Origin: Bacillus tianshenii
GTDB taxonomy: Bacteria; Bacillota; Bacilli; Bacillales; Bacillaceae_N
Length of the DNA stretch: 64,000 bases
Reading direction: 5' to 3'
Assembly: GCA_020524525.2 (NCBI GenBank)
Contig: CP129018.1
Coordinates: 3,724,001-3,788,000 of the forward strand
The notes beneath the pieces were generated by a model. That model saw only the letters and a list, made by a program, of their open reading frames with translations, searched no databases and had not been told where the DNA came from. The position numbers and the translations under genes were made by a program. Shown here piece by piece: positions 1-64,000 of the stretch. Position 1 is the stretch's first letter, and each line of letters begins with the position of its first letter.

Positions 1-1
1 A

Positions 2-61
2 GTAGACGAAGAAGAAAAACGAGAAATGGAATTAGGCCCAAATCGTTGTGCAGTAAGCTAA
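2..61 (+). CDS. C-terminal end of an unidentified protein
   Basis: An open frame enters the window from the left and ends at a TAA at 59-61. The 19 visible residues are acidic then end in GPNRCAVS. It is followed at once by a strong hairpin terminator, which supports it being the true 3' end of a gene. The visible piece is too short for me to assign a family. Confidence 0.55.
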   Translation, partial: VDEEEKREMELGPNRCAVS

Positions 62-62
62 T

Positions 63-100
63 AAAAAATCCCACTACTGATTTAGGTAGTGGGATTTTTT
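63..100. terminator. bidirectional rho-independent terminator
   Basis: A perfect 15-bp stem (A-run, then TCCCACTAC paired with GTAGTGGGA, then T-run) with an 8-base loop. It lies between the convergent 3' ends of the partial gene on the left and mreBH, so it can serve both strands. Confidence 0.9.
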
Positions 101-104
101 GTGC

Positions 105-1112
105 TTATTTCGAAGCCTTTTGAAGTTTTTGAATCATTTTCAATGAACGACCTGTTCCAATTGCCACAGATTCAAGAGGGCTTGGAGCGATATGTACAGG
201 TACGACAATTTCGTTACTTAACCATTCTTGGACACCATTTAACAATGCTCCACCGCCTGACAAAATAACACCGCGGTCAACGATATCACCGCTTAATTCT
301 GGAGGGCAGTCTTCCAATGTTGTGCGAATGGTTTCTAGAATTGAGAGAAGGGATTCTTTTATCGCTTCTTGAATTTCAAAAGAGCCCAATGTAATTGTTT
401 TAGGAAGACCATCAACTAGGTTTCGTCCCCGAATTTCCATTTCGACTTCCTCATGCTCAATCAGTGCATAACCAATTTCCATTTTGATAAGCTCGGCTGT
501 TCGTTCACCAATCAGCACGTTATATTTCTTACGTACATATTGGGAGATGTTTTCATCTAATTTGTCACCGCCGACGCGAACTGAATGAGCGGATACGACG
601 CCGCCAAAGGAGATAATGGCCACTTCAGTTGTTCCGCCGCCAATATCAACTACAACATTTGCGACAGGTTCATCAACCGGTAAGTCTGCCCCAATCGCTG
701 CTGCGACCGGCTCTTCAATCAAATGAATATTTTTTGCGCCAAAGCTTTTGACAGCATCGTGAATGGCACGGCGTTCGACTGATGTAGAACCGCACGGCGT
801 ACAAACTACGACATTTGGTTTACGAATAGATAGACCAAGCCGTTTTCCTGCCTTCTTCATAACTTGTTTCAACATATCTGTGGTGACATCAAAATCTGCA
901 ATCACACCGTCTTTCAATGGGCGTACAGCTACAATGTTACTTGGTGTTTTACCAACCATGCTTTTGGCTTCTGTACCAACAGCTAGTACTTGGTTTGTCT
1001 TAATATCAATGGCTGCGACAGACGGCTCGTTAAATACAATTCCTTTATTTTTACTATAAACGAGAATGTTTGCGGTACCTAAGTCAATACCGATCTCAGT
1101 TGTAGAAAACAT
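105..1112 (-). CDS. mreBH: MreB-like actin MreBH
   Basis: A 335-residue bacterial actin that organises lateral cell-wall synthesis under the membrane. The MreB hallmarks are visible: the N-terminal phosphate-1 motif GIDLGTAN, the central [10 protein letters not shown] phosphate-2 motif near residue 157, and the C-terminal [10 protein letters not shown] adenosine motif. Among the three Bacillus paralogues (MreB, Mbl, MreBH) the start [20 protein letters not shown] and the [15 protein letters not shown] stretch read most like MreBH, which in B. subtilis directs the hydrolase LytE. It is a single gene with its own terminator. An ACCCCC stretch near 1186 resembles the -35 of SigI promoters, but no convincing -10 follows, so SigI control is only a possibility. 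Confidence 0.93.
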
Positions 1113-1320
1113 ATGCGTTCACCCAATCCTTGTAGAGAAGTATAGCTATCTCCTATATTACTTCTATTATTTATAGTTAGTTTATGGGGGTAAAAGGACG
1201 ACAACAAGGCATTTTGCTAACTAGTAATTATATCCTTTTCAAGTACTGGCAGTTGTTTCAAGATAAGAATGCTAGGGTATTAAATCTATAAAGACAAACC
1301 TGTGAAAAGGAGAGTCAAAC

Positions 1321-1650
1321 ATGAACAAATATACTTATTATGTATCATTAGGATTAATGAAGGTGCACCCTGAACCGATTGATAGTGGTACAAATTACTT
1401 TGAAATTGAAGCGACGAAAGAACAGGCGAGTTTACTTCAGCATTTACTAGATGACTTATATGCAAAAGACCACAGACCAGGTCCTCTAGCAAAAAATCCA
1501 ATCAAAGAGTCATATGCTGAAGAAGGAAGAAGAGTACAAGAAGAAGGGATGAAAGAGTTCTACACCCGTGTCTATCAATATGGCACGCCGAAGACGAAGG
1601 AAGAAATTGAGAGCATGGGTATTGGTGAGGATATGTACTTAAATAAATAA
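1321..1650 (+). CDS. conserved small hypothetical protein
   Basis: A 109-residue soluble, charged protein without signal peptide or membrane segment. An AAGGAGAG ribosome binding site lies 8 bases before the ATG, and the gene ends at a palindromic terminator, so it is very probably real. The middle holds an acidic/basic helix-forming stretch (EEGRRVQEEGMKEFY). I do not recognise a domain and assign no function. Its terminator is the site where the IS1182-type element landed. Confidence 0.7.
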   Translation: MNKYTYYVSLGLMKVHPEPIDSGTNYFEIEATKEQASLLQHLLDDLYAKDHRPGPLAKNPIKESYAEEGRRVQEEGMKEFYTRVYQYGTPKTKEEIESMGIGEDMYLNK

Positions 1651-1673
1651 TAAAAGCAGGCCTTGAGCCTGCT
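1647..1673. repeat. left copy of palindromic terminator / target duplication
   Basis: The left half of an ancestral terminator of the form AAATAATAAAAGCAGGC, loop CTTGA, and the reverse complement. The 19 bases AGCAGGCCTTGAGCCTGCT (1655-1673) are repeated exactly at 3239-3257 on the far side of the insertion sequence. They are therefore both the terminator hairpin of the 1321-1650 gene and a target-site duplication. Confidence 0.85.
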
Positions 1674-3238
1674 CAGCTTGTAGAGAAACCCTGTGTTTTT
1701 CTACAAGCTTTTTTCATGACTTTTTAAAATAGGATGATTTTTACTCTATAGAAGTGAGGATTTGAAAGAAAAATACTCCCCTTCACCTATCCATTCTGTC
1801 TGGATAGGTGAAGGGCAATCTTTTTCATGTTCTGGCAGGCAGCTGTAAGTAATGCCTGCTCTTTTACATTTTCCAATCCCCTCAACCTGCAATAGCGAAG
1901 CCCATGCAGTTCTTTTGAATCTGCGAAGCTTCGCTCAACGGTTTCTCTTCTTTTTTGTGTAATCACTTTTCCTTCTTTGGATAAGCGATTTCGTCGGATT
2001 TGTTCTTTTCGGTCCTCCCACATGTGTCGGGTGAGAACCTTTTGATGATTTTTAGACCGTGTACAGCTTTCAAGTAATGAACACTCTTCACACTTTTTGG
2101 ATCGGATTTGTATTCGCGGTACCCTTCTCTTGTAGTGGTGCGATAGGTTAACGTTTCTCCCTGTGGACATACATAAACATTTCGTTCTTCATCAAATTTA
2201 AATTTCCACTTTGGCATAAGTCCTTTCGTCGAACTGTACCGACGATGAGCAATGACTCCAAAAATGTTACGGTCAGTTAACCCCTTACAAATCGGCATTG
2301 TTAAGTAACCAGCGTCCAGTCCCACACCTTCTAAATCAAAGCCAAACTTTTCAACCTGTAGGTCTAACCGATTCAAATAAGGAACAGAATCGTGAAGGTT
2401 GCCTGGAGTGACATGAACATCGGTAATCACATTATATTTCAGGTCAGTCGTTCTATGATCTAAATAAAAGAACCCTTCTGGCTTATTCTCACGGTATAGG
2501 TAACCACTCTCAGGATCCGTCTTACTAACGCGGATCGTTTTTGTTTCTTTCACCTCCTCTTTCGGTTTAAGGGGCTTTTTTCCATTCTGGATCCGATCCT
2601 CTTCCACAGCTTTGTTAAGTTCATCAATATAATCCCGTGTTTCTTCTTCTACTTCTTCCCGTGTAAATTGGTGTCGGTTGGCATTTGCCTTCAAATGAGT
2701 CGAATCCGTAAACAGCACTCGACCACCGACCATACGATGACTCATCGCTTGATGAACGATTTCATCAAAAATGTCTTGAAAAACCGTTGTGCCTTTGAAT
2801 CGTGTACGCCGATTCCAACTAATCGTTGAATGGTGAGGAACCTTATCATTTAGATGAAGCCCTAAAAACCATCGGTAAGCGACATTTGTCTGAATTTCAC
2901 GTTCAAGCTGACGTTCGGAACGAATACCATAAAAATAGCCGATAAACATCATTTTGAAAAGAACGAGAGGATCGAGAGAGGGACGCCCATTATCTTCGCA
3001 ATAATAAGGACGAACTTTTTCAAGGATAAAGGAGAAATCAATATATTTATCAATTTTTCGTAAGAGATGGTCTTCTGGGACTAGCTCTTCAATATGTACA
3101 AACTCCATTTCGTATTGTCGGTCTTTATTTGTATGAAACAACCTTATCACCGCCTGTATCTTCATTTACATCTATTATAACAAATTAACGCGGTAATAAG
3201 GTAAAAAAACAGGCTGTCGAGACTTTCTCGACAGCCTG
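1674..3238 (-). mobile_element. IS1182-family insertion sequence, complete but with a frameshifted transposase
   Basis: The 1565-bp element lies between two identical 19-bp direct repeats. Its ends are imperfect inverted repeats: left CAGCTTGTAGAGAAA, right (reversed) CAGGCTGTCGAGAAA, 12 of 15 matching. Each end also forms its own hairpin (1674-1709 and 3209-3238) that could block outside transcription. Transposase homology, element length and insertion into a palindrome fit the IS1182 family, some members of which are known to prefer palindromic targets. The element copied the terminator it hit, so both flanking genes keep one. Confidence 0.85.
1787..3165 (-). pseudogene. IS1182-type DDE transposase, broken by one frameshift
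   Basis: The first reading frame (3165 down to about 2095) gives the N-terminal domain, the first catalytic Asp in TDSTHLKAN and the second in LDAGYLT. After the codons for SDPK the frame continues wrongly to a stop at 1963. The second frame, ending at 1787, carries the expected continuation KKCEECSLLESC and the catalytic Glu region ERSFADSKELHGLRY. The break lies in a run of five A (complement of 2094-2098); six A would restore one protein of roughly 455 residues. A -1 ribosomal slip on this run is conceivable, but a simple one-base deletion is more likely. Confidence 0.85.
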
Positions 3239-3266
3239 AGCAGGCCTTGAGCCTGCTTTTATTATT
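3239..3266. repeat. right copy of palindromic terminator / target duplication
   Basis: AGCAGGCCTTGAGCCTGCT at 3239-3257, followed by TTTATTATTT, is the second copy of the terminator hairpin. In the minus direction it lies just after the stop of the GH68 gene at 3272 and probably terminates it. Joining the two flanks removes the element and rebuilds one perfect 17-bp-stem palindrome. Confidence 0.85.
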
Positions 3267-3271
3267 TTAGG

Positions 3272-4603
3272 TTAATTAATTTTTCCATGCTGCTGAGTAT
3301 TTACAATCTGTGTTTCATCACCATGAATAGATAGTTTTAAAGTTGGAGCTAGCGTACCGCCGAAATGATCATATTGGAATTGCTCAGATTGGCTGCCAAC
3401 ATCCTTCAAGCTTACTCCATTTAAGTCAAAGTAATTAATAAAGCTAATCACTTTACCGTTTGGAAGTACAATCCATGAATAAGCTTGGAATGGGTTGTTT
3501 TTAGGGTTTGCAATTACAAGGCCACTCTCATTAAGAGGTTTGTAATCACCATCTAAGCGGTCAGATGTGAAACCGTACAGACCATCGACACCTTTTAAAC
3601 CTGGTGCGAAAGTGAATTTATGGCTGTCAACAAATAAATAGTATTGACCACCTTTATTCACAATGTGTGGACGTTCAAGCTGCTGGTTAACACAATCTGC
3701 TTCTAGAAGAGGGGGAAGCATTTCCCAATTGTTCATACTATCATCTTCTGCAACTGCAATCCCAACGTTCCCATTGTATTGTGCAGAACCATCAGGAGCA
3801 GTATGGTTTTGGCGATAATCCTCGTCACCTATGTTGTGTGGCTGACATGTTTGTTCACTTGCTTTACCAGGAGAATTCCCTTCAAATAAGATATATTCTT
3901 TACCTGTCTTCGGATCTTTGTAGAACCATGGGTCACGGAAAGCGTAGATAATGCCACCTTCAGATTGTTCCATTGTTTGATAATATTTACCTTTTGGCTT
4001 AAGGATGATTTTATGTTCACCCCAGTTTTCTAAGTGAACACCACTTTTGTTAACGTTAATTTCACCAGACGCTTTAGCAAGGCGTTGTTCGTATGTTAAT
4101 TTGTCATCATCTTTACGTCCTGTTGCGGTGTAGAAGAGATGAATCTTCCCGTTATCATCTAGCATTGCTGAACCAGCCCATTGACGAGAACCGAAAGCAT
4201 CTTCCTTATCAAAAGCAGGTCCACCAAGCTTCCAATCCTTCCCGTTCTTTGAATAATAATAACGGATTTGAGCGATATCATGACGCTTACCAGGTAAGAC
4301 ATCATCAGGTGCTGTCAAAGCAAAAAGAACATAGTTTCCTTTCACTTTGGCTACGGAGCCATCTTCATTGCGTAGAGGCCATGAATCCCATACCCAATGA
4401 TCAGGATCGATTTGTTCAAAGTCAGGCTTAATGTATGGTGCTGTTGTATCTTTCGTTCGTTCTAACTTCTCAGCTTGCTGACGTGTCCAGGCAGGTGTTT
4501 TCTCTTCTGCATTTACGTTTAATGGAAGAGCAAATGAAGAAGCAACAACAACGGCAGCTGCTGTACTTATAATCGTTTTCTTAAGTACACGTAATGATTC
4601 CAT
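3272..4603 (-). CDS. secreted GH68 fructosyltransferase (levansucrase-like), copy 1
   Basis: A 443-residue enzyme of glycoside hydrolase family 68, which splits sucrose and either builds fructan or hydrolyses it. A signal peptide covers about residues 1-32. The three catalytic residues are visible: nucleophile Asp73 in VWDSWPL, transition-state Asp224 in FRDPW, and acid/base Glu310 in QQLERPH. The motifs SRQWAGSA and DSHKFTFAPG resemble the Gram-negative/actinobacterial GH68 branch more than B. subtilis SacB, so levansucrase, inulosucrase and beta-fructofuranosidase all remain possible. It follows the second copy by 62 bases. The ribosome binding site AAAGGAGTG fixes the start. The C-terminus carries a short extra stretch (about residues 392-416) absent from copy 2. 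Confidence 0.9.
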   Translation of the reverse strand: MESLRVLKKTIISTAAAVVVASSFALPLNVNAEEKTPAWTRQQAEKLERTKDTTAPYIKPDFEQIDPDHWVWDSWPLRNEDGSVAKVKGNYVLFALTAPDDVLPGKRHDIAQIRYYYSKNGKDWKLGGPAFDKEDAFGSRQWAGSAMLDDNGKIHLFYTATGRKDDDKLTYEQRLAKASGEINVNKSGVHLENWGEHKIILKPKGKYYQTMEQSEGGIIYAFRDPWFYKDPKTGKEYILFEGNSPGKASEQTCQPHNIGDEDYRQNHTAPDGSAQYNGNVGIAVAEDDSMNNWEMLPPLLEADCVNQQLERPHIVNKGGQYYLFVDSHKFTFAPGLKGVDGLYGFTSDRLDGDYKPLNESGLVIANPKNNPFQAYSWIVLPNGKVISFINYFDLNGVSLKDVGSQSEQFQYDHFGGTLAPTLKLSIHGDETQIVNTQQHGKIN

Positions 4604-4665
4604 TCGATTTGTTCACTCCTTTGTTTTATATTCCCCCTCTCGGAAAGAGGGGGATGGTTGGTAGG

Positions 4666-5970
4666 TTACTTAATACGTGGAGAATTGTATTCTTTTACGA
4701 TTCTTGTTTTGTCTCCATTAAGTGATAGTTTGAGTGTTGGTGCTAGTGTGCCACCGAATTTCTGCTCGCCAGTTTCATTATCAACATACTTGTTAACGAA
4801 GCTTTCAACGTCACCGTTTGGAAGTACTAACCAAGAATATGCTTGTAATGGATCGCTAGCTGGGTTTGCTACGACAAGTCCTGATTCATTCAATGGTTCA
4901 TAGTCACCGTGAAGAGATTTCGCATTGAAGCCGTATAGGCCGTCTGGTCCGTTAAGTCCAGGGGCGAATGTGAACTTATGGCTGATTGTAAATAAGTAAT
5001 ATTGGTTTCCTTTCACAACAATATGCGGACGCTCAAGCTGTTGGTTCACACAGTCTGCTTCAAGCATTGGATCTTTTAATTTCCAATCAGATAGGCTTCC
5101 GTCTTTCTCAGCAATCCCTACATTACCGTTGTATAGAGCTGAACCTTCTGGGACGTCATGATTTTGTCTGAACTGCTTGCTTCCAATGTTTTCTGGCTGA
5201 CACGTCTGCTCATCAGCTTTTCCTGGAGAGTTCCCTTCAAATAAAATGTATTCTTTACCTGTTTTCGGGTCTTTGAAGAACCAAGGATCACGGAATGAAT
5301 AGATAATTCCTTTGCCTTGTGATTGTTCGATTGTCTGGTACTTCTCACCATCAGCTGTTAAAATAATCTCATGTGGGCCGTGGTTCGAAATTTCGACGCC
5401 ATCTTTTGTTGCGTTCATGTCAAAGCTTGTCAGAGCTAGACGTTGTTCCATTGTGACTTCTTCTTCACCTTTCCGGCCAGAAGCGGTGTAGAAGAGATGT
5501 ACGCGTCCATTTTCATCCATCATTGCAGACCCGGCCCACTGTCTTGAACCAAATGCTTTGTCTGGGTCATAAGCTAAGCCACCAAGCTTCCAATTCTTCC
5601 CGTCTTTTGAATAGAAATAACGGATTTTTGCAATGTTATGGCGTTCTGTTGGTGTTACGCCATCTTTTGTTGCTGTAAGAGAGAAAATAACTTTGTAGCC
5701 GTTAATGCGGGCAACCTTCCCATCTCTGTCGCGTAGCGGCCATGTGTCCCATACATAAAGGTTAGGCGCGATGTCTTTGATTTCATCTTTCGTAATTTCC
5801 GGAGCTGTGTTTGTTTTATCTCGCTGAATCTTCGATGCATCTTCACGAGACCATACAGAAGTTTCCGGATTCACTTCTGCAGTTGCTTGAGGTGCTGCGT
5901 ATGCAGCAGTACCTAGTAGCATGGATGCGATTGCTACGGATTTAAGTAGCATGCTTCCTCTTTTTGGCAT
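4666..5970 (-). CDS. secreted GH68 fructosyltransferase (levansucrase-like), copy 2
   Basis: A 434-residue paralogue of the downstream gene and first in the pair. The signal peptide covers about residues 1-32 with an AYA-AP type cleavage region. Catalytic residues are Asp75 in VWDTWPL, Asp228 in FRDPW and Glu313 in QLERPH. GAAGGAGG lies 8 bases before the ATG at 5970, so the longer start is favoured. It and copy 1 align along their whole length without large gaps, pointing to an old tandem duplication. Separate signal peptides and ribosome binding sites indicate that both are exported. No SacY-type antiterminator target was recognised in the 250 bases upstream. Confidence 0.9.
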   Translation of the reverse strand: MPKRGSMLLKSVAIASMLLGTAAYAAPQATAEVNPETSVWSREDASKIQRDKTNTAPEITKDEIKDIAPNLYVWDTWPLRDRDGKVARINGYKVIFSLTATKDGVTPTERHNIAKIRYFYSKDGKNWKLGGLAYDPDKAFGSRQWAGSAMMDENGRVHLFYTASGRKGEEEVTMEQRLALTSFDMNATKDGVEISNHGPHEIILTADGEKYQTIEQSQGKGIIYSFRDPWFFKDPKTGKEYILFEGNSPGKADEQTCQPENIGSKQFRQNHDVPEGSALYNGNVGIAEKDGSLSDWKLKDPMLEADCVNQQLERPHIVVKGNQYYLFTISHKFTFAPGLNGPDGLYGFNAKSLHGDYEPLNESGLVVANPASDPLQAYSWLVLPNGDVESFVNKYVDNETGEQKFGGTLAPTLKLSLNGDKTRIVKEYNSPRIK

Positions 5971-6177
5971 ATGCTATTCCTCCTTCTAATTTTTAAGTTA
6001 CACATTGAGGATTCCCCTTCACTTGCTTGGTAAACTGAAACATTAGGCCCTTTCTCATAGAGAGTAAGACGTCATAAATACTTACTATTATTTCTCACAC
6101 TATTCCATATAAATCTAATGAACAGGTAACTTTCGAACTATTAGTTTCATAACAGAAATAGTTCCTCCTAGAAAATA

Positions 6178-6217
6178 CAAAAAAAGCAGGCACTTCCTAT
6201 TTGGAAGTGCCTGCTTG
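6178..6217 (-). terminator. terminator of the yflJ-like gene
   Basis: A 14-bp stem AAGCAGGCACTTCC / GGAAGTGCCTGCTT with a 5-base loop. The A-run on its left is a T-run on the minus strand, directly after the stop codon at 6228. Confidence 0.9.
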
Positions 6218-6227
6218 TATAAACAGC

Positions 6228-6359
6228 TTACTTGCTGTTAGTTTCTAATAGATTTGCTAGAACGTGCTTTTTGTAGCTTTCAATTTTACGAGGGCCGTAA
6301 GTGCGAACCCCTTTTTCTTTAAGCTTTTCTACGTACCAGCCTTTGCTTCCTGTATGCAT
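6228..6359 (-). CDS. yflJ: YflJ-like DUF2639 small protein
   Basis: A 43-residue protein beginning MHTGSKGWYVEKLKEKGV. The GSKGWYV..LK..GV pattern is what I associate with the DUF2639 (YflJ) family of Bacillus, function unknown. The frame stays open 30 codons further upstream, but GAAAGGGTG lies just before the internal ATG at 6359, which also matches the family's usual length of about 45 residues. Its own terminator follows. In B. subtilis yflJ lies in the same yfl-yfk neighbourhood represented elsewhere in this window. Confidence 0.75.
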   Translation of the reverse strand: MHTGSKGWYVEKLKEKGVRTYGPRKIESYKKHVLANLLETNSK

Positions 6360-6582
6360 GAACAACACCCTTTCTGAAAAAATTTTATGCTTTGGAAGAG
6401 TCGAGCTGTATAAATTCTTTGGATTGCTATCATTCTTACGGTTACACATTCTAACATCTAATAAACGTGTTTGAAAAGGGGTTATAAGAAATTCATTTTA
6501 TTAATGATAAGAAGGGGCACCGATGCTCATTGATGATTGACAATTTTGAAAATCACCGCTATGATCAAGTCAAATATAGGAA

Positions 6583-6673
6583 GTCCACTAGGGGCGCCTT
6601 CAAGGCTGAGATAAGGAATATTCCTTTGTCCCTTAAAACCTGATCTGGTTAGTACCAGCGTAGGGAAGTGGAG
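6583..6673 (+). promoter_or_regulatory. TPP (thi-box) riboswitch
   Basis: The conserved aptamer parts are all present in order: closing stem CCAC (6585-6588) with GTGG (6668-6671), GGGGCGCC, CTGAGA (6606-6611), CCTGATCTGGTTAGTACCAGCG and TAGGGAAGTGG. It senses thiamine pyrophosphate and precedes thiD-thiM-thiE, so excess TPP should close the operon through the terminator just downstream. Confidence 0.95.
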
Positions 6674-6711
6674 ACGGTATATAAGAGCATCTTGTAAGAT
6701 GTTCTGCCTAC

Positions 6712-6739
6712 AAACCGCTCCAGTTTCGGAGCGGTTTTT
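6712..6739 (+). terminator. riboswitch-controlled terminator
   Basis: AAACCGCTCC / GGAGCGGTTTTT hairpin with T-run about 40 bases after the TPP aptamer. Between them (6683-6708) a GCATCTT/AAGATGT hairpin lies, part of the likely antiterminator switch. Confidence 0.85.
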
Positions 6740-6811
6740 CTATTCTCCGAAACTTCTATTCTCCTTCTGCCTCTAGCTGGCTTCCTTCATCATTTCAAGG
6801 AGGCTTCATCC

Positions 6812-6892
6812 ATGTTAATTGCTGAACAGATTCATCAACAAACGATTCAAATGGTACACATTGAAGATAGCGGGGTGGTAATCGATGAGTAA
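6812..6892 (+). CDS. 26-codon leader ORF overlapping thiD
   Basis: ATG at 6812 preceded 8 bases upstream by a strong AAGGAGG site (6797-6803). It encodes 26 residues (MLIAEQIHQQ... VVIDE) and ends with TAA at 6890-6892, overlapping the thiD start at 6885 by 8 bases. thiD has only a weak GGGGTGG site, so ribosomes finishing this ORF may start thiD by coupling. I recognise no homologue. It may instead be a decayed remnant of a thiamine gene. Confidence 0.4.
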   Translation: MLIAEQIHQQTIQMVHIEDSGVVIDE

Positions 6893-7691
6893 TGTATCTT
6901 GTGCACTTACAATTGCTGGTACAGATCCTAGTGGAGGAGCAGGAATCCAAGCAGACTTGAAAACCTTTCAAGAGCTCGGTGTCTATGGCATGTCCGTTAT
7001 TACATCAGTTGTAGCTCAAAATACGATGGGGGTTAAAGACGTCATTCATATGCCTGTTTCATTTATTGAAAAGCAGTTAGATGCTGTTCTTGAAGATATT
7101 AGGCCTCATGCGATTAAGTCAGGTATGATCGCATCTGTTGATATGATCGAGCTTGTTGCAAAGAAAGTCGCTGATGCAGGTATTCCATATGTTATTGATC
7201 CAGTCATGATAGCGAAAAGTGGTGATGCATTAATTGGTGAACAAGCGAGTGATGCACTACGTGAGAAGCTGATTCCGCTTGCTAGCCTTATTACGCCAAA
7301 CCTCCCTGAAGCAGAAGTAATAACAGGGATGAAGATTTCCACAATAGCTGAAATGGAAGAAGCTGCAAAGATAATTGTGCATGAATATGGAGCGCGGGCA
7401 GTTGTTATGAAAGGTGGACATTTAGAAGGCGAAGCAATAGACCTTTTATACGATGGTGAGGACTTTTCAAGCTTCACTTCAAGAAGGTTTCAAACAAAGC
7501 ATACTCATGGTACAGGTTGTACGTTTTCTGCGGCAATTACTGCAGAACTTGCTAAAGGAGCAGTCATGAAAGATGCTGTTGCAACAGGAAAGACATTTAT
7601 CACGGCTGCAATTGAACATACATTAGGGATTGGAAAAGGAAATGGACCAACTAATCATTGGGCTTATCATTCAACAAAGGTGGGGAAATAA
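6885..7691 (+). CDS. thiD: hydroxymethylpyrimidine/phosphomethylpyrimidine kinase ThiD
   Basis: A 268-residue ribokinase-fold enzyme that phosphorylates HMP and HMP-phosphate for thiamine synthesis. The N-terminus ALTIAGTDPSGGAGIQADLKTF and the C-terminal anion hole with catalytic Asp region HTHGTGCTFSAAI are diagnostic. ITPNLPEAEVITG is a further family motif. GMSVITSVVAQNTMGV reads as ThiD rather than as the PdxK-type paralogue. It is the first main gene of a riboswitch-controlled operon, and its stop overlaps the thiM start (TAATG at 7689-7693). Confidence 0.93.
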   Translation: MSNVSCALTIAGTDPSGGAGIQADLKTFQELGVYGMSVITSVVAQNTMGVKDVIHMPVSFIEKQLDAVLEDIRPHAIKSGMIASVDMIELVAKKVADAGIPYVIDPVMIAKSGDALIGEQASDALREKLIPLASLITPNLPEAEVITGMKISTIAEMEEAAKIIVHEYGARAVVMKGGHLEGEAIDLLYDGEDFSSFTSRRFQTKHTHGTGCTFSAAITAELAKGAVMKDAVATGKTFITAAIEHTLGIGKGNGPTNHWAYHSTKVGK

Positions 7692-8509
7692 TGAACTCTC
7701 AAGCAGTGTTAGAAGCGGTAGAAAATGTTCGCACCAATAATCCATTAATTCATAGCCTTACGAATGTGGTGGTAACGAATTTTACAGCAAATGGCTTACT
7801 TGCTTTAGGCGCTTCACCAGTGATGTCGACAGCAAAGGAAGAAGCTGCAGACATGGCTTCAATTGCAAACGGTGTATTAATTAATATGGGAACATTAACG
7901 CCAAGCGAAGTCGAAGCAATGGTGCTAGCAGGGCAGGCTGCAAACAAAAAAGGTATTCCGGTTGTATTAGATCCAGTAGGCGTTGGTGCTACACCTTTCC
8001 GTTCCGAAACGGTTGAAAAGTTATTAGAGCATATTAACTTCACAGTTGTCCGTGGGAATGCCGGCGAAATTGCAAATGTTATTGGGACTAAGTGGGAAGT
8101 AAGAGGTGTTGATTCAACAGGGGATGGAGATGTACACAGCCTAGCTGAAGAAGCTGCAAAGAAGCTTAATACAACCGTTATTATTACAGGCAAGGTGGAT
8201 GTCATTAGTGATGGGGTAACGACATATGAAGTTCATAACGGTCATGAGTGGCTAACGAAAGTAACAGGTGGAGGTTGCTTGCTTGGTGCAGTCATAAGTG
8301 CTTTTCTAGCAACGAATGAAGATACATTTAAAGCATCTGTTGGAGCATTGGTTTATTACGGAGCAGCTGCACAACATGCAGCGGAAATCTCTTCAGGTCC
8401 TGGGACATTCCAAACAGCTTTTCTTGATGCGTTATGCAACCTTTCAAATGATAGGCTAGTGGAGCTCGCAGACTTTTCATGCACATCAAGTAAGGAAGCA
8501 AACGTATGA
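7691..8509 (+). CDS. thiM: hydroxyethylthiazole kinase ThiM
   Basis: A 272-residue kinase that salvages the thiazole moiety of thiamine. PLIHSLTNVVVTNFTANGLLALGASPVMS at the N-terminus is typical of the family. VLDPVGVGAT and the substrate-closing VTGGGCLLGAV also fit. The frame is open upstream, but the ATG at 7691 overlaps the thiD stop and is preceded by AAGGTGGGG, so that start is chosen. The neighbour gene products supply HMP-PP and join the two halves. Confidence 0.93.
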   Translation: MNSQAVLEAVENVRTNNPLIHSLTNVVVTNFTANGLLALGASPVMSTAKEEAADMASIANGVLINMGTLTPSEVEAMVLAGQAANKKGIPVVLDPVGVGATPFRSETVEKLLEHINFTVVRGNAGEIANVIGTKWEVRGVDSTGDGDVHSLAEEAAKKLNTTVIITGKVDVISDGVTTYEVHNGHEWLTKVTGGGCLLGAVISAFLATNEDTFKASVGALVYYGAAAQHAAEISSGPGTFQTAFLDALCNLSNDRLVELADFSCTSSKEANV

Positions 8510-9156
8510 AACGAGAGGATTTAAAGCTGTATTTCATCATGGGAAGCAATAATTGCTTTCAAGACCCTGTGCATGTATTAGAAGAAGCAATTCGTGGCGG
8601 AATTACATGCTTTCAATTCCGTGAAAAAGGAAAGGGTGCTTATACAGGTACAGAAAAAGAAGAGTTTGCGAAAGTGCTTCAGAAGATTTGCCGTCAAAGC
8701 GGAATCCCATTTATCGTAAATGATGATGTAGACTTAGCAGAAAGAATCAATGCTGATGGTGTGCATGTTGGTCAAGATGACAAGCATATCACATATGTGC
8801 GGAAACAATTTCAAGGTAAAATTGTTGGGCTGTCTGTACACAATGAGGAAGAAGCACAAGAAGCAGTGGCGCAATCTGTTGATTATATCGGTTTAGGTCC
8901 TATCTATACGACATCCTCAAAGGAAGATGCAAAAGCTGCTGTTGGACCAGGGACAGTCCAAAGCTTTCGTAATAAAGCGATCAACATTCCACTAGTTGCA
9001 ATCGGTGGTATTAATGAAGCAAACGTCATAGAAGTAATGGAAGCTGGAGCAGATGGAGTGTCTGTCATCTCTGCAATCAGCAAGGCTTCATCTCCATTTG
9101 AAGCTGCTAATCAATTAAAAATGAAATTAGAACGAGTAAAGCAGTTGCCGCGTTAG
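8506..9156 (+). CDS. thiE: thiamine-phosphate synthase ThiE
   Basis: A 216-residue TIM-barrel enzyme that joins HMP-PP and thiazole phosphate to thiamine phosphate. Motifs seen: GGITCFQFREKGKG near residue 30, FIVNDDVDLAERINADGVHVGQDD, YIGLGPIYTTSSKEDA and VAIGGINEANV. It overlaps thiM by ATGA (8506-8509). With thiD and thiM it forms a complete salvage set; the de novo genes thiC, thiG, thiF and thiS are not in this window. Confidence 0.93.
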   Translation: MKREDLKLYFIMGSNNCFQDPVHVLEEAIRGGITCFQFREKGKGAYTGTEKEEFAKVLQKICRQSGIPFIVNDDVDLAERINADGVHVGQDDKHITYVRKQFQGKIVGLSVHNEEEAQEAVAQSVDYIGLGPIYTTSSKEDAKAAVGPGTVQSFRNKAINIPLVAIGGINEANVIEVMEAGADGVSVISAISKASSPFEAANQLKMKLERVKQLPR

Positions 9157-9173
9157 GCAACTGCTTTACTCGT
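9132..9173. terminator. thi operon / bioA convergent hairpin
   Basis: A perfect 18-bp stem (ACGAGTAAAGCAGTTGCC with its complement) whose loop includes the thiE stop codon. The T-tract is weak on the plus strand (CTAATTTT). It separates thiE from the convergent bioA. Confidence 0.75.
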
Positions 9174-9181
9174 CTAATTTT

Positions 9182-10540
9182 CTATTGTACAGCTGTCATA
9201 CTTTCAGTTGTTTCCTTGATCGATTGTTTCATAATGCTGATCATCTCTTTTAATTCTTCTTTTGTGCTTGCAAGCGGCGGCATGAAGACGACGATATCGC
9301 CCAGTGGTCGTGTCAGCATACCAAGCTCCCGCATTTTTAGTGTTGAACGGTAAGCAGCTCGTTCTTGGAAAGGGAACGGCTCTTTCGTTTCTTTGTCTTT
9401 CACAATCTCAATTCCACACATTAAGCCTAATTGACGAACATCACCGACATGGTTCAGTTGTTTCAGTTGTTGCAGCTCATCGGCGATAAATGCGGCTTTC
9501 TCTTGTGCTTGCTCAACTAAATTTTCCTTCTCATAAATTTCGAGGTTAGCTAATGCAGCAGCACAGCCAAGCTGGTTACCTGTATAAGAATGGCCGTGGA
9601 AAAATGTTTTCATCTCCTCATATTCGCCATAAAATGCTTCATAGACATCTTCAGTTGTCATCGTTGCTGCGATAGGCAGGTATCCACCTGTAATCCCTTT
9701 GGCGATTGTCATTAAGTCAGGCTGAACGTCTTCATGTTCAACAGCAAACATTTTTCCGGTACGACCAAAGCCTGTGGCAACTTCGTCAACAATAAGAAGA
9801 ATATCAAATTCACGACAAAGCTTCTCGACACCTTTTAGATAACCTTTTGGCATAACCTGCATACCGCCGGCACCTTGGATAACCGACTCGACAGTAATAC
9901 CAGCGATTTCTTCATGGCGTTCTTCGAAAATCTTTCGCAGTTCAGCTAGAGCATCATCACGAATTTGCTCTACATTATTTGATGGGTTGCGATATACAAG
10001 CGGGAATGGTGCTTTAATAGATTCGAACATAAGTGAGCCATATACACGGTGATAAAGGTCAACCGCCCCAACACTTATCGCCCCGACTGTATCACCATGA
10101 TAGCCATTTGAAAGGGCAACAAATTTTGTTTTTTTCTTGAACCCTTTGTTTTGCCAATATTGATAAGCCATCTTAATTGCAATTTCAACAGATTCAGCAC
10201 CACTGTCAGAATAGAAGGTACGTTGCAGGTTAGTAGGCGTGATTTCAACTAGCTTCTTTGCGAGCTCAATCGCCGGTACATTGGCTGCCCCTAATAGGGT
10301 AGAGTGAGCAATTGAATCAAGCTGTTTCTTAATAGCTTCGTCGATTTCTTTTTTTCGGTGGCCGTGAACATTTAACCAAAGTGATGAGTAGCCATCTAAA
10401 TATTCGTTCCCGTGAATGTCTTTTAATTTAATTCCTTCACCGCTTTCAATAATAAGCGGGTCACGCTCATAGTCAGTCATTTGTGTAAATGGGAGCCAAA
10501 GATATTTTTTACTATCATCGAGAAGTGTTTGTGGATTCAT
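9182..10540 (-). CDS. bioA: adenosylmethionine--8-amino-7-oxononanoate aminotransferase BioA
   Basis: A 452-residue PLP class III aminotransferase making 7,8-diaminononanoate in biotin synthesis. Visible motifs: [11 protein letters not shown] at the N-terminus, [43 protein letters not shown], and the PLP lysine in [16 protein letters not shown]. The start overlaps the bioD stop as ATGA (10537-10540), so the two are translationally coupled. B. subtilis uses lysine as donor for this enzyme (BioK); whether this one uses lysine or SAM cannot be told by eye. bioF, bioB and bioW/bioI are not in the window. Confidence 0.92.
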
Positions 10541-11250
10541 ACAGTTGTTTCCCCCTTTAAACGATCTAAGTTCATTTCTTTAAAAATACCCTTAAGTGAA
10601 TGTTCATTTTTGAATGTGTCATCTAGATTATTTAAATGTGGCACCGTTCCGAGCACAGGAACATTTGTAAGACGCTCAATCATCACGGCATTATCGTTTT
10701 CAATTGTCGGGTCTTCTTCATGTAGACGATTGAGAAGGATGCCTGCAATTGAGATGTTTGCTTGTTTTAATGCCATCACAGATAGAACGGTGTGATTAAT
10801 CGTTCCAAGACCAGCTCTTGCAACAAGAATGACAGGTAACTTCAATTCCTTCATGAAATCAAGCATGCAATAGCCTTCTTTGAGCGGGACGATCAGTCCG
10901 CCAGCACCTTCCACTAAAACAAGGTCATGTTCAGTTTGTAGCTGTGAAGCATTATGGTGGACCATGCTGATATCAAACCGAATATTTTCTTCTTGTGCAG
11001 CAAGGTGTGGTGAACTTGGCTTTTTGAGTAAGTATGTACAAGCTTTTGTTGGTTCTAATGATGGTAAGACGCGTTGGTACATTTGAACGTCAGGTGCTTG
11101 CAATTCACCATTTTCGCTGATGGCTCCGCTTTGGATCGGCTTGTATGGAAATACATTAACCCCAGCTCTTTGAAAATAGGCTGTCAGCAAGCTTGTAACG
11201 ACAGTTTTCCCAACATCTGTATCAGTACCTGTAATGAAATAACCAGCCAT
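10537..11250 (-). CDS. bioD: dethiobiotin synthetase BioD
   Basis: A 237-residue ATP-dependent carboxylase that closes the ureido ring of dethiobiotin. The P-loop GTDTDVGKT starts about residue 7 and [10 protein letters not shown] is the second conserved block. The frame is open further upstream, but GGAGAGAGG lies just before the ATG at 11250, and upstream translation would run through the BirA operator. It is first in the bioD-bioA operon and divergent from bioY. Confidence 0.92.
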
Positions 11251-11269
11251 TGTTAACCTCTCTCCTTCT

Positions 11270-11300
11270 ATGTAAACCACATTTACAAATAAGTTAACAT
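11270..11300. promoter_or_regulatory. BirA-type operator 1
   Basis: Inverted half-sites ATGTAAAC (11270-11277) and GTTAACAT (11293-11300) with a 15-base spacer. This matches the Firmicutes biotin repressor pattern TTGTAAAC-N15/16-GTTTACAA with few changes. It lies 20 bases upstream of the bioD start codon, where bound BirA would block bioD-bioA transcription. Confidence 0.75.
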
Positions 11301-11322
11301 ATGAGAGAATGTGAAGCAATAA

Positions 11323-11353
11323 ATGTTAATGTTTTTAGTAAAATAGTTGACAA
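11323..11353. promoter_or_regulatory. BirA-type operator 2
   Basis: Half-sites ATGTTAAT (11323-11330) and GTTGACAA (11346-11353) with a 15-base spacer, degenerate relative to operator 1. A TAAAAT -10-like box (11339-11344) lies in the spacer, and the bioY start is 17 bases downstream. It likely represses bioY separately from operator 1. Confidence 0.65.
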
Positions 11354-11369
11354 TGCAGGGGGGAGAATA

Positions 11370-11945
11370 ATGAAAACGAGGAATATGGTGTTGTGTGCGC
11401 TGTTTGCTGCTCTGATGGCAGTAGGGGCAAATGTTTCGCCATTTCTAACAATTGGCGGTGTACCAATTACACTACAGCTTATGTTCGCTATTTTAGCCGG
11501 AGGTATTCTGGGAAGTAGACTTGGGGCTTTGTCAATGTCAGCTTATATGTTTATGGGTCTAGTCGGTGCCCCAGTATTTGCTCAATTTAAAGGGGGACCT
11601 GCACATGTATTAAGTCCCACCTTTGGATTTATTGTTTCTTTTATTGTAATTGCTTATTTTACTGGTAAATTGGTAGGGGACAAATCAAATGCATCAAAGC
11701 TGTCATACATAGGAGTTGGTTTTCTAAGCCTTTTCTTTAACTATATCATTGGCACAAACTTCATGTACTTCGCGTTGAAATTTTGGGCAGAAGCACCTGA
11801 TGGCTTTCATTATGGAATGGCATGGATATGGATGGCTGCTTATTTACCCTTAGACATTGTTGTGACGACTGTGTCACTCACACTTCTTCCCAAGTTGAAA
11901 GCAGCGTTACGCACCTCCTATTCACCACAGCAGACTGTTAATTAA
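11370..11945 (+). CDS. bioY: biotin transporter BioY
   Basis: A 191-residue hydrophobic S-component of an ECF-type biotin transporter with about six membrane segments. The family motifs GVPITLQLMFAILAGGILGSRLGALSM and YMFMGLVGAPVFAQFKGG are visible. The upstream part of the frame is discarded because a CAGGGGGGAG ribosome binding site precedes the ATG at 11370. The EcfA/EcfT energising genes are not in the window. Divergence from bioD with BirA operators between fits joint biotin control. Confidence 0.92.
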   Translation: MKTRNMVLCALFAALMAVGANVSPFLTIGGVPITLQLMFAILAGGILGSRLGALSMSAYMFMGLVGAPVFAQFKGGPAHVLSPTFGFIVSFIVIAYFTGKLVGDKSNASKLSYIGVGFLSLFFNYIIGTNFMYFALKFWAEAPDGFHYGMAWIWMAAYLPLDIVVTTVSLTLLPKLKAALRTSYSPQQTVN

Positions 11946-11955
11946 ACGTTTGATT

Positions 11956-11998
11956 AAAAAATGAGAAGCCAGCAGTATTTCTGCCAGCTTCTCATTTT
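11956..11998. terminator. bioY terminator
   Basis: AAAATGAGAAGC / GCTTCTCATTTT stem followed by T residues, just after the bioY stop. The next gene converges from the right. Confidence 0.8.
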
Positions 11999-12021
11999 GT
12001 ATCTAAGCCTGTGAAGGAAAC

Positions 12022-13020
12022 TTATGCTTGAACATTCACGACTGTACGTCCTCTTACTTTGGATTTTAGAATGTTTGCTAATACTTCTGGAAGCTTTTCA
12101 AGTGTCACTTCTTGCGCGATTTGCTCATTAAGAAGGTCGCGGTTTAAATTATTGGCTGCTTGCTCCCAGATTTGCTTGCGAAGCTCTATTGGGCAATAAA
12201 CAGAGTCAACACCAAGAACGTTCACTCCACGAAGAATGAAAGGGAAGACCGATGCAGGTACTTTTCCTCCGCCAGTTAAACCGCTGACAGCAACTGAACC
12301 ACCATATTTCGTTTGGCTGAGAAGTGCTGCAAGGGTGTCACCGCCAACAGGGTCGACTGCACCAGCCCAGCGTTGCTTCCCAAGTGGTGGAATTTTCTCA
12401 GGTGTAACATCTTCGCGTGAAAGAATTTCTTTAGCGCCGAGTTGTTTTAAATAATCATGCTCACTTTCTTTTCCTGTGCTTGCCCATACCTCATATCCTT
12501 TATTCGCAAGCATCATAACTGCCATGCTGCCAACGCCGCCTGTTGCTCCAGCGACAAGAACAGGACCGTCTTCAGGCTTTAGTCCTTTTTGTTCGAGGTG
12601 ATGGACAGAAAGAGCTGCTGTAAAACCAGCCGTTCCAATGGCCATTGCTTCTTTCAAGCTTAAGCTGTTCGGAAGAGGTACCACCCAATCACCAGGTACA
12701 CGTGCGTATTCACTGTAGCCCCCATAATGAGCAACACCGAGCTCATAGCTTGTAACGATAACTTCATCGCCTTCTTTATACCGGTCATCATTTGAAGCAG
12801 TAACAGTACCAGCAAGGTCGATGCCTGGGACGAAAGGATAGGAGTTTACAATTTTCCCATTCGGAATGCTTGCAAGACCATCTTTATAATTAACACTAGA
12901 ATAAGCGACTTTTATTGTCACATCACCTTCAGGTAAGTCATCTAACGTTAAATTTTCAATGTTTACTGTAAAGTCTTCCTCTGTTTTGTTTACGACGAGT
13001 GCGCGAAATGAATCTGTCAT
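12022..13020 (-). CDS. yhfP: YhdH/YhfP-type quinone/acrylyl-CoA oxidoreductase
   Basis: A 332-residue zinc-independent medium-chain dehydrogenase. SSVNYKDGLA, FVPGIDLAGTV and the NADP-binding VLVAGATGGVGSMAVMML mark the YhdH/AcuI group, some members of which reduce acrylyl-CoA; B. subtilis YhfP is the nearest I recall. The substrate cannot be read from sequence. The start is set by AAGGAGG before the ATG at 13020. It is divergent from a TetR gene, and the palindrome overlapping its -35 box suggests direct repression by that regulator. Confidence 0.85.
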   Translation of the reverse strand: MTDSFRALVVNKTEEDFTVNIENLTLDDLPEGDVTIKVAYSSVNYKDGLASIPNGKIVNSYPFVPGIDLAGTVTASNDDRYKEGDEVIVTSYELGVAHYGGYSEYARVPGDWVVPLPNSLSLKEAMAIGTAGFTAALSVHHLEQKGLKPEDGPVLVAGATGGVGSMAVMMLANKGYEVWASTGKESEHDYLKQLGAKEILSREDVTPEKIPPLGKQRWAGAVDPVGGDTLAALLSQTKYGGSVAVSGLTGGGKVPASVFPFILRGVNVLGVDSVYCPIELRKQIWEQAANNLNRDLLNEQIAQEVTLEKLPEVLANILKSKVRGRTVVNVQA

Positions 13021-13063
13021 GTAATCGTCCTCCTTATGTATTATCAGAATATTTCTATTACTA

Positions 13064-13092
13064 ATCATAACGAAATTATACTGACCGGTCAA
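13064..13092 (-). promoter_or_regulatory. yhfP promoter overlapped by TetR-type operator
   Basis: On the minus strand TTGACC (13087-13092), a 17-base spacer and TATGAT (13064-13069) form a good sigma-A promoter for the oxidoreductase. The 10-base perfect palindrome TGACCGGTCA (13082-13091) covers its -35 box. A TATAAT at 13111-13116 facing the tetR gene places the same palindrome near the -35 region of tetR, so one dimer could control both. Confidence 0.75.
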
Positions 13093-13139
13093 AATAAAAA
13101 TATTTTTTGTTATAATAATGGAAGATGAGGTGAGATAAA

Positions 13140-13751
13140 ATGAAACGAAATCCCGAAGAACGGAAGAGGCAAATTTTAAAGGCTGCTTTCCGAGCAGTTG
13201 CAGATAAAGGCTTTGGAAATGTAACGCTCCAAATGATTGCAGATTACGCTGGAGTAAGCAAAGGAGTACCGAATTATTATTTTGAGAATAAAGAGGATGT
13301 GCTCGCTCATTTGCTAGAATGGATGACAGAAAAAATCTATGAAAAAGAAAGCGCCAATATTGGAAAAGTAGCTACGGCTGAAGCAAAATTGACTGCTTAT
13401 TTAGATACGGTGTTTGCAAGTCCAGAGGAGAACCGGCAGTTTTATCGGGTCTATCTTGATTTTTTAGCCCATGCCAAAACAAATGAACGCTACCGCCAAA
13501 TTAATGAACAGTTCTACCGCAATTGCTGGAGGCTAGGTGAGGGCATTATCCAGCAAGGTATAAAAGAAAACATCTTCGAGGTAGAGGATATAAGTGATGC
13601 AGCGGCTGCCATTCGTGCAATGATTGATGGCTGCCTCATTCAATGGCTGATGCTTAATAAAGATGAGCTTCACTTGACGTATAAACACATCTGCTACAGT
13701 AATTTAATTACGTATTTGCAAGGAACGCGCTCTTGTGAAAAAACCAGCTAG
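13140..13751 (+). CDS. TetR-family transcriptional regulator
   Basis: A 203-residue repressor. The N-terminal helix-turn-helix spans about residues 10-55 (RQILKAAFRAVADKGFGNVT..MIADYAGVSKGVPNYYFENKEDVL), the TetR signature. The remaining helices form the ligand-binding half, which is BetI-like in style. The presumed operator TGACCGGTCA lies about 50 bases upstream between it and the divergent oxidoreductase, which is the likely regulated partner. The ligand is unknown. The GAGGTGAG ribosome binding site is good. Confidence 0.88.
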   Translation: MKRNPEERKRQILKAAFRAVADKGFGNVTLQMIADYAGVSKGVPNYYFENKEDVLAHLLEWMTEKIYEKESANIGKVATAEAKLTAYLDTVFASPEENRQFYRVYLDFLAHAKTNERYRQINEQFYRNCWRLGEGIIQQGIKENIFEVEDISDAAAAIRAMIDGCLIQWLMLNKDELHLTYKHICYSNLITYLQGTRSCEKTS

Positions 13752-13770
13752 GCGCAATGCCTAACTGGTT
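13742..13770. terminator. tetR / aspA convergent terminator
   Basis: AACCAGCTAGGC / GCCTAACTGGTT stem that includes the tetR stop codon, between convergent tetR and aspA. Confidence 0.7.
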
Positions 13771-13778
13771 CTGTACTG

Positions 13779-15212
13779 TTATTTTCTTTTTAATAGCTCT
13801 TTACCTGCAATCCCTGGATCAGTCATTTCATAAGGATGAAGGATAGTATCGAGTTCCTCTGTAGTTAGGACATCTTTTTCTACACAAAGTTCTCGTACAG
13901 ATTTCCCTGTGGCTATTGCTTCCTTCGCGATAGCGGCAGCTGTTTCATAGCCAACATGAGGGTTGATTGCTGTAATAATACCAACACTATTATCTACATA
14001 ATGCTTCATTCTTTCTTCATTTGCGGTAATGCCATCTAGGCAATGTTTGCGGAATACATTAAATGTGTTTGTCATGATTTTTATCGATTGCAGTAAGTTG
14101 AACACAAGTACTGGCTCCATGACATTTAATTCAAATTGACCAGCTTCTGATGCAAGGCAGATCGTATGGTCGTTTCCGATCACTTGGAAGGCACATTGAT
14201 TTAATACTTCTGCCATGACAGGGTTTACTTTACCAGGCATGATTGACGAACCAGGCTGGCGGGCAGGCAGTGAAATTTCACCTAAGCCACAGCGAGGGCC
14301 GGATGCCATCATTCGCAGATCATTTGCCACTTTAGACATGTTCATCATACATACTTTTAAGGCTGCAGATACATCAAGATAGCAGTCAGTATTTTGTGTT
14401 GCATCAACGAGATGATCGGCTTTTACAATTGGGTACCCGCTATTTTCACTTAAGTGTTGCACAACTTTGTCAATATATTCAGGGTCTGCATTTAGGCCTG
14501 TACCAACAGCTGTTGCTCCCATATTCACTTCATAGACATGCTGACGGGAGTTGCTTACCCGTTCAATATCACGACGCAACACACGCGCATATGCTTCAAA
14601 TTCTTGACCTAATCGAATTGGTACAGCATCTTGCAGGTGAGTACGCCCCATTTTTAGCAGGTGGTCAAATTCTTCTGCTTTGCGATGGAATGAACGATGT
14701 AAATCTTCCATTTCATGTAGAAGTCCATCCAACATAATGAGTACCGCAATATGGATACCTGTTGGAAAGGCGTCGTTTGTTGATTGGGCCATATTTACAT
14801 GTGAGTTCGGACTAATCACTTTATAGCTTCCTTTAGGTTCCCCGAGCAGCTCAAGAGCCCGATTCGCGATAACTTCATTGGTATTCATATTAATTGAGGT
14901 ACCTGCCCCGCCTTGAATTGGATCAACGATAAACTGGTCACTCCATTTTCCATCGATCACTTCATCTGCAGCATCTATAATAGCTTGTCCAATCCGTTTA
15001 TCTAATTGGCCTATTTCCATATTAGCCAGTGCAGCTGATTTCTTAACGATTGCCATCCCGCGAATCAAGCTTCTTTCAATCCGGTAACCTGTAATAGGGA
15101 AGTTTTCGACTGCACGTAATGTTTGGACACCATAATAAGCTTCACTCGGAACTTGCTTTTCTCCTAAAAAATCTTTTTCAATACGGATTGATTTCTTTTC
15201 TGTCATAGACAT
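13779..15212 (-). CDS. aspA: aspartate ammonia-lyase (aspartase)
   Basis: A 477-residue member of the aspartase/fumarase superfamily converting aspartate to fumarate and ammonia. The active-site loop GSSIMPGKVNPVMAEV is present, as are QGGAGTSINMNTNEVIANRA and SPNSHVNMAQSTNDAFPT. The last favours aspartase over class II fumarase. It follows dcuB by 18 bases and forms an operon with it: the transporter brings in aspartate and exports succinate or fumarate. Class I fumarase is encoded elsewhere in the window, at 44.5 kb. Confidence 0.92.
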   Translation of the reverse strand: MSMTEKKSIRIEKDFLGEKQVPSEAYYGVQTLRAVENFPITGYRIERSLIRGMAIVKKSAALANMEIGQLDKRIGQAIIDAADEVIDGKWSDQFIVDPIQGGAGTSINMNTNEVIANRALELLGEPKGSYKVISPNSHVNMAQSTNDAFPTGIHIAVLIMLDGLLHEMEDLHRSFHRKAEEFDHLLKMGRTHLQDAVPIRLGQEFEAYARVLRRDIERVSNSRQHVYEVNMGATAVGTGLNADPEYIDKVVQHLSENSGYPIVKADHLVDATQNTDCYLDVSAALKVCMMNMSKVANDLRMMASGPRCGLGEISLPARQPGSSIMPGKVNPVMAEVLNQCAFQVIGNDHTICLASEAGQFELNVMEPVLVFNLLQSIKIMTNTFNVFRKHCLDGITANEERMKHYVDNSVGIITAINPHVGYETAAAIAKEAIATGKSVRELCVEKDVLTTEELDTILHPYEMTDPGIAGKELLKRK

Positions 15213-15230
15213 TCATCTCCTAACAATCAA

Positions 15231-16544
15231 TTAAAATAAAAAGCTAACAAGTAATAGGCCGATTGAAACAGCTCCAATTGTTGAAACAAGTCCTGGAATC
15301 ATGAAGCTGTGGTTCAATACATACTTTCCAATTCGGGTCGTGCCTGTGCGGTCAAAGTTAATGGCAGCAACAACTGTCCCGTAGTTTGGAATAAAGAAAT
15401 AACCGTTTACCGCAGGGAACATTGCGATTAGCATGGCTGGTGAAATACCTAGTGCAACACCTAACGGCATAAGTGCTCGAACGGTCGCTGCCTGACTATA
15501 TAAAAGAATAGATAGAATAAATAATGCAAAGGCAAATAACCAAGGGGCTGCTGTGACCATATCTTTTATGGAGCCTTGAATATATTCCATATTTCCGCTG
15601 AAGAATGTATCCCCCATCCAAGCGATCCCGAAGATTGCGACAACTGCCGTCGCCCCAGCTTTAAATACACTTCCGCTGACCACTTCTTCGGCATTTGGTT
15701 TGCATAAAATAAGGATAAGGGCAGAAATAGTGAGCATGACAATTTCAATTGTATGCGGCATGCTTAGCGTAATAATTTCCCCTTCAACAGTCCATGAAGG
15801 GCGTAGTGATTGGATAGAGCCTAACAGTACAACTAGGAATGCCCCGAATAAAAAGAGAATAACAGAAAGCTTTGATGCTTTCGTTGCGATATATTCCTTT
15901 TTTTCCTTTTTGATAGGTTCAAGCCCTTCTTCAAGACGTTGTAAATAAATAGGATCATTTTCAAGCTCTTTCCCCATTTTACTAGAGATGAAAGCTCCGA
16001 TCATGCATGCGATAAAGGTAGAAGGGATACAGATCATTAGAATGTCCAGTAAACCTATATCGAAGTCAGCTAATAATGCGACCATTGCAACAGTAGCGGC
16101 AGAGATTGGGCTAGCTGTAATGGCTTGTTGTGAGGCAATGACGGCGATTGACATTGGGCGTTCGGGTCTTACCTTTGACTCCCGGGCTACCTCAGCAATA
16201 ACAGGTAAAACAGAGTAAGCAACATGCCCTGTACCTGCGCAGAAGGTAAATAAATATGTAATCATGGGTGCAACAAAGGTAATTCGTTTTGGATTTTTAC
16301 GTAGTCCTTTTTCAGCTAAATGAACTAAATAATCCATTCCGCCCGCTGCTTGAAGAGAGCCGGCTGCTGTAATTACAGCTACAATCATAAGCATAACATC
16401 AATTGGTGGAGCTGTTGGTTGTAGTTGGAAAATAAAGACGAGGATCGCCATTCCGACCCCGCCCATAACCCCAAGGCCAACTCCTCCTAATCTTGCACCT
16501 ATAAAAATACAAGCTAGTAAAATCAAGAATTGAACCCAAAACAT
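15231..16544 (-). CDS. dcuB: anaerobic C4-dicarboxylate transporter (DcuA/DcuB family)
   Basis: A 437-residue membrane protein with about 10-12 helices. Motifs: GGMDYLVHLAEKGLRKNPKRITFVAPMITYLFTFCAGTGHVAYS, SQQAITASPISAATVAM, and NYGTVVAAINFDRTGTTRIGKYVLNHSF. These are typical of Dcu antiporters exchanging fumarate, aspartate or malate with succinate. GTG at 16553 is in frame but lies inside the ribosome binding site GGAGGTG, so ATG at 16544 is preferred. DcuA and DcuB cannot be separated by eye. It is operonic with aspA. Confidence 0.9.
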   Translation of the reverse strand: MFWVQFLILLACIFIGARLGGVGLGVMGGVGMAILVFIFQLQPTAPPIDVMLMIVAVITAAGSLQAAGGMDYLVHLAEKGLRKNPKRITFVAPMITYLFTFCAGTGHVAYSVLPVIAEVARESKVRPERPMSIAVIASQQAITASPISAATVAMVALLADFDIGLLDILMICIPSTFIACMIGAFISSKMGKELENDPIYLQRLEEGLEPIKKEKKEYIATKASKLSVILFLFGAFLVVLLGSIQSLRPSWTVEGEIITLSMPHTIEIVMLTISALILILCKPNAEEVVSGSVFKAGATAVVAIFGIAWMGDTFFSGNMEYIQGSIKDMVTAAPWLFAFALFILSILLYSQAATVRALMPLGVALGISPAMLIAMFPAVNGYFFIPNYGTVVAAINFDRTGTTRIGKYVLNHSFMIPGLVSTIGAVSIGLLLVSFLF

Positions 16545-16850
16545 GTAAAACACCTCCAGCTGAATGTGAAAATAACTTACTCTACCTCTTACCTAAATAG
16601 TTCCAAATAAAACCACGAAAATGTATTATAGTAAATTTTTTCTGAAAATAAATTATACTACTAATATTTTTATTTAAGAGAGAAAGAATGAATTACTGTA
16701 GAAATATATATAATTAATTTGGTTTTCAACTGATAAATTAATATATTGAAAAATATAACGGTAAAAGCAAATGATTTTTTGTTTGAGGATTTTTTGAAGA
16801 CGGGTAATAAAATAAGGGGTACAAATTTCGACATTTTTACCTAGGCAAAA
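16545..16850. other. gene-free AT-rich stretch upstream of dcuB
   Basis: About 300 bases, very AT-rich, with no open frame carrying a ribosome binding site. It presumably holds the dcuB-aspA promoter; no box was convincing. Beyond it the tre control region begins. Confidence 0.5.
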
Positions 16851-16853
16851 CTA

Positions 16854-16906
16854 TTGACCAACTTGTTTATACAAGTTAAAATAAATTCATAGCTTGTATA
16901 TACAAG
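16854..16906 (+). promoter_or_regulatory. tre promoter with two TreR operators
   Basis: TTGACC (16854-16859), a 17-base spacer and TAAAAT (16877-16882) make a sigma-A promoter. ACTTGTTTATACAAGT (16861-16876) fills the spacer, and the perfect palindrome CTTGTATATACAAG (16893-16906) covers the likely transcription start. Both match the known B. subtilis TreR site TTGTATATACAA. Binding at both would block polymerase. Confidence 0.88.
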
Positions 16907-16987
16907 AAAATACATTCTGAGATGTAACCGTTTTAACAAAGGCAAAATAGAGGATCTAGCTTTTATTTCAAAAATTTTTTAGCTCTT

Positions 16988-17002
16988 ATGAAAACGAATA
17001 CA
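16988..17002 (+). promoter_or_regulatory. catabolite-responsive element (cre)
   Basis: ATGAAAACGAATACA fits the CcpA consensus WTGNAANCGNWNNCW at every position. It lies downstream of the promoter and 20 bases before treP, where CcpA bound as a roadblock would repress. A second, weaker candidate with one mismatch starts at 16922. Confidence 0.7.
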
Positions 17003-17022
17003 TCTAAGCAGGAGGGAAAGTC

Positions 17023-18429
17023 ATGAGTGTGAATAAGGAGTCTGTCCAACAAATTCTTGACGCCATTGGCGGAAAAGAAAATATCTCAGCAGCTACTCAC
17101 TGTGTCACTCGTCTACGCTTTGCGCTTAAGGATGAAAGTAAGGTTGATAAAGAAAAGCTTGATAACATTGAAATGGTGAAAGGCGCTTTCTCCAGTAATG
17201 GTCAATTTCAAGTTATTATTGGTCAAGGCTTGGTAGACAAGGTATATAAAGAACTCGTCACGATGGCGGGAATTGAAGAAGCAACGAAGGAAGATGTGAA
17301 GGACCAAACTTCTCAGAAGATGAATCCTTTACAGCGTGCTGTGAAAACGTTAGCAGACATTTTTATCCCAATTCTGCCTGCCATTGTTACAGCCGGTTTG
17401 CTTATGGGTCTTAATAATATCTTGACTGGTACAGGTATTTTTTACGATGAGAAAGCACTAATTGATGTTTATACGCAATGGGCAGACCTAGCAAACATGA
17501 TTAACCTAATTGCAAATACAGCATTCGTGTTCTTGCCTGGTTTGATTGGTTGGTCAGCGGTTAAGAGATTTGGTGGAAACCCATTATTAGGGATTGTTCT
17601 CGGCTTAATGCTTGTCCACCCAGATTTAACGAATGCGTGGAACTATGGGAATGCAAGTGCAAGTGGTGACTTGAAAGTATGGAACTTATTTGGATTAGAA
17701 GTTGAAAAGATTGGTTATCAAGGTCAAGTTCTTCCGGTATTAGTAGCATCTTATATTTTAGCTAAAATGGAAATTTATTTGAAAAAACTTATACCAGATG
17801 CATTTCAGCTACTGATAGTGGCACCTATCGCATTACTTGTCACAGGCTTCTTATCTTTCATTGCGATTGGTCCAGTGACATTTGCAATCGGTAATTTACT
17901 TACAGACGGCTTGATTAGTGTATTTGATACATTTGCAGCATTAGGTGGACTTATCTATGGTGGCTTCTATGCGCTGTTAGTTGTAACAGGTATGCACCAT
18001 ACATTCCTAGCTGTCGACTTACAATTAGTATCAAGCGCAGGTGGAACATTCTTATGGCCAATGCTTGCGCTATCTAATATCGCGCAAGGTTCTGCAGCTC
18101 TAGCAATGATGTTCCTGACAAAAGACGAGAAGCTTAAAGGTCTTTCATTAACATCTGCTATCTCTGCTTATCTCGGTATTACAGAACCTGCGATGTTTGG
18201 TGTGAATATTCGCTTTAAATATCCATTTATTGCAGCGATGATTTCTTCTGCAATTGCAGGGGTAATTGTATCAGTTAACGGTGTGAAAGCAGCATCAGTA
18301 GGTGTTGGTGGGGTACCGGGGATCTTCTCTATCTTCCCGCAATTCTGGGGAATCTTCTTGTTAGCGATGGCGATTGTTCTCGTATTACCATTCGCTTTAA
18401 CATATGGCTATGCAAAATTGAAAAAGTAA
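17023..18429 (+). CDS. treP: PTS trehalose-specific EIIBC component
   Basis: A 468-residue permease that imports trehalose as trehalose 6-phosphate. The EIIB domain (about 1-90) carries the phosphorylated Cys27 in ATHCVTRLRF. The EIIC domain follows with about 8-10 membrane segments and the signatures GGFYALLVVTGMHHTFLAVD and LGITEPAMFGVN. No EIIA domain is attached, as usual for TreP, which borrows a glucose-type EIIA. First gene of treP-treA-treR. AGGAGGGAAAG precedes the start. Confidence 0.94.
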   Translation: MSVNKESVQQILDAIGGKENISAATHCVTRLRFALKDESKVDKEKLDNIEMVKGAFSSNGQFQVIIGQGLVDKVYKELVTMAGIEEATKEDVKDQTSQKMNPLQRAVKTLADIFIPILPAIVTAGLLMGLNNILTGTGIFYDEKALIDVYTQWADLANMINLIANTAFVFLPGLIGWSAVKRFGGNPLLGIVLGLMLVHPDLTNAWNYGNASASGDLKVWNLFGLEVEKIGYQGQVLPVLVASYILAKMEIYLKKLIPDAFQLLIVAPIALLVTGFLSFIAIGPVTFAIGNLLTDGLISVFDTFAALGGLIYGGFYALLVVTGMHHTFLAVDLQLVSSAGGTFLWPMLALSNIAQGSAALAMMFLTKDEKLKGLSLTSAISAYLGITEPAMFGVNIRFKYPFIAAMISSAIAGVIVSVNGVKAASVGVGGVPGIFSIFPQFWGIFLLAMAIVLVLPFALTYGYAKLKK

Positions 18430-18439
18430 TAGAAGCATA

Positions 18440-18474
18440 CAGCAACTAGCAACCAGTCATGGGGTTAGTTGCTG
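18440..18474 (+). terminator. treP-treA intercistronic hairpin
   Basis: CAGCAACTA / TAGTTGCTG stem with a 17-base loop in the 92-base treP-treA gap. The following T-tract is poor, so it probably tunes or stabilises the mRNA rather than ending it. Confidence 0.5.
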
Positions 18475-18521
18475 TCTTCGCTTCATTGTATAATTCTTAA
18501 TTTTATCTAGGTGGTGACAGC

Positions 18522-20207
18522 ATGACACAGCCATGGTGGAAAAAGTCAGTCGTGTATCAAATTTATCCAAAAAGTTTCAATGATACACAAGGAAATGGAA
18601 CAGGTGATATTCAAGGGATTATTGAAAAATTAGATTATCTAAAGGAACTTGGTGTTGATGTTATTTGGCTAACACCGATTTATAAATCACCACAGCGTGA
18701 TAATGGATATGATATTAGCGACTATTTTGACATCCATGAAGAGTACGGCACGATGGAAGATGTCGATAGGCTGTTAGATGAGGCTCATAAGCGTGGTATT
18801 AAGCTTATTATGGATATCGTTGTCAATCACACGTCAACTGAGCATGAATGGTTTAAAGAATCAAGAAAGTCGAAGGATAATCCTTATCGGGAGTTTTATA
18901 TTTGGAAAGACCCAGTAGATGGGGATGTGCCAAATAATTGGCAGTCAAAGTTCGGAGGTTCAGCTTGGAAGTACGATGAGAACACAGGTCAATATTATTT
19001 ACACTTGTTTGATGTCACGCAAGCTGATTTGAATTGGGAAAATGAAGAGGTCCGTCGAAAAGTCTATGACATGATGGACTTCTGGTTTAAGAAAGGGGTA
19101 GACGGTTTTCGTTTGGATGTGATTAACCTCATTTCGAAAGACCAAAGCTTCCCAAATGATGATGGAACTGTTGCTCCTGGTGACGGTAGAAAGTTCTATA
19201 CAGATGGTCCGCGTGCCCACGAATTTATGCATGAAATGAACGAAGAAGTATTTTCAAAGTATAATTCGATGACAGTAGGAGAAATGTCTTCCACAACGGT
19301 TGAAGACTGTATAAAATACACGCATCCTGACCGTAAAGAGCTAGATATGACATTTAACTTTCATCATTTGAAAGTCGACTATCCGAATGGAGAAAAATGG
19401 ACAGTTGCTGACTTTGACTTCCTTTCCTTGAAGCAGATTTTGTCAAAATGGCAAGTGGAAATGCATAAGGGCGGCGGCTGGAACGCATTATTCTGGTGTA
19501 ACCATGACCAGCCTCGTGTTGTGACTCGTTACGGCGATGATACAATTTATCATAGAGAGTCTGCAAAGATGTTAGCAACGACTATCCACTTTATGCAAGG
19601 AACACCGTATATTTACCAAGGTGAAGAAATCGGCATGACAAATCCGAAGTTTGAAACAATTGATGATTACCGTGATGTTGAATCCTTAAACATTTATAAT
19701 ATCTTGCAAGAAGAAGGAAAGTCCAAAGAGGAGATTATTGAAATCTTAAAGCAGAAATCCCGAGATAATTCCCGTACTCCTGTACAGTGGGATGACAGTG
19801 CGAACGCTGGTTTTACACCTGGAACACCTTGGATTCCAGTTGCTTCGAATTATAAAGAGATTAACGTTCAGCAAGCGTTACAGGATACTGACTCTGTATT
19901 CTATCATTACAAAAAGCTTATTGATTTGCGTAAACATTTAGATATTATGACAGATGGCGATTACCAGCTGCTGCTTGAGGAGCATCCGCGGATCTTTGCT
20001 TATACACGTAATACAGAGAAGGAAACATTGCTTGTTATTAACAATTTTTATGGTGAGGAAACAACGTTTGAGTTACCTGAAAATGTAGATATGTCAAAGT
20101 ATGACAGTCGATTGATTATAAGTAATTATGAAGATTCGTCAGAGGAATATCATCGAATTCTATTGCGCCCATATGAGTCGCTCGTATATCATCTAAAGAA
20201 GAAATAA
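18522..20207 (+). CDS. treA: alpha,alpha-phosphotrehalase
   Basis: A 561-residue GH13 enzyme in the cytoplasm that splits trehalose 6-phosphate to glucose and glucose 6-phosphate. The start TQPWWKKSVVYQIYPKSFNDT is typical. The catalytic nucleophile Asp199 lies in GFRLDVINL, the acid/base Glu254 in VGEMSS and the third Asp in WCNHDQPR. The context between the PTS permease and TreR makes the trehalose 6-phosphate substrate secure compared with other oligo-1,6-glucosidases. AGGTGGTGA is the ribosome binding site. Confidence 0.94.
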   Translation: MTQPWWKKSVVYQIYPKSFNDTQGNGTGDIQGIIEKLDYLKELGVDVIWLTPIYKSPQRDNGYDISDYFDIHEEYGTMEDVDRLLDEAHKRGIKLIMDIVVNHTSTEHEWFKESRKSKDNPYREFYIWKDPVDGDVPNNWQSKFGGSAWKYDENTGQYYLHLFDVTQADLNWENEEVRRKVYDMMDFWFKKGVDGFRLDVINLISKDQSFPNDDGTVAPGDGRKFYTDGPRAHEFMHEMNEEVFSKYNSMTVGEMSSTTVEDCIKYTHPDRKELDMTFNFHHLKVDYPNGEKWTVADFDFLSLKQILSKWQVEMHKGGGWNALFWCNHDQPRVVTRYGDDTIYHRESAKMLATTIHFMQGTPYIYQGEEIGMTNPKFETIDDYRDVESLNIYNILQEEGKSKEEIIEILKQKSRDNSRTPVQWDDSANAGFTPGTPWIPVASNYKEINVQQALQDTDSVFYHYKKLIDLRKHLDIMTDGDYQLLLEEHPRIFAYTRNTEKETLLVINNFYGEETTFELPENVDMSKYDSRLIISNYEDSSEEYHRILLRPYESLVYHLKKK

Positions 20208-20224
20208 TAGAAACGGTGATCCTA

Positions 20225-20947
20225 ATGAAAAATAAATATCTTGGCATTTATCAAGACCTTGCTGAAAAGATTGAACAAGGCACATATAAGCCAAATGAAA
20301 AATTACCTTCTGAGAATGAGCTTGTTGAAGAATATAATGTATCACGGGAAACGATTCGCAAGGCTCTTAACATTCTTGCTCAAAATGGTTATATTCAAAA
20401 AATTCGCGGTAAAGGCTCAGTTGTATTAGAAATAGGGAAGTTTGATTTTCCGATTACTGGTCTTGTCAGCTTTAAAGAAATTGCCAATAAAATTGGTAAG
20501 GAATCAAGTACCACGGTTCATGAACTTTCTATCGTGGAACCTGACCAATACCTTATGAATCAGCTTCAAGTGAAAGAGAGTGCAGAGATTTGGAAGGTTG
20601 TGCGCGTTCGAAAAATTGATAAAGAGCGTATTATTCTAGATAAAGACTATTTCAATAAGAAGTATGTCCCGACTCTAACGAAGCAAGTGTGTGAAGATTC
20701 GATTTATGAATACTTAGAAGGTACACTAGGTATTCAAATAAGTTTTGCAAAAAAAGAATTTTTTGTTGAAAAAGCAACAGAGGAAGATCGAGAGCTATTG
20801 GATTTAAAGGAATTCGATTCAGTTGTAGTAGTGAAAAATTATGTTTATCTAAATGATGCGAGTTTAATGGAATATACGGAATCAAGGCATCGTCCAGATA
20901 AGTTTCGGTTCGTCGATTTTGCAAGACGCCAACATGGGCTACAATAA
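20225..20947 (+). CDS. treR: trehalose operon repressor TreR (GntR family)
   Basis: A 240-residue GntR/HutC-type regulator. The winged helix is at about 1-70 (IYQDLAEKIEQGTYKPNEKLPSENEL..SRETIRKALN) and the UTRA ligand domain follows. In B. subtilis TreR is released by trehalose 6-phosphate. GTG at 20216 is in frame, but the ATG at 20225 fits the family start MKNKYLGIYQDL better. It sits 17 bases after treA, and its expected operators are those at 16861-16906. Confidence 0.93.
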   Translation: MKNKYLGIYQDLAEKIEQGTYKPNEKLPSENELVEEYNVSRETIRKALNILAQNGYIQKIRGKGSVVLEIGKFDFPITGLVSFKEIANKIGKESSTTVHELSIVEPDQYLMNQLQVKESAEIWKVVRVRKIDKERIILDKDYFNKKYVPTLTKQVCEDSIYEYLEGTLGIQISFAKKEFFVEKATEEDRELLDLKEFDSVVVVKNYVYLNDASLMEYTESRHRPDKFRFVDFARRQHGLQ

Positions 20948-20958
20948 TGACCATAAAG

Positions 20959-20989
20959 AAGACTCCAGTGAACAATCTGGAGTCTTTTT
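20959..20989 (+). terminator. tre operon terminator
   Basis: AAGACTCCAG / CTGGAGTCTT stem with an 8-base loop and a T-run, directly after treR. Confidence 0.9.
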
Positions 20990-21108
20990 GTATGAGAAAA
21001 AAGAAAAAGACAAAATATTTAATAATTATTTCAAATATTTCGCTTTTTTTCGAGAGGATATGAAAAAAATATATTGTATAATATAGGAAAACAGAAGGAG
21101 TTTTAGGG

Positions 21109-21836
21109 ATGTTTTATGAGCATATACAACCTCAAAAGTTAAAAACATTTTTAATGAACCCAACTCATGAAACGTTGGAAAGTCTACTCCTATTTAACAC
21201 TGGGGGAAACGGATTTTCTTGATTTCAAGATGAAATGGATTGATTTAACGAAGCTTGCAAAGCATACATTAGCAATAGCAAATTCTGGCGGAGGCTGTAT
21301 CTTAATGGGGGGTAGGCCAGAAAGAAGATGGCACAGTTCTTCTCGATGGCATGAGTGATGAGGATTTCCTGGATAAAGCCGATGTCGATAATAAGCTCGA
21401 AAATTATTTGCCAAAGTATTTGAAATACCGTACTGAGGACTTTATTTTCAATGAATACGCAGCTGAACCTATCCGCAATAAAAAGTTCCAAGTATTAATT
21501 ATTGAATATGATCCAAAGTATGTACCTTATACCTCGATTATTAGCAGAGGAGAGCTTCGTTATGGGGCTATTTATGTTCGTCAAGGCACAAAGACACTTG
21601 AAGCGACACATGAAAAGCTTGTTGAGATGATTTTAAGGAAGGTTCAATCTGGTGGTTCTTTCTCCACAGAATTAAGTCTTCAAGAACATTTGATGCAATT
21701 GAGGCATCTATACTACGAGAAAAATAGGCAATTTGATGAGGAATATGAGCAATTTATTGAGCAGGTGATTATCAAAAAACAAAAGCGTATCGAAGAGGTT
21801 TTAGACCTCCATTCCGCAGCGAGCGAAAGCGAATGA
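21109..21836 (+). pseudogene. AlbA_2 (Schlafen-like) ATP-binding domain gene with two frameshifts
   Basis: Three successive frames together encode one protein. The first starts at ATG 21109 (MFYEHIQPQKLK..), the second holds the AlbA_2 core (ETDFLDFKMKW..LAKHTLAIANSGGGCILMG) and the third continues to a stop at 21836 with the C-terminal half. The shifts fall in G runs: five G at 21202-21206 and six G at 21307-21312. Removing one G from each restores exactly 241 codons. Family members bind DNA or act as accessory regulators, but the role here is unknown. Causes could be sequencing error, true decay, or slippage-based phase variation. Confidence 0.75.
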
Positions 21837-21974
21837 ATGTTTTATTATTGTTAAGATATGTCTGGACAACTATTTTGAAGAAATTGGATTCGATATAATT
21901 ATGGAAGTTAAATTGAAGTGAGCTTTGGCTTGGGGGAGCCTGCTTAACAAATAAAAAGATGGGGGTATGTCATT

Positions 21975-23747
21975 TTGTTATTTAGAAAGCTTCATTCTAA
22001 ACCAACTTCATTAGTACCAATTCAGGAAAGTGATATACAAGCTACTGAAAGGTTAAATCAAAAGCTAAAATATTTGCAACTGACGAAAAAGGATTTACAA
22101 AATTTAAGAAAACTAGAGCCAATAATGGAACAATATGCCGAAGAGATTACAAATAGGCACTACGAAATGATTTTGCAGCTTCCAGAATTAAAGAAAATGG
22201 TTGATGATCATAGTACAGTTGATCGGTTATCAAAAACATTTGTCAACTACATGAAGTCAATCCCTAAAGTAGAAATCAATATCGAGTATATCCAAGAACG
22301 ACGAAAAATCGGGCAAGTTCATTGCCGGATTAAAATGCCTCAAGAGTGGTTTATTGGCTCATTTATTCGTGTATACGAATATGTTCTTCCAGCGGTTGCT
22401 AGCCGTTTCGCTCGAAATCCCGCTGAACTTTCAGACGTCCTTCTAGCCCTCCATAAAATCTTGACACTTGATGCCCAAATTGCTTTAGCTGCTTATCAAG
22501 AAGCACATGATTTTCAAGTTGTTGAAAATGCAAGTAACATCATGGAAGTTATTATCGGAACAGAAAAAGTAAATGCCCTATTGGGGACAGTCGAAGCTGT
22601 TAGCTCAACGATTAGTGAGGTTGAAAGTGTTAGTGCTTCTACTGAGGAGTTAAATGCTTCTGTTGAGGAAATCGCCGGAAGCGCAGAAGGAATGCACCAG
22701 CGAACAGCTCATGTTATTGATGAAATTAGCTACGGAAAGTCAACAATTCAACAATCATTGGATGGCTTTCAGAAGGTCGCTGGTGAATTTACTCAGACGA
22801 AAAGTTATATCAATCATCTTATTGCAGAAGTTGATAACATTTCAACTGTTGTTGGGTTTATTAGAGAGATTGCTGAACAAACGAATTTGCTAGCTCTGAA
22901 TGCTTCCATTGAAGCCGCGCGTGCGGGTGAGCAAGGAAAAGGGTTTGCTGTAGTAGCGGCTGAAGTAAGAAAATTAGCTGAGCAGACGACGAAATCAGTG
23001 AATCAAATTACATCGACGATTAAGCAGATGCAAAACGAGGCTGAGCAAGTTGAGACGATGACGGATGATACAATTCAACAATTGAACGCTCAAGTGGAGA
23101 AATCTCAAGAAGCAAGCAGAGCACTTGACCAAATTATTCACAAAGTTGATGAAATCGGATCTTCGACTGGAAATATTGCAGCGATTACAAAACAACAAGC
23201 AGCAGCCACAGATGGTATTACGGAAAGTATGAGTACACTGTTTGAGGATACAAAAGCAATTGGAAGGCGTTCTGTCGAAACAGGAGAAGCAGTATTTGAG
23301 ATTAGCTTAGAATTTAACCAATTGCGTCAGGAAGCCGTTCAGTCAATTACCTTCCTTCGTAACAAAGAGTTAATTCGAATTGTACAAACTGAACATTTAT
23401 TATGGAAATGGTGGCTATATAATAATATTCTTGGCTATCACACAATGGATGAAAAGGATTTAGTTGATGAGAATAATTGTCGTTTTGGTAAGTGGTATTC
23501 AGAGATGAAGAAGAACCCTCAGTTTGCACAGCTACCGTCTTTTAAAGCATTAGATGAACCACATCGCAAGGTCCATCGTTTGGCTGAACAAATTTTCGGT
23601 TTAACGAAACAAAATAAAAAAAGGGAAGCGAAAGAGCTCCTTGCTGAGTTAGAAGCCCTTTCCCAAGAAATGGTTGTTTGCCTTCAAACGCTAGCGAAAG
23701 ATATCAGTAATACAGACTTGGAACTAATGGGGATGGAATTACGCTAG
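21975..23747 (+). CDS. globin-coupled chemotaxis transducer with C-terminal CZB zinc domain
   Basis: A 590-residue cytoplasmic receptor without membrane segments. Residues about 20-180 form a sensor globin of the HemAT type; the proximal haem ligand is probably His116 in QVHCRI, followed by the conserved EWFIGSF. A methyl-accepting signalling domain covers about 210-450 with the hairpin tip [32 protein letters not shown]. Residues about 470-580 form a CZB domain: His474, Cys502 in CRFGKWY, and His530/His534 in HRKVH, with the expected spacing. HemAT steers cells to oxygen, and CZB domains bind zinc and can sense oxidants. The start is TTG at 21975 with GGGGGT upstream. It is a lone gene. Confidence 0.9.
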
Positions 23748-23750
23748 TCG

Positions 23751-24023
23751 TTAGTATTTTATTTTAAAAGACGAGTAGATTTTTAGTTCATATAATTCAG
23801 TGACATCCAGGGAGTCTACTTTTGAGAAGGGGCTTCCTTTTTCAATTTCAGAAAGAAATTCATCCATCTTATTAGCTGGGCCTTCGACATCAATTTCTAC
23901 ACTTTCATCACGTTTGTTCTTCACCCAGCCTTTCATGCTGTATTCAAGGGCTTTTTGTTGTACGTATGCTCGAAACCCAACACCTTGGACATTTCCGTGC
24001 ACAATTATATGATAACGTTTCAT
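23751..24023 (-). CDS. acyP: acylphosphatase
   Basis: A 90-residue enzyme that hydrolyses acyl phosphates. The catalytic loop GNVQGVGFRAY contains the conserved Arg, and the second motif GWVKNKRDESVEIDVEGP contains the conserved Asn. AAGTGAGGCG precedes the ATG. It is the counterpart of B. subtilis yflL, consistent with the yfl-yfk synteny. It converges on the chemoreceptor gene with only 3 bases between stops. Confidence 0.92.
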   Translation of the reverse strand: MKRYHIIVHGNVQGVGFRAYVQQKALEYSMKGWVKNKRDESVEIDVEGPANKMDEFLSEIEKGSPFSKVDSLDVTELYELKIYSSFKIKY

Positions 24024-24147
24024 GATCTGTTCGCCTCACTTTCAAAGCTCTCAATTTAACTCTGTGATCATTTTATTTCCTTTCCTTGTTTAGATTAAAC
24101 TGCTCTCGACCATAATGGGTAAAAAAGGATGAGAGAGGGGAAGGAGA

Positions 24148-25245
24148 ATGAGAGATAAGCAGGGCGTTCCAGGTCATTTTATTAAAGTTGGAAGAGGAGC
24201 ATATCTATCAAAACATGATCCTCGCTTCTTAGAAAAATATATTCACTATTTCCCTGAAGATGGACAGAAGCTGTATGAGTATGCCAGCCTGCTTTCCTCA
24301 CAAGGAAAACATAAGCAGGCACAACAGTACTACCGGCGCGCAGCATTGCATGGCTATTTTGGAGGTGTGTCAACCGCTGCTATTACGAAAACTGATCACG
24401 AAGAAGAGGAAAAGAAAGATTCCAAGCAAGCATGGGCGTCTGCTCTGTTATGGATAAATGTCCTTTTGCTTGTTATCTTACTGGTGTTTGTCGGGAATGT
24501 TCTGCTTACGGAATTAGCAGGCGGAAAACATTCTGTTCTTTCTCTAAAATCTATCGAAGCAGAGGAAACAATTGAAGAAGAACCTGCCGTAATAGGAGAA
24601 AAATATCCACTTGCTCTCATTGCAGTAAATCAAGCTATTCAATCATACGCTGACATGAAAGGCTACTACCCAAAGGATTTACAACATTTGAAAGGTTCGT
24701 ATCCTGATAACTGGGTAAGTATCCTACCTGCCGATGTTTTTTATAATAGAAGAGAGAATGATTATGAGCTGACTTGGCGTGGTGAGGATGTTTCGCATCT
24801 TTTACCGTCGCTTCAGCTCACTTTTTATGAAGGCAATAATCAGCTCGTGTTGATGGCTGGAGAAGAAGTAGTTAGGGTCTACCCTGTCGCGTCCGGCCGT
24901 GAGCCGTTAACCTTTTCAAGTAGCGCAGTAACTGAACGGGTGGTGAACCCGAATGGCGGGACAGGCGTACTTGGAACCCGGGGGCTGGTACTTCATGATA
25001 ATTATGCGATTCACGGGACTAATCAGCCTGAACTGATTGGTGAGCGTGTCAGCAAAGGCTGTTTACGTTTATTAAATGAAGACATTGAAGAGCTATATCC
25101 ATATATTCCAATTGGAACGCCTTTGACTGTAGAGAAAGGGAAATTTATAGGGGAACCTTCCATGCTTAAAGGTCTTCCAGCATTTTCATCGCCTCTTTTA
25201 GCTCATGAGCAGACAAATTTAAAGTGGTTCAAATGGCGTCAGTAA
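24148..25245 (+). CDS. membrane-anchored YkuD-type L,D-transpeptidase
   Basis: A 365-residue protein. Residues 1-80 are soluble and TPR-like (YASLLSSQGKHKQAQQYYRRAALHGY), a membrane helix lies at about 97-120, and the remainder is outside. The YkuD catalytic domain ends with IHGTNQPELIGERVSKGCLRL, carrying the His, Ser, Gly-Cys and Arg of the motif. Such enzymes cross-link or modify peptidoglycan using a cysteine. The cytoplasmic repeat region joined to an outside transpeptidase is unusual. GGGGAAGGAG is the ribosome binding site. Confidence 0.85.
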   Translation: MRDKQGVPGHFIKVGRGAYLSKHDPRFLEKYIHYFPEDGQKLYEYASLLSSQGKHKQAQQYYRRAALHGYFGGVSTAAITKTDHEEEEKKDSKQAWASALLWINVLLLVILLVFVGNVLLTELAGGKHSVLSLKSIEAEETIEEEPAVIGEKYPLALIAVNQAIQSYADMKGYYPKDLQHLKGSYPDNWVSILPADVFYNRRENDYELTWRGEDVSHLLPSLQLTFYEGNNQLVLMAGEEVVRVYPVASGREPLTFSSSAVTERVVNPNGGTGVLGTRGLVLHDNYAIHGTNQPELIGERVSKGCLRLLNEDIEELYPYIPIGTPLTVEKGKFIGEPSMLKGLPAFSSPLLAHEQTNLKWFKWRQ

Positions 25246-25301
25246 TATTTTTGCGATAAAATGTGTACGTTGCTATTTTCGTGATTAAAGGAGTATTATA
25301 G

Positions 25302-26312
25302 ATGATTATTTTAATTACTGGCGTTGCAGGATTTATCGGTTTTCATACAGCTCAAAAATGTTTAGAACAAGGTTGGACAGTAGTAGGGATTGATAATATG
25401 AATGACTATTACAGTCCAACCTTAAAGAAGGATAGACTTGGTCAGCTTCAAAGTGAGAAGTTTGTTTTTTGTAAAGGGGATCTTGTTGATCAAAGCTTTG
25501 TACAAGATGTCTTTCAAAAGTATAAACCTGAGAAAGTTCTTCACCTTGCAGCACAGCCAGGGGTACGTTACAGCCTGGTAGAGCCTGAACCTTATGTTCA
25601 AAGCAATATTGTCGGTTTCTTTCATATAATTGAAGCGGCAAAACAAGCAGATGTAGATCATTTTATTTATGCATCTTCAAGCTCGGTGTACGGAGCAAAT
25701 CGAAAGGTACCATTTTCTGAACATGATCATACTGAGCATCCTGTAAACCTCTATGCAGCAAGTAAGAAGGCGAATGAAATGATGGCACATAGCTATAGTC
25801 ATTTATATGGGTTGCCGACGACTGGTCTGCGTTTTTTTACGGTATACGGGCCATGGGGACGTCCGGATATGGCGCCTTTTATTTTTACCGATGCCATTTT
25901 ACAAGGGAAAACGTTGCAGGTGTATGGTCACGGGCAAGCGCTTCGTGATTTTACATATATTGACGATATTGTGGACGGGGTCTTCCGCGTGATGGAACGC
26001 AAGGCTAAACGGAATGAGGCGTGGAATGGATTAGAGCCTGATCCAGCAACATCTACTGCACCATACGAAATTTTTAATATAGGGAATAGTTCTCCTGTGA
26101 AAGTAATTGATTTTATTGAAGCATTAGAAGAAGCGTTAGGAATAGAAGCAAAAAAAGATTTTCAGCCGTTAGATAGAAGCGAAGTACAGGCGACACATGC
26201 AGATATGACGAGGTTTGCAGAAAGATTTCACTTTCAGCCACGTATATCGCTAAATGAAGGCGTGAAGAGATTTGTGGAATGGTATAAATGGTATGAAAAA
26301 AAGTCCCAATGA
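25302..26312 (+). CDS. UDP-glucuronate 4-epimerase-type NAD-dependent epimerase
   Basis: A 336-residue extended short-chain dehydrogenase. The NAD fold begins at residue 3 (ITGVAGFIGFH), the catalytic Ser-Tyr-Lys are in ASSSSVYG and NLYAASKKANE, and LAAQPGVRYSLVEP plus FFTVYGPWGRPDMA are typical of UDP-glucuronate 4-epimerases that supply UDP-galacturonate for capsule or teichuronic-type polymers. UDP-glucose 4-epimerase is less likely. It stands alone, without other polysaccharide genes around it. Confidence 0.85.
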   Translation: MIILITGVAGFIGFHTAQKCLEQGWTVVGIDNMNDYYSPTLKKDRLGQLQSEKFVFCKGDLVDQSFVQDVFQKYKPEKVLHLAAQPGVRYSLVEPEPYVQSNIVGFFHIIEAAKQADVDHFIYASSSSVYGANRKVPFSEHDHTEHPVNLYAASKKANEMMAHSYSHLYGLPTTGLRFFTVYGPWGRPDMAPFIFTDAILQGKTLQVYGHGQALRDFTYIDDIVDGVFRVMERKAKRNEAWNGLEPDPATSTAPYEIFNIGNSSPVKVIDFIEALEEALGIEAKKDFQPLDRSEVQATHADMTRFAERFHFQPRISLNEGVKRFVEWYKWYEKKSQ

Positions 26313-26325
26313 CAGGGACTTTTTC
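26297..26325 (+). terminator. epimerase terminator
   Basis: AAAAAGTCCC / GGGACTTTTT hairpin whose loop contains the epimerase stop codon. Confidence 0.85.
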
Positions 26326-26329
26326 TAAC

Positions 26330-26402
26330 TGCTCCGAGGCAAAGAGCGCCTCTATGCTTGAAGACTCCAGCAATCGGACAGCCTAACCGCCTTTCTTCGC
26401 TT
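26330..26402. repeat. dispersed intergenic repeat, short copy
   Basis: It begins GCTCCGAGGCAAAGAGCGCC, followed by TCTATGC and TGAAG.CTCCAGCAA, and ends CGCCTTTCTTCGCTTTTCTT. Almost the same series occurs at 55842-55918, and its second half at about 63849-63900. No coding function is apparent. Confidence 0.75.
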
Positions 26403-26405
26403 TTC

Positions 26406-26627
26406 TTATTTCCGTAAATTTGATAGTTCGTCGACGATGGCGTTCATTTCGTTTGTTGAGAAGTTATCTTTTCGTTCTACCATTTCGTAAATGTCTTTCA
26501 AGTCTTCGTACTTATCTTCATCAATATCTGATGCTTGAATTGCGCCTGCATTTACCATTCTTAATTTTGTTTTAATCTCATCAAGCATGAATGTAATGTT
26601 TTCTTCTGTTTTTTGTGTTAAATCCAC
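26406..26627 (-). CDS. yfkK: DUF1128 family protein YfkK
   Basis: A 73-residue soluble helical protein. KLRMVNAGAIQASDIDEDKYEDLKDIYEMVERKDNFS..EM matches the DUF1128 family as I recall YfkK of B. subtilis. The function is unknown. In B. subtilis it neighbours yfkJ; here the AlsT gene, a TnpB element and an ABC transporter intervene. Confidence 0.88.
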   Translation of the reverse strand: MDLTQKTEENITFMLDEIKTKLRMVNAGAIQASDIDEDKYEDLKDIYEMVERKDNFSTNEMNAIVDELSNLRK

Positions 26628-26715
26628 TATTGTTCACCCTCTCGAACGAAGATGTATTTATCTTAACATGGGGGGAGGGACATTTAAAGGACAGTAATAT
26701 TGGTAACAAGTAAAA

Positions 26716-26746
26716 AAGACAGGAGCTGGATGCTCCTGTCTTTGTA
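26716..26746 (-). terminator. alsT-like gene terminator
   Basis: AAAGACAGGAGC / GCTCCTGTCTTT hairpin with A-run on its left (T-run on the minus strand) after the stop at 26750. Confidence 0.85.
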
Positions 26747-26749
26747 AAA

Positions 26750-28099
26750 TTATGAACCGTATTGACGGCCTTGTTCGCGCTCTTCTTGCATTGCTTTCTT
26801 GAAACGTTTTGTTTCGGCTACAACGACACCGGATAAGCCGAGAAGACCGATTAAGTTCGGGAAGGCCATTAAACCATTCATAATGTCAGCGATTCCCCAA
26901 ACAGCTTCAAGTGTTGAAATAGCACCTACGAATACAGCGAGTACGAAGACAGCACGATAAGCTTTAACTGCTGATTTGCCAAAGAGATATGAGAAGCATT
27001 TCTCACCATAATAAGACCAGCCGATGATTGTAGAGAAGGCAAAGAAAATAAGCCCAACTGCTACAATAACAGACCCCGTACTACCTAAGAATTTTTCAAA
27101 TGTTGCCGAAGTTAAATCAGCGCCTTGTAAGTCACCATCTTTGTACAAACCACCCATAACCAATGTGATACCAGTGATTGAACAAACAACAATCGTATCA
27201 AGGAACACTTGTGTCATTGATACAAGTGCTTGGCGGCCAGGATAGTCTGTTTTTGCTGCCGCAGCAGCGATTGGAGCGGAACCAAGACCAGCTTCATTCG
27301 AGAACACTCCGCGCGCAACACCCCAGCGTACAACTGTACCGATTGCACCACCGGCAACTGCTTGACCTGAGAATGCGTCACTAAAGATTAAGCTGACTGC
27401 ACCAGGTACTAAATCAAAGTTTGTAAAAATAACAATAAGACCACCAATAATGTAGAAAACTGCCATAACAGGAACGAAGAATGATGTCACTTTACCAATA
27501 CTCTTAATACCACCAAGGATAACAAGTGCTGTAAAAGCAGTAAGAATAAGACCAGTTGCCCACCCTGGGATTGAAAAAGTTGACTCAACAACATCTGCTA
27601 CAGAGTTTGATTGAACCATGTTTCCGATTCCAAAAGCAGCTATTGAACCAAATAATGCAAAAAGAACACCAAGCCACTTTTGTCCTAGACCACGCTCAAG
27701 ATAATACATCGGTCCACCGGACATTTCTCCATTCTCATCTTGGACACGATATTTTACTGCTAAAATAGCTTCTGCATATTTTGTTGCCATTCCAACTAAA
27801 GCAGAAAGCCACATCCACAGAACAGCACCAGGTCCACCAAAGAAAACGGCTGTTGCAACACCAGCAATATTACCTGTACCGATTGTTGCAGCCAACGCTG
27901 TCATCAAAGACTCATAATGAGAAATATCGCCTTTGGATTTTTTATCTTGCTGTGGGCTGAACGCAAGCTTTAGTGCATATGGAAGAGTGCTGAATTGAAG
28001 GAATGATAATCGAAGTGTGAGATAAATACCAGTTCCTACGAGTAATACTAGTAGCGGCAGCCCCCATACCCAGCCGCTAATCGTGCTGATTAATTCCAT
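26750..28099 (-). CDS. sodium:alanine/glycine symporter family protein (AlsT/AgcS)
   Basis: A 449-residue permease with about 10-11 membrane segments. Motifs: TALAATIGTGNIAGVATAVFFGGPGAVLWMW near residue 80, the MSGGPMYYLERGL block and RGVFSNEAGLGSAPIAAA. Substrate in the family is alanine, glycine or glutamine with sodium or protons. ATG at 28117 overlaps the AAAGGGGAG ribosome binding site, so 28099 is chosen. It may correspond to yflA, which lies next to treP in B. subtilis. Confidence 0.9.
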   Translation of the reverse strand: MELISTISGWVWGLPLLVLLVGTGIYLTLRLSFLQFSTLPYALKLAFSPQQDKKSKGDISHYESLMTALAATIGTGNIAGVATAVFFGGPGAVLWMWLSALVGMATKYAEAILAVKYRVQDENGEMSGGPMYYLERGLGQKWLGVLFALFGSIAAFGIGNMVQSNSVADVVESTFSIPGWATGLILTAFTALVILGGIKSIGKVTSFFVPVMAVFYIIGGLIVIFTNFDLVPGAVSLIFSDAFSGQAVAGGAIGTVVRWGVARGVFSNEAGLGSAPIAAAAAKTDYPGRQALVSMTQVFLDTIVVCSITGITLVMGGLYKDGDLQGADLTSATFEKFLGSTGSVIVAVGLIFFAFSTIIGWSYYGEKCFSYLFGKSAVKAYRAVFVLAVFVGAISTLEAVWGIADIMNGLMAFPNLIGLLGLSGVVVAETKRFKKAMQEEREQGRQYGS

Positions 28100-28264
28100 A
28101 AATGACTCCCCTTTCATAATTTGTTATATTAAAATATTCTGAAAAAAAGTGAATAATGTCAAGTATAATTTATTTTGAAACTTTTGTATGATAAGCGAAA
28201 GAAGTGTTGTGCATTAACTTCTTGAAGAACCTTGTTAAGTAAATGAATGTTTGTATAAAATTAC

Positions 28265-29665
28265 AGACCTTTGAGCGAGAAAGCCCGTTGCTTTAGCTGC
28301 GGGATGAATCGCTCAATTTTTTTAATAAAAAGTGATGAAATTATACAAACGTATGTTCTTTTTTGGTAAAATAAAGATAGACAGGAGGTGAGAAGAAAAT
28401 GGAAACCATTTCACTCAGGTTAGAATTGATGAAACCAACTGAAAAGAAGAAAACCATGTACAAAAAGATGACGGAGATCAATACGTTTTTTGCGAACTGG
28501 CTGTTGGATTATGAAGCCTTAAAAACTGCTACGTCAAAGCATTTCAAGTTGTTTTCCCAGCAAAAATTCCCTGCTGCAATTGTGAACCAAACCATCCGGG
28601 AGGTAAAGTCCAAGAAAAAGAAGCAACATGCAAAGCTGTTTCGGTCTTTTTGGTGTGGGTTTAATAATCAAAACTGCAGGATTGAAAAGGAAAAAGGCCT
28701 ATATAAAGTCTCGTTCCCAACGCTTGAAAAACGTGTAGGCGTTCCTGTTATTGTGCAAACGTACCAGAAGCATTGGCTCGACCGGTTGTTAAGCGGTGAA
28801 GTGAAACAAGGAGCTGCGGAATTGTATGAGAAAAAAGGACGCTGGTTTCTTTCGGTTTCCATTTCCTTCGAACCTCAAAAACCCCAAGTAGAATCTCTTC
28901 AAGCTCGCACAATGGGTGTGGATGCCGGGTTGAACTATCTTGCCGTGGCTTCCGTTGGCACAAAGTCGATGTTCTTCAAAGGAAATCAAATGGCTTTTAT
29001 GCGCAGGCGATTTTCATCCAGAAGACGCGCGTTAGGAAAAAGCAAGAAGCTGTACGCGATCAAAAAGTCAAAAGGAAAAGAATCGCGTTGGATGAAAGAT
29101 GTAAACCACAAACTGAGCCGTCAGGTCGTGAATTTCGCATTAGAGAACGGTGTTCATCTGATTCGAATGGAGGATTTGACAGGCATTCGGCATCGAGCAA
29201 AATCAAAGAAAGAAGCAGGGAGAAATTTGCATTCTTGGACCCATTATCAACTTCAGCAGTTTATCGAATACAAAGCGAAAATGGCAGGGGTTGAGGTTCA
29301 ATACGTGAACCCTAAAGACACATCGAAAAGGTGTAAATGTGGGGATGTCCATAAAAATAACCGTCATGGTCGTATCTTCAAGTGCAAAAAATGCGGCTAT
29401 GAAAGTCATGCGGATGTTAATGCGAGTATAAATATTTCGAAAGCAATTAGCGGCTTATCGAAGAAAAAGAAGAAAAAAACATCTGAAACCTAGTGTTGTG
29501 GTCACAGCAGCACCGCCTGTTAGGTACATATATCCAAAAGGGATATAGAACGAAGCAGGACGGGGTGATGACACACCCCCTAACTGAAGGCTTGTTCAAA
29601 GCAGAAATGAATTGCGAACGCTGAAGCACTTCAGAATCCCACTGCTTCAGCTGTGGGAGTGTCAA
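28265..29665 (+). mobile_element. IS608-like (IS200/IS605) element carrying only tnpB
   Basis: The 1401-bp unit obeys IS608 end rules. TTAC (28261-28264) lies just outside the left end, guide AAAG (28280-28283) follows 15 bases later, then hairpin CCCG..CGGG. At the right end guide GAAT (29634-29637), hairpin CCCAC/GTGGG and terminal TCAA (29662-29665). There is no tnpA, so it depends on a transposase supplied elsewhere. The right end abuts a truncated yjbQ. Confidence 0.8.
28399..29493 (+). CDS. tnpB: TnpB RNA-guided endonuclease of IS200/IS605
   Basis: A 364-residue TnpB, the presumed ancestor of Cas12, which uses a guide RNA from the element's right end to cut DNA next to a motif equal to the left cleavage site. 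RuvC residues are intact: Asp in GVDAGLNYL (about 172), Glu in RMEDLTGI (about 256) and Asp in SHADVNAS near the C-terminus. A four-Cys zinc ribbon (RCKCG..FKCKKCGY) lies between the last two. Length is normal for compact TnpB. AGGAGGTGAG precedes the ATG. It looks functional. Confidence 0.92.
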   Translation: METISLRLELMKPTEKKKTMYKKMTEINTFFANWLLDYEALKTATSKHFKLFSQQKFPAAIVNQTIREVKSKKKKQHAKLFRSFWCGFNNQNCRIEKEKGLYKVSFPTLEKRVGVPVIVQTYQKHWLDRLLSGEVKQGAAELYEKKGRWFLSVSISFEPQKPQVESLQARTMGVDAGLNYLAVASVGTKSMFFKGNQMAFMRRRFSSRRRALGKSKKLYAIKKSKGKESRWMKDVNHKLSRQVVNFALENGVHLIRMEDLTGIRHRAKSKKEAGRNLHSWTHYQLQQFIEYKAKMAGVEVQYVNPKDTSKRCKCGDVHKNNRHGRIFKCKKCGYESHADVNASINISKAISGLSKKKKKKTSET

Positions 29666-29685
29666 TATGCTCATACAACTGCAGG
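29494..29685 (+). ncRNA. predicted omega RNA with guide from yjbQ
   Basis: Downstream of tnpB the right end is rich in hairpins: ATATCC/GGGATAT near 29529-29546, GGGGTG/CACCCC near 29562-29579 and CCCAC/GTGGG at 29638-29657. In other IS200/IS605 elements the guide RNA spans the tnpB 3' part and this end. The variable guide then begins at 29666 with TATGCTCATACAACTG. Boundaries are approximate. Confidence 0.55.
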
Positions 29686-29950
29686 CATCACGATAAATGA
29701 AAATGCAGATCCAGATGTGAAACATGATATGCTTATGCGTTTTGATGAAATTTATCCGTGGGAGCATCCGAAATATCGCCATGCAGAAGGGAATTCTGCT
29801 TCCCATCTAAAAGCAAGCACAGTCGGCAGTTCACAAACCGTTATCTTAAAAGATGGCAGAATGATACTAGGAACTTGGCAAGGGATTTATTTTTGCGAGT
29901 TTGATGGGCCGAGAACAAGAAACTTTTATATAAAAATATTAGAAGGATAA
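29666..29950 (+). pseudogene. yjbQ: yjbQ (UPF0047) 3' fragment truncated by the IS608-like element
   Basis: About 94 C-terminal residues of a YjbQ family protein (normally about 130): [44 protein letters not shown] and [16 protein letters not shown] are conserved blocks. The first 40 or so residues are missing. A stop (TAA at 28256-28258) lies in frame just outside the left end of the element, and the sequence left of it does not look like the YjbQ N-terminus, so a deletion accompanied or followed insertion. Some YjbQ proteins have thiamine-phosphate synthase activity in vitro. Confidence 0.88.
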
Positions 29951-29983
29951 CAGTAGGATGATTCATTTGTCCTGCTGTTTTTA
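29949..29983 (+). terminator. yjbQ terminator
   Basis: AACAGTAGGA / TCCTGCTGTT stem with T-run, overlapping the yjbQ stop. Confidence 0.75.
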
Positions 29984-30194
29984 TTCTATGGATATAGGAT
30001 AAAAATTATAAGTTAATAGCAATATTTTTAGATATTTGGACTATTTGCGCGTATTTTTATGCAATAAAGAGTTAAAGAGACTCAATATCTCTATTTCACG
30101 ATAAATACTAAAATTATAGCTAAATTTCAAAATTCTAATATTCTGACATTTCTGGCATAATAATAATTAAGATTGAAAAGGGGGCTATAAAAAA

Positions 30195-31043
30195 ATGAGA
30201 AACAAAAATTTTTTACTTGGACTAGTTCTTTTGTTTGCGGTCTTTTTGATGGCTGCATGTGGATCGACTAGTTCAAACGAAGGTGCAGAAGCGCCTGCTG
30301 AAGAAAATAATGAAGGACAAGCTGAAGAACAAGCATCAGAAGAAAGCAGTGGAGATGCATATACAGTTGCCACTGATACGAGCTTTGTACCATTTGAGTC
30401 GCTTAATACGGAAACTGGAGAAATGGAAGGTTTCGATATTGATTTAATTAAAGCACTTGCTGATGAAGCAGGGTATGAAGTAGATATTCAAGCAATGGAG
30501 TTTGATGGTGTTATTGCTGGGATGCAAGCAGCTCGCTTTGATATCGGTATTGCTGGGATCACAATCACAGAAGAGCGTGCGGAAACAATTGATTTCTCTG
30601 ATCCATACTATGATGCAGGGTTGATGATTGCAGTACAAGAAAGTAACAACGAAATTAAATCAGAAGCTGACTTAGCTGGTAAGCGTGTTGCAACACGTGC
30701 TGGTACAACTTCTGAAAACTATTTGAAAGAAAATCATCCAGATGCTGAAATTGTTCCTTTCCCTGGAATTGTTGAAGCATACATGGAGTTAATCTCTGGA
30801 CGTGTTGATGCAGTAATGTATGACATGCCGAACGTAAAGTACTATGCGAACACAGAAGCAAAAGGCAAACTTAAAACAGTTGGCGATCTATTACAAGGTG
30901 AACAATATGGAATCGCGTTCCCGAAAGGATCTGAGCTTGTAGAACCAACAAATGAAGCAATGAAAGTATTAATTGAAAATGGTACTTATGATGATATTTA
31001 TGAAAAATGGTTCGGTGAGCGTCCTCACGGAACAGAAGGTTAA
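30195..31043 (+). CDS. polar amino-acid ABC transporter substrate-binding lipoprotein
   Basis: A 282-residue lipoprotein. The signal peptide ends in the lipobox LMAAC with Cys22 as lipid anchor, followed by an acidic linker to about residue 55. The type II binding fold starts YTVATDTSFVPFES and contains GFDIDLIKALADEAG, GIAGITITEERAETIDFSDPYY and the C-terminal YDDIYEKWFG. Glutamine or arginine are the likeliest ligands, but sequence alone does not decide. It is followed by permease and ATPase genes. A hairpin in the gap may keep its expression higher than theirs. Confidence 0.9.
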   Translation: MRNKNFLLGLVLLFAVFLMAACGSTSSNEGAEAPAEENNEGQAEEQASEESSGDAYTVATDTSFVPFESLNTETGEMEGFDIDLIKALADEAGYEVDIQAMEFDGVIAGMQAARFDIGIAGITITEERAETIDFSDPYYDAGLMIAVQESNNEIKSEADLAGKRVATRAGTTSENYLKENHPDAEIVPFPGIVEAYMELISGRVDAVMYDMPNVKYYANTEAKGKLKTVGDLLQGEQYGIAFPKGSELVEPTNEAMKVLIENGTYDDIYEKWFGERPHGTEG

Positions 31044-31070
31044 TCATCACTTAATAGGTTCATTGATTGA

Positions 31071-31102
31071 GCGCAGCAAGGATAAGCTCTTGTTGCGCTT
31101 TC
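31071..31102 (+). terminator. attenuating hairpin inside the ABC operon
   Basis: GCGCAGCAAG / CTTGTTGCGC stem with one G-U pair followed by TTTCTTT, between the binding-protein and permease genes. It is likely a partial terminator that raises the binding-protein to permease ratio. Confidence 0.6.
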
Positions 31103-31172
31103 TTTCCGAAAAAATATTATTTGTATTACTGCTAACACATTCGTAGTAATAGACCTTGCAAGGAGAGATAAA

Positions 31173-31829
31173 ATGGAAGCATTGTTGGATTCGCACTATA
31201 TAAAAGTACTGCCGTTTCTTTGGAAAGGGCTAGGTTATACATTCTTCATTACAATTGCCGGTTTGCTTATCGGATTTGTACTCGGTGCAATTACAGGTAT
31301 TGGGCGTTTGTCGCAAAGTAAATTTGTATACGGATTAGCATCAGTCTATGTAGAAGTTGTCCGTGGTACGCCGTTACTTGCACAAATTCTCTTTATTTAC
31401 TTCGGTTTACCTGGTGTTATGGGTATTACAATTGATAAAGTTACCGCATCGATTATTGCGATTGCAATTAATGCTGGTGCGTATATTGCAGAAATTGTCC
31501 GTGGCGCTGTTTACTCAATTGACAAAGGGCAAATGGAGGCAGGTCGCTCCATCGGGTTAACAAAATCACAAACGATGCGTTATATTATTTGGCCTCAGGC
31601 ATTTAAGCGTATGATTCCTCCACTTGGAAACCAATTCGTAATTAGTCTGAAAGACACCTCTTTATTCTCTGTTATTGCTGTTGGAGAAATGCTTTTCCAA
31701 GCACGGCAATATTACAATTCGAACTTTTCACCTTTCCAAGCACTAGCTATGGTTTGTTTGATGTATTTGATTATTACAATACCGACAGCACTGATTCTTC
31801 GCAGGGTGGAAAGGAGACTTGATGTATAA
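31173..31829 (+). CDS. polar amino-acid ABC transporter permease
   Basis: A 218-residue His/Glu/Gln/Arg-type permease with about five membrane helices. The EAA loop region [51 protein letters not shown] contacts the ATPase. It probably works as a homodimer, since only one permease gene is present. AAGGAGAG precedes the start, and its stop overlaps the next start as TAATG (31827-31831). Confidence 0.92.
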
Positions 31830-32551
31830 TGATTAAGGTGAATGACTTACACAAATCTTTTGGAGATGTCAAAGTATTAAAAGGAATTTCGACTGAAATA
31901 GGTGAATCAGAGGTTGTCTGTGTAATCGGCCCTTCTGGTTCAGGTAAAAGTACATTCCTTCGTTGTTTGAATATGCTTGAAGAAATTACAGCTGGTGAAG
32001 TTGTTATTAATGGTGAATCACTTACTGATCCCAATGTAGATATTAATAAGCTTCGTGCCCATGTCGGCATGGTGTTCCAGCATTTTAACCTCTTTCCTCA
32101 TATGACTGTTCTACAAAATATATCACTCGGTCCAATGAAAGTACTGGGTAAAAGTAAAAATGAAGCTGAGGATAAAGCGATGCAATTGCTTAAGAAGGTT
32201 GGACTAAGCGATAAAGCAAAGGTTTATCCAGATAGCCTTTCTGGGGGACAGAAGCAGCGTGTGGCAATTGCTCGCTCACTTGCAATGGACCCAACTGTTA
32301 TGCTGTTTGATGAGCCGACATCTGCTTTGGATCCAGAGTTAGTCGGAGATGTACTTGAAGTAATGAAAGACCTCGCCAAAGAAGGGATGACGATGGTCGT
32401 TGTAACCCATGAAATGGGCTTTGCGAAGGAAGTAGGAAAGCGTGTTCTATTTATGGATGAAGGGATTGTGATGGAGGATGGACCTCCTGAGCAAATTTTC
32501 GACAACCCACAAAATCCACGTACGCAATCATTCTTAAGTAAAGTTTTATAA
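31829..32551 (+). CDS. polar amino-acid ABC transporter ATPase (GlnQ-like)
   Basis: A 240-residue ATPase with Walker [10 protein letters not shown] (about 34-42), Q-loop [14 protein letters not shown], signature [15 protein letters not shown], Walker [14 protein letters not shown] and switch His in VVTHEMG. This is the standard set for the GlnQ/ArtR group. It forms a complete importer with the two genes upstream. Confidence 0.94.
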
Positions 32552-32562
32552 TTGAAGCAATG

Positions 32563-32594
32563 AAAAAGTTTGGCTGTTATTGGCCAAGCTTTTT
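32563..32594 (+). terminator. ABC operon terminator
   Basis: AAGTTTGGC / GCCAAGCTT stem with T-run after the ATPase gene. Confidence 0.8.
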
Positions 32595-32724
32595 TCGTGG
32601 GATAATATAGCTCTGAGATAAAGTTTCTTCTTTATTTTGAATTGTTTATAATAATAGACAGATAGCAAAGGGTTAGCATGATTTGTACATAATTGGGTAT
32701 ATACATATTAAAGGAGTGGCATGG

Positions 32725-33195
32725 ATGGTTCGTGTTTTATTTGTTTGTTTAGGAAATATTTGTCGTTCGCCTATGGCTGAGGCTGTTTTTCGCCATAAAG
32801 TGAATGAAGCAGGGCTTGGGGAAAAGATTGAAGTTGATTCTGCAGGTACAGGCGATTGGCATGTTGGGAATCCACCGCATGAAGGGACACAGCAAATTCT
32901 CACAAAAGAGAAAATTAGCTTTAAAGGAATGACAGCAAGGCAAGTGCAGTCACTGGACTTTGAAGACTTTGATTATATAATCGCAATGGATGAGCAGAAT
33001 ATTCAAGATTTACATCAGATCAAAAGAGGCAATCCAACAAGCTTTGTTGATCGTTTACTTTCCTTCGTTTCTAATCATGAAGAGGAAGATGTCCCAGATC
33101 CATATTTTACAGGGAACTTTGAGCATGTCTTTCAGCTTGTAGAAGAAGGGTGCGAGCAATTGTTACAGTTCATTCGGGAACGAGAACAATTATAA
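32725..33195 (+). CDS. yfkJ: low-molecular-weight protein-tyrosine phosphatase YfkJ
   Basis: A 156-residue phosphatase. The P-loop VCLGNICRSPMAEA near residue 7 has the CX5R(S/T) catalytic cysteine and arginine; the general acid Asp is in VPDPYFTGNFEHVF. The start at 32725 follows AAAGGAGTG; the upstream ATG at 32721 is out of frame. It leads yfkJ-yfkI-yfkH as in B. subtilis, where the operon is linked to ethanol and general stress. Confidence 0.92.
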   Translation: MVRVLFVCLGNICRSPMAEAVFRHKVNEAGLGEKIEVDSAGTGDWHVGNPPHEGTQQILTKEKISFKGMTARQVQSLDFEDFDYIIAMDEQNIQDLHQIKRGNPTSFVDRLLSFVSNHEEEDVPDPYFTGNFEHVFQLVEEGCEQLLQFIREREQL

Positions 33196-33226
33196 AATAA
33201 AAAAAGAATATGAGGAGGCCGTTCAG

Positions 33227-33592
33227 ATGGAGGAGAAACGTAATAAAATGTGGCAGGGCGTGTTTATTGGAGCAATTGTAGGTGCTGCGGTGACAATGTT
33301 CGATCGCGATACGAGAGAAAATACGATGAACTGCTTTAAGAAGAATTGTTCATCAACCTGGGATGTGCTGAAGAACCCGGCAGAGACAGCAGAAAAGGTG
33401 TCTCAAGGGGCATCAAAGTTTCAGCAACGTGCAAAGGTTGTTGCAGATGACACTGTGTTTATCTTACAAAAGCTAAGGGAAATTGTAGAAACAGCTCCAG
33501 AAGTAGTCGATGCGGCGAAAAAGACGAAGACACATGTGAAACAGCTTCAAGAAGACGTAAAGAAAGAGGTAACTGAAGAACGGGGTGAATAG
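33227..33592 (+). CDS. yfkI: YfkI-like YtxH-type membrane protein
   Basis: A 121-residue protein with one N-terminal membrane segment (KMWQGVFIGAIVGAAVTMFDR) and a long helical, charged tail (about 60-121) that could form a coiled coil. This is the architecture of YtxH/GvpP-like proteins. Position between yfkJ and yfkH identifies it as the YfkI counterpart. Its TAG is followed immediately by the ATG of yfkH. Confidence 0.8.
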   Translation: MEEKRNKMWQGVFIGAIVGAAVTMFDRDTRENTMNCFKKNCSSTWDVLKNPAETAEKVSQGASKFQQRAKVVADDTVFILQKLREIVETAPEVVDAAKKTKTHVKQLQEDVKKEVTEERGE

Positions 33593-34429
33593 ATGGTACA
33601 ATCGCGCCGATTATCGCCAAAAACTTTTATGAAAGAATTGGTCTACCGCTTTCAACATGATGAAGTGGCAGGCTTGGCAGCACAATTGGCATATTTTTTT
33701 CTTCTTTCGTTATTTCCATTTCTCATTTTCTTAGTTACGCTCTTTGGTTATCTGCCTTTACAAGCCGAAGATTTTCTTAATGTGATAAGGCAGTATGCCC
33801 CGGGCGAAACGATGGAATTAATTGAGTCTACGCTTGGAAATGTATTAGATGATCAACGGACTGGGTTATTATCTTTCGGTATTATCGCAACGATTTGGTC
33901 TGCTTCTAATGGTATTAATGCGATTATGAGGGCCTTTAATCGTGCGTATGATATTGATGAAGAACGTTCATTCATTATTACTCGTATGATTGCCATTGTT
34001 TTAACCCTTGCGATGATCTTTGTCATTATTGTTTCGTTATTACTACCAGTTTTCGGGAAGGCAATTGGTTTATTTGTCTTTTCGCATTTCGGTTTATCAA
34101 CGACTTTCCTGACGATATGGAATGCGTTGCGGTTTATTTTAAGTTTTGTGATTATGGTCGTTGTGTTTGCTGCTCTATACTATATTGCGCCAAGTCGTAA
34201 GCTCAGTATCACTGAAGTATGGTTTGGGGCACTGTTTGCCACGATCGGATGGCAGCTTGTTTCACTTGGTTTTTCTTATTATGTGGATAGCTTCGGTAAT
34301 TACTCGGCGACATATGGAAGTCTCGGGGGTATCATCGTGTTAATGATCTGGTTCTACCTGTCAGCTATTATCATTATTCTTGGCGGTGAAATCAATGCTA
34401 TCTTACGGTTTCTCAAAACTGCTAATTGA
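33593..34429 (+). CDS. yfkH: YihY/RNase BN-like membrane protein YfkH
   Basis: A 278-residue membrane protein with about six helices. ELVYRFQHDEVAGLAAQLAYFFLLSLFPFLIF at the start, and YGSLGGIIVLMIWFYLSAIIIILGGEINA near the end, are the YihY/virulence-factor-BrkB signatures. The family was once called ribonuclease BN in error; its true function is not settled. No gap from yfkI indicates translational coupling. Confidence 0.92.
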   Translation: MVQSRRLSPKTFMKELVYRFQHDEVAGLAAQLAYFFLLSLFPFLIFLVTLFGYLPLQAEDFLNVIRQYAPGETMELIESTLGNVLDDQRTGLLSFGIIATIWSASNGINAIMRAFNRAYDIDEERSFIITRMIAIVLTLAMIFVIIVSLLLPVFGKAIGLFVFSHFGLSTTFLTIWNALRFILSFVIMVVVFAALYYIAPSRKLSITEVWFGALFATIGWQLVSLGFSYYVDSFGNYSATYGSLGGIIVLMIWFYLSAIIIILGGEINAILRFLKTAN

Positions 34430-34519
34430 GAAAGATAAGAATCTGAATAGCAAACTTTCCTCTGCATAAGCTAAGTGCGAGCGGGGGCTTGCACAGGCAA
34501 ACAACAGGGAGGAAATACA

Positions 34520-34627
34520 ATGAGTAACAATAAACGCAACCATAATAACAAAAACAATAACAAACAAACGAGTGACAGCAAGCATAAAACAAGCAGCAGT
34601 GCGAATAAGAAAAATAACTTTCACTAA
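34520..34627 (+). CDS. 35-residue Asn/Lys/Ser-rich peptide
   Basis: ATG at 34520 with AGGGAGGA 6-8 bases upstream and a strong terminator starting right after the TAA. The product (MSNNKRNHNNKNNNKQTSDS... NNFH) is almost wholly polar and would be disordered. The combination of ribosome binding site and terminator favours a genuine small gene. Composition recalls small spore or coat peptides, but I recognise no family. Confidence 0.5.
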   Translation: MSNNKRNHNNKNNNKQTSDSKHKTSSSANKKNNFH

Positions 34628-34668
34628 AAAAAAGCTTTCTGCCCAAAAATTGGGTAGAAAGCTTTTTT
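34628..34668. terminator. bidirectional terminator
   Basis: AAAAAAGCTTTCTGCCCAA paired with TTGGGTAGAAAGCTTTTTT (one G-T pair). It ends the small peptide gene and the convergent zosA-type gene. Confidence 0.9.
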
Positions 34669-34670
34669 CA

Positions 34671-36599
34671 TCAGCGTAACAAGCGTAAACCATTTAAGAT
34701 GACTAAGATTGTACTTCCTTCATGGCCAATCACACCATAAGGTAAGTCAATTAATTGTAAGAAGTTTGAGGCAATTAACAGCATAATCACCGTGATTGAA
34801 AATACAATATTTTGTTTTACAATGCGATTCATTTTTCTAGAAAGTCGAATTGTTTCTGCAATTTTGGATAAATCATTTTTCATTAGAATGATATCTGCTG
34901 TTTCCAGGGCGACGTCTGTGCCTTCACCCATTGCGATTCCAACAGTGGCTGTGGCGAGAGCAGGGGCATCATTTATACCATCTCCAACCATTCCAACGTT
35001 GTCATAGGCAATCTGGATTTGTTTCAAATGATGAACTTTTTCTTCTGGCAAACATTCTGCAACATAGCGTACGACACCTGTTTCTTCTGCAATAGCATGA
35101 GCGGTTTTTTCGTTGTCGCCTGTCAGCATAATGGTTTCCACACCAAGTGCATTTAGTTGAGCAAGAGCTTCCTTTGTTTCTTGGCGTACTGTATCTTTTA
35201 AAGCGATAATGCCGGCAATGCCGTGCTCATCTTTTGCATAGACTACTGTTTTCCCTTGAGCAGCTAGCTGAAGACTGATGCCTTCTTGGAATGCACCAGC
35301 AGCTTGGGTTCCGACGAAATCTCGTTTTCCAATCTTCCAATCCTTTTGCTCGAATGTTCCTTTGATTCCCCAGCCTGAGACGTCTTCTACATTTTCTGGC
35401 TTCGTAATGTTAACTTGCTCACTTTTTGCATAGTTGACAATTGACTGAGCAAGCGGATGATTCGAGTGACTTTCAATGGAAGCGACAGCACGTAGGAAGG
35501 ACTGCCGTTCTAAGTCTTTTCGAAAATGAATATCTGTTACTTCTGGTTTTCCGCGAGTAAGCGTACCTGTTTTATCAAATGCGATGGCTTGAAGGTGGGC
35601 CAAACGCTCTAAGTGAACACCGCCTTTAAAAAGAATCCCGTGACGGGCACCATTTGAAATAGCTGATAATGTCGCAGGCATAATCGATGCGACGAGAGCA
35701 CAAGGAGAAGCAACTACAAGTAAAATCATTGCCCGATAAAATGTTTCATTCCAGCTCCATCCAAACAAGAAGTGTGGAAGAAACAGCATAAGGCCAACAA
35801 CGATAAGAACGATTTTGACATAGCGCCCTTCAAAACGTTCGATGAACTGCTGTGAAGGTGACTTCTCACTCTGTGCAGATTGCACGAGCGTAATAATTTT
35901 CTGGAACAGTGTTTCGTTTGATGGTTTTGTCACTTCTACTGTAATTGCACCGTTAATATTGACAGTTCCGGCGAATACTTCAGCATCTCTCTCTTTCGTC
36001 ACAGGGATTGACTCACCTGTGATGGCTGCTTCATTAATTGTACTTGTACCGCTGACAATTTTGCCGTCTGCTGGAACAAGTTCTCCTGGCTTAATTAAAA
36101 TTTGGTCATGAACTGCTAACTGTGAGACATGAACAACTTCTTCTTGACCATTTCGAATTCGTACAGCTTCTTCTGGTTGCATCTCCATTAGAGAAGAGAT
36201 TTCACGTTGACTTTTGTTCATTGTATACGTTTCTAACGCGCCGCTTAAAGAGAAGATAAAAATCAATATCGCCCCTTCAAGCCAGTGGCCAATGATTGCA
36301 GAACCAATTGCGGCAAAAATCATTAGCATCTCTACATTCAATTCTCGCTCTTCAATTGTTGCTTCTATTCCTTCTTTTGCTTTGGCAAAGCCGCCAATTA
36401 TAAAGGACGAGACGAAAATGACCGCTGATAACAACTGCATATCTGTTTTCGATAAGAGCCAACCTGTTAAGATTAAGATTCCACTAAGAATTGCTGCGAT
36501 AAGTTCCCCATGTTCTTTTAATTTTTCCCAAGCTGCAGGTGGGGTTTCATTCTCAGACAGTTGAGAACGTTCCTTTAATGCTTGACTTTGTGCACCCAT
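34671..36599 (-). CDS. zosA: heavy-metal P1B-type ATPase (ZosA-like)
   Basis: A 642-residue ion pump. Eight membrane segments are expected; the transmembrane metal site is ASPCALVASI (Cys300). The phosphorylated Asp342 lies in FDKTGTLTRG, the actuator motif is ITGESIPV, and VGDGINDAPALA is the hinge. No N-terminal CXXC metal-binding domain is present. The SPC-ALVAS form and absent metal domain resemble B. subtilis ZosA, which moves zinc and is under PerR. Other Zn/Cd/Co pumps share the motif. A PerR-like box lies about 90 bases upstream. Confidence 0.85.
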   Translation of the reverse strand: MGAQSQALKERSQLSENETPPAAWEKLKEHGELIAAILSGILILTGWLLSKTDMQLLSAVIFVSSFIIGGFAKAKEGIEATIEERELNVEMLMIFAAIGSAIIGHWLEGAILIFIFSLSGALETYTMNKSQREISSLMEMQPEEAVRIRNGQEEVVHVSQLAVHDQILIKPGELVPADGKIVSGTSTINEAAITGESIPVTKERDAEVFAGTVNINGAITVEVTKPSNETLFQKIITLVQSAQSEKSPSQQFIERFEGRYVKIVLIVVGLMLFLPHFLFGWSWNETFYRAMILLVVASPCALVASIMPATLSAISNGARHGILFKGGVHLERLAHLQAIAFDKTGTLTRGKPEVTDIHFRKDLERQSFLRAVASIESHSNHPLAQSIVNYAKSEQVNITKPENVEDVSGWGIKGTFEQKDWKIGKRDFVGTQAAGAFQEGISLQLAAQGKTVVYAKDEHGIAGIIALKDTVRQETKEALAQLNALGVETIMLTGDNEKTAHAIAEETGVVRYVAECLPEEKVHHLKQIQIAYDNVGMVGDGINDAPALATATVGIAMGEGTDVALETADIILMKNDLSKIAETIRLSRKMNRIVKQNIVFSITVIMLLIASNFLQLIDLPYGVIGHEGSTILVILNGLRLLR

Positions 36600-36688
36600 T
36601 TCTTTTCCTCCTGATTGTTAATTGATAATTGTAATCAACATCAATACCCTTATAAAACGACGAAAGCTGCCAAAGGTATGGCAGCAAA

Positions 36689-36703
36689 TTATAATCATTA
36701 TTA
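36689..36703. promoter_or_regulatory. PerR-like box upstream of the metal ATPase
   Basis: TTATAATCATTATTA differs from the PerR consensus TTATAATNATTATAA at one position. It lies 90 bases before the zosA-type start in an AT-rich promoter region. A looser candidate, TGATAATTGTAATCA, lies at about 36622-36636. Fur-family boxes look alike, so Fur or Zur binding is not excluded. Confidence 0.65.
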
Positions 36704-36868
36704 TTTAATTTTAATAGTTATTATTATATATTCATCTTATCACAAGATGTGTAAGAATAGAATAAAGTTTTCTTGAACTTTTCTAATTATAGCTCAAGCT
36801 GTTTTATTTTTGAAATTTGAAAGGATGGCGTATAGTTGGGATTGTGTGAGGGAGAGGAGGAAATAGTT

Positions 36869-37777
36869 TTGGACGCGAAGCGGTTTTTCACACATCCATT
36901 GGGCATAATTGTTGCAGCAGGCGGTGCGACATTTTTATGGGGAAGCGCATTTCCGTTTGTCAAACTTAGCTATCAAATGTTAACGATTGAATCAGCTGAG
37001 ACTGGAGAACAAATCTTGTTTGCTGGTTATCGGTTCTTTCTTGCTTCATTACTTATGCTCTTATTCTTATTACTTTCAAAGCGAAAAGTTGCTTTAGAAC
37101 GTGACACAATTGCGCCTTTACTTAAAATCGGTTTGTTTCAAACGTTCTTTCAATACATATTCTTTTATATTGGTTTAAGTTTTAGTACAGGTATTCAAGG
37201 CTCCATTATTGCAGGGACGACTTCTTTCTTTCAAATTCTATTTGCCCATTTCATGTATCAAGATGATGCAATAAATCGACGGAAAGTCATTGGGTTAATG
37301 ATCGGGTTTACAGGAGTGGTACTTGTAAACTTAACTCGTGGTTCGTTGGAGCTTCAATTTGGAATCGGTGAAATGTTATTAATGTGTGCAATGATTGTGG
37401 CGGCCTTTGGGAACATTCTCGCGCGAAATGCTTCGATGAACATGAATGTTGTCTATATGACAGCATTTCAGATGTTGTTTGGTTCGCTCGGCTTGCTGGC
37501 TGCCGGAATGACAGCAGTCGGCCCATTGCCATTTCAATTTGATTTTGTGAGTAGCTTGACGTTAATTTATCTTGCCGTTCTTTCTGCTGGCGGCTTCTTG
37601 TTGTGGAACAACGTAATGAAATATAACCAAGTTGGAAAGGTATCCATGTACTTATTCTTAATACCTGTATTTGGTGTGTTTCTTTCAGCTGTCCTATTAA
37701 AGGAAACGTTGCACATCTTCGTCTTACTTGGGTTAGTGTGTGTTGCAACAGGTATTGTAATTGTTAATCGAAAATAA
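36869..37777 (+). CDS. EamA/DMT-family transporter
   Basis: A 302-residue permease with ten membrane helices in two EamA repeats. GGATFLWGSAFPFVKLSYQM opens the first repeat, and the second starts near MLLMCAMIVAAFGNILARN. Start choice: TTG at 36869 is preceded by GAGAGGAGG at a proper distance, whereas the longer frame includes that site as coding. Substrate unknown; family members export amino acids or metabolites. Confidence 0.88.
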   Translation: MDAKRFFTHPLGIIVAAGGATFLWGSAFPFVKLSYQMLTIESAETGEQILFAGYRFFLASLLMLLFLLLSKRKVALERDTIAPLLKIGLFQTFFQYIFFYIGLSFSTGIQGSIIAGTTSFFQILFAHFMYQDDAINRRKVIGLMIGFTGVVLVNLTRGSLELQFGIGEMLLMCAMIVAAFGNILARNASMNMNVVYMTAFQMLFGSLGLLAAGMTAVGPLPFQFDFVSSLTLIYLAVLSAGGFLLWNNVMKYNQVGKVSMYLFLIPVFGVFLSAVLLKETLHIFVLLGLVCVATGIVIVNRK

Positions 37778-37863
37778 AAAAATTCCCGCCATACGCTGGC
37801 GGGACCATATACATACTAACGAGGGTGGATTTAAAAATAGGACAGAAAATGTTAAGTTAACAA

Positions 37864-38010
37864 CTATTCAGCGATTTCTTCACAATGGAAGTATGTCTGG
37901 TTGTAAATGTGTTCAATTTCATCATCAGTCATATAAATTAGGTTGTCGTGTTCCATTTCTCTCATTTTGTTAATAAAATCAATCATGTTTCGGCGTTCTT
38001 GACGGCTCAT
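37864..38010 (-). CDS. BH0509-like small protein
   Basis: A 48-residue protein, MSRQERRNMIDFINK followed by LIYMTDDEIEHIYNQTY. The SRxERxNMI and YMTDxEIExxYN patterns match the small Bacillus family I know as BH0509-type, function unknown. AAAGGGGA lies 7 bases before the ATG at 38010. It stands between two transporter genes as a single unit. Confidence 0.75.
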   Translation of the reverse strand: MSRQERRNMIDFINKMREMEHDNLIYMTDDEIEHIYNQTYFHCEEIAE

Positions 38011-38129
38011 TTTATCGTTCCCCTTTCAATCTGTTTTATTACAGTATCGATTTGTTATTTGTATTATATAACAGGGGTAAAACAAAAATCAACCATAAAA
38101 TTAAGAAAATTATAAAAAATAATAAAATG

Positions 38130-38154
38130 AGAAAAAGGCCCAGAAAGGAAGGGC
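38130..38154 (-). terminator. MFS gene terminator
   Basis: AGGCCC / AGGGCCT short stem with A-run on the left, giving a T-run on the minus strand after yfkF. Confidence 0.65.
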
Positions 38155-39339
38155 CTAAGAGAAGTTTGATTGTATATTCATTTCTGATTTTGAGCTTTTC
38201 GAAAAGACAGTCGTAAGCCAGAGCCCAAGAAGCATTACAGCAATAATATAAAAGAAGCTTACCCCTTCAAACCATTCAATAGCAAGCCCTCCAATGAATG
38301 GACCTATAATACTTCCGAGACTAAAGAAGATGCCGCATAGAATATTACCTGCAGGAAGAAGGTTGTTTGGCAATAGGTCTGTCATATAGCTAACCCCAAG
38401 TGAAAAGATTGAACCGACAAGCATACCTGCTGTTATAAAACAGATGAATAAGCCTACAATTGAACTTTCTAAGAAGCTCGCTAAGCCAAAAGTCAGCATG
38501 CCGCCAAATAAAATTACATTTACTACTTTCTGTCGTCCGTATTGATCACTTAGTGTGCCAAGTGGTATTTGCAAAATAAGACTTCCAGCTGCAAAAGCAG
38601 GGAGCAACAGTGACAAGTGTTCGACTTGAATGCCAATTCGAAGGGCATAGACAGGGAAGTTTCCATGTAGTGTTGCTTCAAGGAATCCGTAGCCAAATGG
38701 CAGGAGAAAAGCGACCCAAGCAATCTTCCATGCTTCGAAAAAACGTTTAAACGATCCGAAGAACGACGTGTGTTCGTCATCTTGTTCAGGAAATTCATTG
38801 CGTAAGCTCCAAAGCGAAAACCAAACGATTAAGCTCATTCCGCCAGATAAGATGAACGGCAAAGCTTCGTTAATTGTTACAAGGTTAGTCATCAAAGGAC
38901 CAACGGCAAATCCGAGACTAAAGAACAATCCATAAACTGCGATGTTTCTGCCACGTTTATGAATGGGAGAGAAGGCTGTAATCCATGTTTGGGTACCAAA
39001 ATGAAGCATATGGTCGCCAATTCCAATTATTAATCTTAAGACAAACCAAAACCATATCGCGTCCCAAAGCGGGAAGAGAAATAATGAAGCAATGACAAGC
39101 ATGCCTCCACTAAGGATCATTGGTTTAAAGCCAAAGCGTCGTAATGGTTTTTCCATGAATGGTGATGCGATTAATACGCCGATATATAAGCTTGTAGCGT
39201 GCAAGCCGTTTACAGAAGAAGAAATGCCATTCTGCTCAAAGATGACCGCAATGAGCGGAAGGAGCATTCCTTGTGAGAAGCCGGATAAAGCAACTGTGCA
39301 TACTAAGAACCAAAAGCGTAGGTTAAATGTTTTTTGCAT
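38155..39339 (-). CDS. yfkF: MFS transporter YfkF-like
   Basis: A 394-residue permease with twelve predicted helices in two halves separated by a charged loop (about 193-205, RNEFPEQDDEHTSF). The MFS motif variants LIASPFMEKPLRRFGFKP after helix 2 and GTLSDQYGRQKV after helix 8 are visible. Position in the yfk series points to YfkF. Substrate unknown. GAGGGAT precedes the ATG. Confidence 0.85.
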   Translation of the reverse strand: MQKTFNLRFWFLVCTVALSGFSQGMLLPLIAVIFEQNGISSSVNGLHATSLYIGVLIASPFMEKPLRRFGFKPMILSGGMLVIASLFLFPLWDAIWFWFVLRLIIGIGDHMLHFGTQTWITAFSPIHKRGRNIAVYGLFFSLGFAVGPLMTNLVTINEALPFILSGGMSLIVWFSLWSLRNEFPEQDDEHTSFFGSFKRFFEAWKIAWVAFLLPFGYGFLEATLHGNFPVYALRIGIQVEHLSLLLPAFAAGSLILQIPLGTLSDQYGRQKVVNVILFGGMLTFGLASFLESSIVGLFICFITAGMLVGSIFSLGVSYMTDLLPNNLLPAGNILCGIFFSLGSIIGPFIGGLAIEWFEGVSFFYIIAVMLLGLWLTTVFSKSSKSEMNIQSNFS

Positions 39340-39496
39340 AGGTATCCCTCTGTTTCAGCGAGTCTGTGTATCCTTTCTAGATGTTACTAGGGATTTCAAA
39401 TTGATACAAGCTGTATGTTTTGCACATTTCTGTTTAAGCCGATAGAATTTGTAGTAAGTACATATGCTAAAGAAAAATATGACGGGAGTGTTGAAT

Positions 39497-39895
39497 GTGG
39501 AACTAGATTTTCATTTAAAAGGTGAAGGGTTTCGCGGTGAATTATCGTATGGTGAAATTGATATTTCAGGACAAGATGAGCATGGATTCCGCCCAGGACA
39601 GTTAATGGTATCGTCGATTGCGGTATGTTCTGCAAGTGTACTGAATAAAGTGCTGCAGAAGAAGCGTCTTGATGTGCAGGGCTTGAACGTAAATGCAAAG
39701 GTTGAACGTAATCCAGCTGAAGCGAACCGCATTGAAAAGATTCATCTTCATTACGTGCTAAAAGGAACAGATTTAGTAGAAGACACCGTACAAAAGGGTG
39801 TTGACCTTGCAAGAAAAAATTGCCCAATGGTTCAATCTGTTAAAGGAAGCATCGACATCACTGAATCGTTTGAAATCATTCATCTAAGCATGTAA
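39497..39895 (+). CDS. OsmC family protein
   Basis: A 132-residue OsmC/Ohr-type protein with the two redox cysteines in SIAVCSASVLNKVL and RKNCPMVQSV. Such proteins reduce organic hydroperoxides or handle thiol stress; the exact subgroup is unclear. The frame is open to ATG 39464, but GGGAG at 39484-39488 best serves GTG at 39497. The encoded part VELDFHLKGEGFRGEL then begins the fold directly. Confidence 0.85.
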   Translation: MELDFHLKGEGFRGELSYGEIDISGQDEHGFRPGQLMVSSIAVCSASVLNKVLQKKRLDVQGLNVNAKVERNPAEANRIEKIHLHYVLKGTDLVEDTVQKGVDLARKNCPMVQSVKGSIDITESFEIIHLSM

Positions 39896-39900
39896 GCAGC

Positions 39901-39929
39901 AAGCTCCGTCGTTTAAGACGGAGCTTTTC
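39901..39929 (+). terminator. osmC-like gene terminator
   Basis: AAGCTCCGTC / GACGGAGCTT hairpin with T-run just after the stop. Confidence 0.9.
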
Positions 39930-40052
39930 TAATGGAAATGTGCTAGAAAAAGTGATTGAATAAGATTTTGGGGAAGAGTTTTAGAGTAAGGGAATGAACA
40001 TCTCTATCGTTTACATACCTATAAATTATGTTGTTCAGAAAGGAGGAGGGGT

Positions 40053-41399
40053 GTGAGAAGCAACACTCGTTTTGATTTTACTGAAGGAAGTATTTTAAGC
40101 AAAATGCTTCTATTTTCAGGACCGATTTTTATGACGAATATTTTGCAAACATCCTATCAATTTATTGATAGCATTTGGGTTGGTAATTTGATCGGTTCTA
40201 ATGCATTAGGAGCAATCTCTGTTTCTGCCACAGTTATCTTTACAATTTTATCTTTTATTATTGGGATAAATAGTGCATCATTGACGATTTTATCACAGCA
40301 GCAAGGGCGTAATGATGAACAGGGGCTTAAGGAATCACTTAATGCATTTATTGTTGTGTTAACGCTCTTGTCCATGACAGCAGGTGTAGTAGGTATCATT
40401 TTAAGTGGTCCTATATTGAAATTACTCGGCACACCTACAGACATCTATCCGCTTGCTCGTTCTTATTTGCAAATCAATTTTTTAGGGATCGTGTTTTTGT
40501 TTGGTTATAATTTTATCGGCACGGTGCTAAGAGGGATTGGCGATAGTAAAACACCGATACGCTTTGTCTTTATTGCAGTGGTGTTGAACACAGTGCTTGA
40601 TCCGATCTTTATTTCATTATTTGATTTAGGAATTGTCGGAGCGGCACTTGCGACAATTGTTTCCCAAGGAGCTGCTTTCTTGTATGGAGTAATTTATTCG
40701 CTTAAAACAGATAAGATTCCATTTACGAAGCCACATATTCCAGCGAAAAAATACGTAAAAGCAATCTTTAAGCTCGGTATTCCATCAGGCTTTCAAATGA
40801 TGGCCATTTCAGGCGGAATGATGGCGATTATGAGTGTGGTTACCCGCTTTGGGGAAGACGCTGTAGCTGGGTTTGGTGCGGCACAGCGGATTGACAGCTT
40901 GATTGTCTTACCTGCGATGACGCTTGGTTCTGCTGTCAATAGTATAGCAGGACAGAATATCGGAGCTAACCATTGGAACAGGGTGCAAGAGACAGCGCGG
41001 GTTGGTATTAAGTTCATTCTGCTTGTTATGTTTTCTGTTAGTACATTTGTGTTCTTTGCAGGTGAGTACTTAATTAAACTATTCACTACAGATAAAGAAA
41101 CAATTGAGTTTGGCACGATGTATATGCGTACAATTGCTTATTTCTATCCGTTTCTCGGTATTAATTTCGTTTTAAATGGTGTAGTAAGAGCGTCAGGCGC
41201 AATGGTTCAAATCCTCGTTTTGAATATCATTTCATTTTGGGTGCTTCGTTTCCCATTGGCAAGCATTGTATCATCGTGGATGGGAGAAAAAGGTATCGCA
41301 GTTGGCATGGGGTTAAGCTTAGTCGTCAGCAGTTTCATTTCCTATTTGTATTACAGATATGGCAAATGGAGCGATATTAAAATTTTTGAAAATGAATAG
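40053..41399 (+). CDS. MATE family efflux transporter
   Basis: A 448-residue transporter with twelve helices in two halves of the MatE fold. TEGSILSKMLLFSGPIFMTNILQTSYQFIDSIWVGNLIG is a typical opening, and GFGAAQRIDSLIVLPAMTLGSAVNSIAGQNIGA marks the second half. It probably exports drugs or cationic metabolites using sodium or protons. GTG start preceded by AAAGGAGGAGG. It is separated from the next gene by only 14 bases. Confidence 0.9.
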   Translation: MRSNTRFDFTEGSILSKMLLFSGPIFMTNILQTSYQFIDSIWVGNLIGSNALGAISVSATVIFTILSFIIGINSASLTILSQQQGRNDEQGLKESLNAFIVVLTLLSMTAGVVGIILSGPILKLLGTPTDIYPLARSYLQINFLGIVFLFGYNFIGTVLRGIGDSKTPIRFVFIAVVLNTVLDPIFISLFDLGIVGAALATIVSQGAAFLYGVIYSLKTDKIPFTKPHIPAKKYVKAIFKLGIPSGFQMMAISGGMMAIMSVVTRFGEDAVAGFGAAQRIDSLIVLPAMTLGSAVNSIAGQNIGANHWNRVQETARVGIKFILLVMFSVSTFVFFAGEYLIKLFTTDKETIEFGTMYMRTIAYFYPFLGINFVLNGVVRASGAMVQILVLNIISFWVLRFPLASIVSSWMGEKGIAVGMGLSLVVSSFISYLYYRYGKWSDIKIFENE

Positions 41400-41413
41400 A
41401 AGTGAGGATGTAT

Positions 41414-42031
41414 ATGCGAGAATGGATTGTACGCTTTTGCGTGTATTTAATTGGACTCATCATTTTATCTTTTAGTATTAGTTTAACCATTAAAGCAGGG
41501 CTCGGTGCAGGCGCTTGGGATGCATTAAATGTGGGTTTATCAAAGACAATCGGTCTAACTGTCGGCGTTTGGGTATTCATTATCGGGTTCTTCCTGATTT
41601 TGTTGAATGCGTGGCTGATGCGAATGAAACCGATGTTTTTCGCTGTTTTCACCATCGTGTTACTTGGTTCATTTATTGATTTTTGGCTATTACAGGTTTT
41701 TCATGACTGGAAGCCTGAGGAGTTTGTAGTTCGGATTGGCGTCTTTTTATTTGCTATTTTGTTTCTTGGTTTTGGTGTAGCGGTGTATTTACAGGCAGAC
41801 TTTCCGATTAATCCAATTGATAATTTAATGGTGGCGATTAGTGAACGGTTCGGGGTTACGTTCATGACGGCAAAAACAATTGGTGAGATTTCAGCACTGA
41901 TTCTTGCGTTTATATTCGGAGGGCCGGTCGGCATTGGAACTGTCGTGATTACATTCTTAATTGGACCAATTATTCATTTATTTGAACCTAAGGTGAAGCC
42001 TGTTATTCATCGGTTGCGCTTTGCGAATTAA
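41414..42031 (+). CDS. YczE/YyaS-type integral membrane protein
   Basis: A 205-residue protein with five or six membrane helices. SLTIKAGLGAGAWDALNVGLSKTIGLTVGVWVFIIGF and ADFPINPIDNLMVAISERFGV are the family blocks. The role is not established; YczE is needed for surfactin production in B. subtilis. AAGTGAGGA suits the ATG at 41414 better than GTG at 41402. Probably co-transcribed with the MATE gene. Confidence 0.85.
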   Translation: MREWIVRFCVYLIGLIILSFSISLTIKAGLGAGAWDALNVGLSKTIGLTVGVWVFIIGFFLILLNAWLMRMKPMFFAVFTIVLLGSFIDFWLLQVFHDWKPEEFVVRIGVFLFAILFLGFGVAVYLQADFPINPIDNLMVAISERFGVTFMTAKTIGEISALILAFIFGGPVGIGTVVITFLIGPIIHLFEPKVKPVIHRLRFAN

Positions 42032-42121
42032 GAACTACCTTAAATTGGACTCTTTAGAAAAAGGATAAACGACAAAACTTTCGCAAAACTAAGGATAAGT
42101 GATTTGTAAGGAGGAGTAACA

Positions 42122-42931
42122 GTGAAACGCATGCAAATTTTCTTATCCATATTTGTTTTGTTTGTAAGTCTTGCTGTTGGAAGCTCGTATACTGGTGCTG
42201 CTGAGAAGGAAAAGGAGAATAAAGATGCCATTCCGAATTCGGTAATGGATATCTCTAAAGAAAATACGTATCCGAATCCGACACAGGATTTGCCTTATCT
42301 TCAGCCAAGTGAGCTTTCGAAGGAACTGTTAGAAACAACCGATGTTCCTGTTGAGAATCCTGACCTCATTAAGTTGATGAATGAATCAGCGATCTCGACA
42401 ACACCGCTTGCGATTGGGTATAAGGCGACGATTTACCTTGGACACTGGCCGCTTAGCTACGAGTCTGGTGAGACGAATACGAACTGGGAGTACAAGCAGG
42501 CAAATGTCAATAAGTACGATAACCGTGAGGGAACCACCCCTTATAAAATCCATTATAAACAAGAAGCAGAAATGAACATTCAAGGTGGGCTCACTATGAA
42601 AGTGCCTAACTCTGAGGATGTGAAGAAGATGATGCTTCTTAAGGCAATGGAGAAAACAAACTTACCGCTAGCGTTTAACACGATGGTTGGACAAGGGACG
42701 AAAAAAGACCAAGTATACAATATTATGCCGAAGAAACTTGGCTATCTGTATGCCTACGCACCAGCGGTTAATGAAAAAGGTAAAATTACCTATGGAGAAG
42801 TATATTTGGAATTACGCGGCAGTAAGAAACAGCTTGTGATAAAGAATGTAACGCGTCAAGGAATTGGTGCTTGGATTCCTGTTCAAGACCGCTTATCGTT
42901 TAAATTCTATACAACAGATCTTCCGAAATAA
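42122..42931 (+). CDS. yfkD: YfkD-like secreted/anchored protein
   Basis: A 269-residue protein with an N-terminal signal sequence (about 1-26, RMQIFLSIFVLFVSLAVGSSYTGA) and no further membrane segment. YKATIYLGHWPLSYESGETNTNWEYKQANVNKYDNR is the conserved core I associate with YfkD. Function unknown; some data place it with sporulating-cell or sigma-B genes in B. subtilis. GTG start with AAGGAGG 7 bases upstream. It sits next to yfkAB as in B. subtilis. Confidence 0.85.
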   Translation: MKRMQIFLSIFVLFVSLAVGSSYTGAAEKEKENKDAIPNSVMDISKENTYPNPTQDLPYLQPSELSKELLETTDVPVENPDLIKLMNESAISTTPLAIGYKATIYLGHWPLSYESGETNTNWEYKQANVNKYDNREGTTPYKIHYKQEAEMNIQGGLTMKVPNSEDVKKMMLLKAMEKTNLPLAFNTMVGQGTKKDQVYNIMPKKLGYLYAYAPAVNEKGKITYGEVYLELRGSKKQLVIKNVTRQGIGAWIPVQDRLSFKFYTTDLPK

Positions 42932-42934
42932 AAG

Positions 42935-42963
42935 AAACGGCTGCAAATGAATGCAGCCGTTTT
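42935..42963. terminator. yfkD / yfkAB convergent terminator
   Basis: AAACGGCTGCA / TGCAGCCGTTT hairpin between two convergent genes. Confidence 0.85.
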
Positions 42964-42967
42964 ACTG

Positions 42968-44083
42968 TTATAGAAGGGCTTTGCGTGTCGAGAAGTCAGT
43001 TTCAGGATAGTAGACGTTCTTAACTAGAATGTTTGGACCAAGACATTTCGCTTCAGAACAATGGCAAAGCAGCTGTTGCGCTGGTTTTGTTTGCAACCAA
43101 TGTTGAAAGGCATCTTTCAAGTTTGTGTCTTGGATGTTTCCAAAGGATGGTACATCACCGAAGTCGGTTACGATAATGTCGCCGTTAAAAATATTAATAT
43201 TCAAGCGGCTTCTTCCGTCCGGGTCATTTCGTACTGTCACATTTTCCTCGTTAAACAAACGTTTAATTAATGCTTGGTCGTCGGTACTTTCATTGCATGG
43301 ATAGACTGGCAATGTTCCAAATAACATCCACAATGAAGGGTCACGAATATCTAGCAAGTGGTGAATCGCTTCTCGGATTTCTTTAAGAGACAGCACTGGC
43401 AGATTGCTTGCGAAATCGACTGGATACATCGGGTGAACCTCATGACGAGCACACCCCATCTCAATGATTTCACGGTGAATCTTTTCTAAGTATGGAAAAG
43501 TGCGTTGATTTAACATCGTTTCTGCTGAAACAAAGACCCCTTCCTTTGAAAGAAGTTTGCTGTTTTCAATCATCCGCTCATACATTGCTTCGCATTGCTT
43601 AAGTGTTGGGCTTCGGTCCATTTTTGCAAACCCGTATTTCTGAAAATCTTCAATGGTTCCCCAGTTATGTGAAATATGTAAAACATCTAAATAAGGGATA
43701 ATCTGTTCATAACGGTTATAATCCAATGTTAAGTTAGAATTGATTTGGGTGCGAACTCCTCGCTCATGTGCGTATTTTAATAATGGAACCACATATTCTT
43801 TCACAGATTTAAGTGAAAGCATCGGCTCACCGCCAGTAATACTTAACGCACGAAGCTCAGGGACTTCATCAAGTCGTTTTAGCAATAAATCAAGTGGAAG
43901 TGCATCAGGGTCTTTTGTTTGTAATGTATAGCCAACTGCGCAGTGATCACAACGCATATTACACAGTGTCGTTGTAGTGAATTCGATATTTGATAACGTT
44001 AATTGGCCGTGCTCATCGATGTCGTGATAAGCTTCCCAAGGATCATTCTCCGGGGTAATAAAGGGTGATGGAAATTCTTTCAT
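42968..44083 (-). CDS. yfkAB: radical SAM protein YfkAB
   Basis: A 371-residue radical SAM enzyme. The cluster motif CNMRCDHC (CxxxCxxC, about residue 42) is followed by SITGGEPML. Near the C-terminus LLCHCSEAKCLGPN gives the CxCxxxxC signature of the YfkAB group, probably binding an auxiliary cluster. The reaction is unknown. The gene is intact as one frame, as in corrected B. subtilis annotation. AAAGGAGC precedes the start. Confidence 0.9.
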   Translation of the reverse strand: MKEFPSPFITPENDPWEAYHDIDEHGQLTLSNIEFTTTTLCNMRCDHCAVGYTLQTKDPDALPLDLLLKRLDEVPELRALSITGGEPMLSLKSVKEYVVPLLKYAHERGVRTQINSNLTLDYNRYEQIIPYLDVLHISHNWGTIEDFQKYGFAKMDRSPTLKQCEAMYERMIENSKLLSKEGVFVSAETMLNQRTFPYLEKIHREIIEMGCARHEVHPMYPVDFASNLPVLSLKEIREAIHHLLDIRDPSLWMLFGTLPVYPCNESTDDQALIKRLFNEENVTVRNDPDGRSRLNINIFNGDIIVTDFGDVPSFGNIQDTNLKDAFQHWLQTKPAQQLLCHCSEAKCLGPNILVKNVYYPETDFSTRKALL

Positions 44084-44306
44084 ATTGAAGCTCCTTTATA
44101 TTGAGTCTAATTCCAATCTATACCCAAGTAAGGCGATCCCGCAACTTGAATTTTCATTTTGGAAAATTGTTTGCGTTTTCAAATGGTCTTTCTAAATATT
44201 GCGACAAAGCGTATAATGGAGAGGAGTGTTTTACATAAGTTTGATGGATAACATCGATACACTTCCGGGGCCTTGAGTGAATTCGTACAGAAACATTTTT
44301 ATCAAA

Positions 44307-44482
44307 GGCTGTGTTAAAGAATAATGTTGTATTGTTGTTGATTGGAGCGGAAGGTGCCGACTCCTGTGGGGGGAGCAGACAGGTGAGACCCCGCAGGAGT
44401 ATTTACGACGAGGAGGCTCACCGCCTGCCCCGCGGAAAGCGTGCACCTGCAGCGGAAATCAACAGCTCCTTTTAACAGAGCC
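44307..44482. repeat. MITE-like GC-rich intergenic repeat
   Basis: 176 bases with terminal inverted repeats GGCTGTGTTAAA (44307-44318) and TTTAACAGAGCC (44471-44482). Inside are GGAGCGGAAGGTGC, GAGACCCCGCAGGAG, GAGGAGGCTCACCGCCTGCC and GCGGAAATCAAC, a sequence I know as a repeat in many Bacillus genomes. It is much richer in GC than its surroundings and non-coding. The rest of the 426-base gap (44084-44306) shows nothing certain. Confidence 0.85.
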
Positions 44483-44509
44483 ATTTGAAAAGGGAGAGGG
44501 GAATTAAGT

Positions 44510-46054
44510 ATGGAAAAGTTACAAGAAAGTATGTATCAGTTGATCGTAGAAACATCAACAAAATTGCCGAAAGATGTACGTCGTGCAATTGCTAAGGCAA
44601 AGTTAAATGAAACGGCAGGCACACGTTCTGCAATGTCATTAGACACTATTACAAATAACATCTTGATGGCTGAAGAGAATATTTCGCCAATTTGCCAAGA
44701 CACAGGCTTACCAACATTTAAGATAAAAACACCTGTAGGCGTAAATCAGCTAAAAATTAAAGCTGCGATTGAAGCGGCAATGGAGCAAGCGACAGCAGAT
44801 GGAAAGCTTCGTCCGAACTCTGTTGATTCAATTACAGGTTCAAATAGCGGTAATAACTTAGGACCAGGCACACCTGTAATTAAGTTTGAGCAATGGGAAG
44901 AAGATTATATCGATGCTCGTCTTATCTTAAAAGGTGGCGGCTGTGAAAACAAAAATATCCAATATAGCTTACCAGCTGAGCTTGAAGGACTCGGACGTGC
45001 GGGCCGTGACTTAGATGGTATCCGTAAGTGTATTATGCACTCTGTGTATCAAGCACAAGGACAAGGCTGTAGCGCCGGCTTCATCGGAGTGGGGATCGGT
45101 GGCGACCGTACATCAGGCTATGACTTAGCGAAGCAACAGCTGTTCCGCAATGTGGATGATGTGAATCCGAATGAAGACTTACGTAAGCTTGAAGATTATG
45201 TGATGAACAATGCTAATACACTTGGAATTGGTACAATGGGCTTTGGTGGCGAAACAACACTTCTAGGCTGTAAGGTCGGAGTGATGAACCGTATTCCAGC
45301 ATCTTTCTACGTATCTGTTGCTTACAACTGTTGGGCATTCCGTCGCCAAGGCGTTCAGGTTAGCCCTGAAACAGGTGAAATTAAAGCATGGGAATACCAA
45401 GATGGTGATGATGTAGATTTCGCAAAAGAAGCTCAAAAAGAAACAGCTGCAGCAGCTGAATCAGATGAATCACGTGAGGTTGTTCTTCAAGCACCAATTA
45501 CAGAAGAACAAATCCGCGAGCTGAAAGTCGGTGATGTTGTTCGCATTAACGGTGCACTTCACACAGGCCGCGACGCGATTCATAAGCATTTAATGGATAA
45601 CGACGCTCCAATTGATTTGAACGGACAAGTTATTTACCACTGTGGTCCTGTTATGCTCAAGGACGAAGAAGGGGATTGGCATGTGAAAGCCGCAGGCCCG
45701 ACAACAAGTATTCGTGAAGAGCCTTACCAAGGGGATATCATGAAGAAATTCGGTATTCGCGCTGTAATTGGAAAAGGCGGCATGGGACCGAAAACATTGA
45801 AAGCTCTTCAAGAGCACGGTGGTGTCTACTTGAATGCAATTGGTGGCGCAGCACAATACTATGCTGAATGTATCCAAGGCGTTGAAGGGGTAGACTTAAT
45901 GGAATTCGGTATTCCAGAAGCAATGTGGCACTTACAAGTAAAAGACTTCAAAGCTGTTGTCACAATGGACTCTCACGGAAACAGCCTACACCAAGATGTA
46001 GAGAAAACATCACTAGAAAAGCTTGAAAACTTCAAAGAGCCAGTGTTTAGCTAA
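44510..46054 (+). CDS. fumA: class I fumarate hydratase
   Basis: A 514-residue oxygen-sensitive iron-sulfur fumarase interconverting fumarate and malate, with alpha and beta parts fused. Candidate 4Fe-4S cysteines are in SPICQDTGLP (about 62), the ILKGGGCENKN/QGQGCSAGF region and LLGCKVG. The beta part carries GALHTGRDAIHKH and the C-terminal GGAAQYYAECI. An alternative is L(+)-tartrate dehydratase, which is smaller and split. B. subtilis has only the class II enzyme, so this is an addition. It fits with aspA-dcuB in fumarate metabolism. Confidence 0.92.
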   Translation: MEKLQESMYQLIVETSTKLPKDVRRAIAKAKLNETAGTRSAMSLDTITNNILMAEENISPICQDTGLPTFKIKTPVGVNQLKIKAAIEAAMEQATADGKLRPNSVDSITGSNSGNNLGPGTPVIKFEQWEEDYIDARLILKGGGCENKNIQYSLPAELEGLGRAGRDLDGIRKCIMHSVYQAQGQGCSAGFIGVGIGGDRTSGYDLAKQQLFRNVDDVNPNEDLRKLEDYVMNNANTLGIGTMGFGGETTLLGCKVGVMNRIPASFYVSVAYNCWAFRRQGVQVSPETGEIKAWEYQDGDDVDFAKEAQKETAAAAESDESREVVLQAPITEEQIRELKVGDVVRINGALHTGRDAIHKHLMDNDAPIDLNGQVIYHCGPVMLKDEEGDWHVKAAGPTTSIREEPYQGDIMKKFGIRAVIGKGGMGPKTLKALQEHGGVYLNAIGGAAQYYAECIQGVEGVDLMEFGIPEAMWHLQVKDFKAVVTMDSHGNSLHQDVEKTSLEKLENFKEPVFS

Positions 46055-46123
46055 AAAAATAAAAACGTCTGCTATTCAAAGTACGGGTCTTAAGCATCTG
46101 TGGAAGGTAAGCGTTTGTTACTG

Positions 46124-46157
46124 AAAAGCCTTTGGGACATCTCTCCCAAGGGCTTTT
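46124..46157 (+). terminator. fumA terminator
   Basis: AAAGCC..GGG / CCC..GGCTTTTTT hairpin with T-run, about 70 bases after fumA. Confidence 0.8.
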
Positions 46158-46238
46158 TTGGTAATATGATTCGCATAGCATTTTTTAGCTGAATCGTTGC
46201 AAACTAACCTTAAAAGCATAAAAAGGGGTTCGTGAGCA

Positions 46239-47045
46239 ATGACTAAAAAAATCTTATTGTTTTCATTAACTGTTCTCATGCTCGTAAGCTTCACGTTGCC
46301 AAATAGCGCTTTTGCTTATGACAATACGCGTTATAATTGGGGTTTTAAGAAAAGTGTTGATGAGCAAGGTGCGTCAGCTGGAGCAAAGTTTGATAAGATG
46401 CTTGAGAAATATGGAAGCTTCTATCTTGCAGATCCATCAAAAAAAGAAATTTATCTTACCTTTGATAATGGATATGAAAATGGTTATACCGAAAGAGTGC
46501 TGAATGTACTGAAGGAAAAGAAAGTGCCGGCAACTTTTTTCATCACGGGTCATTATGTGAAGGACCAGCCTGAGCTTGTAAAGCGAATGGTTGCAGAAGG
46601 CCATATTGTTGGTAATCATTCGTGGCATCACCCTGACTTAACAACTGTCTCAGAAGCAAAGTTAACTGAAGAGCTCCGTTCTGTTGAAGAAGCGGTCGCA
46701 AAGTTAACACCTCAGAAAGTAATGACATACCTTCGAGCACCACGCGGCGTTTTCAGTGAACGTACCTTAGGGCTTTCAGAAAAGCTTGGCTATGTGAATG
46801 TCTTCTGGTCACTTGCATTTGTAGACTGGAAGACAGACCAGCAAAAAGGCTGGAAATATGCGTACGACAGTATTATGAGACAGATTCACCCAGGAGCGGT
46901 TATGCTTCTTCATAGTGTATCAAGTGATAATGCGGAAGCACTTCCGAAAGTGATTGATGATTTACGTGCAAAAGGCTATGAATTTAAGTCACTTGACGAT
47001 TACATGCTTCGAAAAGTTTTCCCAGAGCCGTTGCGTAGCTTTTGA
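46239..47045 (+). CDS. pdaA: delta-lactam-biosynthetic de-N-acetylase PdaA
   Basis: A 268-residue polysaccharide deacetylase with a signal peptide (about 1-26, ending NSAFA). In the NodB domain the metal/catalytic motif is IYLTFDNGYENGYT, where the second Asp of the usual TFDDG is Asn as in PdaA. HSWHHPD supplies metal His residues, and LLHSVS closes the domain. PdaA makes muramic delta-lactam in spore cortex. It agrees with the yfjS position in B. subtilis. Confidence 0.92.
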   Translation: MTKKILLFSLTVLMLVSFTLPNSAFAYDNTRYNWGFKKSVDEQGASAGAKFDKMLEKYGSFYLADPSKKEIYLTFDNGYENGYTERVLNVLKEKKVPATFFITGHYVKDQPELVKRMVAEGHIVGNHSWHHPDLTTVSEAKLTEELRSVEEAVAKLTPQKVMTYLRAPRGVFSERTLGLSEKLGYVNVFWSLAFVDWKTDQQKGWKYAYDSIMRQIHPGAVMLLHSVSSDNAEALPKVIDDLRAKGYEFKSLDDYMLRKVFPEPLRSF

Positions 47046-47124
47046 TTCTTTCCAACGTGTATTATAATGAGATTAGAATGGCAGTCATTTGACTGCCAAA
47101 TTTCATTTATTGGAGTCATTAATC

Positions 47125-48501
47125 ATGAGCAAAAAACAAGTTATGCTAGAAAAAGGACAGGAATTTCCTTTAACGATAAAACGCCTCGGCATCAATGGTG
47201 AAGGTGTCGGTTTCTTCAAAAAGCAAGTCGTCTTTGTGCCTGGTGCACTTCCAGATGAAGTTATTGTCGCACGTGCAGAGAAAGTACAGCCAAAGTTCGT
47301 ACAAGCCAGCATCAAAAAGATCCGCAAACCATCGCCACACCGAACGAAAGCGCCGTGCCCAATTTACGACAAATGCGGCGGCTGTCAACTGCAGCACCTA
47401 TCATATGAACAACAGCTAAAAGAAAAGCGTGATATTGTTATCCAAGCATTTGAACGTCATACGAGATTACCAATTGAAAAGCTCGATATTCGAAGCACAA
47501 TTGGAATGGAAGAACCGTGGAACTATCGGAACAAAAGTCAACTGCAAGCTGTAAAAGAAAAAGGAAAAGTACTCGCAGGCTTATACCAAATGGATTCACA
47601 TCAAGTGGTCGACCTATCAGAATGCATGGTTCAGCACACAGAAGTAAACAAAGTAACCCAAGTCGTTAAAACGATTCTTAATGACTTAAATATTTCGATC
47701 TATAACGAACGCAAACGAACAGGAGTCATTCGCACAATTGTCGTTCGGACCGCTTTTGAAACAAAAGAGACACAGCTTGTCCTTGTCACAGCGACCGAAA
47801 AAATTCCGCGCAAGGAGCTGCTAATCGAAGAAATTCAAAAGCGCTTACCAGAGATCACGTCTATTATGCAAAACGTAAATGCCCAGAAAACATCCTTAAT
47901 CTTCGGAAACAAAACAAGCAACCTTGCTGGAAAAGAAGTCATCCAAGAAACACTCGGTGACCTATCATTTGAACTGTCAGCGAGAGCATTCTTTCAATTG
48001 AATCCGATCCAAACAGTGAAATTATATGACGAAGTTAAGCAAGCAGCAGAGCTTACAGGCAAAGAAAAAGTCGTTGATGCATACTGCGGTGTCGGAACAA
48101 TCGGCCTTTGGCTCGCTGAAGACGCCTCTGAACTAAGAGGAATGGACACCATTGCTGAATCAATCGAAGATGCCCAAAAAAATGCTCAAAACCATGGCTT
48201 CAGCCACGCTAAATACTATACCGGCAAAGCAGAAGACCTTATGCCAAAGTGGACAAAAGAAGGCTGGCGCCCTGACGTTGTCATCGTCGACCCGCCACGC
48301 ACAGGCTGTGACAACAAGCTACTCAACACATTTTTGAAAGTAAAGCCGAAACGAATTGTCTACGTGTCCTGTAATCCATCAACCTTGGCAAAAGATATCC
48401 AAACATTGAGCGGGAATTATAAAGTGAACTATATCCAGCCTGTTGATATGTTTCCACATACGGCTCATGTCGAAAATATCGCGGTGTTGGAGAGGAAATA
48501 A
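47125..48501 (+). CDS. rlmD: 23S rRNA (uracil-C5)-methyltransferase (RlmD/RlmCD family)
   Basis: A 458-residue TrmA-type enzyme. An N-terminal TRAM domain ([28 protein letters not shown]) is followed by the 4Fe-4S cysteines in [15 protein letters not shown], the SAM fold [16 protein letters not shown] and the catalytic Cys in [13 protein letters not shown]. subtilis has two such proteins (RlmCD/YefA and YfjO); the position near pdaA fits YfjO. Start chosen at 47125 after TTGGAGTC. Confidence 0.9.
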
Positions 48502-48512
48502 ATAAAGGGAAA

Positions 48513-48546
48513 GAAGCTTACCAGCGGGTGTTGGTGAGCTTTTTTA
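48513..48546 (+). terminator. rlmD terminator
   Basis: AAGCTTACCA / TGGTGAGCTT hairpin with T-run after the stop. Confidence 0.8.
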
Positions 48547-48569
48547 TTGGAGTGGTTGTCGAGCAAACA

Positions 48570-48598
48570 ACAAAAGCCCTCTTTCAAGGGGCTTTTGT
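48570..48598. terminator. terminator before Mn catalase 3' end
   Basis: CAAAAGCCC / GGGGCTTTTG hairpin just beyond the convergent catalase stop; effective on the minus strand. Confidence 0.75.
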
Positions 48599-48608
48599 AT
48601 AGGGCACC

Positions 48609-49505
48609 TCACAGATTTTCCATCAATCGCTTCGCAATCTTGGCATAATCATCACGGTCAATTCCAGGGGCGAATTGTTCAGGGAGATCGTCTAGATTTG
48701 GAATAGGTGCTCCTTTCGGTGTTCCCTCTTTCACAATGAGCTGATCACCGCTTTCTGGGTTAGTTCCTTTCCATATTTGTTTAATATCTAAGTAATCTCC
48801 GACATCATTCCACGTATATAACACGTTTGCTAAGCCTTGTTCTTCGAATTTTCGTGCATGGTCAAATTTTGAATTTGATAAGTCTGGTATTGGGACCATT
48901 TTCTTTACGTCCACACCTGTGGCAATCTCTAATGCTTTCGCGTAGGCCAAGACATGTGTGCCACCGCGAACGAGTAAGTAGCCGATCATTTCACGAGCTG
49001 TCTCATTTTCTGTCATCTCGTACACTCTCATTTTATGTGTGCGGGCACCGACCTCTAAGAAGAAATTATGAAGTAAATCTAACACTAAGTTTCCACTGTT
49101 AAACACATTGTCCCCAGTCCAAGCGCGTCCCATTGAATCTCCTGCTAAAGCAGTTTGGGCAGTAGCGATAAATTGATACGTATTTCGGCTATCTTTTCCT
49201 TCGCGTAGAGGCGTCACATCTGGGTCGCCAGTGTAAAATGTATTTCCTCTTGATAATAAATTAATAGCATTGCTCACAAGCTCTACGTGGCCAAATTCCT
49301 CGGCAGTAATACTTGCGACTAAGTCATAGAATGGTTTTAGCTTATCCTTCCGTCGGAAGTTAAATGATTGGAACATATAATTATTGAGCGTTGACATTTC
49401 GCCAAACTTTCCACCTAACAGCTCTTGAACAACTGCGGCTGCATTTGGGTCGCCGTGTTCTGGGATTGGCAGGTCAATTAACAAGCGGTTTTCACGCTTA
49501 AACAT
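48609..49505 (-). CDS. manganese catalase
   Basis: A 298-residue four-helix-bundle di-manganese enzyme that breaks down hydrogen peroxide. Ligand motifs: ELLGGKFGEMSTLNNYMFQ (about 35-50), SITAEEFGHVE and EVGARTHKMRVYEM. It has the full catalase length rather than the shorter CotJC form. AAGGAGGG sets the start at 49505. Its partner yuzF-like gene ends 11 bases upstream, so they form an operon. Spore-associated catalases of this type exist (YjqC, CotJC). Confidence 0.9.
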   Translation of the reverse strand: MFKRENRLLIDLPIPEHGDPNAAAVVQELLGGKFGEMSTLNNYMFQSFNFRRKDKLKPFYDLVASITAEEFGHVELVSNAINLLSRGNTFYTGDPDVTPLREGKDSRNTYQFIATAQTALAGDSMGRAWTGDNVFNSGNLVLDLLHNFFLEVGARTHKMRVYEMTENETAREMIGYLLVRGGTHVLAYAKALEIATGVDVKKMVPIPDLSNSKFDHARKFEEQGLANVLYTWNDVGDYLDIKQIWKGTNPESGDQLIVKEGTPKGAPIPNLDDLPEQFAPGIDRDDYAKIAKRLMENL

Positions 49506-49516
49506 CGTATCCCTCC

Positions 49517-49735
49517 TTATCCTTTTGGAATAACCCAAACGATTTGTTGAATGCGAATGTAGAAAGGAGAGCCGCCCGACTCGACGACAATATGTTCTGG
49601 CATTACTGTTTTCAGCTTTCCAGTAACAGTGCCGCGTGTTGTCTGAACGACGACTTTACCGCCCTTTACGCCTTGAAGTGTTTGATACACATAAGGATCA
49701 ATATTGCTCACGAAAGAAGGTGTTTGTGGGTTCAT
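49517..49735 (-). CDS. YuzF-like DUF2642 protein
   Basis: A 72-residue protein. VYQTLQGVKGGKVVVQTTRGTVTGKLKTVMPEHIVVE..PFYIRIQQIVWV resembles DUF2642 (YuzF) proteins, small beta-rich folds found with spore-coat genes. Start at 49735 after AAAGGAGCG. Coupling to the Mn catalase suggests a carrier or coat-attachment role; this is inferred from context only. Confidence 0.75.
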   Translation of the reverse strand: MNPQTPSFVSNIDPYVYQTLQGVKGGKVVVQTTRGTVTGKLKTVMPEHIVVESGGSPFYIRIQQIVWVIPKG

Positions 49736-49880
49736 GTTATTTCGCTCCTTTGTTGGAAACTCAAACATTCTAAATATATGAACCTCATTGGCATGTTATA
49801 CATTTAATAGGGCGTTTGGTGGTGAACGAGTCCAATGTTATAATGAACTGAATGAAATATCACTGAAACTTGGAGGAAGT

Positions 49881-50339
49881 ATGCTGACATTTGAAGAAAA
49901 ACTAACGATTATAGATTCTTTTCCTGAATTAGACCGCAAAGATGTTTCGCTTGGTCGGGTTAACTTTCATTTTGAAGGAAGCGGATTTGATAAGAAAAAT
50001 GTAGTCTATCACTTACATCCGAATGGAAATGGATTTGTGTATACAGAATTTCTTGAAGGATATGAAACAGATCATAAAGGTATGACAAACATCCGTAATT
50101 TTTCTGAAGAGGAGCTTCGGAAAGTAATCAAAGAATCCATTCAGTCACTTGTTCCAATGCCGGAAGAAGAAGCTGAGTGTATAGAGGAAGAATGGGTGAA
50201 TGCAGAAAATCAATCGTTGATATTAATCAATGAAGACGAGATGTGGAATGTGTATGCCGGTGTCAATTTGGATGGCACGTTTCCATCTTATAATGAAGCA
50301 GCACAATATCTTGATGAAGAAGGCTTTCGTCGTAAATAA
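49881..50339 (+). CDS. conserved hypothetical protein
   Basis: A 152-residue acidic soluble protein. The start at 49881 follows CTTGGAGGAAGT. The first half (about 20-85) looks like a beta domain (LGRVNFHFEGS..KNVVYHLHPNGNGFVYTE), and a helical part (EEELRKVIKESIQSL) follows with an acidic tail. I recognise no family. It lies upstream of dbpA with a short gap but may be a separate unit. Confidence 0.75.
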   Translation: MLTFEEKLTIIDSFPELDRKDVSLGRVNFHFEGSGFDKKNVVYHLHPNGNGFVYTEFLEGYETDHKGMTNIRNFSEEELRKVIKESIQSLVPMPEEEAECIEEEWVNAENQSLILINEDEMWNVYAGVNLDGTFPSYNEAAQYLDEEGFRRK

Positions 50340-50416
50340 GAAATAAAGTGGGAAGATTGATTTTTCCTTATGGTGGGGGAATCAATCTTTTTTAATGAAT
50401 AAAATGAGGTTATGAC

Positions 50417-51862
50417 ATGGATAAAAAATGTTTTACAGACTATCAATTAAGTGAAGAGATCGTTCGTGCTTTGAATGGTTTGCGTTATAAGACCCCGACA
50501 GAAGTACAGGCTTCAGTTATACCGATGGCGTTAGAAGAGAAAGACCTTGTCGTGAGGTCCCAAACTGGAAGCGGGAAGACAGCGGCTTTCGGTATTCCGA
50601 TTTGTGAAATGGTGAAGTGGGAGGAAAATAAACCTCAAGCATTAATTCTTACACCAACACGAGAGCTTGCAGCGCAGGTGAAAACGGATATAACGAATAT
50701 AGGAAGATTCAAACGCATTAAAGCAACAGCTGTATTTGGGAAACAGCCTTTTACTAGGCAGAAAACAGAATTGAAACAAAAAACACATGTCGTTGTCGGT
50801 ACGCCTGGGCGGGTGCTTGACCATATTGAAAAAGGTACACTGGCGTTAGAGCAGCTAAAATACCTTGTGATTGATGAAGCGGATGAGATGCTGAATATGG
50901 GGTTCATTGATCAAGTGGAAGCAATTATTGAAAAGCTACCACATCAACGGGTAAATTACCTTTTCTCTGCTACATTACCAGAGGATGTGAAATCCCTTTG
51001 CCATAAATATTTGAATGCACCAGTTAAGCTCGAAATTAAAGCAGCTGGGCTTACAACTGATAAGATTGAGCATGAGCTTATTGAAGTGAAGGAAGAAGAG
51101 AAACTTTCATTTCTAAACGATGTGTTAACAGTTGAAAATCCAGACAGCTGCATCATTTTCTGCCGAACACAAGAAAAGGTAAACGAGCTATTAGATCAAC
51201 TTGATGAGCTTGCCTATTCTGTGGATAAATTGCACGGTGGAATGGTACAGGAGGACCGGTTTGAGGTGATGGATGATTTCAAGAAAGGCGAATTCCGCTA
51301 TCTCGTAGCAACAGATGTAGCAGCGAGAGGGATTGATGTAGAAGGTATTACACACGTAATCAATTATGACTTACCGCTTGAAAAGGAAAGTTATGTGCAT
51401 CGAACAGGCAGAACCGGCCGAGCAGGCAAAGCAGGAAAAGCAATTTCATTTCTAACACCTTATGAAGAGAAGTTTTTAATTGAGATTGAGGATTATATTG
51501 GCTTTAACATACCAAAGATAGAGCCGCCTTCAAAAGAAGATGTGATGAGCAAGGAAGCTGAATTTGAAAGAAAAACAAATAGCAAGCCTATGATGAAAGA
51601 AGACCGTAGCACACAGCTGAATCAAGATATTATGAAGCTTTACTTTAACGGTGGGAAGAGGAAGAAAATTAGGGCAGTAGACTTTGTGGGTACAATTGCA
51701 AAAATCGACGGTGTATCAGCAGAGGATATTGGCATCATTACCATCCTTGATAAGCTTTCGTATGTGGAGATATTAAACGGTAAAGGTCCGTTAGTTTTAA
51801 AAGTAATGAAAAATACCACGATAAAAGGAAAGCAGTTAAAAGTGCACGAGGCCAGAAGTTAG
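50417..51862 (+). CDS. dbpA: DEAD-box RNA helicase DbpA
   Basis: A 481-residue helicase that remodels 23S rRNA in 50S assembly. Motifs: Q motif [54 protein letters not shown]. The C-terminal RRM-like DbpA domain (about 405-480, [29 protein letters not shown]) recognises a specific rRNA hairpin and separates it from CshA-type helicases. B. subtilis counterpart is YxiN. Confidence 0.92.
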
Positions 51863-51870
51863 GGGATTTA

Positions 51871-51902
51871 GAAGCTTGCCGACAGTTGTTGGTGAGCTTT
51901 TG
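51871..51902 (+). terminator. dbpA terminator
   Basis: AAGCTTGCC / GGTGAGCTT imperfect stem with T-run, similar in sequence to the one after rlmD. Confidence 0.65.
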
Positions 51903-51910
51903 TATTTTCG

Positions 51911-52090
51911 TCAATTCTTATTTACATGTTTCTGATAAAGGGTAAGATAGTAATCGAGTTCACGACTATACTGAATTGTTTCTTCGTTTTGTAAGCCTTT
52001 TTCCATTCCGATTTGAATTAACTCTTTTCTTCTGCCTGAAATGTATTCCTCCAAATCCTCCATTGTCATCACAAGCTCATTGTCTTTCAT
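51911..52090 (-). CDS. Spo0E-like aspartyl-phosphate phosphatase
   Basis: A 59-residue two-helix protein: ISGRRKELIQIGMEKGLQNEETIQYSRELDYYLTLYQ. This is the Spo0E family pattern, which dephosphorylates Spo0A and delays sporulation. The usual SQELD signature reads SRELD here (Gln to Arg). The catalytic Asp is kept. ATG at 52108 lies within GGAGGG, so 52090 is the start. Confidence 0.82.
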   Translation of the reverse strand: MKDNELVMTMEDLEEYISGRRKELIQIGMEKGLQNEETIQYSRELDYYLTLYQKHVNKN

Positions 52091-52222
52091 GGTCTTCCCT
52101 CCATTCAATCTTTTTAAAAATCATACCTAATCTTGTATTTATTTGTAAATACTTTTGACAATATAAGACAAGATGAGCGCACATTCATAGGTGTTCGAAG
52201 CAGGTAAGCAAACTATTAAGAG

Positions 52223-52271
52223 AAAAACCCCTCATTATTCGAAAAAATGAACGAATAAGAGGGGAGTTTTT
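52223..52271 (-). terminator. CoA-disulfide reductase terminator
   Basis: AAACCCCTC ATTATTCG / CGAATAA GAGGGGAGTTTTT long hairpin beside the stop at 52273, with A-run on its left. Confidence 0.8.
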
Positions 52272-52272
52272 G

Positions 52273-53928
52273 TTAGACTGTTGGGTAAACAGCAGAGTAT
52301 GTTTTATAGCCCCCATCTAAGTTAACGGCATTTCGGTTGTGCTGTAAGAGGATACGTGATGCTAGGTATCCGCGCAAACCGACTTGGCAGTATACATAAA
52401 TGGATTTGTCTGCTGGAAATTCTTCAATACGATTACGAATTTCGTCTAATGGGATATTAATTGCATTTGGAATATGACCTGCTTCAAATTCTTTAGGGTC
52501 ACGTACGTCTACAATTAATCCACTTCCGTCTTCAACAATTTGATGGAGCTCGTGCCATTGAATATTGCTTGTAGCACCATCAAGAAGATTAGAAGCTGCA
52601 TATCCTGCCATATTTACAGGGTCTTTAGCTGAAGAATATGGTGGAGCGTATGCAAGCTCTAAGTCAGGTAAGTCAAACACAGTAAGATTCCCTTTAATTG
52701 CCACAGCAATGACATCAATTCGTTTATCTACACCATCCATGCCGACAGCTTGTGCACCAAGGATTTTCCCATCTTCAGGTGAGAAAATTAATTTTAACGA
52801 GATTGGAGAAGCACCAGGGTAGTAACCTGCATGAGAACCTGGATGAACATGAACGACTTGATAAGGTATACCTAGACGTTTTAATGTCTTTTCATTGTTA
52901 CCGGTTGCTGCTGCTGTTAAATCAAATACTTTCACAATTGAAGTGCCGAGTGTTCCGTTGTAACGGACATCTTTGCCATTTATATAGTCTGCAACCAGCC
53001 TTCCTTGTCTGTTTGCTGGCCATGCAAGCGGGATTTGGACAGGCTGTCCGTTAATATAATCCGTTACTTCAATCGCATCACCAATTGCAAAAATGTTCGG
53101 ATCAGATGTTTGCATCCGTTCATTTACTTGAATGCCACCGCGAGTACCAAGGTTTAAATCTGCTTGTTTTGCTAATTTATTTTCAGGTTGAACACCGATA
53201 GACAGCATAATCATATCTGTGTCAAGTTTCATGCCGCTGCTTAATTGAACTATTTTCCCTTTGTCTGCAAATTCTTGAACACCATCTTCGAAGATAAGGT
53301 TGATTCCTTTCTCTTTAACATGGTTATGCAGGATAGATGCCATTTCGAAATCAATTGGTCCCATAAGCTGATTAGCCATTTCAACGATCGTTACGTCAAT
53401 TCCCTGCTCTGCCAAGTTTTCTGCCATTTCAACACCAATAAAGCCACCGCCAATCACAACAGCTCGTTTCGGTTTTTCCGAATCTACAAAGCTCTTAATA
53501 CGGTCAGTATCAGGGATATTTCTTAGCGTAAATAAATGCTCTGCTTCTTCAATGCCCTTAATTGGGGGCTTAATAGGTGAAGCACCCGGTGATAAAATTA
53601 ATGTATCGTAATTTTCTTCATATGATTGATTAGTATTTAAATCGTGAATAGTCACGGTTTTTTGGTTACGATTAATCGTTGTTACTTCACTTTTTACACG
53701 AATATCAAGATTAAATCGTTCTGTCATACGTTCGACAGTTTGGACAAGCAGCTTGCCGCGTTCTTCAATTACACCACCGATATAGTATGGAAGGCCACAG
53801 TTAGCGAATGAAATATATTCTCCTCTTTCGATTAGTACAATTTCAGCCTCTTCATCTAAACGGCGTAAACGGGTTGCAGCAGTTGCTCCGCCAGCAACTC
53901 CTCCGACAATAACGATTTTTCTAGACAT
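52273..53928 (-). CDS. CoA-disulfide reductase with rhodanese domain
   Basis: A 551-residue flavoprotein. The FAD-binding GGVAGGATAATRLRRL opens it, the redox Cys lies in SFANCGLPYYIGG (about 44), and a second nucleotide fold GGGFIGVEMAENLAEQG is near 160. VNPNIFAIGDA-type motif is present. A C-terminal rhodanese domain (about 455-550) has the active Cys in YCQVGLRGY. Such fusions reduce CoA disulfides or polysulfides with NAD(P)H. AGAGGTG precedes the start. Single gene. Confidence 0.9.
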   Translation of the reverse strand: MSRKIVIVGGVAGGATAATRLRRLDEEAEIVLIERGEYISFANCGLPYYIGGVIEERGKLLVQTVERMTERFNLDIRVKSEVTTINRNQKTVTIHDLNTNQSYEENYDTLILSPGASPIKPPIKGIEEAEHLFTLRNIPDTDRIKSFVDSEKPKRAVVIGGGFIGVEMAENLAEQGIDVTIVEMANQLMGPIDFEMASILHNHVKEKGINLIFEDGVQEFADKGKIVQLSSGMKLDTDMIMLSIGVQPENKLAKQADLNLGTRGGIQVNERMQTSDPNIFAIGDAIEVTDYINGQPVQIPLAWPANRQGRLVADYINGKDVRYNGTLGTSIVKVFDLTAAATGNNEKTLKRLGIPYQVVHVHPGSHAGYYPGASPISLKLIFSPEDGKILGAQAVGMDGVDKRIDVIAVAIKGNLTVFDLPDLELAYAPPYSSAKDPVNMAGYAASNLLDGATSNIQWHELHQIVEDGSGLIVDVRDPKEFEAGHIPNAINIPLDEIRNRIEEFPADKSIYVYCQVGLRGYLASRILLQHNRNAVNLDGGYKTYSAVYPTV

Positions 53929-54122
53929 AAATATTCACCTCTTAAAAGGATAAAGTTGGTACTATCCCAATATACCATAGGGGGTTTGTGGTTTCTATGT
54001 TTTTTCAGGAAAAATTGTGGAATATTTGTGAATAGGGGAAGATGGATCATTCGAAAAGCAACATTTATTTCGATACAATTAGAAGACGAAGCAAAGATAT
54101 TAAAAATTAGAGGTGACAATAG

Positions 54123-55004
54123 ATGGTTCAATGCATTGCATTAGATATGGACGGAACATTAGTAAATAGCAATTTAATTATTCATGAAGAAAATGCGAAA
54201 GCAATTGAATATGCACGAAACAGAGGAATAGAGGTCGTTGTTGCGACTGGAAGATCATATCCTGAAGCGAAAGATGTCCTGTACAACGCAGGAATTCATT
54301 GCCCGATCATTTGTGTGAATGGCTCTGAAATTAGAGATTCAGAAGGCCGTATTATTGAAAAGGTTGGGCTAGAACGTGATACATTCCAAAAAATTCGGAC
54401 CAGACTTGAAGGAAGTGAATTATATTACGAAGTATATACCGATCAAGGAACATTCACGAATGACTACGAAAAAGCATTAGCCGTTATGATCGATGTATAT
54501 TTAAGTGCTGGAGATACGAAGGATTATGAGCAACTGCTTCAAGGTGCAAAAGCAAGATTTGAACATGGACTTATTACACATGTGGAGCATTATGATGAAT
54601 TATTACAGAAAGAGGATTTAACAATTTATAAAGTATTAGCGTTCTCTTTCGACCAGGAGAAACTGAAGCGGGCAAAAGAAGAAGTGATGTTCATTAACGG
54701 GCTAGCCGTTAGTGCTTCTGCAAAAGAAAACATTGAAATTACTAGTAAGCATGCTCAAAAAGGAATTGCCCTCGAAAAATTCACAGCAGCAAGAGGTCTG
54801 TCATTGAAAGAAACAATGGCAGTTGGTGACAATTATAATGATGTTTCCATGCTTGAAGCTGTTGGGCACTCGGTCGCGATGGGAAACGCGCCAGATGATA
54901 TTAAAGAACTTTGTGATATGGTAACGACAAAGAATGATGAGCATGGCGTTGCACAAGCCATTCATCACGTATTGAAAAATCAAAAAGAGAAGCGAGGGAT
55001 TTAA
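54123..55004 (+). CDS. Cof-type HAD-IIB family phosphatase
   Basis: A 293-residue haloacid dehalogenase-type hydrolase. Motif I is LDMDGTLVNS (Asp nucleophile at about 7), motif II TGRSY, and motif III/IV VGDNYNDVSML near 240. The Cof cap domain lies between. Substrates are usually sugar or nucleotide phosphates and are not determined here. AGAGGTGAC precedes the ATG. The stop overlaps the convergent methyltransferase stop in TTAA. Confidence 0.9.
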   Translation: MVQCIALDMDGTLVNSNLIIHEENAKAIEYARNRGIEVVVATGRSYPEAKDVLYNAGIHCPIICVNGSEIRDSEGRIIEKVGLERDTFQKIRTRLEGSELYYEVYTDQGTFTNDYEKALAVMIDVYLSAGDTKDYEQLLQGAKARFEHGLITHVEHYDELLQKEDLTIYKVLAFSFDQEKLKRAKEEVMFINGLAVSASAKENIEITSKHAQKGIALEKFTAARGLSLKETMAVGDNYNDVSMLEAVGHSVAMGNAPDDIKELCDMVTTKNDEHGVAQAIHHVLKNQKEKRGI

Positions 55005-55549
55005 TTTTCCACGCTTCTCTTGTAATGATAGATATAAATCTTCGTCCGCTGCCAATCGTGTAATTCGATTGTTTCAGTTGGAGTCCAGCCAGGAATGGTG
55101 AAGAAATGACTGATGATGATACACCCAGGTTTAAGCTGTTGCTGAAACTGAGCTTTCAGCTTTTCCATTCCGCGTCTATGAATGTAGCAGATAATGTAAT
55201 CTGTATCGCTTAAATCTGCTTGATACATATTTTTGTAGGAAAAATGAATGTGCTTGCGGGCGAGAGCATTTCGTCCCTTGCAATAAAGATAAGGAATAAG
55301 TGCATTCTCAATTCCTATAACGGAAGCGGAAGGGAATATGCGTGCTATCGGGAAAACTAAATTGCCCCAGCCACTGCCAAGATCGTAGATAGTCTTGTGA
55401 GTCGTGTTTTGTCTTTTTAAGTAATTTATAATGGCCGAAACTGCTGTTGCAGAGCTTGGGGTTGGTGTAATCCCGTTACGCATCGCATCAATGACAATTG
55501 AAATTGTGATCATTAAACAAAAAATAAGCACTGCTAATTGAAAAAACAT
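55001..55549 (-). CDS. membrane-anchored class I methyltransferase-like protein
   Basis: A 182-residue protein with an N-terminal membrane helix (about 1-22) and a SAM-binding fold with motif I IYDLGSGWGNLVFPIAR (about 54). The domain is shorter than average for the class. The substrate is unknown. Convergent with the HAD gene. A GC-rich repeat begins about 55 bases upstream of its start. Confidence 0.75.
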   Translation of the reverse strand: MFFQLAVLIFCLMITISIVIDAMRNGITPTPSSATAVSAIINYLKRQNTTHKTIYDLGSGWGNLVFPIARIFPSASVIGIENALIPYLYCKGRNALARKHIHFSYKNMYQADLSDTDYIICYIHRRGMEKLKAQFQQQLKPGCIIISHFFTIPGWTPTETIELHDWQRTKIYIYHYKRSVEN

Positions 55550-55604
55550 AAGATTGCTCCCTGCAAGAAAAATCCCATGTCAGAGAGAAGATGACATGGG
55601 TTTT

Positions 55605-55918
55605 TTAGAGATGTCCAGCTACGGCGGCTAGGGGCTCGAGGTCATAAGTCAGCCTGTTGCGGGGACGTAAAGCGGTCCTCTCCACATTCTGCCTTATGCT
55701 TGTCGCCCCTGGGCAAGCCGCCTCCGCTTTCGACGCACAGGACGTGCTAGTGCAGGCGTTGTCACAGGACGTGACGCTCTTAGCCAGCGTTCCTTTGATC
55801 CAGCTGCGGCGGGCAGAAACTTGTGTTGCTTCACCTTCCCGCTCCGAGGCAAAGAGCGCCTCTATGCGTGAAGGCTCCAGCAAACAAGGTTTCTAAGCGG
55901 CCCGCCTCCGCTTTTCTA
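55605..55918. repeat. long GC-rich dispersed intergenic repeat
   Basis: Starts TGTCCAGCTACGGCGGCTAG, includes AAGTCAGCCTGTTGCG and ends GCCCGCCTCCGCTTTTCTA. It is far richer in GC than the neighbouring genes and fills the 369-base gap. The last 77 bases match the repeat at 26330-26402. Open frames inside lack ribosome binding sites and are read as chance. Related units are common in Bacillaceae genomes. Confidence 0.8.
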
Positions 55919-56737
55919 TTAATATTCTTTGGCTAGTTGTAGTAGGTCATCTGAGATTTGGTGGAGGTTTTTGATTGCTGTTGTCATTTCTTGAATTGAA
56001 GCTGCTTGTGATTGAATTGTATCAGAGTTTGAATAGATTTGCTTTAAAATCATATCGATTGAGGCTTTCATTTCTTTTAAGGAATCTTCAATTTTGCCTA
56101 CTGCTTCGTTACTGTTTGATGAAAGCTTTCGAACTTCATTTGCAACTACTGCGAAGCCTTTTCCTGCTTCTCCAGCTCGAGCAGCTTCGATTTCTGCATT
56201 TAAGCCGAGGAGATGTGTCTGGCTGGAAATATTTTTGATAATGTTTGTTATGTTTGTTGTTTCATCGGCTTTTTCTTCTGTTTCTTTTGCTGAATCAATG
56301 ATGGATTCTTGGGCTTCAGAAGAGCTGTGAGCCATTTTTGATAATTCAGAAACACTTGCAGAGATTTCTTGTAGAGATGCCCCAAGGGTTTCTGCCATCT
56401 CAGCGATTTTTTCTTGCTTGTCTAATCCCCGTGCAGTGCCAAAAGCACCAATAACATTTTTGTTTTCATCAAAAAGAGGAACTGTTACTGCACGGAAAGG
56501 TGATTCAAATAATTCTTTGGATACATATTTATGTAGGGTACGCTTTGCTTTAATGGCATCATACAGACCGTCGCCTTCAATTAGTTTCTGCCCTTTTGAA
56601 GCAGTGTCTATTGTTTTGCCAGGTCGATAGTATACGATTTTTTCAGTGTCAGCAATGGCGATCATACAGTCGTCATTTTTGAATAGTTCTTCAAATATAG
56701 GTGCGATTTCTAACATTCTTTGAAGCTGATTGGACAC
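55919..56737 (-). CDS. yfmS: soluble methyl-accepting chemotaxis protein (YfmS-like)
   Basis: A 272-residue cytoplasmic chemoreceptor with no membrane segment. N-terminal sensor domain (about 1-110, [30 protein letters not shown]), then a shortened signalling domain with the hairpin tip [35 protein letters not shown]. The length and order fit B. subtilis YfmS. Signal unknown. GTG start with GAGGG upstream. It is divergent from the doxX region across the DnaA-box cluster. Confidence 0.88.
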
Positions 56738-56835
56738 TAATATCCCTCGCTTTCAAATTTTAAATTTATTTACTATTTTATTCTTTTTAGTAAAAAATAG
56801 CTATAAGCAATAGTGAAATTTAGAAGGGTTTAATG

Positions 56836-57018
56836 TTATCAACAGAAAAACAGGGTTAAAAATACTACAAAATCAAGTTTTTTAACAGGTTATCAACATT
56901 ATCCACAGGAATAGGAGTGTTTATCCACAAAGCTACCTGTTAACAATGAAGGTTGATGTTATCATGTTTTAAACAGTTATCCACGTAATCCACAGGTTGT
57001 GCACAAGTTTTACCCACA
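56836..57018 (+). other. cluster of eight DnaA boxes
   Basis: All on the plus strand: TTATCAACA at 56836 and 56890, TTATCCACA at 56899 and 56921, TTATCCACG at 56977, TAATCCACA at 56986, TTGTGCACA at 56997 and TTACCCACA at 57010. Two are exact consensus, the others have one or two changes; two pairs abut directly. This lies between divergent yfmS-like and doxX genes. Confidence 0.75.
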
Positions 57019-57055
57019 ATAGGAAAAAATATGTTTGACGAAAATGTGAAAACAA

Positions 57056-57114
57056 TTGCTTATTTTGTCGAATGGCAGTATAGTAAAGGTGAACCAAGAA
57101 AGTGAAAACTTTCA
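57056..57114 (+). promoter_or_regulatory. promoter and palindrome upstream of the doxX region
   Basis: TTGCTT (57056-57061), 17-base spacer, TATAGT (57079-57084). Downstream, at the start of the transcript, GTGAAA-AC-TTTCAC (57101-57114) is a perfect inverted repeat, well placed for a repressor. No regulator gene is adjacent. Confidence 0.55.
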
Positions 57115-57151
57115 CAAAGTTCAAAGGTCAAATAATAAGGAGAGGTCGACA

Positions 57152-57217
57152 ATGACTATCAAAATAAAACGACAAGGCAGACCGATTCTCATTCAAAGGT
57201 ATCCACGATCGAAATAA
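57152..57217 (+). CDS. 21-residue basic leader peptide
   Basis: ATG at 57152 preceded by AAGGAGAGG, stop at 57215-57217. The product MTIKIKRQGRPILIQRYPRSK is strongly basic. It lies between the promoter and doxX on the same strand. It may be a regulatory leader or a true micropeptide; no homologue is known to me. Confidence 0.4.
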   Translation: MTIKIKRQGRPILIQRYPRSK

Positions 57218-57276
57218 ATCTTTTCATTTACTACATCTTGTGAAGTGTTGAACAAACTAATGAGGAGATGAGAACC

Positions 57277-57783
57277 ATGAAATGGTTACAAGGTGAAAAG
57301 ATGGCGGTTGTTTGGACGATTTTACGGGTTTGGTTAGGTATTCAATGGGTTGAAGCAGGCTGGCATAAAGTTGTAGGTGGATTTGATGCAGGTGGCTTCT
57401 TGAAAGGTGCAATTGGTAAAGCAGCAGGCGACCATCCAGCAGTACAAGGCTGGTATGCAGCGTTCCTGGAAAATGTAGCTCTTCCTAATGTTCAGTTATT
57501 CAACATTCTTATTCCTTGGGGAGAATTACTTGCTGGTGTTGGACTTATTCTTGGAGTAGCAACGATTCCTGCACTTATTGGAGTAGCTTTGATGAACTTG
57601 AACTTTATGCTTGCAGGTACAACAAGCACAAACCCTGTTTTATATACAGTAGCAATTATCCTTATGGCAGCTGGACCAGCAGCATACTATTACGGTTTTG
57701 ATAGATTCTTAATCCCATTTACAAAAGACCATATTGGCAAACATAAACCACACGATAAAGGACACCATGCACACGCACATTAA
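57277..57783 (+). CDS. DoxX family membrane protein
   Basis: A 168-residue protein with four membrane helices. ILRVWLGIQWVEAGWHKVVGG at the start and LNLNFMLAGTTSTNP further on are typical for the DoxX/TQO-large-subunit type of Bacillaceae. It may take part in thiosulfate or thiol oxidation coupled to quinone; this is family inference. His-rich tail (HKPHDKGHHAHAH) could bind metal. GAGGAG suits ATG at 57277 rather than 57268. Confidence 0.85.
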   Translation: MKWLQGEKMAVVWTILRVWLGIQWVEAGWHKVVGGFDAGGFLKGAIGKAAGDHPAVQGWYAAFLENVALPNVQLFNILIPWGELLAGVGLILGVATIPALIGVALMNLNFMLAGTTSTNPVLYTVAIILMAAGPAAYYYGFDRFLIPFTKDHIGKHKPHDKGHHAHAH

Positions 57784-57794
57784 GGGAAGTAAAA

Positions 57795-57828
57795 AAGGGA
57801 TGCCCACAACTTGTGAGCATCCCTTTTA
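57795..57828. terminator. doxX terminator
   Basis: AAAAGGGATGC / GCATCCCTTTT stem with T-run, ahead of the convergent yfhE-like gene. Confidence 0.85.
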
Positions 57829-57844
57829 TTTTTTGAAGTGTAGA

Positions 57845-57964
57845 TTATCGATTTAAATAGCCGCCGGCACGGTCAGCTGATTTAAATTCCTTGGAATAGA
57901 GAACTTCTTGTGTTTTCGATAATGAGCGCTTTCGTTCACGATCGCTTCTACTTTTGCTTTTCAT
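57845..57964 (-). CDS. yfhE: YfhE-like small protein
   Basis: A 39-residue basic protein (MKSKSRSDRERKR.. LSKTQEVLYSKEFKSADRAGG). The KTQEVLYSxEFKxAD stretch is what I recall for the YfhE family. AGTGAGGGA precedes the ATG at 57964. In B. subtilis yfhE lies directly beside yfhF; here a GNAT gene with its leader stands between them. Confidence 0.75.
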   Translation of the reverse strand: MKSKSRSDRERKRSLSKTQEVLYSKEFKSADRAGGYLNR

Positions 57965-58034
57965 CGTTATCCCTCACTTTGCTAAGGTTTTGTAACATTC
58001 TTTCCTTAGTTGGCGGGGAATATACTGATGATCA

Positions 58035-58592
58035 TTAAGCTTCCATTGCTTCAGTGAATGGTTCAACTGGCATTTCGCGTCGTGTATGAAGGGTATATAA
58101 GTCCTTGTGAATACAAAGAAGATGATATTTGAATTCACCTTGGTTAATTTGTTCAAATACATTTGGGTAAAGCTCATCGGCAATTGACACATAAGGCAGT
58201 TTTTTTGCAGCATGAAAAGACCGGTCATTTGTTGTACGGATTTTCATGAAAATGGTTTCAATTTCGTTTTCGAAGAATAATTCATTGAAGAACGTGTCTT
58301 TTGCAGGTTTATTATAGCCTTTTCCATGAAAAGGTTTTCCGATCCATGTGCCTAGAAAGCCTGCATTGTCTTCAATATCAAACAAGTTAATTGTTCCGAT
58401 TGGGTTCCCCCATTCGTCAAGAATCGTTCTAGAGATTAATTCACCTTGGTCTTCGGCTTCGATCATTTGCTTTGTCAAAAATAGAAATTCTTCATAAGAA
58501 GAAGCTTTATGACGTACAAAAGGGAAGACTTCAGGGTGCACCATCAATTCAAAAAGTTGCTCACATTCTACTAAGTCACGTTTTTTAAGCAT
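58035..58592 (-). CDS. GNAT family N-acetyltransferase (RimJ/RimL-like)
   Basis: A 185-residue acetyltransferase with motif A in WIGKPFHGKGYNKPAKD (about 95) and beta strands GNPIGTINLFDI. Substrate unknown; the closest style is amino-terminal or small-molecule acetylation. The start ATG 58592 follows GGAGGG with 8 bases. It interrupts the yfhE-yfhF order found in B. subtilis and carries an unusual structured leader, so it may have been acquired with its own control. Confidence 0.85.
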   Translation of the reverse strand: MLKKRDLVECEQLFELMVHPEVFPFVRHKASSYEEFLFLTKQMIEAEDQGELISRTILDEWGNPIGTINLFDIEDNAGFLGTWIGKPFHGKGYNKPAKDTFFNELFFENEIETIFMKIRTTNDRSFHAAKKLPYVSIADELYPNVFEQINQGEFKYHLLCIHKDLYTLHTRREMPVEPFTEAMEA

Positions 58593-58750
58593 GCCATTTT
58601 CCCTCCATGTTCATTGAGGGCGCAGTCCACACGGGTAGTGCCACCCTCGAATTTTTCATATCAAATTACGGTATAAAAAATTCGGGGTGGGAATCGAACC
58701 CACTAGGACCAGCTGACATAACTGGTGGCGCACCATTTGCCTTCCCTTAC
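58593..58750 (-). promoter_or_regulatory. structured leader RNA of the GNAT gene
   Basis: In RNA order the leader holds a tRNA-like cloverleaf (58750-58680), a 30-base arm that can pair with part of it (58662-58633), GAGGG (58648-58644), CCCTC (58620-58616) and the ribosome binding site GGAGGG (58606-58601). CCCTC can pair either with the first GAGGG or with the ribosome binding site, which would switch translation. The segment AGGGTGGCAC resembles the start of the T-box core AGGGTGGNACC. No Stem I or specifier loop of a T-box was seen. Confidence 0.5.
58680..58750 (-). ncRNA. tRNA-like cloverleaf (pseudo-tRNA)
   Basis: Reading 58750 to 58680: acceptor GTAAGGG paired imperfectly with CCCGAAT; D-arm GGC/GCC with GG in the loop; anticodon-like arm CCAGT-TATGTCA-GCTGG; five-base variable loop; perfect T-arm GTGGG-TTCGATT-CCCAC. 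Position 33 is A rather than the obligatory U, two acceptor pairs fail and no CCA follows. It cannot be a normal translating tRNA. Confidence 0.5.
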
Positions 58751-58858
58751 TTCTATAGCAGTATATAATTTTCAAAAATAAATAGCAGAGCAAAATAAAT
58801 TTACATGAATTTCAGCCATTTGTAAATCACTTTTTTATAAAATTATTCTAGAAATTTT

Positions 58859-59755
58859 TTACTGTTGATAAAGGTCTACAAGAGCTGGATAAAGTGTCTC
58901 AAATTCAAACTTATAACCATGGCGCAAAGCCTTGTCAGGAAGCACCTTTTGTCCTTCTAATACAAGCTCACTCATTTCGCCGAGTACAGTTTTTAGAGCG
59001 AAGGAAGGAGCAGGTAGCCAATGTGGTCTGTGGAGAACTTCTGCCAATATTTTGCCAAACTCATTCATGGGGTGAGGGTTCGGTGCTGTGACGTTAAGTG
59101 GACCATTAAGTTCCGGCTGATGAAGGGCAAAGTCAATCATACGGACAACATCATTAATATGAACCCATGACATCCATTGTTGTCCGGTACCAAGCTTGCC
59201 GCCTGCGAATAATTGATAAGGTAAGGCAATTCGGGGCAGGGCACCTTCATCCTTATCTAAGATAATTCCAAAGCGGGCGTAGACGACCCGAACACCAAAT
59301 TCCTGTGCTTTCGCTGCTTCTTCTTCCCATAGTCTTGTCGTCTCAGCGAGAAAGCCAGATCCGGCTGGGTCGCCTTCTGTAAATGTTTGATCAAGGGAGT
59401 TACCGTAATATCCTACAGCTGAAGCGTTTATTAATACGCTTGGCTTCATTGCTTTCACAATTTCTAATACAGCGCGAGTAGCCTGGATTCTGCTTTCTTT
59501 AATTTCTTTCTTAGTTTGTTCAGTCCAGCGATTGTTGATTGATTTTCCAGCAAGGTTAATGACTGCATCTAATGTAGGAATTGTAGCAGTTGGATTGGCG
59601 TCTTTACTTAACCAGCCAACATATTTTATGCATTCGGTGTTCTTGTGTGATTGTGGGTTTCGGGTAAGAATATATAGTGTATGGCCTTGTTTCTCTAAGT
59701 GTGATGTTAAGTAGCTTCCAACAAAACCTGTTCCGCCTGTAATAGCAATATGCAT
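58859..59755 (-). CDS. yfhF: TIGR01777-type NAD(P)-binding epimerase-like protein YfhF
   Basis: A 298-residue extended SDR. The nucleotide fold begins HIAITGGTGFVGSYLT, with INLAGKSINNRWTEQTKKEIKESRIQATR as the family block, and the C-terminal DUF1731-like tail ALRHGYKFEFETLYPALVDL. The classical catalytic YxxxK is not clear, as is usual in this group. Known in B. subtilis as yfhF, in front of recX but transcribed away from it. Confidence 0.9.
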   Translation of the reverse strand: MHIAITGGTGFVGSYLTSHLEKQGHTLYILTRNPQSHKNTECIKYVGWLSKDANPTATIPTLDAVINLAGKSINNRWTEQTKKEIKESRIQATRAVLEIVKAMKPSVLINASAVGYYGNSLDQTFTEGDPAGSGFLAETTRLWEEEAAKAQEFGVRVVYARFGIILDKDEGALPRIALPYQLFAGGKLGTGQQWMSWVHINDVVRMIDFALHQPELNGPLNVTAPNPHPMNEFGKILAEVLHRPHWLPAPSFALKTVLGEMSELVLEGQKVLPDKALRHGYKFEFETLYPALVDLYQQ

Positions 59756-59908
59756 CGCGCACTCACTCCAACTTTTTTTAAGTTAACTATACAATGAAAA
59801 ATACAAAGGGAAAAATTTGAATGTAGTATTTTAATACCCGAAAGTTAATCACTTTAACCAGTTGGATGTGTTACTTATAATGTATGCAAAGGTGGGGGGA
59901 ATTAGTTA

Positions 59909-60709
59909 ATGAAAATTACAAAGATTACTGCTCAAAAAAAGAATGAAAATCGGCTTAATCTATTTATTGATGATGGGTCTGGTGAAAGGTATGGATTCAG
60001 TCTTGATATGGACGTCTTTGCAAAGTATCAATTGAAAAAAGGAATGGAAATTGACGAAGTTGTCATACAAGAGCTACTTCATGAAGACCAAATAAAAAAA
60101 GCCTTCAGCCTTGCCCTAAATTACTTGTCTTATCGCATGCGCTCCACAAAGGAAATCAAAGAATACTTAGCAGGGAAAGAAATTGATGAAGGTGTCATAG
60201 AATCAGTTATTGAACGTCTTAATACTTATAAATATATCAATGATCTAGAGTTTGCAAAGGCGTTCGTGCGCACAAAGAAGCGGGCGACTGTTAAAGGCCC
60301 AATGCTTCTTCAACGTGAGCTACAAGAAAAAGGGATAACAGGAAGAAATGCAGACGCTGGTTTGGCAGAATATTCGTTTGGAGAGCAGGTTGATGTTGCT
60401 ACACAATTTGCAAAGAAGAAGCAAAAACAATATAAGAAAGAGTCTGCAGTTCAAGCAGAACAAAAAATAAAGCAAGCACTTATGCAAAAAGGCTTCTCAT
60501 TTGATGTCATTAATGAAGCCGTCTCTGAGCTTCAGTTAAATGGGGAAAGTGCTGAATGGGAGGCTTTGAGGCATCAAGCTGAGAAAGCAGAACGTAAATA
60601 TCGCAAATATGAGGGCAGAGAGTTTGATCTTAAGGTAAAACAGTACCTTTACCGTCGAGGTTTTTCGATGGAACAAATTAATAAATGGCTGAATCATCGT
60701 TTCGAATAA
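59909..60709 (+). CDS. recX: recombination regulator RecX
   Basis: A 266-residue helical-repeat protein that inhibits or modulates RecA. The repeats are visible: ALNYLSYRMRSTKEIKEYL (about 68), VIERLNTYKYINDLEFAKAFVRTK, and a C-terminal VKQYLYRRGFSMEQINKWL. Length is normal for Bacillus RecX (YfhG). GGTGGGGGGAA precedes the ATG. It lies in the yfhF-recX-yfhH block; recA is elsewhere. Confidence 0.92.
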   Translation: MKITKITAQKKNENRLNLFIDDGSGERYGFSLDMDVFAKYQLKKGMEIDEVVIQELLHEDQIKKAFSLALNYLSYRMRSTKEIKEYLAGKEIDEGVIESVIERLNTYKYINDLEFAKAFVRTKKRATVKGPMLLQRELQEKGITGRNADAGLAEYSFGEQVDVATQFAKKKQKQYKKESAVQAEQKIKQALMQKGFSFDVINEAVSELQLNGESAEWEALRHQAEKAERKYRKYEGREFDLKVKQYLYRRGFSMEQINKWLNHRFE

Positions 60710-60923
60710 AAGTATCAATTGTCCTCCCCGGGTACAGAAATCAAAACATGAAGGCTTTATACCAAATAACATAAGATTGTTAATTTTAGCACTTCTTTAT
60801 AGCCATTGAAGGGTTTGTTTTTTTCTTGTATGCTTTTAAGGGTTTAAAATCTTGCTGTTAAAGGGAAATATTTCTTCTGTGAAATCGCTTTAGTACCAAA
60901 TTTTATTAAAGAGAGTGATTGAT

Positions 60924-62576
60924 ATGAGCTTCTTAGAGTTATTGACGAGCTCCATGCCGATTCTTGCTGTATTTGTTTTTTTGGTTATTTTACGTCTTCC
61001 GGCAACTAAAGCCATGCCGTTAAGCTTAATTGTTAGTGCGGTACTCGCTTTTCTTGTCTGGAAAGTGCCTTTTATTCAAATTGCAGCAGCTTCACTTGAA
61101 GGTGTTGTTGTAGCAGGAACAATCTTATGGATTGTTTTTGGTGCAATTCTTTTATTGAATACCTTGAAGATGAGCGGAGCAATGGATTCGATCCGTAACG
61201 GCTTCTTAGGGATTACGCCCGACCGGAGGGTGCAGTTAATTATTATTGCTTGGCTATTTGGTTCGTTTATTGAAGGTGCAGCAGGGTTTGGAACACCAGC
61301 TGCGATTGGGGCGCCATTACTTGTTGCACTTGGTTTTCCTCCATTGGCAGCGGTTGTGCTAACGTTGATTGCAGACAGTAGCCCTGTTTCTTTCGGAGCG
61401 GTTGGAACACCAATTATTGTTGGAGTTGATCAAGGCCTACGTCAGGGAGCATCAATTGCTCCACAAGTAGAAAGTGTGTTAGGAAAAGACGGTATGCCAG
61501 ATTATTTGCAAGCGGTAGCGGTTCAGGCTATGCAGATAGATCTGATCATCGGAACATTTATCCCCTTAATCTTGGTAACGATGTTAACTCGTTTCTTTGG
61601 TGAAAATCGTTCATGGACAGAAGGGTTGAAAGTTTGGAAATTCGCTATTTTTGCAGGGCTTAGCTTTACTTTACCAGCAATGCTTGTAGCAGGTTTTCTA
61701 GGTCCAGAGTTTCCTTCAATTATCGGAGGACTTGTTGGTTTGTCAGTGGTTGTGCCTGCAGCGAAACGCGGCTTTCTTCTTCCGAAAGAAACGTGGGATT
61801 TCAAGCAGGTTCAAGATGAGGTTTCTATTAAGAAGGAAGATGTTGCTGGAAAACAGCTTTCACTTAAGCGTGCTTGGGTTCCGTACATTTTAGTAGCCAT
61901 TTTCTTAGTATTAACTCGTTTGAATGTTCTACCGTTAAAAGCAATGCTTCGTGATGTGAAGATAACGTGGACTGAAATACTTGGGACCAACATTTCAACA
62001 GCATTTGAACCGTTGTATTTACCGGGGACGGTGTTTGTTGTGGTCGTTATTATGACTATCTTTATTCATAAAATGAATGCCGCAGAAGTGAAAGAAGCAT
62101 TTGGCACCTCTTTAAAAACACTAGTAGGGAGTGCGATTGCATTAGGTACAGCAGTTCCAATGGTTCGTATCTTTATTAATTCAGGTATAAATAGTGCAGA
62201 TTTGTTAAGTATGCCAATGGAGCTCGCAATTCTAGTATCTGAGCTTGTTGGGGATAAGTGGTCATTTGTAGCGCCATTTATCGGTTCACTTGGTTCTTTC
62301 ATTTCTGGAAGTGCGACATTTAGTAATATGATGTTCTCACTGTTCCAATTTAGTGTAGCAGATCAGATTCAAGCTTCACCAGAAGTTATTCTTGCTCTTC
62401 AAGTCCTTGGGGCAAACGCAGGAAATATGGTATGTGTACTTAACGTTGTAGCAGCAGCCTCTGTTGTTGGCCTGCTAGGGAAAGAAGGAAATATTATTCG
62501 CTTTACAATAGGGCCGATGATTTACTACGCATTATCTGCAGGAATTATTGGTTCCATCATTTTAGCGTTTATGTAG
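60924..62576 (+). CDS. L-lactate permease (LctP/LutP family)
   Basis: A 550-residue permease with about 13-14 membrane segments. [41 protein letters not shown] and [16 protein letters not shown] are signature blocks. Transport of lactate (or glycolate) with protons is expected. It stands between recX and yfhH, which are adjacent in B. subtilis apart from small genes, so it is probably an insertion. ATG at 60924 is preferred to the upstream in-frame TTG. Confidence 0.9.
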
Positions 62577-62587
62577 TAGATGCATAT

Positions 62588-62626
62588 TAAGCCGTATCAG
62601 TTGATTGTTTAGCTGAGCGGCTTTTT
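62588..62626 (+). terminator. lactate permease terminator
   Basis: AGCCGTATCAG / CTGAGCGGCT bulged stem with T-run after the stop. Confidence 0.7.
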
Positions 62627-62691
62627 GTTGTTTATATGGCATTTCTTTTCTATACTGAAATGAGAAGATTTCAAGCTAGGGGGTTAAGGTG

Positions 62692-63015
62692 ATGGAAAGA
62701 CGATTTAGTGAAATGTCCAAACACGAATTAAACCAAGAAATAGGCAGGTTACATGAAAAAGCCCGTAAAGCTGAACAACTCGGTATTGTGAATGAGTTTG
62801 CTGTGTATGAGCGAAAAATTGCCATGGCGAAAGCATATTTACTTAATCCTGATGATTTCAAGCCAGGTGAAGTGTATGAAATTGAGCAGGACCCTGGTTC
62901 AAAGTTCAAAATTAATTATATGAATGGCATCTTTGCCTGGGGCTATCGAGTTGGTGACAAAGAACAAGAAGAAGCAATTCCAATTTCTTTATTAAAGAAA
63001 CCAGAGAAAGAGTAA
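62692..63015 (+). CDS. yfhH: YfhH family protein
   Basis: A 107-residue protein. The N-terminal helices (EMSKHELNQEIGRLHEKARKAEQLGIVNEFAVYERKIAMAKAYL) are followed by a small beta domain (FKPGEVYEIEQDPGSKFKINYMNGIFAWGYR). This matches YfhH, function unknown. GTG 62689 and ATG 62692 are adjacent starts; ATG is taken. Terminator overlaps its stop. Confidence 0.9.
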   Translation: MERRFSEMSKHELNQEIGRLHEKARKAEQLGIVNEFAVYERKIAMAKAYLLNPDDFKPGEVYEIEQDPGSKFKINYMNGIFAWGYRVGDKEQEEAIPISLLKKPEKE

Positions 63016-63029
63016 TCATTTCTCTGGTT
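62999..63029 (+). terminator. yfhH terminator
   Basis: AACCAGAGAAA / TTTCTCTGGTT hairpin including the yfhH stop. Confidence 0.7.
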
Positions 63030-63060
63030 CTTCGTATGTCAGCCACGGTAGGCTAGTGGG

Positions 63061-63231
63061 CTAAGAGCGTTTACGTGTTTGTACTTCAAGAATAAGGTTG
63101 TGCTGCCCTTTTTGCGTTTCACCATTCACTTGTTGAAAGGCATGCTTTGGGTTGGCACGTGGTGATTGGAAAGGGTTGGCATATATGTTTTCGAAATATT
63201 TTTTGCGGTTTTGGCTGTAATTTTCGTTCAC
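63061..63231 (-). CDS. YpzG-like small protein
   Basis: A 56-residue protein with a GTG start at 63231 and AAGGAGGG upstream. NPFQSPRANPKHAFQQVNGETQKGQHNLILEVQTRKRS resembles the YpzG family of small Bacillus proteins, function unknown. It follows sspK in the same direction with a 24-base gap and may be expressed with it in the forespore. Confidence 0.7.
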   Translation of the reverse strand: MNENYSQNRKKYFENIYANPFQSPRANPKHAFQQVNGETQKGQHNLILEVQTRKRS

Positions 63232-63255
63232 AATAAGCCCTCCTTAAGGTTGGTG

Positions 63256-63414
63256 TTAACCTTGCTCACCGAATTCTTGGTTCGAACGGCGCATTCTTTG
63301 TTGAGGATTTGTGTTTATTGTACCGTTTGCACGTTTTGAAGCATATTCCGCTTTCGCCCGTGGTTCGCCATTTAACGAAATTCGTGGAGGAAAGCCTTGC
63401 TCTTTGTTTCGCAT
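63256..63414 (-). CDS. sspK: small acid-soluble spore protein K
   Basis: A 52-residue protein, [35 protein letters not shown] and a polar end. GEPRAKxxYASKRAxGTINTxPQxRMR is the SspK pattern known from B. subtilis, expressed in the forespore under SigG. GAAAGGGGCG lies before the ATG at 63414. Location beside yfhJ agrees with B. subtilis. Confidence 0.92.
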
Positions 63415-63543
63415 CTGTTTCGCCCCTTTCATAACGTGTCCAAACTGCTTGTCAACTTGAACACTTACTTATAATATGAAGGTGCATCAGTGAAACTATA
63501 CGTTGTATATCGCGTGAGTTATTACCAAGGAGTGAATTGCAAG

Positions 63544-63810
63544 ATGGAAGAGATTTATGAGCAATTAACAGAAGAATTGTTACATGTGAACAGATCATTA
63601 TCATATGAAAAAGCCCGAACATGGGTAGAAATTCTCTGGGAAGACTTTGAAAGCACTCGTGCAAAGGGTGGTTGGAAATATAAAGGACAAGAAATGACTG
63701 AACGAATTGTTCGTCAATGGATTGTAAACTATGGACCACGGTTACATGAATTTGTCGCAACAAATCCGAAATATAAGCATTTACTAGACGATAATGGTCT
63801 AATCCATTGA
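63544..63810 (+). CDS. yfhJ: YfhJ, WVELL-domain protein
   Basis: An 88-residue helical protein. KARTWVEILWEDFESTRAKGGWKYKGQEMTERIVRQWIVNYGPRLHEF contains the WVELL-type motif. Function unknown. AAGGAGTG sets the start at 63544; the frame is open upstream without a ribosome binding site. Divergent from sspK. Confidence 0.88.
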   Translation: MEEIYEQLTEELLHVNRSLSYEKARTWVEILWEDFESTRAKGGWKYKGQEMTERIVRQWIVNYGPRLHEFVATNPKYKHLLDDNGLIH

Positions 63811-63847
63811 AAAAAATCAGCTTCCACATAAACGGAAGCTGATTTTT
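63810..63847. terminator. yfhJ terminator
   Basis: AAAATCAGCTTCC / GGAAGCTGATTTT hairpin with T-run. Confidence 0.9.
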
Positions 63848-63848
63848 T

Positions 63849-63897
63849 GTGTGGAGGCTCCAGCAATCAGCCGCCAAACAGCCCACCTCCGCTTTTC
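63849..63897. repeat. partial copy of the dispersed repeat
   Basis: GGAGGCTCCAGCAATCAGCC then CACCTCCGCTTTTCTTA. It matches the second half of the repeats at 26330-26402 and 55842-55918, again just beyond a gene's 3' end. Confidence 0.65.
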
Positions 63898-64000
63898 TTA
63901 TGCATCGGGGGCTATTTGGAGTTTTTTCATTAGTTTTTCTTCGCTGAAGATCCAGCCGGTGTAGGAGCTGACGATGTTAAGGTCTTGGTCGAGCTGGACG
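63898..64000 (-). CDS. C-terminal end of a protein running out of the window
   Basis: 33 residues are visible on the minus strand, VQLDQDLNIVSSYTGWIFSE then EEKLMKKLQIAPDA-type end with TAA at 63898-63900. In B. subtilis the metal-dependent hydrolase yfhP lies a little beyond yfhJ and could be this gene, but the piece is too short to be sure. Confidence 0.5.
   Translation of the reverse strand, partial: VQLDQDLNIVSSYTGWIFSEEKLMKKLQIAPDA

Follow-up and report, generated by a model that had tools for sequence, protein, structure and literature searches.

The 5' leader of a GNAT acetyltransferase mRNA from Bacillus tianshenii likely acts as a cis-acting switch, in which a tRNA-like body together with an A/U hairpin would serve as sensor for two mutually exclusive downstream states. 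The leader is about 155 nucleotides long and lies on the minus strand (58746-58593) of the window, i.e., the whole stretch of 64,000 nucleotides that was analysed, between yfhF (TIGR01777, 58859-59755) and the GNAT gene (58035-58592). Read from 5' to 3', it starts with GGG-AA, a D-arm, an anticodon-like arm, the segment YCTA, a T-arm and CCC, and continues with an A/U-rich hairpin, GAGGGTGG, a variable stretch, CCCTC, GGAGGG and the start of GNAT. The parts of the window copy are the following:

58744-58746, minus strand: 5' strand GGG of the acceptor-like stem, partner of CCC at 58684-58686; two of the three pairs invariant in 77 distinct rows
58727-58741, minus strand: D-arm, GGC / loop AAATGGTGC / GCC, with the elbow GG in the loop; compensatory GAC/GTC in locus L092
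58708-58726, minus strand: anticodon-like arm, ACCAG ... CTGGT; double-sided changes in 4 of 6 pairs, loop free in length and sequence
58704-58707, minus strand: variable region CCTA (consensus YCTA); TCTA or CCTA in 178 of 180 leaders
58687-58703, minus strand: T-arm, GTGGG TTCGATT CCCAC; T-loop identical in 175 of 175, compensatory GTAGG/CCTAC in L239, L240, L241 and L064/L246
58684-58686, minus strand: 3' strand CCC of the acceptor-like stem; invariant
58649-58683, minus strand: A/U-rich hairpin, GAATTTTT ... AAAAATTC; 58683-58676 pairs with 58656-58649, double-sided changes in 7 of 8 pairs
58641-58648, minus strand: switching strand GAGGGTGG; its partner is either the 3' half of the T-arm with the acceptor (58690-58685) or 58616-58622
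58616-58622, minus strand: CGCCCTC, 3' strand of the anti-sequestering helix, which covaries in 47 diverse leaders
58601-58606, minus strand: ribosome binding site GGAGGG, complementary to CCCTC
58035-58592, minus strand: GNAT acetyltransferase gene, 185 amino acids (PF13302, 43 bits)

According to the proposed scenario, the sensor module would consist of the tRNA-like body and the adjoining A/U hairpin. When the body is folded, the T-arm would retain its own 3' strand and leave GAGGGUGG free for CUGCCCUC; pairing of these two would expose GGAGGG and allow GNAT to be translated. If nothing stabilises the tRNA-like fold, GGGUGG would invade the T-arm through its 3' half, and the released CCCUC would cover GGAGGG and block translation. 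Interconversion of the two states is inferred, as is a stabilising effect of the signal on the tRNA elbow. As the signal, a factor acting on tRNA elbows is the most likely, such as TruB, a T-loop methylase or RNase P, followed by a small molecule or an ion favouring the tRNA-like fold. More tentatively, the leader may represent a new class of riboregulators in which an mRNA uses its own tRNA-elbow mimic as a sensor of tRNA-handling factors, so that modification, maturation or ribosome load would be sensed through competition for the T-arm of the mimic. Such a device, if it exists, would couple the status of tRNA to an acetyltransferase.

An earlier note on this DNA had described a segment able to form all four tRNA arms. 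The D-, anticodon- and T-stems and the T-loop TTCGATT were indeed found, but the conserved acceptor has only three pairs and not five of seven, its place being occupied by the adjacent A/U hairpin (58683-58676 with 58656-58649), which abuts the three-pair acceptor and could stack on it. As the note had also reported, no CCA is present on the window leader. The 181-nucleotide leader folds 3.5 standard deviations better than dinucleotide shuffles, none of 200 being as good. Comparative evidence for the fold is strong: over 25 consensus pairs we counted 113 double-sided changes versus 27 in shuffles, and none of 500 shuffles reached 113. Among 77 distinct aligned members, 98% of the cells are paired and double-sided changes occur at 13 pairs; this alignment was fitted to the covariance model and is thus biased toward its structure, slid controls giving at most 61% paired. 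The compensatory changes are located in the D-stem (L092), the T-stem (in a sister family), the anticodon stem and the A/U hairpin. The D-loop AA[AT]TGGTGC is nearly invariant in 180 leaders, and the variable region and T-loop are nearly fixed too, whereas the anticodon-like loop enclosed by the five-pair stem varies in sequence and, between 1 and 18 nucleotides, in length. Because the D- and T-loops are almost invariant and the anticodon loop is free, the feature being conserved is the tRNA elbow and not the anticodon.

A BLAST search found the leader in 47 of 61 related genomes, one copy in each, with E values down to 1e-26. The covariance search that had been suggested as a check, using a model built from 26 sequences, gave homologues down to E 1e-22 in 317 of 399 Bacillales genomes; at the weak end (around E 1e-4) these matches probably correspond to genuine tRNAs, which is what those inspected turned out to be. 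Most Bacillales genomes, and also one sister family, have members of the model family, as a single copy per genome; in a sample of the class, all strong matches fell within Bacillales and this one sister family. Weak matches outside Bacilli (31-39 bits) were rejected, since those inspected proved to be real tRNAs, mostly tRNA-Gly(UCC). A pattern scan of named genomes retrieved at least 119 stretches; among the matches listed are Priestia, Cytobacillus, Neobacillus, Metabacillus, Peribacillus, Niallia, Oceanobacillus, Halobacillus, Parageobacillus, Anoxybacillus, Jeotgalibacillus, Viridibacillus and others. The scan required an exact T-arm, so that the invariance of the T-arm is partly imposed there, but nearly equal invariance was seen in the BLAST and model matches. 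No leader match was found in phages, and the one match in plasmids, on a Cytobacillus replicon, again stands 5' of a GNAT. Judged from these sequence comparisons, the leader is a strongly conserved cis-acting RNA present in hundreds of Bacillus-like bacteria. As to its transcription, a consensus promoter scan near the window leader scored no better than shuffles; many relatives present a TATGATA-like box 5' of the leader, as a promoter candidate only.

The downstream part of the leader contains the elements of the switch proper. GAGGG (58648-58644), CCCTC (58620-58616, within CGCCCTC) and GGAGGG (58606-58601) lie, on the minus-strand reading, exactly where the earlier note had placed them, and CCCTC is able to cover the ribosome binding site. 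The inverted repeat that had been drawn between the T-arm and 58633-58662 exists as well, with a slightly different conserved extent of about 58690-58670 with 58661-58641. Thus, GAGGGUGG has two exclusive partners, namely the 3' half of the T-arm, in which case the ribosome binding site is hidden, or CUGCCCUC, in which case the site is free. A pairing of GAGGGTGG with CTGCCCTC is possible in most leaders, although a single match is not rare by chance, 7 of 8 pairs being attained in 56% of shuffles. Covariation is more informative: in 47 divergent representatives, pairs 6-8 of GAGGGUGG/CUGCCCUC are 89% paired versus 76% in shuffles (0 of 2000), and pairs 9-12 are 51% paired versus 40% (1 of 2000). 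In two leaders (L088 and L201), each of the three strands contains one additional G, in a coordinated way. At pairs 6-8, GAGGGTGG is more conserved than its partner CTGCCCTC, which is expected if GGGTGG must also pair with CCACCC in the 3' half of the T-arm. For this second pairing, between the T-arm and GGGUGG, no compensatory changes were observed; it rests on conservation, both strands being conserved for other reasons as well, and its end shows a C-A mismatch in 11 of 157 leaders.

Folding of 138 leaders with each state enforced, another of the suggested checks, fits the logic of the switch. With the T-arm forced, the mean probability of the anti-sequestering helix is 0.71 and that of sequestration of the site 0.23; with the alternative forced, the values become 0.00 and 0.83. 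By computation, the leader therefore possesses mutually exclusive helices, one of which covers the ribosome binding site, as in a cis-regulatory leader. The window copy itself is a weak computed switch, its sequestration being 0.54 with the T-arm forced. Computed energies, which do not include tertiary contacts, favour the OFF state by about 8 kcal/mol, so that a stabiliser of the tRNA-like fold is needed and would act as an activator. In several halophile genera, a hairpin CCCTCC..GGAGGG followed by a T run is found just 5' of the GNAT start; in L003, L014, L018, L019, L138, L139 and similar leaders the hairpin is followed by ATTTTTT. It is a possible terminator overlapping the ribosome binding site, and in these lineages the CCCUCC/GGAGGG hairpin with its U run could also end transcription.

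The association with the GNAT gene is very tight. In all 202 parsed loci the leader lies directly 5' of GNAT, on the same strand and within about 200 nucleotides, and a GNAT is present in every leader-positive genome, 47 of 47 among the 61 relatives and 34 of 34 in the class sample. Within the 61 relatives, presence of leader and of GNAT agree except for one genome, which has a diverged GNAT and no leader. The reverse association is loose: about 70 GNAT-positive genomes of the class sample and many GNAT orthologues outside Bacillales have no leader. The model did not match any upstream region of GNAT in 20 leader-less genomes, and a search for degenerate copies 5' of leader-less GNATs gave nothing significant, including with filters off. 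Since the leader always occurs with GNAT and GNAT often without it, the leader belongs to the GNAT gene, and this gene can exist without the leader. In Cytobacillus spongiae the GNAT gene is solitary, with neighbours that are unrelated or on the opposite strand, and in one genome of the window's genus (G001) leader and GNAT are jointly absent. GNAT orthologues of family f197 (L282, L283, L298-L300) carry another conserved leader, AAGGCATACCATGCGCGGTTCAAAC or CCAAGGCGGTTCGAAC, which contains a T-loop-like GGTTCRAAC and may be an RNA unrelated to the present leader or related to it only very distantly. In a sister family (f49), two GNAT leaders (L292 and L296) have CTAGTTCTTTGGGTTT followed by AATTCC, below model significance, which looks like a decayed T-arm region.

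The conserved order of the parts, their covariation and the linkage with GNAT support what the earlier note had suggested, namely a cis-acting tRNA mimic followed by a competing hairpin and a hidden ribosome binding site. It had named the lack of homologous leaders with compensatory changes as an argument against this reading; homologues exist, keep the order of the parts and compensate in the tRNA-like stems as well as in GAGGGUGG/CUGCCCUC.

The GNAT protein bears on a different explanation, according to which the acetyltransferase, having tRNA or aminoacyl-tRNA as substrate, would bind the tRNA-like body and control its own translation, as threonyl-tRNA synthetase does through the thrS operator. 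We consider it unlikely. It would agree with the fact that the leader is never seen without GNAT, and with profile matches of GNAT to MccE and RimL-type enzymes: the closest solved sequence is MccE (E 1e-6), followed by RimL-like and spermidine acetyltransferases, and the invariant Ser of the family aligns with a Ser of MccE. The substrates of MccE/RimL-type GNATs include aminoacyl-nucleotide analogues; both MccE and RimL act on a microcin C type aminoacyl-nucleotide compound, and a Ser has been proposed as their general acid (PMC4964394). However, the GNAT family is acidic (median pI 5.4), many orthologues do not have the tRNA-like leader, and by the logic of the fold, binding to the folded body would switch the gene ON, an uncommon outcome for feedback. 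The AlphaFold2 model has a confident fold (pLDDT 86.8), and a search with it returned GNAT folds (best E 2e-9); many are polyamine acetyltransferases or other GNATs, and with an identity of about 15% they are not decisive for the substrate. Where SpeG has, before the segment K-[IL]-G-F, a Tyr that we take to be its catalytic residue, the family reads Ala (KAAEKLPY, from alignment to 6vfm). The C-terminus is -EA in 156 of 191 proteins, though the preceding tail is variable and modelled with low confidence.

A similarly low probability is given to a processing or stability element, in which RNase P, RNase Z or another tRNA enzyme would bind or cut the leader and set the lifetime of the mRNA, the downstream pairing being secondary. 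The elbow and the T-arm are the most conserved part of the leader and are also the features used by RNase P and RNase Z (PMC4810234). Moreover, four leaders of the sister family (L064 and L239-L241) have kept the tRNA-like body with a compensated T-arm but have lost CCCUC, so that the body must matter without this platform and may have an additional role, such as recruiting a tRNA enzyme; this also counts against the switch model. On the other hand, such an element leaves unexplained the covarying helix beside the ribosome binding site, and the leader, which has only three acceptor pairs and lacks CCA, does not offer the geometry in which cleavage usually takes place.

Very improbable is control by a leader peptide whose start would be the [A/T]TG that follows GGGAAGG in the D-loop, the movement of the ribosome then deciding the downstream pairing. 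Of 174 leaders, 173 have ATG or TTG there, preceded by purine-rich sequence, but GTG is never used and the structure of the D-loop accounts equally well for the conservation. A conserved peptide was rejected because the reading frame is not conserved, the lengths vary (mostly from 5 to 60 codons) and the likeness is limited to the five codons encoding the D-arm. In five leaders, including L023, the frame of the D-loop ATG is open through the whole leader into GNAT (228-234 codons), and an N-terminally extended protein is therefore possible. Finally, a decaying tRNA gene or functionless tRNA fossil, which could be suggested by the resemblance of the T-arm to several tRNAs from the same genome or order, tRNA-His and tRNA-Gly among them (as single tRNA of origin, local alignment points to His but the covariance model to Gly), is refuted by the near-invariant loops, the compensatory changes and the single fixed location across many genera.

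A switch controlled by a tRNA-elbow mimic remains our preferred reading, and its comparison with known systems points to a type of RNA gene switch that is probably new and has not been described before. As for tRNA itself (RF00005), the leader presents the elbow sequence (GG in the D-loop and TTCRA in the T-loop, within AA[AT]TGGTGC and TTCGATT) but has three conserved acceptor pairs instead of a 7-bp acceptor and no CCA. Neither ARAGORN nor Rfam called a tRNA at the window leader, Rfam found none at the leader in 13 further loci, and ARAGORN made one call in 33 loci (tRNA-Lys in L002). Rfam searches at gathering and relaxed thresholds gave nothing relevant except a T-arm fragment of the tmRNA model. 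Elsewhere in the window, they identified a Bacillaceae-1 RNA (RF01690, 55734-55799, minus strand, 70 bits), about 3 kb from the leader, and a TPP riboswitch (RF00059, 6580-6683, plus strand, 86 bits).

T-box riboswitches (RF00230) are also leaders of Firmicutes in which a tRNA-type structure chooses between two exclusive downstream pairings, and GAGGGTGG resembles the T-box sequence AGGGTGG. Rfam, however, reported no T-box at the window leader even at E up to 10, nor at related loci when the gathering score was applied. In the GNAT leader, the tRNA-like part is carried in cis and itself forms the conserved 5' module, with no Stem I or specifier, and GGGUGG would pair with the T-arm and not with a CCA end. 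Elbow recognition is central to T-boxes, and viral tRNA-like structures such as that of TYMV are non-tRNA RNAs mimicking the elbow (PMC4810234). The viral structures share this mimicry with our leader but are placed at the 3' end of a viral genome and often aminoacylated, whereas the GNAT leader is a bacterial 5' leader without CCA. In the E. coli thrS operator, a tRNA mimic in the 5' leader likewise controls translation (PMC9976931); it is an anticodon-arm mimic without acceptor equivalent, read by ThrRS, while the GNAT leader has a free anticodon loop with conserved elbow and T-arm, and precedes a GNAT gene and not that of a synthetase. With translational riboswitches the leader shares a sensor module, exclusive helices and a hidden ribosome binding site, but its sensor is tRNA-like and corresponds to no known aptamer. 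It thus belongs neither to T-boxes, nor to the thrS operator, nor to viral tRNA-like structures, and we describe it as a new leader family, which by inference operates as translational switches do, its sensor being a mimic of the tRNA elbow. In agreement with the earlier note, which knew of no element with this layout, none was found in Rfam 15 or in the openly available literature searched; the structured-RNA surveys consulted on this point (PMC8632094, PMC6429828, PMC11109978, PMC2864571) do not describe the leader.

To our knowledge, no earlier conserved bacterial leader has an in-cis tRNA-elbow mimic as its sensing part. If the switch is real, the leader would be the first of its kind, present in species as common as Priestia megaterium and yet absent from Rfam 15, and it would offer direct genetic access to the cellular factors that recognise tRNA elbows outside of translation, as well as an initial hint at what a widespread GNAT does.
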